Assembly: GCA_000378865.1 (NCBI GenBank)
Contig: KB900392.1
Span: 1-39,676, forward strand
DNA from: an actinobacterium SCGC AAA278-I18
Lineage (GTDB): Bacteria; Actinomycetota; Actinomycetes; Nanopelagicales; Nanopelagicaceae
Length of the DNA stretch: 39,676 nt
Direction of reading: 5' to 3'
Positions 1 to 39,676 of the stretch are shown in pieces (within the stretch, counting starts at the first letter, position 1; each line of letters begins with the position of its first letter). The translations under genes were made by a program, and so were the position numbers. The notes below the pieces were generated by a model that saw only the letters and a list, made by a program, of their open reading frames with translations, was not told the DNA's origin and did not search any database.

Positions 1-353
1 TAGGTCATCTGCCCATTAATCTTTAGCGCAACCTCAGCATTTCTATATCCACAGCCCGTTACTGGAGTTTGGTCAACATCACTTAACGCAATTGTTGCCA
101 CATATAACTGCCCAGTTGCAGCATCTGATGCGGTAAGTGCTGTGACAGTCACATTCTCATCACAGGCGGTTGCAGCAAGATAGGCCGCACCTTGTGAATC
201 TGGGGTGGTGATAGTAATTAGGGTGGCTGCAAATACTCCACCTGCTCCTAAGAGTGTAAAGAAGGCAATTATTAGAAAATCTTTTTTTGAAAATAAATCA
301 ATGGTGAAGGATCTTAAAACAGTAAGGACTTTAGATAAAGGTCCTGCTAACAT
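1..353 (-). CDS. Secreted pilin-like paralogue 1 (3' end outside window)
   Basis: My own reverse-strand translation from the ATG at 353 stays open to the window edge (117 codons), so the C-terminus is missing. It has a short basic N-terminus, a hydrophobic segment (about residues 24-42) ending GGVFAAT, then ITITTP, the motif TACDENV and later GCGYRNAEVAL. The Cys-Asp and Cys-Gly motifs and the small-residue signal/anchor match five other genes in the first 4.4 kb. The start lies one base beyond the stop of the upstream paralogue (355), so the two are probably translationally coupled. Function is unknown. The SipW-type peptidase nearby suggests it is processed like TasA/camelysin subunits (inference). 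Confidence 0.75.
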   Translation of the reverse strand, partial: MLAGPLSKVLTVLRSFTIDLFSKKDFLIIAFFTLLGAGGVFAATLITITTPDSQGAAYLAATACDENVTVTALTASDAATGQLYVATIALSDVDQTPVTGCGYRNAEVALKINGQMT

Positions 354-354
354 T

Positions 355-903
355 TTAGTTACGTCTGACGCTTAGTACGTATCTAGGAGTTCCGCTTTGT
401 TCGGCATCAAATGCGGTTAATGTTGTATTGGCGTAGTAGGCGCTGGCACCTGCAGTTAAATTTGTAGTTGCGGAGTGGAAATAAAAGGTAGTAGGAGTTG
501 CAGTGGATGGGATTGTCCATGAGGCTTGCATCGCTGTGCCACTACCTAGGTAGACGGCCATATTTAAGATTTGATTTCCACAACCTTCAAGAAATCCATT
601 ACCTGGATCGGTCTGGTTAATGCCAGAGATCTCTATTTGAGATATCTTAAATCTATTACTTGAGTTATCCCAGACAGCAGCTCGGCGAATCGTAATACTT
701 TCATCACATGCGGTAGCAGCAAGATCCTCACCACCCCAAAGCGCAGTTGCACCATTTACAGTGATTGTGTTCTCTGGAGCTGCAACAACACCGCGAGCGA
801 GCATGAAGCCAGAGAAGGCGATTACCATTACAACAAAAAATGGTAATTTCTTTTTCCTTTTACTGGTGCTCGCTTCACTTGCTAGATGTTCCGACATTCC
901 CAT
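355..903 (-). CDS. Secreted pilin-like paralogue 2 (182 aa)
   Basis: A Lys/Arg-rich N-terminus (KRKKK) precedes one hydrophobic segment ending GVVAAPEN, a plausible signal-peptidase site. The secreted part is Ser/Thr/Asn-rich and predicted beta-strand. Family landmarks are TACDESI, ISGIN, EGCGNQI, ASWTIPS and a closing hydrophobic strand (YVLSV). The two conserved cysteines could form a disulphide. The start may be ATG 903 or the in-frame ATG 897; TAAGAT six bases before 897 would suit a leaderless mRNA. A 20-bp near-palindrome lies 35 bases upstream (939-958), so this gene and the partial one after it form a separately controlled unit. It resembles TasA/camelysin-type SipW substrates in architecture only; no close family is recognised. 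Confidence 0.8.
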   Translation of the reverse strand: MGMSEHLASEASTSKRKKKLPFFVVMVIAFSGFMLARGVVAAPENTITVNGATALWGGEDLAATACDESITIRRAAVWDNSSNRFKISQIEISGINQTDPGNGFLEGCGNQILNMAVYLGSGTAMQASWTIPSTATPTTFYFHSATTNLTAGASAYYANTTLTAFDAEQSGTPRYVLSVRRN

Positions 904-938
904 ATCTTAACTCAACCTTTAGGGTTCAAATTCTGTTA

Positions 939-958
939 TGTCACCTAAATAGGTGTCA
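939..958. promoter_or_regulatory. Shared operator-like near-palindrome, copy 1
   Basis: TGTCACCTAAATAGGTGTCA. The core CACCTA/TAGGTG is inverted about the centre, and only the third base of each arm and the two central bases break the symmetry. It lies upstream of the paralogue starting at 903. Similar 20-mers occur at 3113-3132, 3746-3765 and 6466-6485. A dimeric DNA-binding protein site is the simplest reading. Confidence 0.65.
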
Positions 959-989
959 GATATCAAAGTTAATTTGTTAAATCAGCAGA

Positions 990-1952
990 TTAATACCGAT
1001 CTCTTGTCGGAGAAAACATCTTTCGTAGCTGCCCAATTGATAGTGAGATCAGCCAGATTCCACCCAGCATCAGTGCAATTGGTATTGGGCTAAGTAATCT
1101 GCCCAACTTAGGAATTGTAAGTATTACCACCCCCTTCACATCTTTGTTTGCCTTAAGACCATAATCTGGTTGGTTGTTGTTATCTCCTTTAATGGTCCAA
1201 CCACCCTGCGCGCTACCACCAATAATTCTGTGGGCGTAGGTGGTCACGGGTGTGCCATCTAGGGCTCGGGCGGTATAGAGGACAATGTCATTAATCTGTG
1301 GCTTTCGATACTTAGTATTTTCAACTAAAACCACATCACCAATTTTTAGTACTGGAAGCATTGAGCCAGAGAGAACAACTCGTAGCTGAAGTACTTGGAA
1401 AGCGATAAGTAATACAAAGACCGCCAGTAGCCCCATTGCCACACTTTCAATCGCCTTAAAGGCCGCCTTTGATCTACCAGCTGATCTACCACTTGATCTA
1501 GCGGGAATTAAATCCTCTTGCTGCCATAGGTTACTTGGCTGCTCTTGATAACTTTGCGATTGTGAGTTATCTATACTCTGCCGGCTTTTAGGCAGAGTTA
1601 ATTTGCGCCGTTGCTGCTTAACAGTTCTGTTAGCAACAGCTGCCGCAACTGGCATTGGTATTTGATATGGGCGGTTATAAACGATCTGATCCTCTTCAAA
1701 CTCCTCTTGGGCAATTGAGGCAAAATCAGGACCTTGAGTGAAGGTGGGAATTAAGGTGACCTCATCTGAGAGGTGAAATAAGGCGCTGCGAACTCGTTGA
1801 TTATTTGAGATGGTTCTAATTAATACTGATTGCTTCTTCCTTGAATCACCTGATGCTTTAGCAGCGGCTGAGTTATCAACCCAGATATCAAGACCTAACT
1901 CAGGACGAGCGCTTACTCCCCATTTACCAGTTGGTTGATCTAGTGGCGCCAC
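990..1952 (-). CDS. SipW-like type I signal peptidase (Ser/His type) with long N-terminal extension
   Basis: Membrane-bound peptidase of family S26, eukaryotic/archaeal/SipW subtype. The catalytic Ser197 lies in SGSMLP just after a transmembrane helix (about 170-192). His241 in YAHRIIG stands where bacterial LepB enzymes have Lys. A KGDNNNQPD box follows at about 255, and a second membrane helix closes the protein (about 288-306). Unusually, about 165 residues precede the first helix: a possible folded segment (about 20-75), then a Gln/Ser/Arg-rich linker. The start appears to be GTG, 20 bases after the upstream paralogue's stop and without a clear ribosome-binding site. SipW-type peptidases process TasA/TapA-like fibre proteins in Bacillus. 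Here six candidate substrates surround the gene. Confidence 0.88.
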   Translation of the reverse strand: MAPLDQPTGKWGVSARPELGLDIWVDNSAAAKASGDSRKKQSVLIRTISNNQRVRSALFHLSDEVTLIPTFTQGPDFASIAQEEFEEDQIVYNRPYQIPMPVAAAVANRTVKQQRRKLTLPKSRQSIDNSQSQSYQEQPSNLWQQEDLIPARSSGRSAGRSKAAFKAIESVAMGLLAVFVLLIAFQVLQLRVVLSGSMLPVLKIGDVVLVENTKYRKPQINDIVLYTARALDGTPVTTYAHRIIGGSAQGGWTIKGDNNNQPDYGLKANKDVKGVVILTIPKLGRLLSPIPIALMLGGIWLISLSIGQLRKMFSPTRDRY

Positions 1953-1972
1953 TTTGCAAGTATAGGTTTTAC

Positions 1973-2458
1973 TTAGTTGATAGAGATAGCGAAGGTGCCA
2001 AGTGTTGCTGGATCACGGGCGGTGAAGGCGGTGGTGGCGTAGTAGGTGGTGCCGCTATTAGCTGAGTTTGTGGCGGCGGCAAATACATAACTGTTATCTA
2101 GGGTGCTGGAGGCGATACTCCAGGAGGCTTGGTAGGCAACCCCACCAATGACTACAGCAAGTTGCATAACCTTATTTCCACAGGCACTTGCTAAGCCATT
2201 TACCCCTGTGATTGAAATAGTTGAGAGCTTATACATTCCAACGGTTGCATCAATTGAGTTTTGAGTTGTAATACTTACATCAGAATCACAAGAAGTGGCT
2301 GTCGTCGCCCCTGAGCCGACTGACAAGCCACTTCCGGTATTAATCGTTATATTCGTTACTGCAAGTACACCCGACACTAAAAAGCAAATCCCTAGCAGAG
2401 CAAGTGTTATAACGGCGGTTAGGCCTTTATAACTCCTGCGGTTTTTTCTTAATAACAT
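1973..2458 (-). CDS. Secreted pilin-like paralogue 3 (161 aa)
   Basis: A basic N-terminus (LRKNRRSYK), then a hydrophobic helix ending SGVLAV and the family core: ITINTG, ATSCDSDVSI, ISITGV, SACGNKVMQLAVV, ASWSIAS, and a closing FAISIN strand. It is closest by eye to the upstream gene (2489-3001), with which it shares CD-DVxI, KVMQLAVV and a Tyr-Tyr pair near the C-terminus. It is the middle gene of a tight three-gene unit (3001 to 990) that ends in the SipW-like peptidase. The ATG lies in the 3' arm of a 9-bp hairpin (2454-2483) and no good ribosome-binding site precedes it, so translation may depend on the upstream gene. Confidence 0.82.
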   Translation of the reverse strand: MLLRKNRRSYKGLTAVITLALLGICFLVSGVLAVTNITINTGSGLSVGSGATTATSCDSDVSITTQNSIDATVGMYKLSTISITGVNGLASACGNKVMQLAVVIGGVAYQASWSIASSTLDNSYVFAAATNSANSGTTYYATTAFTARDPATLGTFAISIN

Positions 2459-2483
2459 AGCGATATTTTACTACCGCTATGTT
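2454..2483 (-). promoter_or_regulatory. Hairpin that buries the start codon of the gene at 2458
   Basis: On the minus strand AACATAGCG, a 12-base loop and CGCTATGTT form a perfect 9-bp stem. The ATG of the downstream gene is inside the 3' arm. There is no U-tract, so it is not a classical terminator. It could limit initiation or mark an RNA-processing site between the first and second genes of the unit. Confidence 0.5.
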
Positions 2484-2488
2484 AAAAA

Positions 2489-3001
2489 TTATGCGATAGA
2501 GAGCGCTACAGTCGTTAGATTTGAAATACTAAATGAGGTTAGAGCAATTGATGAGTAGTAGTAACTCCCAATATTTCTACCGCTATTAGTTGCACCAAAG
2601 CTATAAATATATCCATTACTAGTACTTGCTGCTATTGAACCAAGGGTCCATGAAGCGTTGTAAACACCAGCTGATGTTACAACTGCCAGTTGCATAACTT
2701 TTCTAGTAGTAGCACCGCAACCAAGTCCAGTGTTATTCAATGTTGAGGACAAATCAACACCAGTTACTTCAAATCCAGTTATATTGTAAAGATTTGTAGT
2801 TGTGTCATACGCCTGAGTTGCTGAGATAGCCACATCAGTATCACAAGTAGTAGCTGTTGCATAACCGGCACCAAGTGATAGTGGAGATCCTGAGTTAATT
2901 GAGATAGATGTTGCAGCAACTACGCCACCAATACCCATAACACCAACTAATGCAACAAGAATTAATAATCTCTTCTTGTTCTTATTGGTTCTTTTTTCCA
3001 T
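2489..3001 (-). CDS. Secreted pilin-like paralogue 4 (170 aa)
   Basis: ATG start with a good AAAGGAG site about 10 bases upstream. A basic N-terminus (EKRTNKNKKR) leads into a hydrophobic segment ending GGVVAAT. The secreted core follows the family pattern: ISINSG, TTCDTDVAI, FEVTGVD, GCGATTRKVMQLAVV, NASWTLGS, a Tyr-rich stretch and a terminal TVALSI strand. It heads a unit with the next paralogue (30-base gap) and the SipW-like peptidase, which suits substrates co-expressed with their peptidase. An operator-like palindrome lies 111 bases upstream (3113-3132). The leader between 3002 and 3112 contains possible promoter elements but none I would assign firmly. Confidence 0.82.
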   Translation of the reverse strand: MEKRTNKNKKRLLILVALVGVMGIGGVVAATSISINSGSPLSLGAGYATATTCDTDVAISATQAYDTTTNLYNITGFEVTGVDLSSTLNNTGLGCGATTRKVMQLAVVTSAGVYNASWTLGSIAASTSNGYIYSFGATNSGRNIGSYYYSSIALTSFSISNLTTVALSIA

Positions 3002-3112
3002 TTTAAATTGCTCCTTTAGGGGAATTTGCTATTCGTCGGGAATAACAGATAGGTAAAGTAAAGCATGAGGGTTAGGGATTTAAAAGTCCCAGATTAAGTC
3101 AAAACAGAAATT

Positions 3113-3132
3113 TGTCACCTAATTAGATGACA
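3113..3132. promoter_or_regulatory. Shared operator-like near-palindrome, copy 2
   Basis: TGTCACCTAATTAGATGACA, symmetrical except for the CCT/GAT half-site difference and flanked by TT on the left and AA on the right. It lies between the stop of the gene ending at 3137 and the start at 3001. It matches the copy at 3746-3765 over TTTGTCACCTAAT. Confidence 0.65.
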
Positions 3133-3136
3133 AAAA

Positions 3137-3649
3137 TTAACTACCTGAAATTCCAATCGCAACCTGTTTCATATCCATAATGCCCACTGATGCAAGTGCA
3201 ATTGAGGCGTTGTAGGTGCCAGAGCTTCCACTTAGCACATATGTCCTTAGGTTGCTGGTGCCAAAGGTAAAAGAAATGGTTGAATAATCTGATCTAGTAG
3301 GCAGCGTCCAAGAAGCTGTCTGAGTTATGTTAACGTCATCAATTACCACCAAGCGTAATATCTGTCCGCCGCAGCCAAGGGGTGCGGCCCGTAAATCAAT
3401 TTCTGAAATCACAAAGGTTCCATACCGGTTATATGGATCGGCATAAGGAGCGGCGGTGTACTTGTATCCATCAATACGAATTAAATTATCGCAAGTAGCG
3501 GTATTAGTAGCTCCTGAGCCCATATTTAGTGAGACATTGTTATTAACAGTTATAACCTGTGCTGCTGTAACTCCGCCAAGACCTAATAGCGCTAGGGTTG
3601 CGATAAGTGCAAAACTAAGTTTTCTACTTAGCTTTAACTTAATTGGCAC
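3137..3649 (-). CDS. Secreted pilin-like paralogue 5 (170 aa)
   Basis: GTG start preceded by AAAAGGAG at good spacing. The basic N-terminus (PIKLKLSRK) and hydrophobic helix end GGVTAAQVI. The family core is ITVNNN, TATCDNLIRI, ISEIDL, GCGGQILRLVV, TASWTLPT and a final VAIGISGS strand. It is more divergent than paralogues 3 and 4 and has an inserted Tyr/Pro-rich loop between the two cysteines. It is transcribed divergently from the paralogue at 3813, and the 163-base gap carries one shared operator-like palindrome (3746-3765), so a single bound protein could control both directions. Its product is presumably exported and processed by the nearby peptidase (inference). Confidence 0.8.
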   Translation of the reverse strand: MPIKLKLSRKLSFALIATLALLGLGGVTAAQVITVNNNVSLNMGSGATNTATCDNLIRIDGYKYTAAPYADPYNRYGTFVISEIDLRAAPLGCGGQILRLVVIDDVNITQTASWTLPTRSDYSTISFTFGTSNLRTYVLSGSSGTYNASIALASVGIMDMKQVAIGISGS

Positions 3650-3745
3650 GGGGAAACTCCTTTTAAAATAAGCACTTCAGACCACTCTCAATCAAACCAT
3701 GAGAGTTTGAAAAAAGAAACTCCAGATATTTAAATAAATCACTTT

Positions 3746-3765
3746 TGTCACCTAATCAGGTTACA
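3746..3765. promoter_or_regulatory. Shared operator-like near-palindrome, copy 3
   Basis: TGTCACCTAATCAGGTTACA, inside TTTTGTCACC...GGTTACAAAC. It lies between divergent genes, 47 bases before the ATG at 3813 and 96 bases before the start at 3649. A possible TAATAT -10 box for the plus-strand gene lies about 20 bases before its ATG, which would put the site upstream of that promoter, a position typical for activators (inference). Confidence 0.65.
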
Positions 3766-3812
3766 AACAACATTAGACTAACTCTCTACCTTAAGTTAAT
3801 ATTCACTTTACT

Positions 3813-4436
3813 ATGCAACGGAGACTTCCCCGTCGCAAAGATGTTGCACAAAATGATTCAGCGATGAATTACTTTTTCGACAACTTTGCCGACCATGAAA
3901 TTGCTGAATATGGCTATAACCGTGCGCCAAAGCGATCTAGGATTTCAGCGCGGAATCCTATTGTTTTAGTATTGATTTGGGCAATCTTAAGTTTTACTGG
4001 AGTAGCTGCTGCGGTGGCAATTACCGTTAGAGGAAATAGTGGTTCAGCAGGTGAGGTCAGCTTAGCTGTTGGACATGCACCAACTGTGGCATGTGATACC
4101 CAAAGCGGAGTAAGTACCGACACTATAAGTAGCTGGTCTACCACCTATACCGATTTCACATTACAAAGAGTTGATCTTTCAAATGTTGATTCAACCTGCG
4201 CTGGTAAGACTTTAACCTTAGTTTTATATTTAAATAACTCAACCTCACAATCGCTAACCTGTGCGCTGCCGGCCACAATTGCAGCAAGTGTTAATTACTC
4301 ACTCGCAACCTTTACCTTTGCTACCGCAAGCTTTGCTACCTCATCTGTTTCTCAGTGGCCATGCACAACTCTTGGTTTGATCACAAATCCAATATATATG
4401 GCATCTCTTGCTGGTACTGCGGTGCAGATTCTTTAA
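3813..4436 (+). CDS. Secreted pilin-like paralogue 6, longer and Cys-rich (207 aa)
   Basis: About 48 residues precede the hydrophobic segment. They are Arg-rich at first, then acidic and aromatic (NYFFDNFADHE), followed by a second basic patch. The helix ends TGVAAAVAITV. The family core is recognisable: VACDTQSGV, VDLSNV, STCAGKTLTLVLYL, with additional cysteines in LTCALPA and WPCTTL. It therefore has four cysteines in the exported part against two in most siblings. It is the only member on the plus strand and ends six bases before the convergent membrane-protein gene. A minor, tip or anchoring subunit of an assembly would fit its different length, but that is speculation. Confidence 0.75.
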   Translation: MQRRLPRRKDVAQNDSAMNYFFDNFADHEIAEYGYNRAPKRSRISARNPIVLVLIWAILSFTGVAAAVAITVRGNSGSAGEVSLAVGHAPTVACDTQSGVSTDTISSWSTTYTDFTLQRVDLSNVDSTCAGKTLTLVLYLNNSTSQSLTCALPATIAASVNYSLATFTFATASFATSSVSQWPCTTLGLITNPIYMASLAGTAVQIL

Positions 4437-4442
4437 AAGCTA

Positions 4443-6218
4443 CTACTGCTTCTTATCAAGCAGATCTAGCTTACGGCCTTGTGAGATTAGTTTTTTCTGA
4501 AGATCAAAGTCATTTTGAGTCAGTGCATATATGGATGCGAGAGATATAACATCACGCCGAGCAGGGGCTTGTTCTAGCAATTCATAAACTAGCTTTTTAG
4601 CATTAGGTATATCTGTTTCCTTAAAAGCAACCCTAGTTAGATCAATTTTAGCCTCAAGGCATCTTGGATTTAAGGCCAGCGCCTTTTTCGCGTTCTTTTT
4701 AGTAATAGCCAGCGCCACCTTGTCATCTTTTTTATATGTCATAAGCCCATTTTGGGGGCCAAAGTAGATTAAGCAGGGCAGATAAGGGGAGATTTGGTAG
4801 GTAGGAATAATCTGCTTTGCAGTCTTTGCTAGCCCCAGATCAAACTTAATCTGTGCATAAACAAAGTTACCGGCAATAAATATGCTTAAAGCGGCAACAG
4901 ATGCGACGCCTGCCCGTATCGGTATCTGAATCACCTTGCGCACATTGCTAATAACACCATTGCTATATGCAGCACCTATTGAGAAGCCGGCCAGTGCCCA
5001 AAAGAGGTACTTATGCTGGATGGTGATCGGGCTGATATTTGAGTTTGAAATAAAAATCAGAAAGAAGACACCTAGCCAGTAGAAGGTGGGGCGATGATTT
5101 GGGTACTTATTGTAATTTATATATAGAGATCTAATTAAGATCAAAAGCAAGAAGGTAAAGGCGAACATGGCAAAGATTCCTAAGGTGGCCATGCTTTGGA
5201 TCACTGAGGAGTGGGCATCATTGGTCACTAAAAACTCATTGCTTTTAAAAGAGTAGAGGCTGCGATGTTGGTCGTAGTAGTAGCCGAAATTATCTGGCCC
5301 AACCCCAAAAAATGGCCGGGAGAAAAACATCTTAACCCCACTTAGCCAGAAGGTGGACCTAACTACTACCTGCTCTTCAGTGGTAATAAAAACTAGTGGG
5401 ATCTTAGCTAGTGGAATTACTAACATTGCTTCAATCCACAGAAGTGTTAAAGCGCTGGCGCTAATTGAGAATCTATTTAATGAGAGTGGAAATCTTTTAA
5501 TTTTTGCTCTGAATTGGTAAATGATAAAAAATACAGCAAAAATTAGTAGATCAATATATCCTTGTTTTGGACCTAGCTTATATATTAAAAATAAAGAAAG
5601 GGGTGGCATAATAATAAATAACACCCGATAAGCAATATGCCGCTTACCAACTAGCAACATAATCAATGGCAGAGTTGTTCCAATCCAAGCAGATAGAAAA
5701 TCTATATTTCCTAAGGTGGAACCAAAGCCGCCATCACCTGGTAGCACAATTAATTTAAATTGCTGCAGTAGGCCAAGAAAGTTAACAGTAAAAAATCCCA
5801 TTATAAAATAAGGCAGGTAATGATTAAATCTGTCCATGCCAACTGTGGCAAAGTAAATTGCAATAAGCAGGAGGCTATATAGTGAGATAAGGCCGGTATA
5901 GCGACCAACATCTCCAACCATTGAGCCAATAATATTTCCGCCGGCAACAGTTGAAATTGCAGTTGATAAAAATAAAGCTACCAGTGCTATCCATATTTTT
6001 TTGCTTAGCTTTGGAATCTTATTTTTAATAACTAAATATGCTCCAGCACCAGTTGCTGAGATAGCTAAAGCAACAAATTGAGCATTAGCATTTCGATCAA
6101 ATGACTCTTTAAAAATAAATCTTGGAATACAAGCAATGCTAGTTAAAATAAAGGAGATGCCAATAAATGAAAATCTATTCGCAATAAAATTTTTCACTAC
6201 AGATAAGCTCTTATTCAC
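4443..6218 (-). CDS. O-antigen ligase/polymerase-like membrane protein with C-terminal TPR-like region
   Basis: 591 residues with roughly ten to twelve hydrophobic helices in the first 460. The signature of the Wzy/WaaL superfamily lies near the middle: a large periplasmic-type loop with FFGVGPDNFGYYYDQHR, then TNDAHSSVIQSMATLGI. The C-terminal 110 residues are soluble, with repeated Ala/Leu helices (KKNAKKALALNPRCLEAKIDL) that look like TPR units. This family joins or polymerises lipid-linked glycans, including O-oligosaccharyltransferases that glycosylate pilins. Whether the substrate here is a surface polysaccharide or the neighbouring Ser/Thr-rich secreted proteins cannot be told from sequence. 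No other glycan gene is in view. It is convergent with the gene ending at 4436. Confidence 0.8.
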   Translation of the reverse strand: MNKSLSVVKNFIANRFSFIGISFILTSIACIPRFIFKESFDRNANAQFVALAISATGAGAYLVIKNKIPKLSKKIWIALVALFLSTAISTVAGGNIIGSMVGDVGRYTGLISLYSLLLIAIYFATVGMDRFNHYLPYFIMGFFTVNFLGLLQQFKLIVLPGDGGFGSTLGNIDFLSAWIGTTLPLIMLLVGKRHIAYRVLFIIMPPLSLFLIYKLGPKQGYIDLLIFAVFFIIYQFRAKIKRFPLSLNRFSISASALTLLWIEAMLVIPLAKIPLVFITTEEQVVVRSTFWLSGVKMFFSRPFFGVGPDNFGYYYDQHRSLYSFKSNEFLVTNDAHSSVIQSMATLGIFAMFAFTFLLLILIRSLYINYNKYPNHRPTFYWLGVFFLIFISNSNISPITIQHKYLFWALAGFSIGAAYSNGVISNVRKVIQIPIRAGVASVAALSIFIAGNFVYAQIKFDLGLAKTAKQIIPTYQISPYLPCLIYFGPQNGLMTYKKDDKVALAITKKNAKKALALNPRCLEAKIDLTRVAFKETDIPNAKKLVYELLEQAPARRDVISLASIYALTQNDFDLQKKLISQGRKLDLLDKKQ

Positions 6219-6371
6219 TTATCTCCCATTCAATTTGACTGTGTTACTTAAGTTAATAAAACAATAATTAAGTAAATCATCTTTTAATTAAAATTAATTA
6301 CTCTTATGGTTTATGTCTTCTAAAAATTGATCACACCTGGCCAAAGATGGCATCTGTTTAATAGATATGCT

Positions 6372-6416
6372 GGGTTAACCCCTCACATAAGTATTTCTCG
6401 CATAATGGGTTAACCC
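6372..6416. promoter_or_regulatory. Pair of identical GGGTTAACCC palindromes
   Basis: TGGGTTAACCCCT occurs twice, with its perfect 10-bp palindrome at 6372-6381 and 6407-6416, start to start 35 bases. The pair lies in the 251-base divergent region between the O-antigen-ligase-like gene and the LuxR-type regulator. Two identical symmetric sites suggest a cooperative operator for an unidentified protein. Confidence 0.5.
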
Positions 6417-6465
6417 CTTAATTTTCAGCATTAATCGATAAAAATTTTAAATGCTGTCACACTTT

Positions 6466-6485
6466 TGTCATGTCAATAGGTGTCA
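6466..6485. promoter_or_regulatory. Shared operator-like motif, copy 4, over the regulator's start codon
   Basis: TGTCATGTCAATAGGTGTCA agrees with copy 1 (939-958) at 17 of 20 positions by hand comparison. The right half AATAGGTGTCA is identical to copy 1 over 11 bases. It covers the ATG at 6470. Another TGTCAC half lies at 6455-6460. The position suggests repression of the regulator gene, possibly by its own product. Confidence 0.55.
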
Positions 6486-7159
6486 AAGCTAGTGAGAGCT
6501 CACTCGCTGCTGCCGTAAACAAAAAAGAATTAAAAAAGGTGGTAATAATAAATGATCAACCGCTCTTTCTTGCTGGAATTAAGAGCTATGTTGAAGTAAA
6601 CCTGGTTGGAATTGAAATTGTTTTTGCTGGTAGTTGGTTTGATTATTCAACCTCTAAGATTTCACTAAGTGAAGTATTTGCCATTTTAACCTCACAAAAT
6701 CAAACTGAGAGTGAAATTAATTCTCAAATTTCACACTTTTATGAGATTGAAACTCCTATCTTACTTATGCATGATAAGGATTTAGATTTTTCATTAAATG
6801 AAATACTTAAGTTAGGCCCTTGTGTAGTAGTTGAGAGCCATTGCACACTAGATACTTTTTATACTGCTTGCCTTGAGATTATTGAAAATAATACCAGTTG
6901 GCAAAGTGATGAGATCAAAGAAAAAACTAAAGTAGCAGTGAAGACAAAGTCAACCTTAAGTCCGCGGGAGAAAGAATCTTTAATTCTCTATGCATCCGGT
7001 CTTACTTTAAAAGAGGTAGCAAATAAATTAGAACTGTCTCCCAACTCAGTGGGTAAGTTTATTTCTAGAGGCAAAGATAAGTTAACTAAATCTGGTGCTG
7101 CTGTGGGTTCAAAAACTGGTATTTATATGGAGCTTAAAAAACTTAATTTAATGCGTTAA
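6470..7159 (+). CDS. LuxR/NarL-type regulator with degenerate receiver domain (229 aa)
   Basis: The N-terminal domain (about 23-140) keeps the response-regulator outline (VVIINDQPLFLAGIKSYV at the start; ILLM and CVVVES strands later). It lacks the second acidic residue of the usual DD pair, and the phospho-acceptor strand reads AILTSQ (about 71-76) with no Asp. The C-terminal GerE helix-turn-helix (about 162-205, LSPREKESLILYASGL...ANKLELSPNSVGKF) is intact. It is thus a candidate phosphorylation-independent regulator. No ribosome-binding site precedes the ATG; GTG 6539 would be an alternative but would trim the first strand. A copy of the cluster operator overlaps the start codon. The stop overlaps the convergent gene by four bases. 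Confidence 0.85.
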   Translation: MSIGVKASESSLAAAVNKKELKKVVIINDQPLFLAGIKSYVEVNLVGIEIVFAGSWFDYSTSKISLSEVFAILTSQNQTESEINSQISHFYEIETPILLMHDKDLDFSLNEILKLGPCVVVESHCTLDTFYTACLEIIENNTSWQSDEIKEKTKVAVKTKSTLSPREKESLILYASGLTLKEVANKLELSPNSVGKFISRGKDKLTKSGAAVGSKTGIYMELKKLNLMR

Positions 7160-7956
7160 TTAATTAAGGCGCCAATGTTTTTAATTATTGCGCCAGCAAT
7201 AGGCACTAAGAAAAAGCCTTTACCTGCTATATCTTGAGTTCTAAGTGTAATATTTTTTCCTTCAAGTCCTAGGGTTAATTGATCACCATTTATTGAACCA
7301 GCACCAAAGTAGGTTGTAGTTTGCTCACCTGTTTTTACCTTTACCACCATCACATTTCCGCTAATTACCTCTTTAGTTTTCTTGTAGATCACTAAACTAG
7401 TTGTTGTTGAGCCAAGAAAGGTTCTAGGGCCTTGATCAGGAACAGTCACCGCTAATCCATAAACTTGGAAAATAACACCAATTAAGATAAATACTAAAGC
7501 TGTAAAGCCGACCGTCTTAATCCGCTCAGACCATGGATTTTCAGATTGCTCTGGATCTTGTATAAATGGATCGTTATTAATTGGGTGAAAACCAGTTAAA
7601 TCAGATAATCCAGAGTTGCTATTCTGAGGTGGTAGGTAGCTTTGCTTGCCCACTTGCTGCTCATTAAATCTAACCTCTGGCCGAGGAGTTGGCCTAGGCA
7701 CAGCTCGCACCTGGCTTCGATCACTTTGCCTGCGGGTTAAACCAATCCCCTCTGCGCTAAGCAGAAATCTATTTGCACTCTCATCAGGACGTCCAGTGCC
7801 ATGCCAGGTTGCAATCTCAACCAATGTGCCAGGATCTAACTCGCCAATTGTTATTTGATGCCCCTCAGGTAGTGCAATCTGAGCAGCAAATTGATCTGAA
7901 TTATTTAAAATTGCAGCGGGCTTTGGCTTATCCTCATCGCCCTCTTGGATCTGCAT
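7156..7956 (-). CDS. Catalytically dead signal-peptidase-like membrane protein (266 aa)
   Basis: The layout parallels the SipW-like protein at 990-1952: a soluble N-terminal segment (about 20-72), a Pro/Gln-rich linker, one membrane helix (about 147-172) and an outer beta domain. Hand alignment pairs FILIGVIFQVYGLAV with VLLIAFQVLQLRVVL, NVMVVKVKTGEQTTTYF with DIVLYTARALDGTPVTTYA, and DIAGKGFFLVPIAGAIIKNIG with DVKGVVILTIPKLGRLLSPI. The SGSM serine is absent (TTTSLVIY in that place) and His241 corresponds to Gly218. It should therefore lack protease activity and may hold substrates or partner the active peptidase (inference). ATG 7956 is preferred over GTG 7959 because TAGGAG is better spaced. 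Its soluble N-terminus also resembles the active enzyme's (VEIATWHGTGRP...FLLS against VLIRTISNNQRV...FHLS). Confidence 0.75.
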   Translation of the reverse strand: MQIQEGDEDKPKPAAILNNSDQFAAQIALPEGHQITIGELDPGTLVEIATWHGTGRPDESANRFLLSAEGIGLTRRQSDRSQVRAVPRPTPRPEVRFNEQQVGKQSYLPPQNSNSGLSDLTGFHPINNDPFIQDPEQSENPWSERIKTVGFTALVFILIGVIFQVYGLAVTVPDQGPRTFLGSTTTSLVIYKKTKEVISGNVMVVKVKTGEQTTTYFGAGSINGDQLTLGLEGKNITLRTQDIAGKGFFLVPIAGAIIKNIGALIN

Positions 7957-8052
7957 CACGCTCCTAAGTGTTGATAAAAGTAAATCACACCTTTATCGAC
8001 AGGTAAATCGTAGCGGGAGGGGGGCGATTAATCGAGGCATAACCTCTTTTTG

Positions 8053-8090
8053 TAAGGCCAGAACCTAGTTGTGACTGGGTTCTGGCCTTA
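8053..8090 (-). terminator. 13-bp perfect hairpin downstream of ribM
   Basis: TAAGGCCAGAACC and GGTTCTGGCCTTA are exact inverted copies around a 12-base loop. It begins five bases past the ribM stop. There is no U-tract on the minus strand, so if it terminates transcription it is the tail-less kind proposed for actinobacteria. It may also serve as a boundary for the gene at 7956. Confidence 0.6.
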
Positions 8091-8095
8091 TCTAA

Positions 8096-8773
8096 CTAAT
8101 AAACCGCTGCTTTTTCCTGCTTTGAAATCTTAAGCCATGAAATAAAGCCCCAGATAACAAATGGTAGATAGATCGCATACAAAGTACCAGTTGGGTAGTA
8201 ACCATTCTTAAATGCAAATGGCACACCAACTAGATCAACGAGCACCCAAACTAGCCAGAACTCAACATAACCTCGACTCATGCCGAAAGTTGCAAGTGCG
8301 GTTCCAGTAAATATCCAGGTATCAACAAATAGCCATTGACCTGATTCACCGAGAGATTTAAAGATTTGATATGCAATTGTGAAAAAGATTGCAATTGCTG
8401 GAACTAATACCAGCTTTTCTTTTGTAGTTGTCCAGCGCGGAATTACTGGAGGAGTTCCCGGAGCGCCAGATTTGCGGTGTTGATTCCAGCGAATCCACCC
8501 ATAGATACTGACAACTATTAATAACAAGTTACGGCTTGCTTGTCCGTAAAAGTTCTTTTGTTGATCTTGGGCGCCAAAGGAAAATACTGCACCAAGAAAT
8601 ACTGTAAATAAAAGTGCATCGCCTGCAATACCAACTGGCCAGGCAATTACTTTTCGTTTTAAACCAAGCACTGCGCTTGATAGACCAAGTAGTCCACCTA
8701 TTACTTCACGCCATGCGATTGATTTACTTCCGAATTGGATTTGTGCTTCAAACAACCATTTTAAAATGGACAT
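8096..8773 (-). CDS. ribM: RibM-type riboflavin transporter (PnuC family, 225 aa)
   Basis: A PnuC-family integral membrane protein with about seven hydrophobic helices. Recognisable segments are WPVGIAGDALLFTVFLG, YGWIRWNQH, FVDTWIFTGTALATFGM and the C-terminal GYYPTGTLYAIYLPFVIWG. PnuC proteins import nicotinamide riboside, thiamine or riboflavin; the RibM branch, known from Corynebacterium and Streptomyces, carries riboflavin. Sequence alone would only give PnuC, but the FMN riboswitch directly upstream (8787-8909) identifies the vitamin. Start ATG 8773 has AGGAGA at 8780-8785. That site lies one base from the closing stem of the riboswitch, so FMN probably blocks translation. Confidence 0.88.
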   Translation of the reverse strand: MSILKWLFEAQIQFGSKSIAWREVIGGLLGLSSAVLGLKRKVIAWPVGIAGDALLFTVFLGAVFSFGAQDQQKNFYGQASRNLLLIVVSIYGWIRWNQHRKSGAPGTPPVIPRWTTTKEKLVLVPAIAIFFTIAYQIFKSLGESGQWLFVDTWIFTGTALATFGMSRGYVEFWLVWVLVDLVGVPFAFKNGYYPTGTLYAIYLPFVIWGFISWLKISKQEKAAVY

Positions 8774-8786
8774 GCGTTATCTCCTA

Positions 8787-8909
8787 GATGTTCCTTTATC
8801 CAGACTTTAACTGTCGGTCTTGGAGTTTCACCAAGTCAACCAAATGAATTTCATCTGGGTCGCGGACTTTGACCGCCGGTTCGGAATTACACCGACCCCC
8901 GGAATCATC
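8787..8909 (-). ncRNA. FMN riboswitch (RFN element)
   Basis: The reverse strand carries the conserved RFN blocks in order: GGTGTAATTCCGAACCGGCGGT, AGTCCGCGA, a variable hairpin, TTGGTGAAACTCCAAGACCGAC and AGTCTGGAT. The closing stem P1 is GATG-TTCC at the 5' end against GGAA-CATC at the 3' end. It sits in the leader of ribM, with a TAAGAT -10 candidate (8916-8921) about seven bases before the first P1 base. FMN binding should lower RibM synthesis, most likely through the adjacent ribosome-binding site, since no terminator hairpin with U-tract is visible between the aptamer and the start. Confidence 0.95.
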
Positions 8910-8934
8910 ATTGCAATCTTACTTTATTTATTAC

Positions 8935-10281
<1,347 letters not shown>

Positions 10282-10323
10282 CTAACCTTTCACCTTAAAA
10301 CCCCGCTTGGTTTAAGCCGTAGA

Positions 10324-11514
10324 TTGACGCAACGGCAAGGCCCTATGTTCAGTGTCATTTATCAGTCCTACAGTTCAGGTGTGCCTACAAAGAAAACAAA
10401 GCTTCCACTTTCTAAAACTCATCCAAAATTGGCTAAAGAAGCTTTGGGTTGGGATCCTGAGAGTATTACTTTTGGCTCTAATGCTAGAAAAATTTGGATG
10501 TGTTCACATAAGCACATTTGGAATGCCCCTGTAATCCGCAGAAGTAAAGGTAGTAGATGCCCAGTATGCTCAAATAAAAAATTAGCTACAGGCGAAAATG
10601 ATTTAAAGACTTTATTTCCAGAAATAGCTCACGACGCTGATGGCTGGGATCCAAGTAAAATGCTAAGTGGTTCGGCAAAAAGTATGCGATGGGTTTGCCC
10701 TTTCGGACATAAATGGACTGCAAAAGTTACAAATAGAACTAGGACTGGTACGGGCTGTCCTGTTTGCTATGGTGACAAAATACTTATTGGACTTAATGAT
10801 CTACAAACTACTCATCCAGAAGTTGCTAAACAAGCAAACGGGTGGGACCCAACTAAATTTAAAGCAGGAAGTTCAAAACTGATGACCTGGCAGTGTCCTT
10901 TAGCACACCAATGGAAAGCTCTGATTGTTAGCCGAACAAGAACTCGTCCAGCTGATTGTCCCTATTGCACTAATAGAAAATTATTAGTCGGCTTCAATGA
11001 CCTAAAAACTACGCACCCTGAGATTGCAAGTGAAGCATACGGATGGGATCCCAGTACGGTCACTCGTGGGATGGACAAAAGAAAAAAATGGCGTTGCAAA
11101 CTTAATCACGTTTGGGAGACGGATGTAGTTGTAAGAACACGTGGTAGCGGTTGTCCCTCTTGCGCACCTACAGGTTATGACGCTTACGAAAAAGGTTTCC
11201 TATATTTTCTCTCGCACCCAGTTTGGAATATGTTTCAGATAGGGATTACAAATGACCCTAAGACAAGACTAAATTTTCATTTACCACTAGGTTGGGAATT
11301 AATTGAAATTCGCGGACCAATGGAAGGGCACCTAACTCAACAATGGGAAACAGCAATGCTTCGTATGCTTAAAGCTAACGGCGCCGATCTTTCTAATAAA
11401 GAAATAGCAGGTAAGTTTGATGGCTATTCAGAGGCTTGGAGTAAATTAACATTCCCTGTTAAATCAATTAAAGAACTGATGAAATTAACTGAAGAATTTG
11501 AAGCGAATAAATAA
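10324..11514 (+). CDS. Four-repeat zinc-binding protein with C-terminal GIY-YIG nuclease domain
   Basis: Four tandem repeats of about 66 residues (about 31-96, 97-162, 163-228, 229-288) follow the pattern P-x-A-x2-A-x-GWDP...W-x-C-x3-H-x-W-x-A...GCPxC-x3-K-L-x-G-x-NDL. Each can form a Cys-His-Cys-Cys treble-clef/zinc ribbon of the DUF4379 type. After them comes a GIY-YIG-like domain (about 291-356): GFLYFLSHP, FQIGITNDPKTRLNFH, and a later Glu in QQWETAML. Such fusions are known among homing-type and phage or giant-virus nucleases, so a DNA-recognising nuclease is likely and a mobile or defence role possible. The start is uncertain (TTG 10324, ATG 10345 or GTG 10381); the first repeat begins after all three. 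The flanks show no repeats or integrase. Confidence 0.75.
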   Translation: MTQRQGPMFSVIYQSYSSGVPTKKTKLPLSKTHPKLAKEALGWDPESITFGSNARKIWMCSHKHIWNAPVIRRSKGSRCPVCSNKKLATGENDLKTLFPEIAHDADGWDPSKMLSGSAKSMRWVCPFGHKWTAKVTNRTRTGTGCPVCYGDKILIGLNDLQTTHPEVAKQANGWDPTKFKAGSSKLMTWQCPLAHQWKALIVSRTRTRPADCPYCTNRKLLVGFNDLKTTHPEIASEAYGWDPSTVTRGMDKRKKWRCKLNHVWETDVVVRTRGSGCPSCAPTGYDAYEKGFLYFLSHPVWNMFQIGITNDPKTRLNFHLPLGWELIEIRGPMEGHLTQQWETAMLRMLKANGADLSNKEIAGKFDGYSEAWSKLTFPVKSIKELMKLTEEFEANK

Positions 11515-11532
11515 TAAGCGATAGAATTAATT

Positions 11533-11907
11533 GTGAATCTGAAAAGTGTTTTTGCCACTGAGATCAGCCGAAGGCGTGCAATTTTTCTGCTTAAGGTAGA
11601 GAGTGGGTTACTTCTTACCCTCGTTATTTATTTGATCCTAGCTCCACTTATCTCAGATGTATCAGTTCCGGCGGCATTGTCTGCTGAGATTGTTTTTGGA
11701 TTACTCGGTGCAGCTGGGCTGTGGTTTTGTGCAAATGGATTTAAGAGTAATAAATCTTACGGCCGGGCACCTGCAGTGTTAGCTAATCTGATAGCGCTTG
11801 GTGTTTCTTACTACATGATCTCGGGTAATTTATTGCTAGTTGGTATTCCACTATCGTTACTAGCAATTACTACTTTAGTTTCAGCTGCTTTAGGTTATTC
11901 GGAGTAA
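11533..11907 (+). CDS. Small four-helix membrane protein of unknown function (124 aa)
   Basis: GTG start, 18 bases after the nuclease-like gene and probably read through from it or from its own weak promoter. A short basic N-terminus (RRRAIF) is followed by four hydrophobic segments (about 18-40, 49-68, 79-97 and 101-120) separated by brief loops, including the basic FKSNKSYGR. No catalytic or ligand-binding motif is visible and I do not recognise the family; small proteins of this shape are common in actinobacteria. The stop abuts the stop of the convergent dehydrogenase gene. Confidence 0.7.
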   Translation: MNLKSVFATEISRRRAIFLLKVESGLLLTLVIYLILAPLISDVSVPAALSAEIVFGLLGAAGLWFCANGFKSNKSYGRAPAVLANLIALGVSYYMISGNLLLVGIPLSLLAITTLVSAALGYSE

Positions 11908-12636
11908 CTACCAATCAACTACTGTTCGATCCTCCCAAAGTAATCCAGTTTTATCTTTTGTAGCGTCGAATTCTCTCGTGGCCAACCACACCGCTGTTTC
12001 TGCTCCCTCTTGTGCACTTCGTGGTGCATCTGCTCCGCCCATATCGGTTCGACAATGTCCAGGACAGATTGCATCAACTAAAAATCCCCGAGCACCAAGC
12101 CCGGTTTCATATGAAAGATTTTTTACAAATGCATTAACACCTGCTTTGCTAATTCGATAAGGTGCAAGGCCGCCATGTGTTCCTGGCCCAGACATTCTGC
12201 CAAGACAAGCGGAGTAAACAATAACTCTTCCCGTTCGTGCTTCTGTCATTGCAGGTGCTAATTGATTTACCGCTACAAATACTGAATCTAAATTAATCGA
12301 TAAGGTTCGCCGCCACTCTTCATCAGTTGTGCGTAAAGTCTTAGACATCTTCTCACTCATCACGCCATGAGATAAAATTAAAATATCTAACACACCAAAG
12401 CCATTACCAGTAGCTGATTGGATAATCTCATTTAATACCTCGCGAAATTTTTTACTATCGGCCACATCAACTGCTCGATACTCACAACCTAATATTGCCG
12501 CACTCTGTTTTGCTCGCTCTAAATCTTTACCAATGATGTAAACAAAGATGCCGGCTGCAATTAACCCTTTTGCAGTTTCAAATCCCAGTCCACGTGAGCC
12601 ACCCGTTACTATCGCCCACTTCTTATCGCCACTCAT
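11908..12636 (-). CDS. Short-chain dehydrogenase/reductase (242 aa)
   Basis: Classical SDR: the nucleotide-binding TGGSRGLGFETA at about 10-21, an acidic DVADS after the third strand, a LILSHG block in place of NNAG, Ser in VIVYSACLGRMSG and the catalytic YRISK. The SHG substitution for NAG is unusual but retains the loop. After YxxxK the sequence CPGHCRTDMGG matches the PGxxxT segment common to the family. Substrate and cofactor cannot be fixed from sequence. It stands alone on the minus strand between the small membrane protein and kgd and shares a 164-base divergent region with kgd. Confidence 0.88.
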   Translation of the reverse strand: MSGDKKWAIVTGGSRGLGFETAKGLIAAGIFVYIIGKDLERAKQSAAILGCEYRAVDVADSKKFREVLNEIIQSATGNGFGVLDILILSHGVMSEKMSKTLRTTDEEWRRTLSINLDSVFVAVNQLAPAMTEARTGRVIVYSACLGRMSGPGTHGGLAPYRISKAGVNAFVKNLSYETGLGARGFLVDAICPGHCRTDMGGADAPRSAQEGAETAVWLATREFDATKDKTGLLWEDRTVVDW

Positions 12637-12800
12637 AGGCGCAACCCTGCCGTGAATTGTGGGCAGTTACTAGCCTAAAATATGTGCTGGTGGCCACTTT
12701 CACTTGGTTAAAGCCTCGATAAGGGCTTAGCAAAGTTGCGTGAGAGTTAAGATTAACCTGTTGCCACACTTAAAATTAGTTAAAAGATTGGGGGAGATAG

Positions 12801-15800
12801 TTGAGCCAGATCGAGGCTAACACCCCCGCTAATCACTTTGGTGGCTCCTTTGGTCCTAATGAGTGGTTAGTACAGGAGATGTATGAGCGATACCAAAGTG
12901 ATCCAACATCGGTAGATAAAGCTTGGTGGGATTTTTTCGCAGATTTTGGTGGCGCACCATCATTAAGTGGATCAACTGCAGCGCCATCTAGCACAAATAC
13001 AAATGGGGCAGCAACAAAGCCAAGTACACCGCCTATTCCTAAATCACAACTAGCAAAGTTGGCAGAGCTGTCTTTAGCATCAGAAGTACTTGCTTCAACT
13101 AGTACTACAGTTAAACCAGCAGATCCAATAGTTAAACCAATTCCAACTTTAATCACACCAGCAGCAGCAAATATTGAGCCATTGCGAGGTGTGGCAGCCC
13201 GAGTTGTGCAATCAATGGAGGGCTCGCTAACAGTTCCAACTGCAACAAGTGTTCGGGTGATTCCTGCAAAATTAATGATCGATAATCGCACTGTTATAAA
13301 TAATCATCTAAAGCGTGGCCGGGGTGGCAAAGTTTCATTTACCCACCTAATTGGTTATGCAATGGTTAAAGCTGTTCGTGCTCTACCGGAGATGAATTCA
13401 TTTTTCACCCAACTAGATGGAAAACCAGCGGTTGGTCATCCAGAACATATTAATTTAGGTATCGCAATTGATTTAGCAAAACCAGATGGCTCTCGCCAAT
13501 TATTAGTGCCTTCAATTAAGGGTTGTGAGAAGTTAGATTTCGCACAATTTTGGTCAGCATATGAGGATATGGTGCGCAAGGCACGAGGGGGTGCGCTAGC
13601 AGTTGAGGATTTTGCTGACACCACAATCTCTCTTACTAACCCAGGAACAATTGGCACAGTTCACTCAGTACCAAGATTAGTGCAAGGTCAAGGATTAATT
13701 CTTGGCGTTGGTGCACTTGATTATCCAGCAGAGTTTCATGGCACAAATGAACAAGCACTTGCCGATCTTGCAATTAGCAAAGTAGTAACACTTACTAGTA
13801 CATATGATCACCGAGTTATTCAAGGTGCGCAATCTGGTGATTTCCTACGGCGAATTCATGAAATATTACTTGGCGAAGAGAATTTCTATGATGAAATTTT
13901 TGAGGCGCTGCGGATTCCATATGTACCAATTCGCTGGGTTGTTGATATGCGCTTTGGAAAAGACGATGATGTTAGTAAGACAGCGCGAGTACAAAAGTTA
14001 ATTGATGCCTACCGAACCACTGGCCATTTGATGGCAGATGTTGAGCCGCTAGCTTATGTGCAGCGATCACACCCTGATTTAGATGTAGTAAATCATGGCT
14101 TATCGCTTTGGGATTTAGATCGGGAGTTTGCAACTGGTGGGTTTGGTGGCAAATCCTTTATGAAGTTACGCCGCATATTAGGAGTACTACGTGACTCTTA
14201 CTGTCGCACTATCGGTGTTGAATATATGTATATTGCAAATCCAGATGAGCGTAAATGGATTCAAGAAAATATTGAGGTTGGTGCACCAACCACTCCACGC
14301 GAAGAACAGCTACTTATATTGCGTAAGTTAAATAGCGCAGAAGCTTTTGAATCATTTTTGCAAACAAAGTATGTCGGACAAAAAAGATTCTCGCTAGAAG
14401 GTGGTGAGTCGGTAATTCCAATGTTAGATGCAGTGATCTCATCCGCTGCCGACTCTGGCTTAGATGAGGTTTGTATTGGTATGCCCCATCGTGGTCGATT
14501 AAATGTGTTAGCAAATATTGCCGGAAAATCTTATGGCCAAATTTTTCAAGAGTTTGAAGGAAATTACCATGACAATGAGGTGCATGGCTCAGGTGATGTT
14601 AAGTATCACTTAGGTACTAAGGGAGTATTTACTGCCCAATCAGGTGCTACTACTAAAATTTATTTAGCAGCAAACCCATCACATTTGGAAGCAGTAAATC
14701 CAGTATTAGAGGGAATTGTTCGCGCTAAGCAAGATAAATTACGGGCTGCAGCCGGTGATACTTCAGTTGAGGAACAAAGTTCATACCCAGTGCTACCAAT
14801 TTTGTTACATGGTGATGCTGCATTCGCCGGTCAAGGTGTGGTTTCTGAAACTCTCTCACTCTCACTTCTTAAGGGTTATCGCACTGGTGGAAGTATCCAT
14901 ATTGTGGTTAACAATCAGGTTGGCTTTACTACCTCCCCAGATTCAGCAAGATCTTCTACCTACTCAACAGATATTGCCAAAATGATTCAGGCTCCGGTAT
15001 TTCATGTTAATAGTGATGATCCAGAGGCATGTGTTCGAGTTGCTCGGCTTGCTTTTGAGTATCGTCAAAAATTTAATAAGGATGTAGTAATCGACATGAT
15101 TTGCTACCGCAGACGTGGTCACAATGAGGGTGATGAGCCAAGCTTTACTCAGCCACTTATGTATAAATTAGTAGATGCTAAGAGATCTACTCGAAAACTT
15201 TATACCGAAGCATTAATTGGTCGTGGTGATATAACTGTGGAAGAGGCTGAAGAGGTACTACGAAATTATCAGCAACAGCTAGAGGGAGTATTTACTGCAG
15301 TTCACAACACTGAACCAGAGCGTGATGCAAATTGGATACCACCTGCTGTTTTAACGCCAGAATCAGTTGATACCACTGTTACTGAAGATAATCTTAGAAA
15401 AATTTCAGCTACACAAGCATCATTCCCAGCTGATTTCACTGTTCATCCAAAATTATTACCACAGTTATTAAAGCGCACTGAGATGTTAGCTGAGGCAACT
15501 GTTGACTGGGCAGCTGGTGAGATGTTTGCTTTTGGTTCATTACTACAAGAAGGTCACCCAATTAGAATGAGTGGCCAGGATGTTCGCCGTGGCACATTTA
15601 GTAATCGTCATGCAGTAGTAATAGATAAAGAAAGTGGCAAAGAGATATACCCACTTCGTTCACTGGTAAAAGATCCAAATCAATTTCATATCTATGACTC
15701 ACTTCTCTCTGAGTATGCGGTGATGGGTTTTGAATATGGCTACTCAGTTGAGCGAGATAATGCGCTAGTTATTTGGGAAGCACAATTTGGTGATTTTGCT

Positions 15801-16532
15801 AATGGTGCACAAACTGTTGTTGATGAATTTATCTCATCTGCTTTGCAAAAGTGGGGTGAGCGATCCTCAATAGTTTTGCTTTTGCCACATGGGTATGAAG
15901 GCCAAGGACCTGATCACTCATCGGGGCGAATTGAAAGATTCCTAGCATTATGCGCTGAGCAAAATATGACAGTTGCCCAACCATCTACGCCAGCCTCTTA
16001 TTTCCACCTGCTTCGTTGGCACATGAAAAATCCAGCACGCCGGCCATTAATTGTCTTTGAGCCAAAATCAATGTTGCGCTTGAAAGCTGCGGCAAGTGGC
16101 TTAACAGATTTCACAACTGGAAGATTTAAGCCATTTATTGCTGATGACAAAGTTACTACTGCAACTCGCTTAATCTTTACCTCTGGAAAGGTTTACTACG
16201 ACTTAATTGCAGAGCGCGATAAGTTAGGAGAGCACTCAACAGCAATTGCCCGAGTTGAACAGTTATATCCACTGCCAATTGCAGAAATTATTGCCGAAGC
16301 TAAGAAACATCCAAAGGCTACTTTGCTTTGGGTGCAAGATGAGCCAGCTAATCAAGGTCCGTGGCCATTTATTGCACTAGCAACCCAAGAAGCATTTATG
16401 GCACATGATGAGTTAGCAGGTCGTACTTTGCGACGAGTTTCTCGTCGAGCAACAGCAAGCCCAGCAACTGGAAATCATCATTTACATGAAGAGGAGGAAA
16501 AGGCGTTAATGACAGAGGCCTTTACTCGCTAA
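12801..16532 (+). CDS. kgd: Multifunctional 2-oxoglutarate dehydrogenase E1/E2 subunit (Kgd/OdhA/SucA)
   Basis: TTG start after a strong GGGGGAGA site. Order of parts: a short E1 N-terminal helix (NEWLVQEMYERYQ), an Ala/Pro/Thr-rich linker (about 50-110), an E2 succinyltransferase-type domain ending in DHRVIQGAQSGDFLRRI (about 337-353), then the full thiamine-diphosphate E1 (GMPHRGRLNVLAN, GDAAFAGQGVVSETLSL, NNQVGFTTS, RRRGHNEGDEPSFTQP). No lipoyl domain is present, as known for the actinobacterial enzyme, which borrows lipoyl groups from the common E2. It converts 2-oxoglutarate to succinyl-CoA in the TCA cycle. The length (1243) is normal for the family. Confidence 0.97.
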   Translation: MSQIEANTPANHFGGSFGPNEWLVQEMYERYQSDPTSVDKAWWDFFADFGGAPSLSGSTAAPSSTNTNGAATKPSTPPIPKSQLAKLAELSLASEVLASTSTTVKPADPIVKPIPTLITPAAANIEPLRGVAARVVQSMEGSLTVPTATSVRVIPAKLMIDNRTVINNHLKRGRGGKVSFTHLIGYAMVKAVRALPEMNSFFTQLDGKPAVGHPEHINLGIAIDLAKPDGSRQLLVPSIKGCEKLDFAQFWSAYEDMVRKARGGALAVEDFADTTISLTNPGTIGTVHSVPRLVQGQGLILGVGALDYPAEFHGTNEQALADLAISKVVTLTSTYDHRVIQGAQSGDFLRRIHEILLGEENFYDEIFEALRIPYVPIRWVVDMRFGKDDDVSKTARVQKLIDAYRTTGHLMADVEPLAYVQRSHPDLDVVNHGLSLWDLDREFATGGFGGKSFMKLRRILGVLRDSYCRTIGVEYMYIANPDERKWIQENIEVGAPTTPREEQLLILRKLNSAEAFESFLQTKYVGQKRFSLEGGESVIPMLDAVISSAADSGLDEVCIGMPHRGRLNVLANIAGKSYGQIFQEFEGNYHDNEVHGSGDVKYHLGTKGVFTAQSGATTKIYLAANPSHLEAVNPVLEGIVRAKQDKLRAAAGDTSVEEQSSYPVLPILLHGDAAFAGQGVVSETLSLSLLKGYRTGGSIHIVVNNQVGFTTSPDSARSSTYSTDIAKMIQAPVFHVNSDDPEACVRVARLAFEYRQKFNKDVVIDMICYRRRGHNEGDEPSFTQPLMYKLVDAKRSTRKLYTEALIGRGDITVEEAEEVLRNYQQQLEGVFTAVHNTEPERDANWIPPAVLTPESVDTTVTEDNLRKISATQASFPADFTVHPKLLPQLLKRTEMLAEATVDWAAGEMFAFGSLLQEGHPIRMSGQDVRRGTFSNRHAVVIDKESGKEIYPLRSLVKDPNQFHIYDSLLSEYAVMGFEYGYSVERDNALVIWEAQFGDFANGAQTVVDEFISSALQKWGERSSIVLLLPHGYEGQGPDHSSGRIERFLALCAEQNMTVAQPSTPASYFHLLRWHMKNPARRPLIVFEPKSMLRLKAAASGLTDFTTGRFKPFIADDKVTTATRLIFTSGKVYYDLIAERDKLGEHSTAIARVEQLYPLPIAEIIAEAKKHPKATLLWVQDEPANQGPWPFIALATQEAFMAHDELAGRTLRRVSRRATASPATGNHHLHEEEEKALMTEAFTR

Positions 16533-16846
16533 CTGCCTTTTCGGTATCTAAGAATAACCTTTCCAAAAAACTGCTCACCTGCAAGCCATCCCCATTTCTT
16601 GGAGTCTTCACTACTTGGATCATCACCCTCTACCCAATACCTAACAACGCCATGCTCCATACGACTCTCTTTAAGCCGTTTTAATAACTCAACACCAGGT
16701 CTAATTGGATCTTGGATTAGATAGACCGCTCCAATTTTTAGGGTGTGCTTTTTGCCACTTAGCTTGCGCACAAGTAGCCAATCTCCTTGGCGGTAGGCCG
16801 GACTCATAGAGATGCCAGAAACTGCCACCGTGCTAAAACCGAACAT
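16529..16846 (-). CDS. sodX: Nickel superoxide dismutase maturation peptidase (SodX, 105 aa)
   Basis: A small S26-family peptidase with SGISMSPAYRQGDWLLVRK (catalytic Ser about residue 13) and a Lys in VELLKRLKE (about residue 56) forming the Ser/Lys dyad, then the WVEGDDPSSEDSKKWGW box. It is shorter than LepB and without an obvious long membrane helix, as in SodX proteins that trim the SodN leader to expose the nickel hook. The adjacent divergent sodN gene makes the assignment secure. The stop overlaps the kgd stop by four bases. Only 51 bases separate its start from that of sodN. Confidence 0.9.
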   Translation of the reverse strand: MFGFSTVAVSGISMSPAYRQGDWLLVRKLSGKKHTLKIGAVYLIQDPIRPGVELLKRLKESRMEHGVVRYWVEGDDPSSEDSKKWGWLAGEQFFGKVILRYRKGS

Positions 16847-16873
16847 GCGGAGTATTCTGCCACTTATAAATTA

Positions 16874-16883
16874 GATTTAAATC
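16874..16883. promoter_or_regulatory. Palindrome between sodX and sodN
   Basis: GATTTAAATC, extended as TTAGATTTAAATCAA, lies in the 51-base gap between the divergent starts and ends five bases before the sodN ribosome-binding site. It may be an operator or part of overlapping promoters. It does not resemble the Streptomyces Nur box as I know it. Confidence 0.35.
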
Positions 16884-16897
16884 AACTAAGGAGAGAA

Positions 16898-17305
16898 ATG
16901 ATAAATTCATTAATAGCAAGATTTGCACCTAAGCAAACAGTGTTCGCACACTGTGATTTACCATGTGGTGTTTATGATCCAGCCCAAGCCAAGATTGAAG
17001 CCCTATCTGTCAAAGCTTGTATGGAGAAGTATGCGGCTAGCAGTGATGCTGATTTTAAATCACGTGCGGTTGCAATCAAAGAGGAGAGATCAGAGTTAGT
17101 AAAGCATCACCTTTGGGTCTTATGGACAGATTACTTTAAGCCAAACCATTTTGAAGCCTATCCAAAACTTCATGCATTGTTTAATGAAGCAACCAAGCTT
17201 GCAGGTGCTGGTGGAAGCAAGGGAACAAATGATGTTACTGTTGCTGAAAAGTTAATTGGCAAGATCGATGAGATTGCTGAGATTTTTTGGGCAACTAAAA
17301 AATAA
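16898..17305 (+). CDS. sodN: Nickel superoxide dismutase precursor (135 aa)
   Basis: ATG 16898 follows AAGGAGAG (16888-16895). A longer open frame runs upstream to 16787 but has no such site and would overlap sodX. A 17-residue leader ending TVFA is followed by the nickel hook HCDLPCGVYDPAQ. His18, Cys19 and Cys23 become ligands His1, Cys2 and Cys6 of the mature enzyme after SodX cleavage. The rest is a four-helix bundle of normal length. It disproportionates superoxide in the cytosol. In Streptomyces sodN and sodX are colinear; here they diverge. A strong terminator follows (17315-17359). Confidence 0.97.
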   Translation: MINSLIARFAPKQTVFAHCDLPCGVYDPAQAKIEALSVKACMEKYAASSDADFKSRAVAIKEERSELVKHHLWVLWTDYFKPNHFEAYPKLHALFNEATKLAGAGGSKGTNDVTVAEKLIGKIDEIAEIFWATKK

Positions 17306-17314
17306 TTAACAAGT

Positions 17315-17359
17315 AATCGCTAGTGGCTTAGAAATTTAAGCTGCTAGCGATTTTGTTTT
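17315..17359 (+). terminator. Intrinsic terminator after sodN
   Basis: AATCGCTAG (17315-17323) pairs with CTAGCGATT (17344-17352), with a second inner stem GCTTA/TAAGC, followed by TTTTGTTTTC. It starts ten bases past the sodN stop and overlaps the last codons of the convergent thioesterase gene. Confidence 0.85.
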
Positions 17360-17780
17360 CTTTAATAGGAATTCCTTTTTCTGCCACCATCGACTCGGCA
17401 GCAACTCTGGCCATAAAGGAGACTCGTTCTACAAATTTTCTAGTTATTAATCCAGTTGCAATTAATCTAGCGCTTTGATGAACTTCAACCTCAAACTTAA
17501 GTAAGTTATCGGCTAGTCCTAAGCATCTGGCGGTGGCGTGAATTTCAAAGCCAATTCCAATAGCACCAGATATTTCTATTTGAGAATTTGTAGTAATTGT
17601 AGTTTCGCCAAAATCTAAAAATTCAATTATTGCTGTGCTACACGCGCTCTCTATTAAAGATAACAACTGATTAGTCCCGACAACTGGTAGATCATTAACA
17701 CCTTGAGCAACAGAGGTGTCCCCCGGGCGGATTGTCATGGCTGACATACCAATTGCGCCAATTACTTGCTCTGGTTTCAT
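17328..17780 (-). CDS. Hot-dog thioesterase, FlK-like (about 150 aa)
   Basis: The central part, VGTNQLLSLIESACSTAIIEF followed by TTITTNSQIEISGAIGIGFEIHATA and LLKFEVEVHQSARLIATGLITRKFV, fits the single hot-dog fold of fluoroacetyl-CoA-thioesterase-like proteins: a helix with a catalytic-type Glu, then strands. The physiological acyl-CoA is unknown; most relatives have no link to fluoroacetate. Start ATG 17780 is preferred; GTG 17786 is in frame two codons earlier, and neither has a ribosome-binding site. It follows rsrA by 25 bases and may be co-transcribed with sigR-rsrA. Its 3' end contains the sodN terminator. Confidence 0.75.
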   Translation of the reverse strand: MKPEQVIGAIGMSAMTIRPGDTSVAQGVNDLPVVGTNQLLSLIESACSTAIIEFLDFGETTITTNSQIEISGAIGIGFEIHATARCLGLADNLLKFEVEVHQSARLIATGLITRKFVERVSFMARVAAESMVAEKGIPIKENKIASSLNF

Positions 17781-17805
17781 AATCACAAGATTAGTGATTA
17801 ATTAA

Positions 17806-18207
17806 TTATTCTTGCGGGAACTCTCTGTGGATTTCGCTAGTTATTTCAATTTGAGTCGCACCTTCAGAGGTAATTTCCGTATAAGTGGTTTGGGTATAGG
17901 TAATTTCACTTAACAGTTGCGAGCCCTCCTGCTGGATCATTTGATTATAGAGATCGGCGGTTTGTTGATTAATTCGATGGTTTAGCTCCTGTGGAGCTGT
18001 TTCATTTAATGCATTACACAAAAGATTTCGTATTAAAGCAAGTGCGGTGTTCTCTTGCTCCATTTGTACTCGACATGGTGCACACTCACCAAAGTGAATC
18101 TCTACTAAATTTAATTGATCGTTATCAAAGATTTCATGATCAATATAAAGCACAATATTTGGTAGTACCTGATCACAAGGCATCATGTGATGATTTCCGC
18201 AACTCAT
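17806..18207 (-). CDS. rsrA: RsrA-type zinc anti-sigma factor (133 aa)
   Basis: Zinc-associated anti-sigma protein of the mycothiol/thiol-stress system. Cys11 and the motif H38-x3-C42-x2-C45 (HFGECAPC) match the redox zinc site of RsrA. Oxidation forms a disulphide, releases zinc and frees the sigma factor (known for the family). The start overlaps the sigR stop by four bases (ATGA), so synthesis is coupled. It is longer than typical RsrA (about 105 residues), the extra part being a Thr/Glu/Ile-rich tail of about 35 residues ([14 protein letters not shown]...) without cysteine. Confidence 0.9.
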
Positions 18208-18914
18208 ACTTGATCACCTGCTTTATTTTTTCCATAGCCACGATCTTTTGCGTACTCAGCAAGAGATGCTCTTAATAATTTACGCCCCCGATGTAGACGG
18301 GACATAACAGTGCCGGTTGGCACACCCATAATTTCAGCGATCTCTTTATAAGCAAAACCTTCCACATCCGATAAATAAACTGCCATTCGAAACTCCTCAG
18401 GCATAGCAGCTAACGCCTCTTTCACATCTTTATCTGCAATATTTTCTAATACCTCATCCTCTGCAGATTTTCCTAAATCACTTGTATGAGATGAAGCATC
18501 AGCAATCTGCCAATCCTCTATTTCACCACCTGATATTTGTGGCCGACGTTGGTCTTTGCGGTAATTATTAATAAATGTGGTGGTAAGAATTCGATATAGC
18601 CAAGCTTTTAGATTTGTACCAGGTTCAAATTGATGAAAACTTGTAAATGCTTTTGCAAATGTATCTTGTACTAAATCCTGAGCATCATGTGGATTTTTTG
18701 TATAACGAAGGGCAGCACCATAAAGTTGAGATGTAAAAACTAAAGCATCTCTTTCAAACCTTGCTTTTCGCTGAGCTAAGGTTTCTTTTTCTCGGTCAAC
18801 TACCGCTGGTAGTAAATCTTCATTACTCATTTGAGCCAAGGCTACCTCGAATGGGGTTTTAGGAATCAACATATAATTTTTATTTCGCCTAGTAATTTGG
18901 CGTAACTCATTCAT
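18204..18914 (-). CDS. sigR: ECF sigma factor SigR/SigH (thiol-oxidative stress)
   Basis: Region 2 is clear (about 62-108: [43 protein letters not shown]), followed by a linker and region 4 (about 172-220: [42 protein letters not shown]). It directs transcription of disulphide-stress genes. The start could be 18914 or one of the ATGs at codons 15 and 29. The first leaves about 50 residues before region 2, recalling the extended isoform of Streptomyces SigR. A consensus SigR promoter lies at 18923-18948, so the gene is probably autoactivated. The order sigR-rsrA next to divergent aroA-rsgA is a conserved actinobacterial arrangement. Confidence 0.93.
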
Positions 18915-18922
18915 AGAAGTAA

Positions 18923-18948
18923 AACCTGTAGCGTCGGTACTTTATTCC
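18923..18948 (-). promoter_or_regulatory. SigR-type promoter of sigR
   Basis: On the minus strand GGAAT (18944-18948), exactly 18 bases, then GTT (18923-18925). This fits the known SigR/SigH consensus GGAAT-N18/19-GTT. Transcription would begin within a few bases of the sigR ATG at 18914, giving a nearly leaderless mRNA or use of an internal start. Confidence 0.8.
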
Positions 18949-19009
18949 CGCCTACTATCGGTTAAACCACGCTTAAAAGCCCAGTCTCAAAAAGATAGGG
19001 GTGGGTAGA

Positions 19010-20317
19010 ATGGTGGATATGACAAATTGGAGTGCACCTTTTCGTGGCGGTTTAACTGGTGCTGCTCCTAAACCAATTAATGCAATTATAAATATTCCCG
19101 GATCAAAGTCAGCAACTAACCGAGCATTAGTACTTGCAGCAATCGCAGCAACGCCATCAATATTGCGTAAGCCTCTCTCCTCTAGAGATACTGATTTGAT
19201 GGTTAATGGATTGTGTAACTTAGGGTGCAAAATTGAAGAGATTAAAACCCCTAATGGCTTTGATTACAAAATTACTCCAAAACAATTATCAGGACCTGCT
19301 CATATAGAGGTTGGTAATGCTGGAACTGTTATGCGTTTTCTGCCTCCAATTGCATCTCTTGCTACTGGTTTAATTCATTTTGATGGTGATGCACGATCAC
19401 ATGAGCGACCACTTGCACCAGTAATTAATGCTTTAGAACAACTTGGAGTATCAATTGAACATGGAAATAAATACAAATTACCATTAACAATTAATGGTGC
19501 TGGGAGGGTAAAAGGTGGCGTGGTTGAGATTGATGCCAGCGCATCTAGTCAATTTATTTCAGCGCTGTTATTGCTAGGACCGGCAACTGAGCAAGGAATT
19601 ACTGTTAAACATATCGGAACTTCACTTCCTTCTATGCCCCATATTGAAATGACAATTCAAATGTTGCGCACCTTTGGCGCCCAGGTTGAGATTGGTAATA
19701 ATAGTTGGAGTGTTAAGCCTGGTAAATTAACTGGACAGGATTTAACAATTGAACCTGATCTATCAAATGCTGCACCATTTATGGCAGCTGCCATGATTTG
19801 CGGTGGTGTCGTTGAGATAAAAGACTGGCCCAAATCAACTGCTCAACCAGGTGATCAGTTGCGAAGCATCTTTACAAAAATGGGAGCAAAGATCGAACAA
19901 GGTGGTTATGGCTTAAAAATTTCAGGTAGCGGAAAGATTCTCGGTATTGATATTGATCTGCATGATGTTGGTGAATTAACCCCATCAATTGCTGCGGTTG
20001 CAGCTTTAGCAGATTCACCATCAACACTTCGCGGGATTGCTCATCTTCGCCTGCATGAGACAGATCGCCTTGCCGCACTTGCTACTGAGATAAACAATCT
20101 TGGTGGTTCAGTTACCGAAGGTCCAGGTGAGTTACTAATTAAACCAACTCAACTTAAAGCTTCCCAGATATTTAGAAGTTATGAGGATCATCGGATGGCA
20201 ACTGCTGGTGCCATTATTGGATTGGCAGTTGAAGGTGTAGTTGTTGAAAATATTGAAACAACTAAAAAAACCTTATCGGATTTTCCCAGCATGTGGCAAG
20301 GAATGCTTGATGGTTAG
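19010..20317 (+). CDS. aroA: 3-phosphoshikimate 1-carboxyvinyltransferase (EPSP synthase)
   Basis: Sixth step of the shikimate pathway, PEP plus shikimate-3-phosphate. Landmarks are INIPGSKSATNRALVLAA (about 27-44), SSRDTDLMVNGL, VGNAGTVMRFLPP, RSHERPLAPV, SASSQFISALLL and the C-terminal HLRLHETDRLAAL and SYEDHRMATAGAIIGL. About 435 residues, normal. ATG 19010 is chosen because AGGGG (18997-19001) lies eight bases upstream; GTG 19001 and ATG 19019 are in-frame alternatives. Divergent from sigR across about 95 bases. The last 8 bases overlap rsgA. Confidence 0.96.
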   Translation: MVDMTNWSAPFRGGLTGAAPKPINAIINIPGSKSATNRALVLAAIAATPSILRKPLSSRDTDLMVNGLCNLGCKIEEIKTPNGFDYKITPKQLSGPAHIEVGNAGTVMRFLPPIASLATGLIHFDGDARSHERPLAPVINALEQLGVSIEHGNKYKLPLTINGAGRVKGGVVEIDASASSQFISALLLLGPATEQGITVKHIGTSLPSMPHIEMTIQMLRTFGAQVEIGNNSWSVKPGKLTGQDLTIEPDLSNAAPFMAAAMICGGVVEIKDWPKSTAQPGDQLRSIFTKMGAKIEQGGYGLKISGSGKILGIDIDLHDVGELTPSIAAVAALADSPSTLRGIAHLRLHETDRLAALATEINNLGGSVTEGPGELLIKPTQLKASQIFRSYEDHRMATAGAIIGLAVEGVVVENIETTKKTLSDFPSMWQGMLDG

Positions 20318-21362
20318 ATCAAATAAAAATTGGGATGAAGACGATGTAAAGGTAAATAAATCTCGGCAATTTGGGGCAAGTAACAAAGCCCGCCCGCGCA
20401 CAAAAGATCGGCCAGATTATTCAAAGGCTCAGACTGCAACGATTATTGAGGTTGATCGAGGTCGGGTGCAATGTTTAATTCAGAGCGGTAGTAGTAAATC
20501 AATTATTACCGCTATGAAAGCACGCGAATTAGGGAAAAAATCTGTTGTGGTTGGTGATCTGGTATCAGTTGTGGGAGACATATCTGGCACAGCTGGCTCG
20601 CTGGCTCGAGTAGTTGCAGTTTTGCCTCGGAAGAACTCATTAACTAGAACTATTGATGATCATGTAAATGATGAGCGTGTGATTGTGGCGAATGTTGATC
20701 AGATAGCAATTGTAATTGCTACGGCAAATCCAGAGCCCCGGGAAGGTTTTGTTGATCGTGCCTTAGTTGTTGCCTATGACCAAGGCATTAGACCAATAAT
20801 AATTATGACAAAGCATGACTTAGGAAGTGGTGATGAGTTTTTAGAGACCTATAAGGATCTAGATATTGCTGTTTATAAGATTGATCGCTCCTCTGATTTA
20901 ACTAAATTACAAGAAGGATTAGCAAAGAAAATAACAGTTTTGCTTGGTCACTCCGGAGTTGGTAAATCAACCTTAGTAAATAACTTACTTGAAAGCTCGA
21001 AAAATCGAACCGTTGGTCACGATAGTGAATCTACATACCGTGCTATTGGTGATGTAAATGAAGTAACTGGCAGAGGTAGACACACCTCTTCAAGTGCGAT
21101 TGCATTGCCATTGTCATCATCATTTGATGGTGAAAACTTTGGTTGGATCATTGACACACCAGGTGTTCGCTCCTTTGGTATTGCCCATGTTCAACCTTCA
21201 AGAGTGATTTCAGCTTTTCCAGAATTTGCAGATGCAATTAAGCATTGCCCAAAAAATTGCACTCATAATGAGCAAAGTTGTGCGCTAAATAAGTGGCCCG
21301 GATTAACTAATCAAAATCTGGCTAGGTTAGAAAGCCTGCGGAGGGTTCTCGCAGCCGAGTAA
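20310..21362 (+). CDS. rsgA: Small ribosomal subunit biogenesis GTPase RsgA
   Basis: A circularly permuted GTPase that checks 30S subunit maturation. An Arg/Lys-rich N-terminus leads to an OB-fold (about 38-100), then the permuted G motifs: TKHD (G4), the P-loop GHSGVGKSTLVNNLL (G1) and DTPGVRSFG (G3). A zinc finger closes it (CPKNC-TH-x5-C). ATG 20310 overlaps the aroA stop by eight bases and has AAGGA seven bases before it; the open frame extends to 20241 but inside aroA. aroA-rsgA is a conserved actinobacterial pair. Confidence 0.95.
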   Translation: MVRSNKNWDEDDVKVNKSRQFGASNKARPRTKDRPDYSKAQTATIIEVDRGRVQCLIQSGSSKSIITAMKARELGKKSVVVGDLVSVVGDISGTAGSLARVVAVLPRKNSLTRTIDDHVNDERVIVANVDQIAIVIATANPEPREGFVDRALVVAYDQGIRPIIIMTKHDLGSGDEFLETYKDLDIAVYKIDRSSDLTKLQEGLAKKITVLLGHSGVGKSTLVNNLLESSKNRTVGHDSESTYRAIGDVNEVTGRGRHTSSSAIALPLSSSFDGENFGWIIDTPGVRSFGIAHVQPSRVISAFPEFADAIKHCPKNCTHNEQSCALNKWPGLTNQNLARLESLRRVLAAE

Positions 21363-21387
21363 GAAAAGAGAGAGTAATCTTTCTGCC

Positions 21388-23655
21388 GTGAGTAAAACTA
21401 TGGAGTCGGGCCAATTGAAAACTAGACAAGTAGATCTGCGCCTAACTGGTATGACCTGCTCCTCCTGTGTAAGCACTATTGAGAGATCACTTAACAAACT
21501 ACCAGGTGTAAGAGCTGCGGTAAATCTGGCAATGGAATCTGCTCACATAATTGCAGCGGTAAATATTTCAGAGGAGGAGTTGATTGCAGCGGTAACTGAT
21601 GCTGGATATCAAGCAACTATCTTTAAGGGTGAGCGGGAATCATTTGAAAAATCAAATAGATTAGGGATCAGATTATTACTAACTCTATTGCTAACTGCGC
21701 CGATAATTCTTATTTCAATGGTTGGTGGCATAAATAAGAGAGTTGATAAATTATTAGTAGATATTTTGCCACCCTCACTATTAGATAAAGTAGTAGCTCC
21801 AGCTACGATCTGGCTTTCAATCGCACTATCGGTAATAGTTGTTTTAGTACTGGCTTGGCCAATTCACCGTGCAGCAATTAAAAACTTATTAAACCCAACA
21901 ATGGATACCTTAGTTTGCCTCGGCTCACTTATCTCACTTAGTTGGAGTATTTATTCAGCTGCAACCTATGTTGTAAAGGATAAATTAATGCCTTCGGTCT
22001 ATCCCGAAGTATCTGCCTCGGTAATATTTTTTGTAATGCTAGGAAGATATTTAGAGCATCGAGCAAAGCGGAAAGCTGGTTCTGCCCTTGCAGAGTTATT
22101 TAAGTTATCGGTAAATGAGGTTGGGGTAAAGCGAGTTTATGGAACTGAAATAGTTTCAATTGACCGGCTACTTGTCGATGATTTATTTGTAGTAAAGCCA
22201 GGAGATAAAATTGCAACTGATGGCCAAGTTGTCTCTGGGTTTAGCACAATCAATAACGCATTCTTAACTGGCGAGGCAATGCCGATTGAGGTTGCGGTAA
22301 ATGATTTGGTATATGCCGGATCTATAAACAACAATGGAAATTTACTTGTTAAAGCAACTCGAGTCGGAGCCGATACTGAATTAGCACGGATAACAAGAAT
22401 GGTACTTGCTGCACAATCTGAAAAAGCACCAGCTCAACAGTTGGCAGATAAGGTAAGTAGAATTTTTGTTCCAGTTGTTTTACTACTTGCAATCGCAACA
22501 TTTTTGGCTTGGTATTTGGTAGATAATCAATTATCTAAATCAATTGCTACCGCAGTTTCTGTATTAGTTATTGCCTGCCCATGTGCGCTGGGATTGGCCA
22601 CACCTATCGCATTACTAGTTGCATCTGGAAAAGCCGCAAAAAAAGGTATTGTTATTAGATCACCAAGATCAATTGAAAAAGCAGTTGGTATAACTGATGT
22701 GGTATTTGATAAGACCGGCACCATTACAACTGGCCAAATGTCATTATTGGAAATGGTATTAATTGATAACCCACTAACTACTGATAGCACAGCAATCTCT
22801 GCTTCAGATTTAATGAGCTATGCACTAAGTATTGAATCTATGGACTCTCACCCAATTGCAACAGCAATCGCCTCCTCACTAGCAAAACAAGGAGTAACAA
22901 TTTTTCCAGTGAGTGAGTTTGAACAAACCTCTGGAGTTGGCGTAGCAGGGCGAGTGCTATCGCCAGCTAGCAGCAAAGCGGTATTAATAGGCTCGCCAAT
23001 TTCAATTGCTCGTAGCACTACTGAATTTGCACCAAAATTAGTTGCAGCTATCAAAGCCGGACAAGGGCGCGCAAACACAGTTGCAGTACTCGCTATTGAT
23101 GGTTTGGCATATGGTGTTTTTGAGGTTGGTGATGAGATTAAGCCAGATGGTAGGCAGGCTATTGAAACCTTACAATCAACTGGAATTAATACCTGGCTAA
23201 TTACTGGTGACAGTGAGGTTGCTGCGATATCAATGGGCTCACAAGCTGGTATTCCAATTGATCATATTTATGCAGCAGCAACACCAGAGGATAAGGTTAA
23301 TTTTGTTAGCTTCCTGCAGGAAAAGGGAAAGGTATTAATGATTGGCGATGGCATAAATGATGCCGCTGCTATTGCGCAAGCAGATCTAAGTATCGCAATG
23401 GGATCTGGCACAGATACCGCAATTGCGGCAGCAGATATAACTTTAATTAGACCATCATTAATTGCCACCCTTGATGCCATAGCAATTTGTGAGAAAACAG
23501 TACGAATTATTAAATCTAATCTTGGTTGGGCGTTTTTCTATAACTTAATTTGTATTCCAGTTGCAGTAAGTGGCAATTTATCACCGATCTATGCTGCTGC
23601 TGCGATGTCTTTATCATCGCTATTTGTAGTTTTAAATAGCTTACGTATTAAATAA
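21388..23655 (+). CDS. Copper-translocating P1B-type ATPase
   Basis: One N-terminal heavy-metal-associated domain with MTCSSC (about 23-28), about eight membrane helices, the ion-binding CPCALGLATP, the phosphorylation motif DKTGTITTG, the SHPIATAI helix of the nucleotide domain and MIGDGINDAAA. CPC together with an MxCxxC domain indicates monovalent copper (or silver) export, as in CopA/CtpV. 755 residues, full length. GTG 21388 is 25 bases past rsgA; ATG 21400 is possible. No CsoR-type repressor or copper chaperone gene is adjacent. Confidence 0.92.
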   Translation: MSKTMESGQLKTRQVDLRLTGMTCSSCVSTIERSLNKLPGVRAAVNLAMESAHIIAAVNISEEELIAAVTDAGYQATIFKGERESFEKSNRLGIRLLLTLLLTAPIILISMVGGINKRVDKLLVDILPPSLLDKVVAPATIWLSIALSVIVVLVLAWPIHRAAIKNLLNPTMDTLVCLGSLISLSWSIYSAATYVVKDKLMPSVYPEVSASVIFFVMLGRYLEHRAKRKAGSALAELFKLSVNEVGVKRVYGTEIVSIDRLLVDDLFVVKPGDKIATDGQVVSGFSTINNAFLTGEAMPIEVAVNDLVYAGSINNNGNLLVKATRVGADTELARITRMVLAAQSEKAPAQQLADKVSRIFVPVVLLLAIATFLAWYLVDNQLSKSIATAVSVLVIACPCALGLATPIALLVASGKAAKKGIVIRSPRSIEKAVGITDVVFDKTGTITTGQMSLLEMVLIDNPLTTDSTAISASDLMSYALSIESMDSHPIATAIASSLAKQGVTIFPVSEFEQTSGVGVAGRVLSPASSKAVLIGSPISIARSTTEFAPKLVAAIKAGQGRANTVAVLAIDGLAYGVFEVGDEIKPDGRQAIETLQSTGINTWLITGDSEVAAISMGSQAGIPIDHIYAAATPEDKVNFVSFLQEKGKVLMIGDGINDAAAIAQADLSIAMGSGTDTAIAAADITLIRPSLIATLDAIAICEKTVRIIKSNLGWAFFYNLICIPVAVSGNLSPIYAAAAMSLSSLFVVLNSLRIK

Positions 23656-23659
23656 AGAT

Positions 23660-23736
<77 letters not shown>

Positions 23737-23790
23737 TCGGTAATGCAATCTTAGAGCAGCCGAGGCAATTGTCCCAAATATTGAATTAAA

Positions 23791-26709
23791 TTATCTATTT
23801 TGCGCAGCAATTAACGCAGCAATTGCTGCTTTAACTCTAGCTCTGGCTTTATCTTCAGCAGCACCGTCTAACCTTTTTTGTGCAGCCTCTAAATCTGCAT
23901 AGGCAGATTGCAAAGATGAGATTGCAGACTTTATTGCCTGACTACTTCCAGTACCACCGGTAGTACCAGTGCTTGGTTGATTACTACCAATAGTTGTTCC
24001 TGAGTTACCACCAAATACTTGATCAAGTGCACCTTGCAACGTGTCATCAAAACCAATTTGATCACCAAATGAAACTAAAACCTTTTGTAGCAATGGATAA
24101 GCAGCAGTATTTCCAGTAGCTCTTACATAAACTGGTTGCACATATAACAAACCTTTTCCAACTGGCAGTGTTAGTAGATTTCCTAGCACGACATCAGAGC
24201 CGCCTTGCCTAAGTAGTGAGAGCGCTGTTGCCACAGTTGGTTTTGCTTCAAAGTTTGAGGCAACCTGTGAAGGACCTGCCACGTTAGTTGATCGGGGTAA
24301 CTGCAGCACAGTTATCTTGCCGTAATCATCGCCAGCATCTGAGTTAACAACTGCAAGGGCTGAAAGGTTTTCTCGGCCACCACGAGGAACAAAAGGGGTA
24401 GAGAGTGAGAAAGTTGGTTTGGTTTGCCCGGGAATCTGCATAGTTAAATAATAAGGAGGCTGATTTCCAGCATTGGCTCCAAAGGTTGATGGATCTAGTG
24501 GTACTCGCCAGAAATCTTGACCGCCATAAAATGCATCAGCAGTTGTCACATGGTAGGCGCTTAAAATATCGCGTTGCACACGGAACATATCCTCTGGATA
24601 TCGAATATGAGATAGCAACTCTGGTGAGATCTCACTTTTTGCCTTAACACTTCCGGGAAATGCCTTACTCCAAGTTGCTAGAACTGGATCTTTATCATCC
24701 CATTGATATAACGAGACTGTGCCGTCATATGCATCAACTGTTGCCTTTACTGAGTTACGAATGTAATTAATATTCTTATCACCTAGCGAAGATACTGCGT
24801 TTGACCTAGCTGTTAGCGCATCTCCAGTATTTGCTAGATTTACTTTACGAGAGTTTGGATAACCAGCACTTGTTGTGTAGCCATCAATAATCCATAGGAT
24901 TTTGCCCTCAATAATTGCAGGGTATGGATCACCATCTAAGGTCAACCAGGGCGCTACCTTTGCCACTCGCTCCCGCGGATTTCTCTCAAATAAAATCTTT
25001 GACTCAGAGTTAATTAGATTAGATAAAACAATACGTTGCTCTTGATACTTAATTGCAAATAACAGGCGAGAGAAGATTGAGCCCATTGGCACGCCACCCT
25101 TGCCGGTGTAGGTGTAATTTGTTTGACCATTAGCAGATTTATCATCTGGATAATCAAGCTCCACAGGATTACTTGCGGCCGGACCACCAATAATTGAATA
25201 ATCTGGAACATTCTCACCAAAGTAAACACGTGGTTCAAACTCTCCTAAACCTTTTGTGGGTGGAATATTTCCAACAGTAAATGTTGGCTTTCCATCAGCA
25301 TCTACCGTATTTCCAAATGCACCAACCATGCCAAAGCCATGGGTATATACCAAGTGATCATTAATCCAATTTCGAGAAGGGTTTCCATCAACATTTAACT
25401 CTCTAATGGCTACTACTACATCGCGCTCTTTGCCATTGATTGTGTAACGATCAATATCTAGTGAATCAGCAAAGGTGTAATAGGGCTTTATTTGCTGTAA
25501 TTGTCTAAAGGTGGCTGATAAAACATTGGGATCCATTAATCGAATATTGGCAATAGTTGCAGCATCATTTGCTAGTTGGCCAGCTGAGGTAGTAACAGTT
25601 GCTTGGTAATCTGAAACTTCAACATTAGATATGTCATAGGCAGCCCGAGTTGCATCGATATTCTTTTGAATAAATGGTGCCTCTTTTGTTGACTCAGATG
25701 GCTTTACTTGAAACTGTTGAATTGTCGCTGGATAAATACCAGCAATTAATACTGATGCGATCACCATTAAAGCAACGCCGGCAGTTGGCAGGAGCCATGA
25801 CTTACGAACAATATTTGCAAAAAATAATAGCGAACAAATTACTGCAATTGCGGAGAGGATTGACTTGGCCGGCAATACTGCATTCACATCGGTGTAGGTA
25901 AGTCCAGTAATTAATCTTCCTTCTTTTAAAGTTAGCGCATACCGATCAAACCAATAGGCAACTGCTTTAAGCAAGACCAAAAGGCCAAGCAGAATTGAAA
26001 GTTGAACCCTGGCAGCAACTGTTGTGCGATCCTCTTTAACTTGAGTGCGAATTCCGCTATAGATGTAATGAACTACCGATGATGCAATTAATGCCAAAAT
26101 AATTGTAGAAATTCCCCAGCCAATTAAGGCTTGCCACATCGGCAATTTAAAGGCGAAGAACGAAATATCCTTACCAAATTGTGGATCTACTGTGCCAAAA
26201 TTTGTTGCATTCTTAAATAACAACCACTCCTGCCAAAGTTTGGAGCCAGAGCTGCCAGCAAAGTAGAAAAGTGTGGCAAATATTCCAACTGCTACTAATC
26301 TGCGGATCGGTTCTATTTGGGCGCGGTAGCGCTCAAGATTATCTGCTTCAACTGCAACCGGTACATAAATTGGACGCTTACGAAAAGCAAAATATATATT
26401 TGCCAGAATAAATGATGCGGTAACAAATCCAAATCCGATAAATAGATAGATCTTTGTGAATAAAGTTGTTTGCCAAACATTTACAAAGCCAACTGAGCGA
26501 TACCAAAGTAGGTCGGCGTAGAAGCCACTTGATGAAACTAAAACTGAAGCTAATATAAAAAGAATTACTGCGGTAATAGTTAGTGGGCTTACTCGCCTGC
26601 GACCACCACCACGGTTAGCAAATGGATTTGGAATACCACCACCAAAACCTGATCCACCAAATGGATTGCTATTACGGTCAAAACCGCCGCCAAAACCTGA
26701 GTTACTCAT
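23791..26709 (-). CDS. UPF0182 family large membrane protein (972 aa)
   Basis: A Gly/Asn/Phe-rich N-terminus (about 1-35), then seven hydrophobic helices in the first 335 residues, followed by a large extracytoplasmic domain. Blocks typical of the family are NIRLMDPNVLSATFRQLQQIKPYY, YTHGFGMVGAFGN, PRVYFGE, YPNSRKVNLAN and RYPEDMFRVQRDILSAYHV. The C-terminus is Ser/Gly/Thr-rich, then a charged coiled-coil-like helix. Function is unknown across actinobacteria and cyanobacteria. ATG 26709 is chosen over an upstream TTG two codons earlier. It follows the PDZ protease by 19 bases, a conserved pair. Confidence 0.93.
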   Translation of the reverse strand: MSNSGFGGGFDRNSNPFGGSGFGGGIPNPFANRGGGRRRVSPLTITAVILFILASVLVSSSGFYADLLWYRSVGFVNVWQTTLFTKIYLFIGFGFVTASFILANIYFAFRKRPIYVPVAVEADNLERYRAQIEPIRRLVAVGIFATLFYFAGSSGSKLWQEWLLFKNATNFGTVDPQFGKDISFFAFKLPMWQALIGWGISTIILALIASSVVHYIYSGIRTQVKEDRTTVAARVQLSILLGLLVLLKAVAYWFDRYALTLKEGRLITGLTYTDVNAVLPAKSILSAIAVICSLLFFANIVRKSWLLPTAGVALMVIASVLIAGIYPATIQQFQVKPSESTKEAPFIQKNIDATRAAYDISNVEVSDYQATVTTSAGQLANDAATIANIRLMDPNVLSATFRQLQQIKPYYTFADSLDIDRYTINGKERDVVVAIRELNVDGNPSRNWINDHLVYTHGFGMVGAFGNTVDADGKPTFTVGNIPPTKGLGEFEPRVYFGENVPDYSIIGGPAASNPVELDYPDDKSANGQTNYTYTGKGGVPMGSIFSRLLFAIKYQEQRIVLSNLINSESKILFERNPRERVAKVAPWLTLDGDPYPAIIEGKILWIIDGYTTSAGYPNSRKVNLANTGDALTARSNAVSSLGDKNINYIRNSVKATVDAYDGTVSLYQWDDKDPVLATWSKAFPGSVKAKSEISPELLSHIRYPEDMFRVQRDILSAYHVTTADAFYGGQDFWRVPLDPSTFGANAGNQPPYYLTMQIPGQTKPTFSLSTPFVPRGGRENLSALAVVNSDAGDDYGKITVLQLPRSTNVAGPSQVASNFEAKPTVATALSLLRQGGSDVVLGNLLTLPVGKGLLYVQPVYVRATGNTAAYPLLQKVLVSFGDQIGFDDTLQGALDQVFGGNSGTTIGSNQPSTGTTGGTGSSQAIKSAISSLQSAYADLEAAQKRLDGAAEDKARARVKAAIAALIAAQNR

Positions 26710-26728
26710 ATGCAAACCCTATCTACTC

Positions 26729-27790
26729 TTAGGCGGCCTTTGGACAACTTGGATATGTAGCGTTAGCGGGTAGCTTTAGCACCGCAACCGCCTCGGTGAG
26801 TGTGGCGACCGGCACAATCTTAATCACATTTTTGCCACTGCCTTTGGTTAACTGATCCACATTCTTAATATCTGAGCAATTGGCAATTGGGGTTAAAAAT
26901 ATCTCAACTGAAGCCCTGCGTGCACCAATAATCTTTTCAGTAATTCCACCAATTGGCCCAACCTGCCCAGTTGCAGTAATTGTTCCAGTGCCAGCAATAT
27001 TGCGAGAATTAACTAAATCTTCCGGGGTTAATTTATCAATAACACCCAAGGCAAAGATTAATCCACCACTTGGCCCACCAGTTTCAGCTAAATTGATCTT
27101 AACTGTAAAGGGGAAGGTAAATTTATTCTCAATACTGATTCCAATAATTGCAGAGCCATCATCTCGGGCAGATAATTTAATTTGCTTTGTTAGTATCTCA
27201 TTTTCACCGCGCAGCACTTTTATACTCACTAAATCCCCTGGTTGTTTCTGATCTAAATAATCTAATATTTCCGATGGTGATACATACTCTTTATTATCAA
27301 GTGAAATAATCTGATCTGCTGCCTGCAAAACCTTAAATGAGTTACTTTTTATATTTACCTCACCAATAATTAATTTTGAAGTACTTTTATACCCTAAATA
27401 TGAAAGGGCTGCTGCGGTGGCATTGGCCTGCGAGCCATTCATCTCATCTGTGCCATTTTGTTTTGATTGCTGAGCACTTTCACCCTTTGGATATATCTCA
27501 TCTCTTGGCACAATCGCTCTATCTCCAACTACCCAGCCATATAAAACATCAAAGCCAGTTATGTAGGAATCTGGATCGGTAACCATCACAGAGGTGACTG
27601 AGAGCTTTCCAGTTGTTGGGTAAACCGTAGCTCCAGAGATTTTGATTGCAGATCCTAAAATATTTTGCGGATTTCCTGGAGATAGCAGGACATATGGGGA
27701 TGGTAGAAAAAAAGCGGTGAGAATTAATAGGCCAATCAAAATTTTGCTAGGACCAGGCAGGTTAGCTTTGACCGGCAGAAGGGATCTCAT
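26729..27790 (-). CDS. PDZ domain / Lon-like (S16) membrane protease, YlbL type
   Basis: One N-terminal membrane helix (about 15-38), a PDZ-like segment in the middle (VLQAADQIISLDNKEYVSPSEI...), and the Lon-type proteolytic domain at the C-terminus with catalytic Ser in TGGPSGGLIFALGVID and Lys in GPIGGITEKIIGARRA. No ATPase part. 353 residues, as in Bacillus YlbL and the actinobacterial homologues. It faces the cell exterior. It is upstream of, and probably co-transcribed with, the UPF0182 gene. Confidence 0.93.
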   Translation of the reverse strand: MRSLLPVKANLPGPSKILIGLLILTAFFLPSPYVLLSPGNPQNILGSAIKISGATVYPTTGKLSVTSVMVTDPDSYITGFDVLYGWVVGDRAIVPRDEIYPKGESAQQSKQNGTDEMNGSQANATAAALSYLGYKSTSKLIIGEVNIKSNSFKVLQAADQIISLDNKEYVSPSEILDYLDQKQPGDLVSIKVLRGENEILTKQIKLSARDDGSAIIGISIENKFTFPFTVKINLAETGGPSGGLIFALGVIDKLTPEDLVNSRNIAGTGTITATGQVGPIGGITEKIIGARRASVEIFLTPIANCSDIKNVDQLTKGSGKNVIKIVPVATLTEAVAVLKLPANATYPSCPKAA

Positions 27791-27806
27791 TTATAGATTA
27801 CTAATA

Positions 27807-27983
27807 TTATTTTTTAGGCTTAAATGAATTTTGAAACTTTGCAAATTCATTCATAGAGCGATTTGTCTCATTATCAAACTTTGCCTTGTATTTAGATACC
27901 CAGATCGTATAACCAATGGCACTAACGACTGCCACTACTGGAATCAACCACCAAATGAGCGCCGAAAAGGAGGTTGAGTTCAT
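27807..27983 (-). CDS. 58-aa single-helix membrane protein
   Basis: ATG 27983 gives one hydrophobic helix (about 8-30) and a charged C-terminal tail (KYKAKFDNETNR...SFKPKK). The open frame extends further upstream, but TATAAT at 27991-27996 stands exactly seven bases before this ATG, which fits a leaderless transcript beginning at the start codon. No ribosome-binding site is present. Function unknown. It lies 16 bases before the PDZ protease gene and may be its operon leader. Confidence 0.65.
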   Translation of the reverse strand: MNSTSFSALIWWLIPVVAVVSAIGYTIWVSKYKAKFDNETNRSMNEFAKFQNSFKPKK

Positions 27984-27990
27984 AGGTATT

Positions 27991-27996
27991 ATTATA
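27991..27996 (-). promoter_or_regulatory. -10 box (TATAAT) for a leaderless transcript
   Basis: A perfect TATAAT on the minus strand, seven bases before the ATG at 27983. A -35 box at standard spacing is not obvious. Confidence 0.55.
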
Positions 27997-28079
27997 TTGA
28001 TCGGGAAGAAAATTGCTGGCAACCTTGTTCTATGAAAAGCAGTTATCTTTTTTAATATGAATAAAGAGCGGGGAATGAT

Positions 28080-29399
28080 ATGAGTTTTGGCTTTTTGCCA
28101 AATGAGGGGCAACCTGATTTTGAAGCACTCCTAAAGCAATTCTCAGAAATGGGAATTGACCCTAATGCTCTTGCTGGTGCTAAATCATTTTTAGAGAGTA
28201 TGCAATCTGGTGGCAATACCGGTGAGCAAAGTTTAATTACCACAGCAGCATTGCGTGATATCGCAAAGAACATTATTACCGCCAAGGGTGATCAACCAGT
28301 TGGCACAATAGACCAAGAAAAGCTTTCACAATATTTAATGATTGCCAATACTTGGCTAGATAGTGAGATTCTTTTCCCAGCATCGGCGCTGCCAAATCAA
28401 AGTGCCTGGTCAAAACGAGATTGGTTAGATGCCACAGTTACTACATGGCAGCTTTTATTTGAGCCCCTTGCCCTTGGTATGGCAGATGCGCTCTCAAATG
28501 TGATTACTAACTCCAGCTCACAGCTGCCAATTGAGTTTGCTGGCAGTGATAACCAAAGCCCACAGCAACAAGAGGCTATGAAGGTGATGCTTGCTCGCCT
28601 GCTACGAGGCTTTATGGGCACATTAATCGCTACCCAACTTGGTCAAGGAGTGGGCTCTCTTGCCAACTCAATTACCGGCGCAAATGATGTGGCTATTCCA
28701 ATATTAAAAGCTGAATCTGGCTCCCACTTAATTGCTCAAAATATTGCTCAATGGTCTGATGGGCTTGGCATTGATGGTGAACAGGTGGGAATCTATTTAG
28801 CGCTTAGAGAGGCAGCAGCAGCCCGGCTCTTTGCTAATACCAATTGGCTATCTACATATATTAAAGATGCCATAACCGCTTATGGCAAAGGAATATCAAT
28901 TGATGTTGAGTCAATTACCCGCCAAGCCGAGGAGGCGATGGCAGGTGGTGAGATTGATATTAATAATCCAGCCTCGATAAACGTCGCATTAAATGCTGGA
29001 CTCTTCACACCACAACAAACACCTGCCCAAGAGTTAGCATTAACAAAACTTGAGATGGCACTTGCATTAATTGAAGGTTGGATCGATCATGTTATTTCAC
29101 AGGTTGCCCAAGAGCGGATTCCATCCTTTGCTGCATTAATTGAAAACTCTCGCCGAAAGCGAGCTACTGCTTCACCAATGCAACAGTTATTTGCAAATCT
29201 ATTAGCTCTTGAGGTCTCACCGAGAAAGATGCGAGAGGCCGCTATGTTTTGGGGTGAGGTTAAAAATCTAAGAGGTGGTGATGGCAGAGATAAGTGCTGG
29301 GAAGATCCAGCCTTTTTGCCAATGCCCGGTGATTTAAATGATGTAAAGGCTTTTCTAGATAGTGTGACCGCGCCAGATGATCTCTCTGGGTTGATTTAA
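28080..29399 (+). CDS. DUF2342 / zincin-like putative hydrolase (439 aa)
   Basis: An N-terminal PDFEALLKQFSEMG segment and long Ala/Leu-rich helices match the actinobacterial DUF2342 proteins classed as predicted zincins (TIGR03624 group). Blocks include GFMGTLIATQLGQGVG, LALREAAAARLFANTNWL, ARKMREAAMFW-like KMREAAMFWGEV and a final CWEDPAFLPMPGDL. In relatives I recall REAAH at the predicted metal site; here the residue is Ala (REAAAARLF), so metal binding is doubtful. The start follows GGGGAATGAT. Divergent from the 58-aa gene by 96 bases. Confidence 0.82.
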   Translation: MSFGFLPNEGQPDFEALLKQFSEMGIDPNALAGAKSFLESMQSGGNTGEQSLITTAALRDIAKNIITAKGDQPVGTIDQEKLSQYLMIANTWLDSEILFPASALPNQSAWSKRDWLDATVTTWQLLFEPLALGMADALSNVITNSSSQLPIEFAGSDNQSPQQQEAMKVMLARLLRGFMGTLIATQLGQGVGSLANSITGANDVAIPILKAESGSHLIAQNIAQWSDGLGIDGEQVGIYLALREAAAARLFANTNWLSTYIKDAITAYGKGISIDVESITRQAEEAMAGGEIDINNPASINVALNAGLFTPQQTPAQELALTKLEMALALIEGWIDHVISQVAQERIPSFAALIENSRRKRATASPMQQLFANLLALEVSPRKMREAAMFWGEVKNLRGGDGRDKCWEDPAFLPMPGDLNDVKAFLDSVTAPDDLSGLI

Positions 29400-29414
29400 A
29401 GCTTTAACCAAAAG

Positions 29415-29486
29415 CGAAATCCCCGGGCGCACGATCTCGTATCTGCCTTCCCCTTGCAGATATGAAACGGTTATCCGGGGACTTCG
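29415..29486 (+). other. Structured element downstream of the DUF2342 gene
   Basis: Outer stem CGAA-A-TCCCCGG (29415-29426) with CCGGGGA-C-TTCG (29475-29486), one A-C mismatch. Inner hairpin CGTATCTGC (29438-29446) with GCAGATATG (29456-29464) around a pyrimidine loop. No U-tract follows. It could be a tail-less terminator or a small structured RNA in the leader of the 33-aa ORF. The rest of 29400-29615 shows only an AT-rich stretch (about 29535-29570) that may hold a promoter. Confidence 0.45.
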
Positions 29487-29615
29487 TGTGGCAAACATAT
29501 GGGAATAAAAGGTGAGAATCAACTTAAAGTGGTGTTTTGAAAATAATTTTTTAAAAGTATTTTCCTGCTTTAGCCTAAATTGGTAGGCGTAGAAAATCAT
29601 TACTAAGGACTCGGT

Positions 29616-29717
29616 ATGTCAAAGGTGGTAGTTGCTGGCGTGCGCGTAAAATTTAGCGGGTGCTCTGTGGATGAAGCTGTGGAGATCACTGTATTTTTGG
29701 TGGATAAGAAGAGGTAA
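29616..29717 (+). CDS. 33-aa ORF coupled to the metallopeptidase gene
   Basis: ATG 29616 follows AAGGAC (29605-29610). The peptide begins MSKVVVAGVRVKF and ends FLVDKKR; it has one Cys and alternating hydrophobic residues suggesting two beta-strands. Its TAA shares one base with the ATG of the next gene (TAATG), the hallmark of translational coupling. No family recognised. It may be a small protein in its own right or a leader peptide controlling the peptidase. Confidence 0.5.
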   Translation: MSKVVVAGVRVKFSGCSVDEAVEITVFLVDKKR

Positions 29718-30349
29718 TGGTGGATAACTTTGAGCAACAGATTCTCTTCACCGATATCTTGCCGCCTGTGGCCCAAATAGCGCAGCGAAAGAGAAGGATT
29801 GAAGATAATCTGCCAGCAAATCTGCCAGCCTATCGGGTAATTCGCAAGGAGCGGCGTAGAAGAAGTGTTACCGCATATCGCCAAGGCGGGGTGATTGAAA
29901 TTCATATTCCAGCCAAGATGAGTAGGCGGCAGGAGATTGAGGTAATCCCAGAGATGATCTCAATTGTGCTGCGGCGAGAGGCCAGAGAGCGCAAAACTGA
30001 TGAGCAGCTAATGGAGATTGGTCTGCAATTATTAAAAGAGTACCTACCAGAGTTTGCAGTTACACCAGCAAGTATTAATTGGCGCAATATGAATGAGCGG
30101 TGGGGCTCTTGCACCACCGTAGATCGCACTATTCGGATCTCAGATCGCTTAGTTGGCACACCTTCCTACGTTTTAAATTACATTATCTATCATGAGTTAA
30201 TTCATCTAGAGATCCCAGGTCATGATGATAAATTTAATAATTATCTAATTCGTTATACCGATCAAATGCGAGCAGAGGCATTTTTAGAAGGATTTGAAGT
30301 TGGTTGCCAAAGTGGTGGATCTGGCGTAATACCTGCGGTAAATATCTAG
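29717..30349 (+). CDS. DUF45/YgjP-like M48-type metallopeptidase (210 aa)
   Basis: The zinc site HELIHLEIPGHDDKF is of the HExxH-x5-GH type (about 158-170), preceded by WRNMNERWGSCTTVDRTIRIS, the WGSC block of the YgjP/SprT-like family. An Arg-rich stretch occurs near residues 45-50. Predicted soluble. Substrate unknown; relatives are found beside restriction or repair genes or, as here, alone near uvrD-like genes. Translation is coupled to the 33-aa ORF (TAATG). Confidence 0.88.
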   Translation: MVDNFEQQILFTDILPPVAQIAQRKRRIEDNLPANLPAYRVIRKERRRRSVTAYRQGGVIEIHIPAKMSRRQEIEVIPEMISIVLRREARERKTDEQLMEIGLQLLKEYLPEFAVTPASINWRNMNERWGSCTTVDRTIRISDRLVGTPSYVLNYIIYHELIHLEIPGHDDKFNNYLIRYTDQMRAEAFLEGFEVGCQSGGSGVIPAVNI

Positions 30350-30504
30350 TTTTACCCACTTTTTATGATTTCCAGCGGAATTTTTGTGATTTTACGCGTG
30401 GAAAACCCGAGTTGAGCGTGCGGTAAGAGTATTGTGTTGTTATTCGTACTCTCATATAGGAACTACCTAAATGATCCCAAGGGTGCGGCAGATGGAGGAT
30501 GAAA

Positions 30505-30663
30505 ATGGCTGAAGAGTACAAGGGTGAGGCTTACTGTGTTAAGTGCAAAGAGAAGCGCTCCTTTGAAGGACATGTAAAGGTCTCTGATTCAGGTCGCCGA
30601 ATGGCACAAGGAATCTGCCCAGTTTGCGGCACAAAGGTAAATCGTATTCTTGGTAAGGCTTAA
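30505..30663 (+). CDS. DUF5679 small zinc-ribbon protein (52 aa)
   Basis: Translated directly: MAEEYKGEAYCVKCKEKR, a central basic segment, then GICPVCGTKVNRILG. Two CxxC pairs form a zinc ribbon, and this size and pattern are those of the actinobacterial DUF5679 family, of unknown function. ATG 30505 has GGAGGAT five bases upstream. The 155-base region before it contains an inverted AGAGTA/TACTCT pair (about 30425-30452). A strong terminator follows. Confidence 0.88.
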   Translation: MAEEYKGEAYCVKCKEKRSFEGHVKVSDSGRRMAQGICPVCGTKVNRILGKA

Positions 30664-30689
30664 TAAATAAGCAAGTAACCAAATGTAAG

Positions 30690-30732
30690 AAGCGGCGGTC
30701 GCTGATTTAATTACCAGCCCCGCCGCTTTTTT
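30690..30732 (+). terminator. Intrinsic terminator after DUF5679
   Basis: AAGCGGCGG (30690-30698) pairs with CCGCCGCTT (30720-30728), followed by a run of six T. Loop 21 bases. Confidence 0.88.
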
Positions 30733-30774
30733 GTTAACCCCTCCTAGTTAACAGTTGTTATTAGATTTTTAAAA

Positions 30775-31257
30775 TTAACTAGCCACAGCAATCTTGGCTG
30801 GTCTGCCAGGTAGACGCTTGTTTTGAATTATCTGACCCTCATCAAATAACTCACCTCCCCATACCCCGCATGGCTCAGCCCGAGAGAGTGCACCCTCTAA
30901 GCACTTTGCTTTCATTGGGCAGCTGCCGCATAATGCTTTGGCTTGAGCAACTACTTGTGGAGTGTCATTAAAGAAGAGCTCTGGATCGGCAGAGTGGCAA
31001 GGCAGGCTTAAAACTGTTGCTGGCTCTTTAATAGTAGGTACAAAAGGATTATCAGCGCGCTTGTAATTATCCGTTGCCTTGCCATTTTTATTAACTGCAT
31101 AGGCTGCAGTTGATGTGGCAGATGAGTTAGTGGCGTAATCGGTATAGGAGATCACTGGGGCGTCCTCATATGCCCAGGTGATATCACCTAATCCGATTTT
31201 TGCAGTTGGGCCCTCGGCCCAACCAGGGATAAGTAGTTCGCTGAAGAGAACGGTCAT
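30775..31257 (-). CDS. whiB7: WhiB7-like iron-sulphur transcription regulator (160 aa)
   Basis: The C-terminal 80 residues are WhiB7: Cys in LPCHSADPELFF, CGSCPMKAKC, the turn GVWGGELFDEGQII and a C-terminal AT-hook-like LPGRPAK. The four cysteines hold a 4Fe-4S cluster; a fifth Cys precedes GVWGG (EPCGVWGG). WhiB7 partners the main sigma factor to activate intrinsic antibiotic-resistance genes. About 75 extra N-terminal residues (Ser/Thr/Ala/Tyr-rich) are unusual for a protein normally near 90-100 residues. ATG 31257 is preferred because AAAGG lies properly upstream; GTG 31266 would touch it. The leader contains an upstream ORF and a terminator, and synteny with uvrD2 supports the name. Confidence 0.88.
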   Translation of the reverse strand: MTVLFSELLIPGWAEGPTAKIGLGDITWAYEDAPVISYTDYATNSSATSTAAYAVNKNGKATDNYKRADNPFVPTIKEPATVLSLPCHSADPELFFNDTPQVVAQAKALCGSCPMKAKCLEGALSRAEPCGVWGGELFDEGQIIQNKRLPGRPAKIAVAS

Positions 31258-31353
31258 CGTTCTCACCTTTCCTTTCGGTTATCTTTCATTGGTTTATTTC
31301 TTTTTTCTTTGCCACTTTGGCTTTTTATTATTTGGAAGGTAATTAGATAAAAG

Positions 31354-31392
31354 AAAAAGGCCCTACGAATCATTAGATTCGCGGGCCCCTTG
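31354..31392 (-). terminator. Leader terminator (attenuator) of whiB7
   Basis: On the minus strand GGCCC-G-CGAATC pairs with GATTCG-TA-GGGCC around TAAT, followed by TTTTTCTTTT (31349-31358). It lies 15 bases after the upstream ORF stop and about 100 bases before whiB7. A rival pairing of CCAAGGGG (31386-31393) with CCCCTGG inside the ORF (31424-31430) is possible. Confidence 0.8.
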
Positions 31393-31407
31393 GCTTCTAT
31401 CTCGACC

Positions 31408-31584
31408 TTAGCCGATATAGCTCCCAGGGGTGCGATCTGATGTAAAGGTATAAAAACCCTTATTAGAGCGCTTATTTGTCCAATCTGAGCGATATGAAGA
31501 TTTCGCTGCAGCGGATGAGATGGCAGGCCAATTAACAGCAGCTGCAGGTGCAGCAACTGTCTTTGAATTAATTAGCTTTGCCAT
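31408..31584 (-). CDS. 58-aa upstream ORF in the whiB7 leader
   Basis: ATG 31584, stop 31408. The peptide is Ala/Ser/Lys-rich (MAKLINSKTVAAPAAAV...) and ends FTSDRTPGSYIG. The frame is open further upstream into uvrD2, but the promoter described at 31591-31632 would begin transcription at this ATG, giving a leaderless message. Its stop is 15 bases before the leader terminator. In mycobacteria and Streptomyces whiB7/wblC is induced when ribosomes stall on a leader ORF; this arrangement matches. Whether the peptide itself matters is unknown. Confidence 0.6.
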   Translation of the reverse strand: MAKLINSKTVAAPAAAVNWPAISSAAAKSSYRSDWTNKRSNKGFYTFTSDRTPGSYIG

Positions 31585-31590
31585 AGCAGC

Positions 31591-31632
31591 AGGATAAAGC
31601 ATAGGCAGGCTTTGATGCAACTTAATTAAATT
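31591..31632 (-). promoter_or_regulatory. WhiB7-type promoter upstream of the leader ORF
   Basis: Minus strand: an AT-only block AATTTAATTAA (31622-31632), -35 TTGCAT (31615-31620), 18-base spacer, -10 TATCCT (31591-31596), then six bases to the ATG at 31584. An AT-rich element next to the -35 is the known feature of WhiB7-activated promoters, so autoactivation is likely. It overlaps the end of uvrD2. Confidence 0.6.
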
Positions 31633-33265
31633 GATCCAGAAATACGCTGGCTTTGCCGGAGTAGGTGATTTGAATCTTTTGCTTTGCCCTAGTAACTCCC
31701 ACATAAAAAAGCCGGCGCTCCTCATTTAAATCATTACCCATTGGTAGTACCCCATCTGATACTCCAATTAAAAATAGGTGATCCCATTCAAGTCCTTTGG
31801 CGCCATGCAAAGTAGCAAGTGTTACCCCAGGCAGAGTTGGTGGATTATTTTGCTCAGCCCGATCCTCAATCTCACGCAAAAAGGCACGCATATTTGCCCC
31901 ACCATTTTCTTGAATCGATTTAGCAAGTCTTAAAAACCCAACTACATAATCAGCATCCCCAAATGGGCGAAGTACTGAAACTAGATCGGCATACCAATCA
32001 CCAATATCTGAAGGCAGAACTGATGCGCTTCTAATTACCCGCATCGCATCGCGCACATCAACCCGTTCAAAAAATCTCTCACCTGATCTAATCTGACTTA
32101 GGATCTTGGCATTATTTAGCGCTGATTTAACCTGATCTAACTGGGCATTAGTTCTAGCCAAAATAGCAATCTCCGATGAGTCACTGCCACTACTTATTTG
32201 CTTGCTAACTTGGCTGACAACATAGGAGATCTCATCCGCGGTTGAGTTAAAGCCATTAACCAATGGCTTATCACCATGAGTATTAGCAGATTGCAATTCA
32301 GAGCCATGATCACTTACTAGATTTGCAGTTCGTAGAATTTGATTAGCGGTATTAATAATCTCTGGGGTGGAGCGATAACCTCTGGAGAGCCTAAAGCTTT
32401 GCGCATTTGGAAAACGATTTTTAAAGTTAAGTAGGAAGTTTGAAGAGGCACCAGCGAAGGAGTAAATGGTCTGAGCAGCATCACCTACTACGCAGATCTC
32501 CTCTCGATTTCCTAGCCATAGATTTAGCAATCGCTGCTGCAGCGGTGAGACATCCTGATACTCATCAACGGTGAAGTAGCGATATTGATCTCTAACCCGC
32601 TCCCTTACCGCCCGATCCTCCTCCAGCATGCCAACTGTAAGTAGGAGGGCATCCTCAAAATCTAAGCATCTCTCCTGTCGCTTTAATGATTCATACGCTT
32701 CATAAACCTGGGAGATCATCGCTAGGTTCTCATTCTGACTTTTATTGTTTGGCAATCTAACTGATCGACTATTTGCAATCGCCTGCTCCTGGTAATTATC
32801 TGGTGAAATCTCAAGCACCTTCGCCCACTCAATCTCACCGGCAATCTCTCGCAGGGAGTTAACCTGTGCTGGGATTGCTAGCTCTGCTCGAGTAATTGCT
32901 TGGCCAATAAATCCAGATTTAGTAGTTAATAATTTAGGAAATTGTCCACCAAAGGCATATGGCCAAAAATATAAAAGTTGTTTTAAGGCGGCAGAGTGAA
33001 AGGTTCTAGCCGCTACATTTGCAATTCCTAAAACTCTAAGCCGGGCTCTCATCTCACCAGCAGCGCGAGCGGTAAAGGTAAGTGCTAAAACCTTGGTGGG
33101 ATCTGTTACACCAGCATTAATTGCATAGGCAATTCGATTTGTAATAACTCTTGTTTTTCCAGTTCCAGCACCTGCAATAACACAAACTGGGCCACGGATT
33201 GCGGTAACAACTGCAAGTTGATCTGGATCAAGATCGGCAAGAATCTGTGCGTTATCTACCGCCAT
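31622..33265 (-). CDS. uvrD2: UvrD2-like superfamily 1A DNA helicase lacking HRDC (547 aa)
   Basis: All helicase motifs are present: the Walker A loop VIAGAGTGKTRVITNRI (about 30-46), VDEYQDVSPLQQ, GDAAQTIYSFAGA, RGYRST, TLHGAKGLEWDHLFL and RRLFYVGVTRAKQ. The protein ends about 18 residues after motif VI, so the HRDC and tetracysteine region of mycobacterial UvrD2 (about 700 residues) are absent. The name rests on synteny with whiB7 and nudC. A 3'-5' unwinding role in DNA repair is expected. It overlaps nudC by ten bases. Confidence 0.85.
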   Translation of the reverse strand: MAVDNAQILADLDPDQLAVVTAIRGPVCVIAGAGTGKTRVITNRIAYAINAGVTDPTKVLALTFTARAAGEMRARLRVLGIANVAARTFHSAALKQLLYFWPYAFGGQFPKLLTTKSGFIGQAITRAELAIPAQVNSLREIAGEIEWAKVLEISPDNYQEQAIANSRSVRLPNNKSQNENLAMISQVYEAYESLKRQERCLDFEDALLLTVGMLEEDRAVRERVRDQYRYFTVDEYQDVSPLQQRLLNLWLGNREEICVVGDAAQTIYSFAGASSNFLLNFKNRFPNAQSFRLSRGYRSTPEIINTANQILRTANLVSDHGSELQSANTHGDKPLVNGFNSTADEISYVVSQVSKQISSGSDSSEIAILARTNAQLDQVKSALNNAKILSQIRSGERFFERVDVRDAMRVIRSASVLPSDIGDWYADLVSVLRPFGDADYVVGFLRLAKSIQENGGANMRAFLREIEDRAEQNNPPTLPGVTLATLHGAKGLEWDHLFLIGVSDGVLPMGNDLNEERRLFYVGVTRAKQKIQITYSGKASVFLDQFN

Positions 33266-34173
33266 GATTCACTTCCAATTAAATCAACCTCAGCCCCTTG
33301 CCCATACCAAGCTTTTATCATCTGCCTAGCCACACTAATTTCAAGTGGCAGTATTAAAGATTTATCTAAAATTGCTGCCTTCATCTCTGCTCTAGAAAAC
33401 CAACGAATCTCTTCAATCTCCTCCCCATCAGGGCGGGCTAACTGCGGAGTATTTGTAACTGCTTCAAATGCAATCATCAGTGATGCTGGAAATGGCCAAG
33501 GCTGGGATCCAAGATAATTAATTTGCGATAGCTCAACACCCGCTTCCTCCCTAACCTCTCTGACAACACAATGCTCAAATGATTCACCTGGTTCAACAAA
33601 GCCGGCAAATGTTGAGAAGCGATACTTTGGCCAAACTTTCTGCCGTCCAAGCAATACTCGATCTTGATCATCTTTAACTAACACAATTACCGCACCATCT
33701 GTTCTTGGGTAATGCTCACTTTGATCTATTAAGCAGCGTCGCACAGAACCACCTGATATCACAGTGGTAGCAGCGCCGCACTGCGCACATCTTGGATGTT
33801 TTGTGTGCCAATTAGCTAATCCTTGGGCATGAACAGATAATCCAATATCTCGGGGTGATAAATGCACACCGATCTCACGTAATGTTTTAAGCTCTAACTT
33901 GCTACCTTTATCAGGTGGCAGATGGCGAACAAAAAAAACCTGCTCATCTTTAATACCTAAGAAGTAATCAGATTGGGATTGATACTCACCCAAAGTTGCA
34001 CCAGTAACAAGGCTGAGTTGATCACCTGAAGTTGCAAACTTCTCATCCATAAAAGTAATTACTAGCGCACTTGACCAAGTTGATTTTAAGTAACCCTCAT
34101 CACTTCGCAAATGGGCAGATCGATCAACTTGGGATGCTGCTAGTGGAAGTTTGAGCGGTTTAATGGGCGCCAT
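33256..34173 (-). CDS. nudC: NADH pyrophosphatase / NAD-capped RNA hydrolase NudC
   Basis: An N-terminal domain, a zinc-binding segment (HPRCAQCGAAT ... RRCLIDQSEHYPRTD) and a Nudix box GFVEPGESFEHCVVREVREEAGV, followed by GSQPWPFPASLMIAFEA, the SQPWPFPxS array specific to NudC. It hydrolyses NAD(H) and removes NAD caps from RNA. About 305 residues. ATG 34173 is preferred over GTG 34176. The second zinc pair appears as Cys/His rather than Cys/Cys, as also in other actinobacteria. Only 28 bases separate it from the divergent gene at 34202. Confidence 0.95.
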   Translation of the reverse strand: MAPIKPLKLPLAASQVDRSAHLRSDEGYLKSTWSSALVITFMDEKFATSGDQLSLVTGATLGEYQSQSDYFLGIKDEQVFFVRHLPPDKGSKLELKTLREIGVHLSPRDIGLSVHAQGLANWHTKHPRCAQCGAATTVISGGSVRRCLIDQSEHYPRTDGAVIVLVKDDQDRVLLGRQKVWPKYRFSTFAGFVEPGESFEHCVVREVREEAGVELSQINYLGSQPWPFPASLMIAFEAVTNTPQLARPDGEEIEEIRWFSRAEMKAAILDKSLILPLEISVARQMIKAWYGQGAEVDLIGSESWR

Positions 34174-34201
34174 CACCAGCCGACCCTACTAGCCTGTCAT
34201 C

Positions 34202-35044
34202 ATGGTTGTCGCCTCCGCTAAAAGCATACGAATAATCTCCTGGAATCTTTTGCATGGCCAGGTAATTCCACCAGTTGGGTCACAAAATTGGCGAGCAGAT
34301 TTAATTACTGCAGCTGGGCAGGTGGGAGGTAATTACAAAGCAGATTTTGTTTCTTTGCAGGAGGTTGATTGTATGCAACCTAGATCTGGCGTTTTAAATC
34401 AAACCGAACTAATTGCACAAAGTATGGGGCTTAAATATTGGGCGTATCTACCAACAATATCTGGCACACCGGGTGAAAGTTGGCAGAAGATAGATAATCT
34501 AACGCAATCAATTATTACCCAGGACTCACCTACTACTAATCAGATGACATATGGAATCGGCTTTGCTACAAATCAAGAGATTAAAAAAATATATGTTAAG
34601 CAATTAGGCCGATCAGTAATTGGTATGCCACTTTTAATTCCAAAAGATAATGGTAAGGGAGTTAGATTTATTTATGTTCAAGATGAACCACGAGTTGCGC
34701 TAATCGCTGAACTTGCAAATGGCTTTACTATTACAACAACACATCTTTCATTTGTGCCAGGAGTAAATATCTTCCAATTAAATAGGCTTATTTCATACCT
34801 TAAAACTTTACCTGGGGAGCAGATATTAACTGGTGATTTAAATCTGCCTGGCAATATTCCAACCAAAGTTAGTCGCTTTAAATCACTACTTAGCCAGGAC
34901 ACCTATCCAAGTTGGAATCCAAAGATTCAATTTGATTACATTATGTCGCCTAAATCTAAAGTTTTAGAGGTTACGCCAATACCAACAGTAAAGAGTGATA
35001 TTTCAGATCACTTACCAATTGGGGTAGAGATTAAACTTCAATAG
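34202..35044 (+). CDS. Endonuclease/exonuclease/phosphatase (EEP) family protein (280 aa)
   Basis: The DNase I-like fold is shown by IRIISWNLLHG (Asn), FVSLQEVD (metal-binding Glu), TTTHLSF (His), LTGDLNLPG (Asp/Asn) and the C-terminal SDISDHLPIGVEI (Asp/His). All catalytic positions are present. No signal peptide. The family includes nucleases and lipid or sugar phosphatases, and nothing here fixes the substrate. It ends 14 bases inside the convergent adnA gene. Confidence 0.88.
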   Translation: MVVASAKSIRIISWNLLHGQVIPPVGSQNWRADLITAAGQVGGNYKADFVSLQEVDCMQPRSGVLNQTELIAQSMGLKYWAYLPTISGTPGESWQKIDNLTQSIITQDSPTTNQMTYGIGFATNQEIKKIYVKQLGRSVIGMPLLIPKDNGKGVRFIYVQDEPRVALIAELANGFTITTTHLSFVPGVNIFQLNRLISYLKTLPGEQILTGDLNLPGNIPTKVSRFKSLLSQDTYPSWNPKIQFDYIMSPKSKVLEVTPIPTVKSDISDHLPIGVEIKLQ

Positions 35045-38000
35045 GTATATTAGTAATTAATGCAATCAAGCCAGCCTCATCTAATACATCTGCTACCCGC
35101 ACTGTTTGATTATCTGCCACATAGTGAAAAGCAGCGCTAACATTTTCAATTGGTATATTCTTTAATTTTGAGTAAGCCAGGCGATACATCGCAAGTTGAA
35201 TTGCTGCTGTTGCTAAGTCCTCACCATCTTTGACCTTACCGGTCTTCCAATCAATGACCTCATATCGATCACCACTTTGATAAACCGCATCGATTCTTCC
35301 TCGAATCAATGTGTTATCAATCATTGTTTCAAACCCAACCTCAACTCCAACTGGTTGTTTAGTAGCCCACTCACTGAGTAGCCAAGCGCTCTTTAATTTA
35401 TCAAATGGAGCATCGGCAAACTCTTCAGCAAGTGCGGAGCTGCTTTGATTAAATAAATCATCCATAGAGATTAGTGATGGGTGCTTAAAATAATTTTCAA
35501 GCCAGAGGTGAAAATCAGTTCCGCGCCGGGCGTATTTATCGATGTGATTTGGCATCGGCCTGCGCAATCTGAGTGCTAACTCCTTTGGATCCTTTGCTAA
35601 ATAAAGCAGGGTTGAAACAGATAATCTGCTTGGCAGAGTAATAACTACCTTTTTATTTCGGTTAGAGATTTCAGAAAGAATAACCTGCATGTCAGAGAGT
35701 AAGGAAACTCTTTGAGTATCTGTTGTTGCTTCATTAATTAACTTATTTACCTCATTAGGTGTAAATGGTGCTGCAGCTTCAACTCCTTTTGCAACCTCCT
35801 CTAACTTATCTAATTTGCTGCTTCTTGTTGGCCAGATACCGGTTGTGGGATTTTCTTTAATTGGATTACGACCCTCTGGAACTGGCGTATCAGTAAGAAC
35901 TGTTCCGCCTTTTATTTTGATTAGCGCATTAGCAAAGGTATTAAACAGAGTACTTGGATCTACTAATTTTTCACCATTTCTAAAGTGTGAGGTTGTGCAG
36001 ATTAACCCCTTCTTTGCTCGAGTAATTGCCACATAGGCAAGGCGCATCTCCTCCATAGATTTGCGCACTTTCCACTGATCTTCAAATCGCTCTAAGCCAT
36101 CTTTTAGATTTTTATTTGTAGAAAAAGAATCAAAATTAATTGAAGGCAGTTGCTCATAATCTCCCCGCATACTTACTGGAATTGAGCCAGCATTTTTAAC
36201 CCAGTTATCTGACTTCTTACCAACACTTGGAAAGGTTTTCTCAGCAAGACCGGGAATTGCAACATAATCCCATTCAGCACCCTTTGCTGAATGGATAGTT
36301 AAAATTTGCACCGCATCACTTCTAACATCCACCTCAGCCGGCTTTAAACCACCTTCAGTATCTTCAGCAATCTTTAGCCACTGCAAAAAGCCAAGTAATG
36401 TGCCGCCATTTTTTTCAAATCTAGCTGCCTCATCTAAGAATCTATCTAGATTCCTGCGACCAGATTGCCAACCATCTCTTACTAATACTTCAGTATCAAG
36501 TGATAAGAATTGTTCCACCTCAATAATTGCCTCAGTAATTGAGCCATTTAAATTACGGCGAAGGCCGCGAAGTGAGAGTGCAAATTTTCGCAGCCTTGCT
36601 AATCCCTCTTCACTAAATGCCGGGCTACCTTGATACTTTACAAACTCACCCTGCTTTAAGGACAATAACAACTCTAAGGATTCAATTATCGAACCGGCGG
36701 CAAACTCATCAGCGGTTGAAATAACCTCTATGTTCTGCTCAAGTGCTTGCTTTAACTCCTTACCCCTTGAGTAATCATTTGATCTAGCAAAGTTTTTGGT
36801 AAATATACCCAGCGCCATTAAATCCCTTGCTCCAAGATTTATGTGTGGCCCGGTCAATAGCCGCATTAATGCTGTTCCAGAATCTGGCATAGTTAGCGTG
36901 CGAAGTAAGGCAATAATGTCTGAAATCTCTGGTGTGTGAATTAGGCCGCCAACACCAACTACATCAGTCGGGATATCTAACTCGGTAAATGCTGATTGAA
37001 TTGAATCAATTTGTGATCTGCTTCTTACTAATACCGCAAATGTTGATTTTTCATTTGCAGCAAGCTTTTCTCGATCTTTATCAAACCAGTATTTTGCAAA
37101 GTATTTTGCGATCTCCTGACCCTCTTGAATTTGCGTCTCATAAATTCCACAAATTACCTCACCAGTTTTTGCCTTTGGCCGAGCGGCTAATTTATCAATT
37201 TGCTTAGTAGTTGAAATCTCATCAATCATTACATTTGCTAAATCTAAAACAGCAGAATCATTTCGCCAGGTAGTAAGTAATGTGTACCGTGTTGCCTTAC
37301 TTTTAAATGATTGTGAGAAGGTATCTAAGGTCTCAGAGCTGGCACTACGCCAGCCATAAATTGCTTGATTTGGATCTCCTACCGCAGTAACTGGGTGATT
37401 ATCGCCAAAGAGATTAGATAAGAACTTAATCTGATTAAAAGATGTATCTTGATACTCATCAAGTAAGACAACCTTAAATTTATTTCGCTCAATTACCCCA
37501 ATATCATCATTATGGTTTTGCTTACTCTCCTCAACTAACTTAGCCGCAATAGACATATGATCATTAAAGGTTAATAAGCCATGTTGTTTACGACGATTAT
37601 CAAAGGCTGCCACGATCGGCAAGATTGCAAGTCGTTGTGATAACTCCTCTTTAAATTCAAGCACTGGATTTGTTTGACGATCTGAGAACTCTGAAAGCTT
37701 TGCTAATAGCTTTTCAGTGTAAGCAATAATCTCATCCGCATTTCGATCATTTTCAGCTAATTGCGAAGATAGATCCATTACCTCTTTGACAACTGAGTTT
37801 GGTGATCCATTTATTGGTAGATCATTTCCAGCAAACCTGCTCACCTCTTCAAATGCAATTTGCCATGCTGCTGCCTCACCAATTGGGTCAGCATCAGCAT
37901 CAATACCAATACGAATTGCATGGTCTGCTAATACTCGTCCGGCGTATGAGTGATAGGTAGATACCGTTAATTCAGATTCATCTAAGTGATCTGGTAATAA

Positions 38001-38297
38001 ATTCGCACTCTTTAGCTGCTTAAGCCTAAATTTAATTCGCTTTGCTAAATCACCAGCTGCTTTTCTAGTAAAGGTAAGGCCAAGTAGTTGATCAGGCGTA
38101 ATAATTGAGTTGGCAACTAAATATAAAACTCGCTGGCTCATTGTTTCAGTTTTGCCAGAGCCAGCACCGGCAATCACAACAGAGGGGGCAAGGGGGGCTT
38201 GAATAATTGGAATCTGCTCATCGGTTGGGACCCTAAAGGTTGGATCAACCGCGCTAATGCGTTTAGCAATATCTAGTGCGGAGTATTTGATACTCAT
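35031..38297 (-). CDS. adnA: AdnA, helicase-nuclease subunit of the AdnAB end-resection complex (1088 aa)
   Basis: An N-terminal UvrD-like motor (Walker A VIAGAGSGKTETMSQR about 41-56; LLDEYQDTS; GDPNQAIYGWRSAS; TIHSAKGAEWDYVAI; RLAYVAITRAKK) is joined to a C-terminal RecB-type nuclease domain with IRGRIDAVYQSGD and YEVIDWKTGKV. AdnAB resects double-strand breaks in place of RecBCD in actinobacteria. The length matches the mycobacterial protein (about 1100). It starts inside the stop of the upstream subunit (ATGA overlap), so the two are made stoichiometrically. Confidence 0.93.
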   Translation of the reverse strand: MSIKYSALDIAKRISAVDPTFRVPTDEQIPIIQAPLAPSVVIAGAGSGKTETMSQRVLYLVANSIITPDQLLGLTFTRKAAGDLAKRIKFRLKQLKSANLLPDHLDESELTVSTYHSYAGRVLADHAIRIGIDADADPIGEAAAWQIAFEEVSRFAGNDLPINGSPNSVVKEVMDLSSQLAENDRNADEIIAYTEKLLAKLSEFSDRQTNPVLEFKEELSQRLAILPIVAAFDNRRKQHGLLTFNDHMSIAAKLVEESKQNHNDDIGVIERNKFKVVLLDEYQDTSFNQIKFLSNLFGDNHPVTAVGDPNQAIYGWRSASSETLDTFSQSFKSKATRYTLLTTWRNDSAVLDLANVMIDEISTTKQIDKLAARPKAKTGEVICGIYETQIQEGQEIAKYFAKYWFDKDREKLAANEKSTFAVLVRSRSQIDSIQSAFTELDIPTDVVGVGGLIHTPEISDIIALLRTLTMPDSGTALMRLLTGPHINLGARDLMALGIFTKNFARSNDYSRGKELKQALEQNIEVISTADEFAAGSIIESLELLLSLKQGEFVKYQGSPAFSEEGLARLRKFALSLRGLRRNLNGSITEAIIEVEQFLSLDTEVLVRDGWQSGRRNLDRFLDEAARFEKNGGTLLGFLQWLKIAEDTEGGLKPAEVDVRSDAVQILTIHSAKGAEWDYVAIPGLAEKTFPSVGKKSDNWVKNAGSIPVSMRGDYEQLPSINFDSFSTNKNLKDGLERFEDQWKVRKSMEEMRLAYVAITRAKKGLICTTSHFRNGEKLVDPSTLFNTFANALIKIKGGTVLTDTPVPEGRNPIKENPTTGIWPTRSSKLDKLEEVAKGVEAAAPFTPNEVNKLINEATTDTQRVSLLSDMQVILSEISNRNKKVVITLPSRLSVSTLLYLAKDPKELALRLRRPMPNHIDKYARRGTDFHLWLENYFKHPSLISMDDLFNQSSSALAEEFADAPFDKLKSAWLLSEWATKQPVGVEVGFETMIDNTLIRGRIDAVYQSGDRYEVIDWKTGKVKDGEDLATAAIQLAMYRLAYSKLKNIPIENVSAAFHYVADNQTVRVADVLDEAGLIALITNIPIEV

Positions 38298-39676
38298 TTA
38301 CCAATCACCGCCTGACCCTGAGTTTGAATTGGGCAGGATGATTTAACTGCGCAGGTGCGGCAGCGATCATTAATAGTTGCAACAAAACTCTTATCACTCA
38401 TCCCCTGCGCTATTTCAGTTAACTCCGCCGTTACTTCATCAACCTTCACCGCATCCTGTGGGCGAGGCTTAGCATCTTTAGCTTTATGATCGCCAACAAA
38501 AACAAGCTCTGCGCCAGCAACCTGCTGATGTTCTAGCTTTTCCTTAAATCCATCATTTACTACTGCTAATTGATAACTCTGTAATTGTTTATTACCTAGT
38601 GCTTTGTCATATGAGATAGCTGTTGCACCAGTCTTTAAATCAACAATGTAATACTTGTTCTCAGCAGTTAATTCAATTCGATCAATTGAGCCTGAGACCA
38701 CCGCATTTCCTAATTTGAACTCAAACTTTTCCTCAACTCCAACAAGAGTGTTCTTATTTTTTAAATTCCAACTATAAAACTTTTCAAGCATGGCAGCTGC
38801 CCTGCGATACTCATAATCTTTAATCCAACCCTTTTTCATATCAATTAATGACCATGCCCCTTTTAATTTATCCTCTAATTGATCAAGGGAAAGAGATGGT
38901 TGCTCAAGTAATTGCGCAGCAATCACATGGATAGCAGTTCCTAATACTTGAGCAGTTGAATCAGCATCTTTGCCACCGCTTTGTTCTAATAACCATTTAA
39001 GTGAGCACTCAGTAAATGATTCAAGGGAGCTTGGTGAGATTCGTAGTACCTCATCACTTTTAATTACTGGTAGATCAGTTGAAATTGGTGAGTGACCAAT
39101 CCAATTTTTTGGCTCTGCTCGTTGCACACCATTTACCGCCAATGTTTTAAGTATTCTTTGGGCAAATATCACCTCCTCCTTATTACTTGTACGAGTAGCT
39201 AATCTGCGCAAATCTGCAACTAATGCAGGTGGGGTAATTGCTCTTGCAGTTTGAGTTATCTCAATCTCACCTGGCGCAAACTTTTCAAAGTATCTAGATG
39301 GCTGATTATCCTCTTGAGAGACTGCAGTAATAATTAATTTTTCTGTTGCCCTTGTAGTTGCAACATTTAATAATCGTCTCTCATCCTCTGCTAAACCTGA
39401 AGCAGATATTGCATCTAGTTGTGCGGGATTACTTATGCCATGGCGAAATATTTCAACTAATCTTTCGCTACCAAGGAGAGAGCCACGTAGTTTTAGGTTT
39501 GGCCAACTCCCCTCCTGCATACCAGCGAGCGCCACATAACGCCATTGCAAACCTTTTGCTGAGTGCACAGTCATTACCTGCACTACTTCACCACGTTGGG
39601 CAGAGGCTGAGATACTGTCAGATAAAATTTTTTCACCTAATAACTGATCAATAAATAAACCTGGATTAGCCCCCGG
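38294..39676 (-). CDS. adnB: AdnB, partner helicase-nuclease subunit (N-terminus outside window)
   Basis: The frame stays open to the window end, so 461 codons of the C-terminal part are present. Visible are helicase motifs V and VI (MTVHSAKGLQWRYVALAG, RRLLNVATTRATEKL), then a linker and the RecB-type nuclease domain (SGSIDRIELTAENKYYIVDLKTGA). A four-cysteine set is present: Cys in ECSLKWLLEQSGG and CRTCAVKSSC near the end, the iron-sulphur site known for this nuclease type. Order adnB-adnA on one strand is as in mycobacteria. Confidence 0.93.
   Translation of the reverse strand, partial: PGANPGLFIDQLLGEKILSDSISASAQRGEVVQVMTVHSAKGLQWRYVALAGMQEGSWPNLKLRGSLLGSERLVEIFRHGISNPAQLDAISASGLAEDERRLLNVATTRATEKLIITAVSQEDNQPSRYFEKFAPGEIEITQTARAITPPALVADLRRLATRTSNKEEVIFAQRILKTLAVNGVQRAEPKNWIGHSPISTDLPVIKSDEVLRISPSSLESFTECSLKWLLEQSGGKDADSTAQVLGTAIHVIAAQLLEQPSLSLDQLEDKLKGAWSLIDMKKGWIKDYEYRRAAAMLEKFYSWNLKNKNTLVGVEEKFEFKLGNAVVSGSIDRIELTAENKYYIVDLKTGATAISYDKALGNKQLQSYQLAVVNDGFKEKLEHQQVAGAELVFVGDHKAKDAKPRPQDAVKVDEVTAELTEIAQGMSDKSFVATINDRCRTCAVKSSCPIQTQGQAVIGK

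Follow-up and report, generated by a model that had tools for sequence, protein, structure and literature searches.

A palindromic putative operator shared by dispersed surface-protein genes of a streamlined freshwater actinobacterium

Streamlined actinobacteria of fresh water are considered to be reduced in their regulation; to our knowledge, little is known of their surface proteins. The 39.7-kb stretch of DNA analyzed here (the window) holds a cluster of secreted-protein genes among which a 20-bp near-palindrome recurs, raising the question of whether this sequence is the operator of a dedicated regulon and, if so, which protein would bind it. The reading that we favor, with a probability of roughly 0.6, is that the palindrome serves as operator for a dimeric factor of NarL/LuxR type that controls a small surface-protein regulon; it would most likely be an activator site, and the product of gene 6470 is the leading candidate for the factor.

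All four sequences reported in the first-pass annotation are present in the window (Table 1). Those at 939, 3113, and 3746 have the perfect palindrome TGTCACCTAATTAGGTGACA as their 20-bp consensus and match it at 18–19 positions; the common motif stands for these three, but only in part for the site at 6466 (15/20), which joins one intact half-site, ATAGGTGTCA, to TGTCA as a poor half. The four score 22.4–29.2 bits, against 11.2 bits for the next best place, and the earlier remark that the window holds no comparable site elsewhere is borne out. With a second weight matrix, built from the three stronger sites only, site 6466 scores 18.0 bits. By chance this level would be reached 0.47 times in a genome of this size and 0.0001 times in 250 bp, so that the site is credible only by its location. 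As it is also the weakest site and overlaps the annotated start codon, it could be a chance match or a repressor site; autoregulation of 6470 is possible. A site had further been claimed before every transcription unit of the secreted proteins. This is the case within the window, where S1, S2, and S3 cover all units (S1 serving 355-903 together with the gene that the contig end truncates), but not genome-wide, as no full site was found for two family members located terminally on contig 33. Lone half-sites are present on that contig.

Table 1. Sites, putative promoter elements, and genes of the locus (window coordinates).
Feature	Position	Strand	Description and evidence
S1 palindromic site	939-958	-	TGTCACCTAAATAGGTGTCA; 18/20 to TGTCACCTAATTAGGTGACA, 2 mismatches; 8/10 complementary pairs; upstream of secreted-protein gene 355-903, 29 nt between site edge and -10
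S2 palindromic site	3113-3132	-	TGTCACCTAATTAGATGACA; 19/20 to TGTCACCTAATTAGGTGACA, 1 mismatch; 9/10 complementary pairs; upstream of operon 2489-3001, 1973-2458, 990-1952
S3 palindromic site	3746-3765	.	TGTCACCTAATCAGGTTACA; 18/20 to TGTCACCTAATTAGGTGACA, 2 mismatches; 8/10 complementary pairs; between divergent secreted-protein genes 3137-3649(-) / 3813-4436(+)
S4 weak site	6466-6485	+	TGTCATGTCAATAGGTGTCA; 15/20, 5 mismatches; 5/10 pairs; covers the start codon annotated for regulator gene 6470
Putative -10 of S1 promoter, TAAGAT	904-909	-	directly before start codon, leaderless-type; top genome match (0 mismatches) to half-site + 28 nt + TTAADAT
Putative -10 of S2 promoter, TTAAAT	3078-3083	-	spacing as in S1
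Putative -10 of rightward S3 promoter, TAATAT	3797-3802	+	2 nt further from site than in S1
Target-family gene cut by contig end	9-314	-	profile match, 87.8 bits
Secreted/surface protein, target family	355-903	-	alignment A1, family profile
Signal peptidase I of SipW/archaeal type (Ser-His type), at the end of the S2 operon	990-1952	-	TIGR02228 57.3 bits, above cut-off; PF10502; conserved SM and HR residues
Secreted/surface protein, target family	1973-2458	-	alignment and family profile
Secreted/surface protein, target family	2489-3001	-	alignment and family profile; low-confidence model: one helix, then beta strands
Secreted/surface protein, target family	3137-3649	-	alignment and family profile
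Secreted/surface protein, target family	3813-4436	+	alignment and family profile
Wzy_C/O-antigen-ligase-like membrane protein	4443-6218	-	PF04932; orthologues adjoin cluster in other genera
Candidate regulator (6470), NarL/LuxR-type DNA-binding domain, apparently degenerate receiver	6470-7159	+	PF00196/PF08281; alignment with canonical orthologues
Conserved neighbor, no assigned function	7156-7959	-	occurs in orthologous clusters

The remainder of the genome (G000; 944 kb, ~76% complete) was scanned by pattern searches. Sequences with at most three mismatches to the window consensus occur at five places, namely the three window sites and one site each on contigs 22 and 33 (C33:65585), and both of the latter precede genes of the same secreted-protein family. 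A sixth site lies at the end of contig 10, before a truncated family member whose interrupted ORF begins like the contig-22 protein, and a seventh, weaker site precedes a small membrane ORF outside the family; six of the seven good sites are thereby placed before the secreted family or its operon. These sites score 22.9–30.9 bits, and many random matches of similar quality, which would speak against a regulon, are absent: all remaining matches to the degenerate pattern stay at or below 10.2 bits. In the three-site matrix, the sites on contigs 22, 33 (C33:65585), and 10 and that of a congener reach 21.5–22.8 bits, a level with no occurrence in 10 Mb of random sequence. The small dedicated regulon proposed earlier is well supported by the five places that all precede one secreted family, and by the near-absence of the site from the 296 genomes searched in the taxonomic family, the majority of them without such proteins. 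Its confinement to this locus is not upheld; because three other contigs also carry matching sites before genes of the secreted family, the regulon extends beyond it. Given the palindrome before most genes of one secreted family on at least four pieces of the genome, one protein probably switches these surface genes together.

Among the 296 family genomes searched, the only other meaningful match is a single one in a congener (G007), before the orthologue of the contig-22 gene; the others yield three background matches, similar to a reversed-pattern control (6 genomes). Between G000 and G007, identity amounts to 27/100 upstream of the palindrome, 16/20 within it, 19/29 across the spacer, 6/6 for the -10, and 57/60 at the start of the coding sequence; conservation begins at the palindrome. 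Conservation at orthologous clusters is partial: the site is kept in this congener but missing from more distant clusters, being absent from G016 and from the orthologous clusters of other genera, even from the two in which a 6470 orthologue is retained, and the palindrome matrix gave nothing convincing in 26 further loci of other genera. The orthologous clusters of G117 and G122 carry direct repeats of a partly similar half-site in place of the palindrome; with a half-site matrix, the signal was weak for G122 (p 0.01) and absent for G117. Half-site matches in G032 were rejected as operators, as they are located in coding sequence.

Several sites lie 29 nt (measured from the palindrome edge) upstream of a TANNNT -10 near the start codon, with the center near -51, which is most likely an activator position. 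TANNNW occurs at exactly +29 in five of nine sites (P 1.5e-5, before correcting for the choice of offset), and -35 sequences are weak at these promoters. A genome search for the half-site, 28 nt, and TTAADAT placed S1 and the contig-22 site at the top (0 mismatches) and S2 next (1 mismatch), with the contig-10 site among the weaker matches; no clear -10 at the set spacing was found for two promoter directions (S3 leftward and C33:65585). On the activator reading, the dimer would sit just upstream of the weak -35 region, centered near -51 from the predicted start, and once bound would aid RNA polymerase at promoters with a TANNNT -10 at a fixed distance, from which transcripts would begin at or beside the start codon. 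It is quite unlikely that the palindrome is instead the operator of a repressor (e.g., TetR- or GntR-type), unseen in the incomplete genome, by which the surface genes would be silenced. Roughly one quarter of the genome sequence is lacking and site 6466 covers a start codon, as such a repressor would allow, but the sites lie upstream of -35/-10 at fixed spacing with a weak -35, as for an activator, and their core equals a known NarL-family site. It is highly improbable that the sequence is no protein operator at all and is instead a repeat, a terminator hairpin, or an RNA element dispersed with these genes by duplication. The palindrome could fold as a stem, and since a single paralogous family accounts for every site except one, common descent of the promoter regions could explain them; however, the sites keep a fixed distance to a -10, conservation between the congeners starts at the palindrome, one site precedes an unrelated ORF, and no run of T follows the stems, on which ground the terminator or hairpin reading was rejected.

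The known site in question is that of BldM, an orphan atypical NarL/FixJ response regulator of Streptomyces, whose Group I site, TCACcCgnncGgGTGA, is bound by an activating NarL-family dimer (PMC4125116). The core of our consensus, TCACC-N6-GGTGA, equals the half-site edges and spacing of this 16-bp palindrome, with individual sites deviating at 1–4 positions. Both systems point to a NarL-family regulator, the candidate 6470 also being an atypical response regulator, and to activation, which is predicted here. They differ in the inner six bases (A+T here, taatta; G+C in BldM sites), in that the regulon here is tiny and composed of surface proteins, and in the apparently far more degenerate receiver of 6470. 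The BldM-WhiI heterodimer (Group II) site, TGnnCCGnnCGGGTGA, combines one BldM half-site with a different half (PMC4125116); site 6466, with its good and poor halves, and the lone half-sites of contig 33 resemble it. Searching the literature for the motif's exact letters returned nothing relevant. The site suggests that BldM-type recognition reaches tiny, non-sporulating cells.

The leading factor would be the 6470 product, an atypical response regulator whose receiver appears to have lost its phospho-acceptor, much like BldM and WhiI, and that may also bind its own start region at 6466. It matches the GerE model at 28.5 bits (above cut-off), and its HTH part is modelled with confidence. Pfam detects no receiver, and in alignment with canonical orthologues Thr stands at the position of the phospho-Asp and Glu at that of the Lys, and N-D is what is left of the acidic pair. 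Orthologues adjoin secreted genes in mirrored clusters of two other genomes, and none was found in G007 (85% complete), which has the site. The link between 6470 and the palindrome is circumstantial. The site that the first-pass annotation placed at this gene is present but is the weakest, and a rival response regulator lies inside another cluster of the same proteins, on contig 33. Possibly, if rather improbably, regulon and operator are as described and the factor is this phosphorylated response regulator (C33:67043-67720, with its kinase behind), 6470 modulating it or having another role. The two-component pair is flanked by secreted-family genes, homologues of both members adjoin secreted-family clusters in other genera, a TAGGTGACA half-site with TATAAAT ~27 nt downstream precedes the pair, and no close orthologue of the regulator was found in the genus outside G000; yet no related half-site was found in the other-genera clusters that carry it, and its own gene lacks a full palindrome upstream. 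A third NarL-type response regulator, on contig 50, was rejected: it has counterparts throughout the genus in genomes that lack the motif, which makes it unlikely as a dedicated factor. For the origin of the 6470 system, we offer a doubtful scenario: a phosphorylated response regulator of a surface-protein cluster would have lost its phosphorylation site and become a stand-alone BldM-like switch, while its operators passed from direct repeats (as in G117 and G122) to the palindrome and then spread with dispersed target copies. The outcome would be a dedicated regulon, of which a streamlined plankton genome has few.

The predicted regulon would comprise the scattered genes of one family of beta-rich surface proteins, either secreted or anchored in the membrane, together with that of their SipW-like signal peptidase. 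This peptidase (990-1952) is an archaeal/ER-type signal peptidase I with Ser-His and invariant SM and HR motifs, and is not the Bacillus SipW equivalog (NF046067, 38.5 bits vs. a cut-off of 190). As in the tapA-sipW-tasA operon of Bacillus subtilis, a SipW-like peptidase is encoded beside small secreted proteins, presumably its substrates; unlike that operon, the genes here occupy several dispersed loci, the regulator is of another kind, and the secreted proteins match no TasA/camelysin model, nor any entry of Pfam, NCBIfam, or PDB. Structure predictions (pLDDT 47.6 and 48.2) were too poor for a fold search. A sharply defined operator common to scattered genes for surface proteins and to the signal peptidase belonging with them would name a coordinated surface program, and it provides a sequence tag for finding further members. 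The secreted family is patchy: of the genus's 25 genomes, 3 have it. This distribution points to a trait specific to strains; we speculate that this trait is, for example, attachment, or defense against grazers or phages.

The first-pass annotation had described one shared 20-bp near-palindrome at four sites of the window. All four stretches are present at the stated positions, and those at 939, 3113 and 3746 are close matches to a single perfect palindrome, TGTCACCTAATTAGGTGACA, while 6466, with 15/20 matches and 5/10 complementary pairs, consists of one good half-site and one poor one. The window holds no comparable site elsewhere, as that annotation held (next best 11.2 bits, vs 22.4-29.2 for the four). 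With a matrix from the three window sites alone, 6466 scores 18.0 bits (chance expectation 0.47 per genome, 0.0001 per 250 bp), and the best sites on other contigs and in the congener score 21.5-22.8 bits, a level reached 0 times in 10 Mb of random sequence.

Palindrome sites in the genome (bare positions, window; C, other contigs of the genome; L006 and L007, local stretches of C22 and C33 with their own coordinates)
Site	Position	Match	Context
S1	939-958	18/20
S2	3113-3132	19/20	operon ending in signal peptidase 990-1952
S3	3746-3765	18/20	between divergent genes
6466	6466-6485	15/20	at regulator gene 6470-7159
C22	C22:51398	<=3 mismatches	upstream of 528-aa target-family protein, L006 7460-9046
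C33	C33:65585	<=3 mismatches	upstream of 403-aa target-family protein, L007 6270-7481
C10	C10 119-138, minus strand, very end of contig	3-mismatch match of the half-site + 28 nt + TTAADAT search	TGTTATCTATATAGGTGACA
C33 (seventh, weaker)	C33:64211 (L007 6212)		upstream of 95-aa membrane ORF

The genome comprises 944 kb in 54 contigs (41% G+C) and is ~76% complete, and further sites may be missing. At <=3 mismatches the palindrome occurs in five places, three of them in the window; beyond that threshold, the genome was scanned by pattern searches only. For the pattern half-site + 28 nt + TTAADAT, the best hits were S1 and C22 (0 mismatches), followed by S2 (1), and the interrupted ORF behind the C10 site, read as MLTFFRFPRKLSKQRLSLLGVLKSNT, resembles the C22 protein start MIPLYRHAHKLFKRSGLTLASFKANT. 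A fully degenerate pattern, allowing all known variation, matched 20 places, among which the seven known sites score 22.9-30.9 bits and the others <=10.2. Of the further target-family genes in L007, 7962-8498 has a half-site instead of a full site, no full site was found upstream of 13036-13587, and 14172-15041 is interrupted by the contig end.

A TANNNW hexamer lies exactly 29 nt after the palindrome at S1, C22, C10, C33:64211 and the site in the congener G007; S2 has TTAAAT at this offset, and rightward of S3 TAATAT lies 2 nt farther. The evidence for a fixed spacing is good rather than overwhelming, since the P of 1.5e-5 for TANNNW at one offset in 5/9 sites is before allowing for offset choice, and C22 and G007 are orthologues. 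In S1, C22, C10 and G007 a start codon comes only a few bases after the hexamer, an arrangement typical of the leaderless genes that occur in Actinobacteria. With the hexamer set at -12 to -7, the palindrome would span ~-61 to -42, and its centre at -51 suggests an activator position. The C22 gene has an additional half-site, TTTAGGTGTAA, between palindrome and -10, near the -35 position (L006 7399-7460).

Relatives were searched for the palindrome in 60 genomes first, then in 296 family genomes, with one match each in G007, G164, G116 and G260. A reversed-pattern control matched six genomes, and most matches outside the source genome are therefore background. The G007 match is not: it lies upstream of the C22-gene orthologue at the same distance, and conservation begins at the palindrome. 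Between the two promoters, identity is 27/100 before the palindrome, 16/20 within it, 19/29 across the spacer, 6/6 for the -10 and 57/60 at the beginning of the coding sequence. A weaker second copy, AGTAACCTATTCACGTGACA, lies 67 bp upstream of the main G007 site (L061, a local stretch of G007, 8016-8035) and is followed by TAATTT, again at 29 nt. Upstream of gene 6470 are two copies of GGGTTAACCCCT (6372-6383 and 6407-6418, 35 bp apart), the sole exact copies in the genome, and GGGTTAGCCCCT lies upstream of the G007 palindrome site; a second regulator may therefore act at the 6470 upstream region.

The target family of secreted proteins occurs in 3/25 genomes of the genus and in 24/151 sampled in the taxonomic family. 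Its members have a short cytoplasmic head, a single hydrophobic helix and a beta-rich exterior with two conserved cysteines; their common domain has no Pfam, NCBIfam or PDB match, and some carry C-terminal LamG- or Lcl-like stretches below or near family cut-offs. The S2-operon peptidase, an archaeal/ER-type enzyme (TIGR02228) akin to Bacillus SipW, falls outside the Bacillus SipW model. In several genera the clusters are accompanied by a Wzy_C/O-antigen-ligase-like membrane protein (4443-6218), a hint that the secreted proteins may be glycosylated. G016, G122, G117 and others have orthologous clusters, made up of the secreted proteins, the SipW-like peptidase, the Wzy_C protein and a conserved neighbour, and the palindrome was not found in them. 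G122 and G117 keep the 6470 orthologue, in mirrored order, and their divergent intergenic regions carry direct repeats (AAATAGGGGTCAACTGAATGGGGTC in G122; TGAATGGTGGAC, TGAATGGGGGTC and TTTATGGGGGTC in G117) with a core resembling the window half-site AATAGGTGTCA. Because the matrix gives a weak signal there for G122 (p 0.01) and none for G117, this kinship is a lead, not a demonstration. In a genus other than the window's that has a canonical 6470 orthologue, TGAATGGGG(G)TC direct repeats lie between divergent secreted-protein genes (L090 9540-9740, L091 4480-4700).

The palindrome core, TCACC-N6-GGTGA, equals the BldM Group I site TCACcCgnncGgGTGA, although its centre here is A+T (PMC4125116). 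BldM, an orphan atypical response regulator of the NarL/FixJ family, is an activator in its homodimeric form; the site it binds together with WhiI has one half altered (PMC4125116). This equality points to a NarL-type dimer as the putative factor. Searches of the genome found three NarL-type proteins: the 6470 product and regulators on C33 and C50. The C50 regulator is an unlikely factor, since it has counterparts across the genus in genomes that lack the motif. We favor the 6470 product (probability about 0.5), which has a NarL-type HTH; aligned with canonical orthologues, its putative receiver has Thr for the phospho-Asp, Glu for Lys and a partly lost acidic pair, and it would be classed as an aspartate-less atypical response regulator (nomenclature of PMC12632262). 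The C33 regulator, canonical, adjoining its own kinase and inside another target-family cluster, is a less likely candidate, roughly half as probable as the 6470 product; the remaining probability falls to a protein unseen in this incomplete genome, from which other regulators may be missing. Upstream of the C33 two-component pair, a lone half-site, TAGGTGACA (L007 8980-9043), is followed ~27 nt downstream by TATAAAT, and on this basis the pair may itself be part of the regulon.
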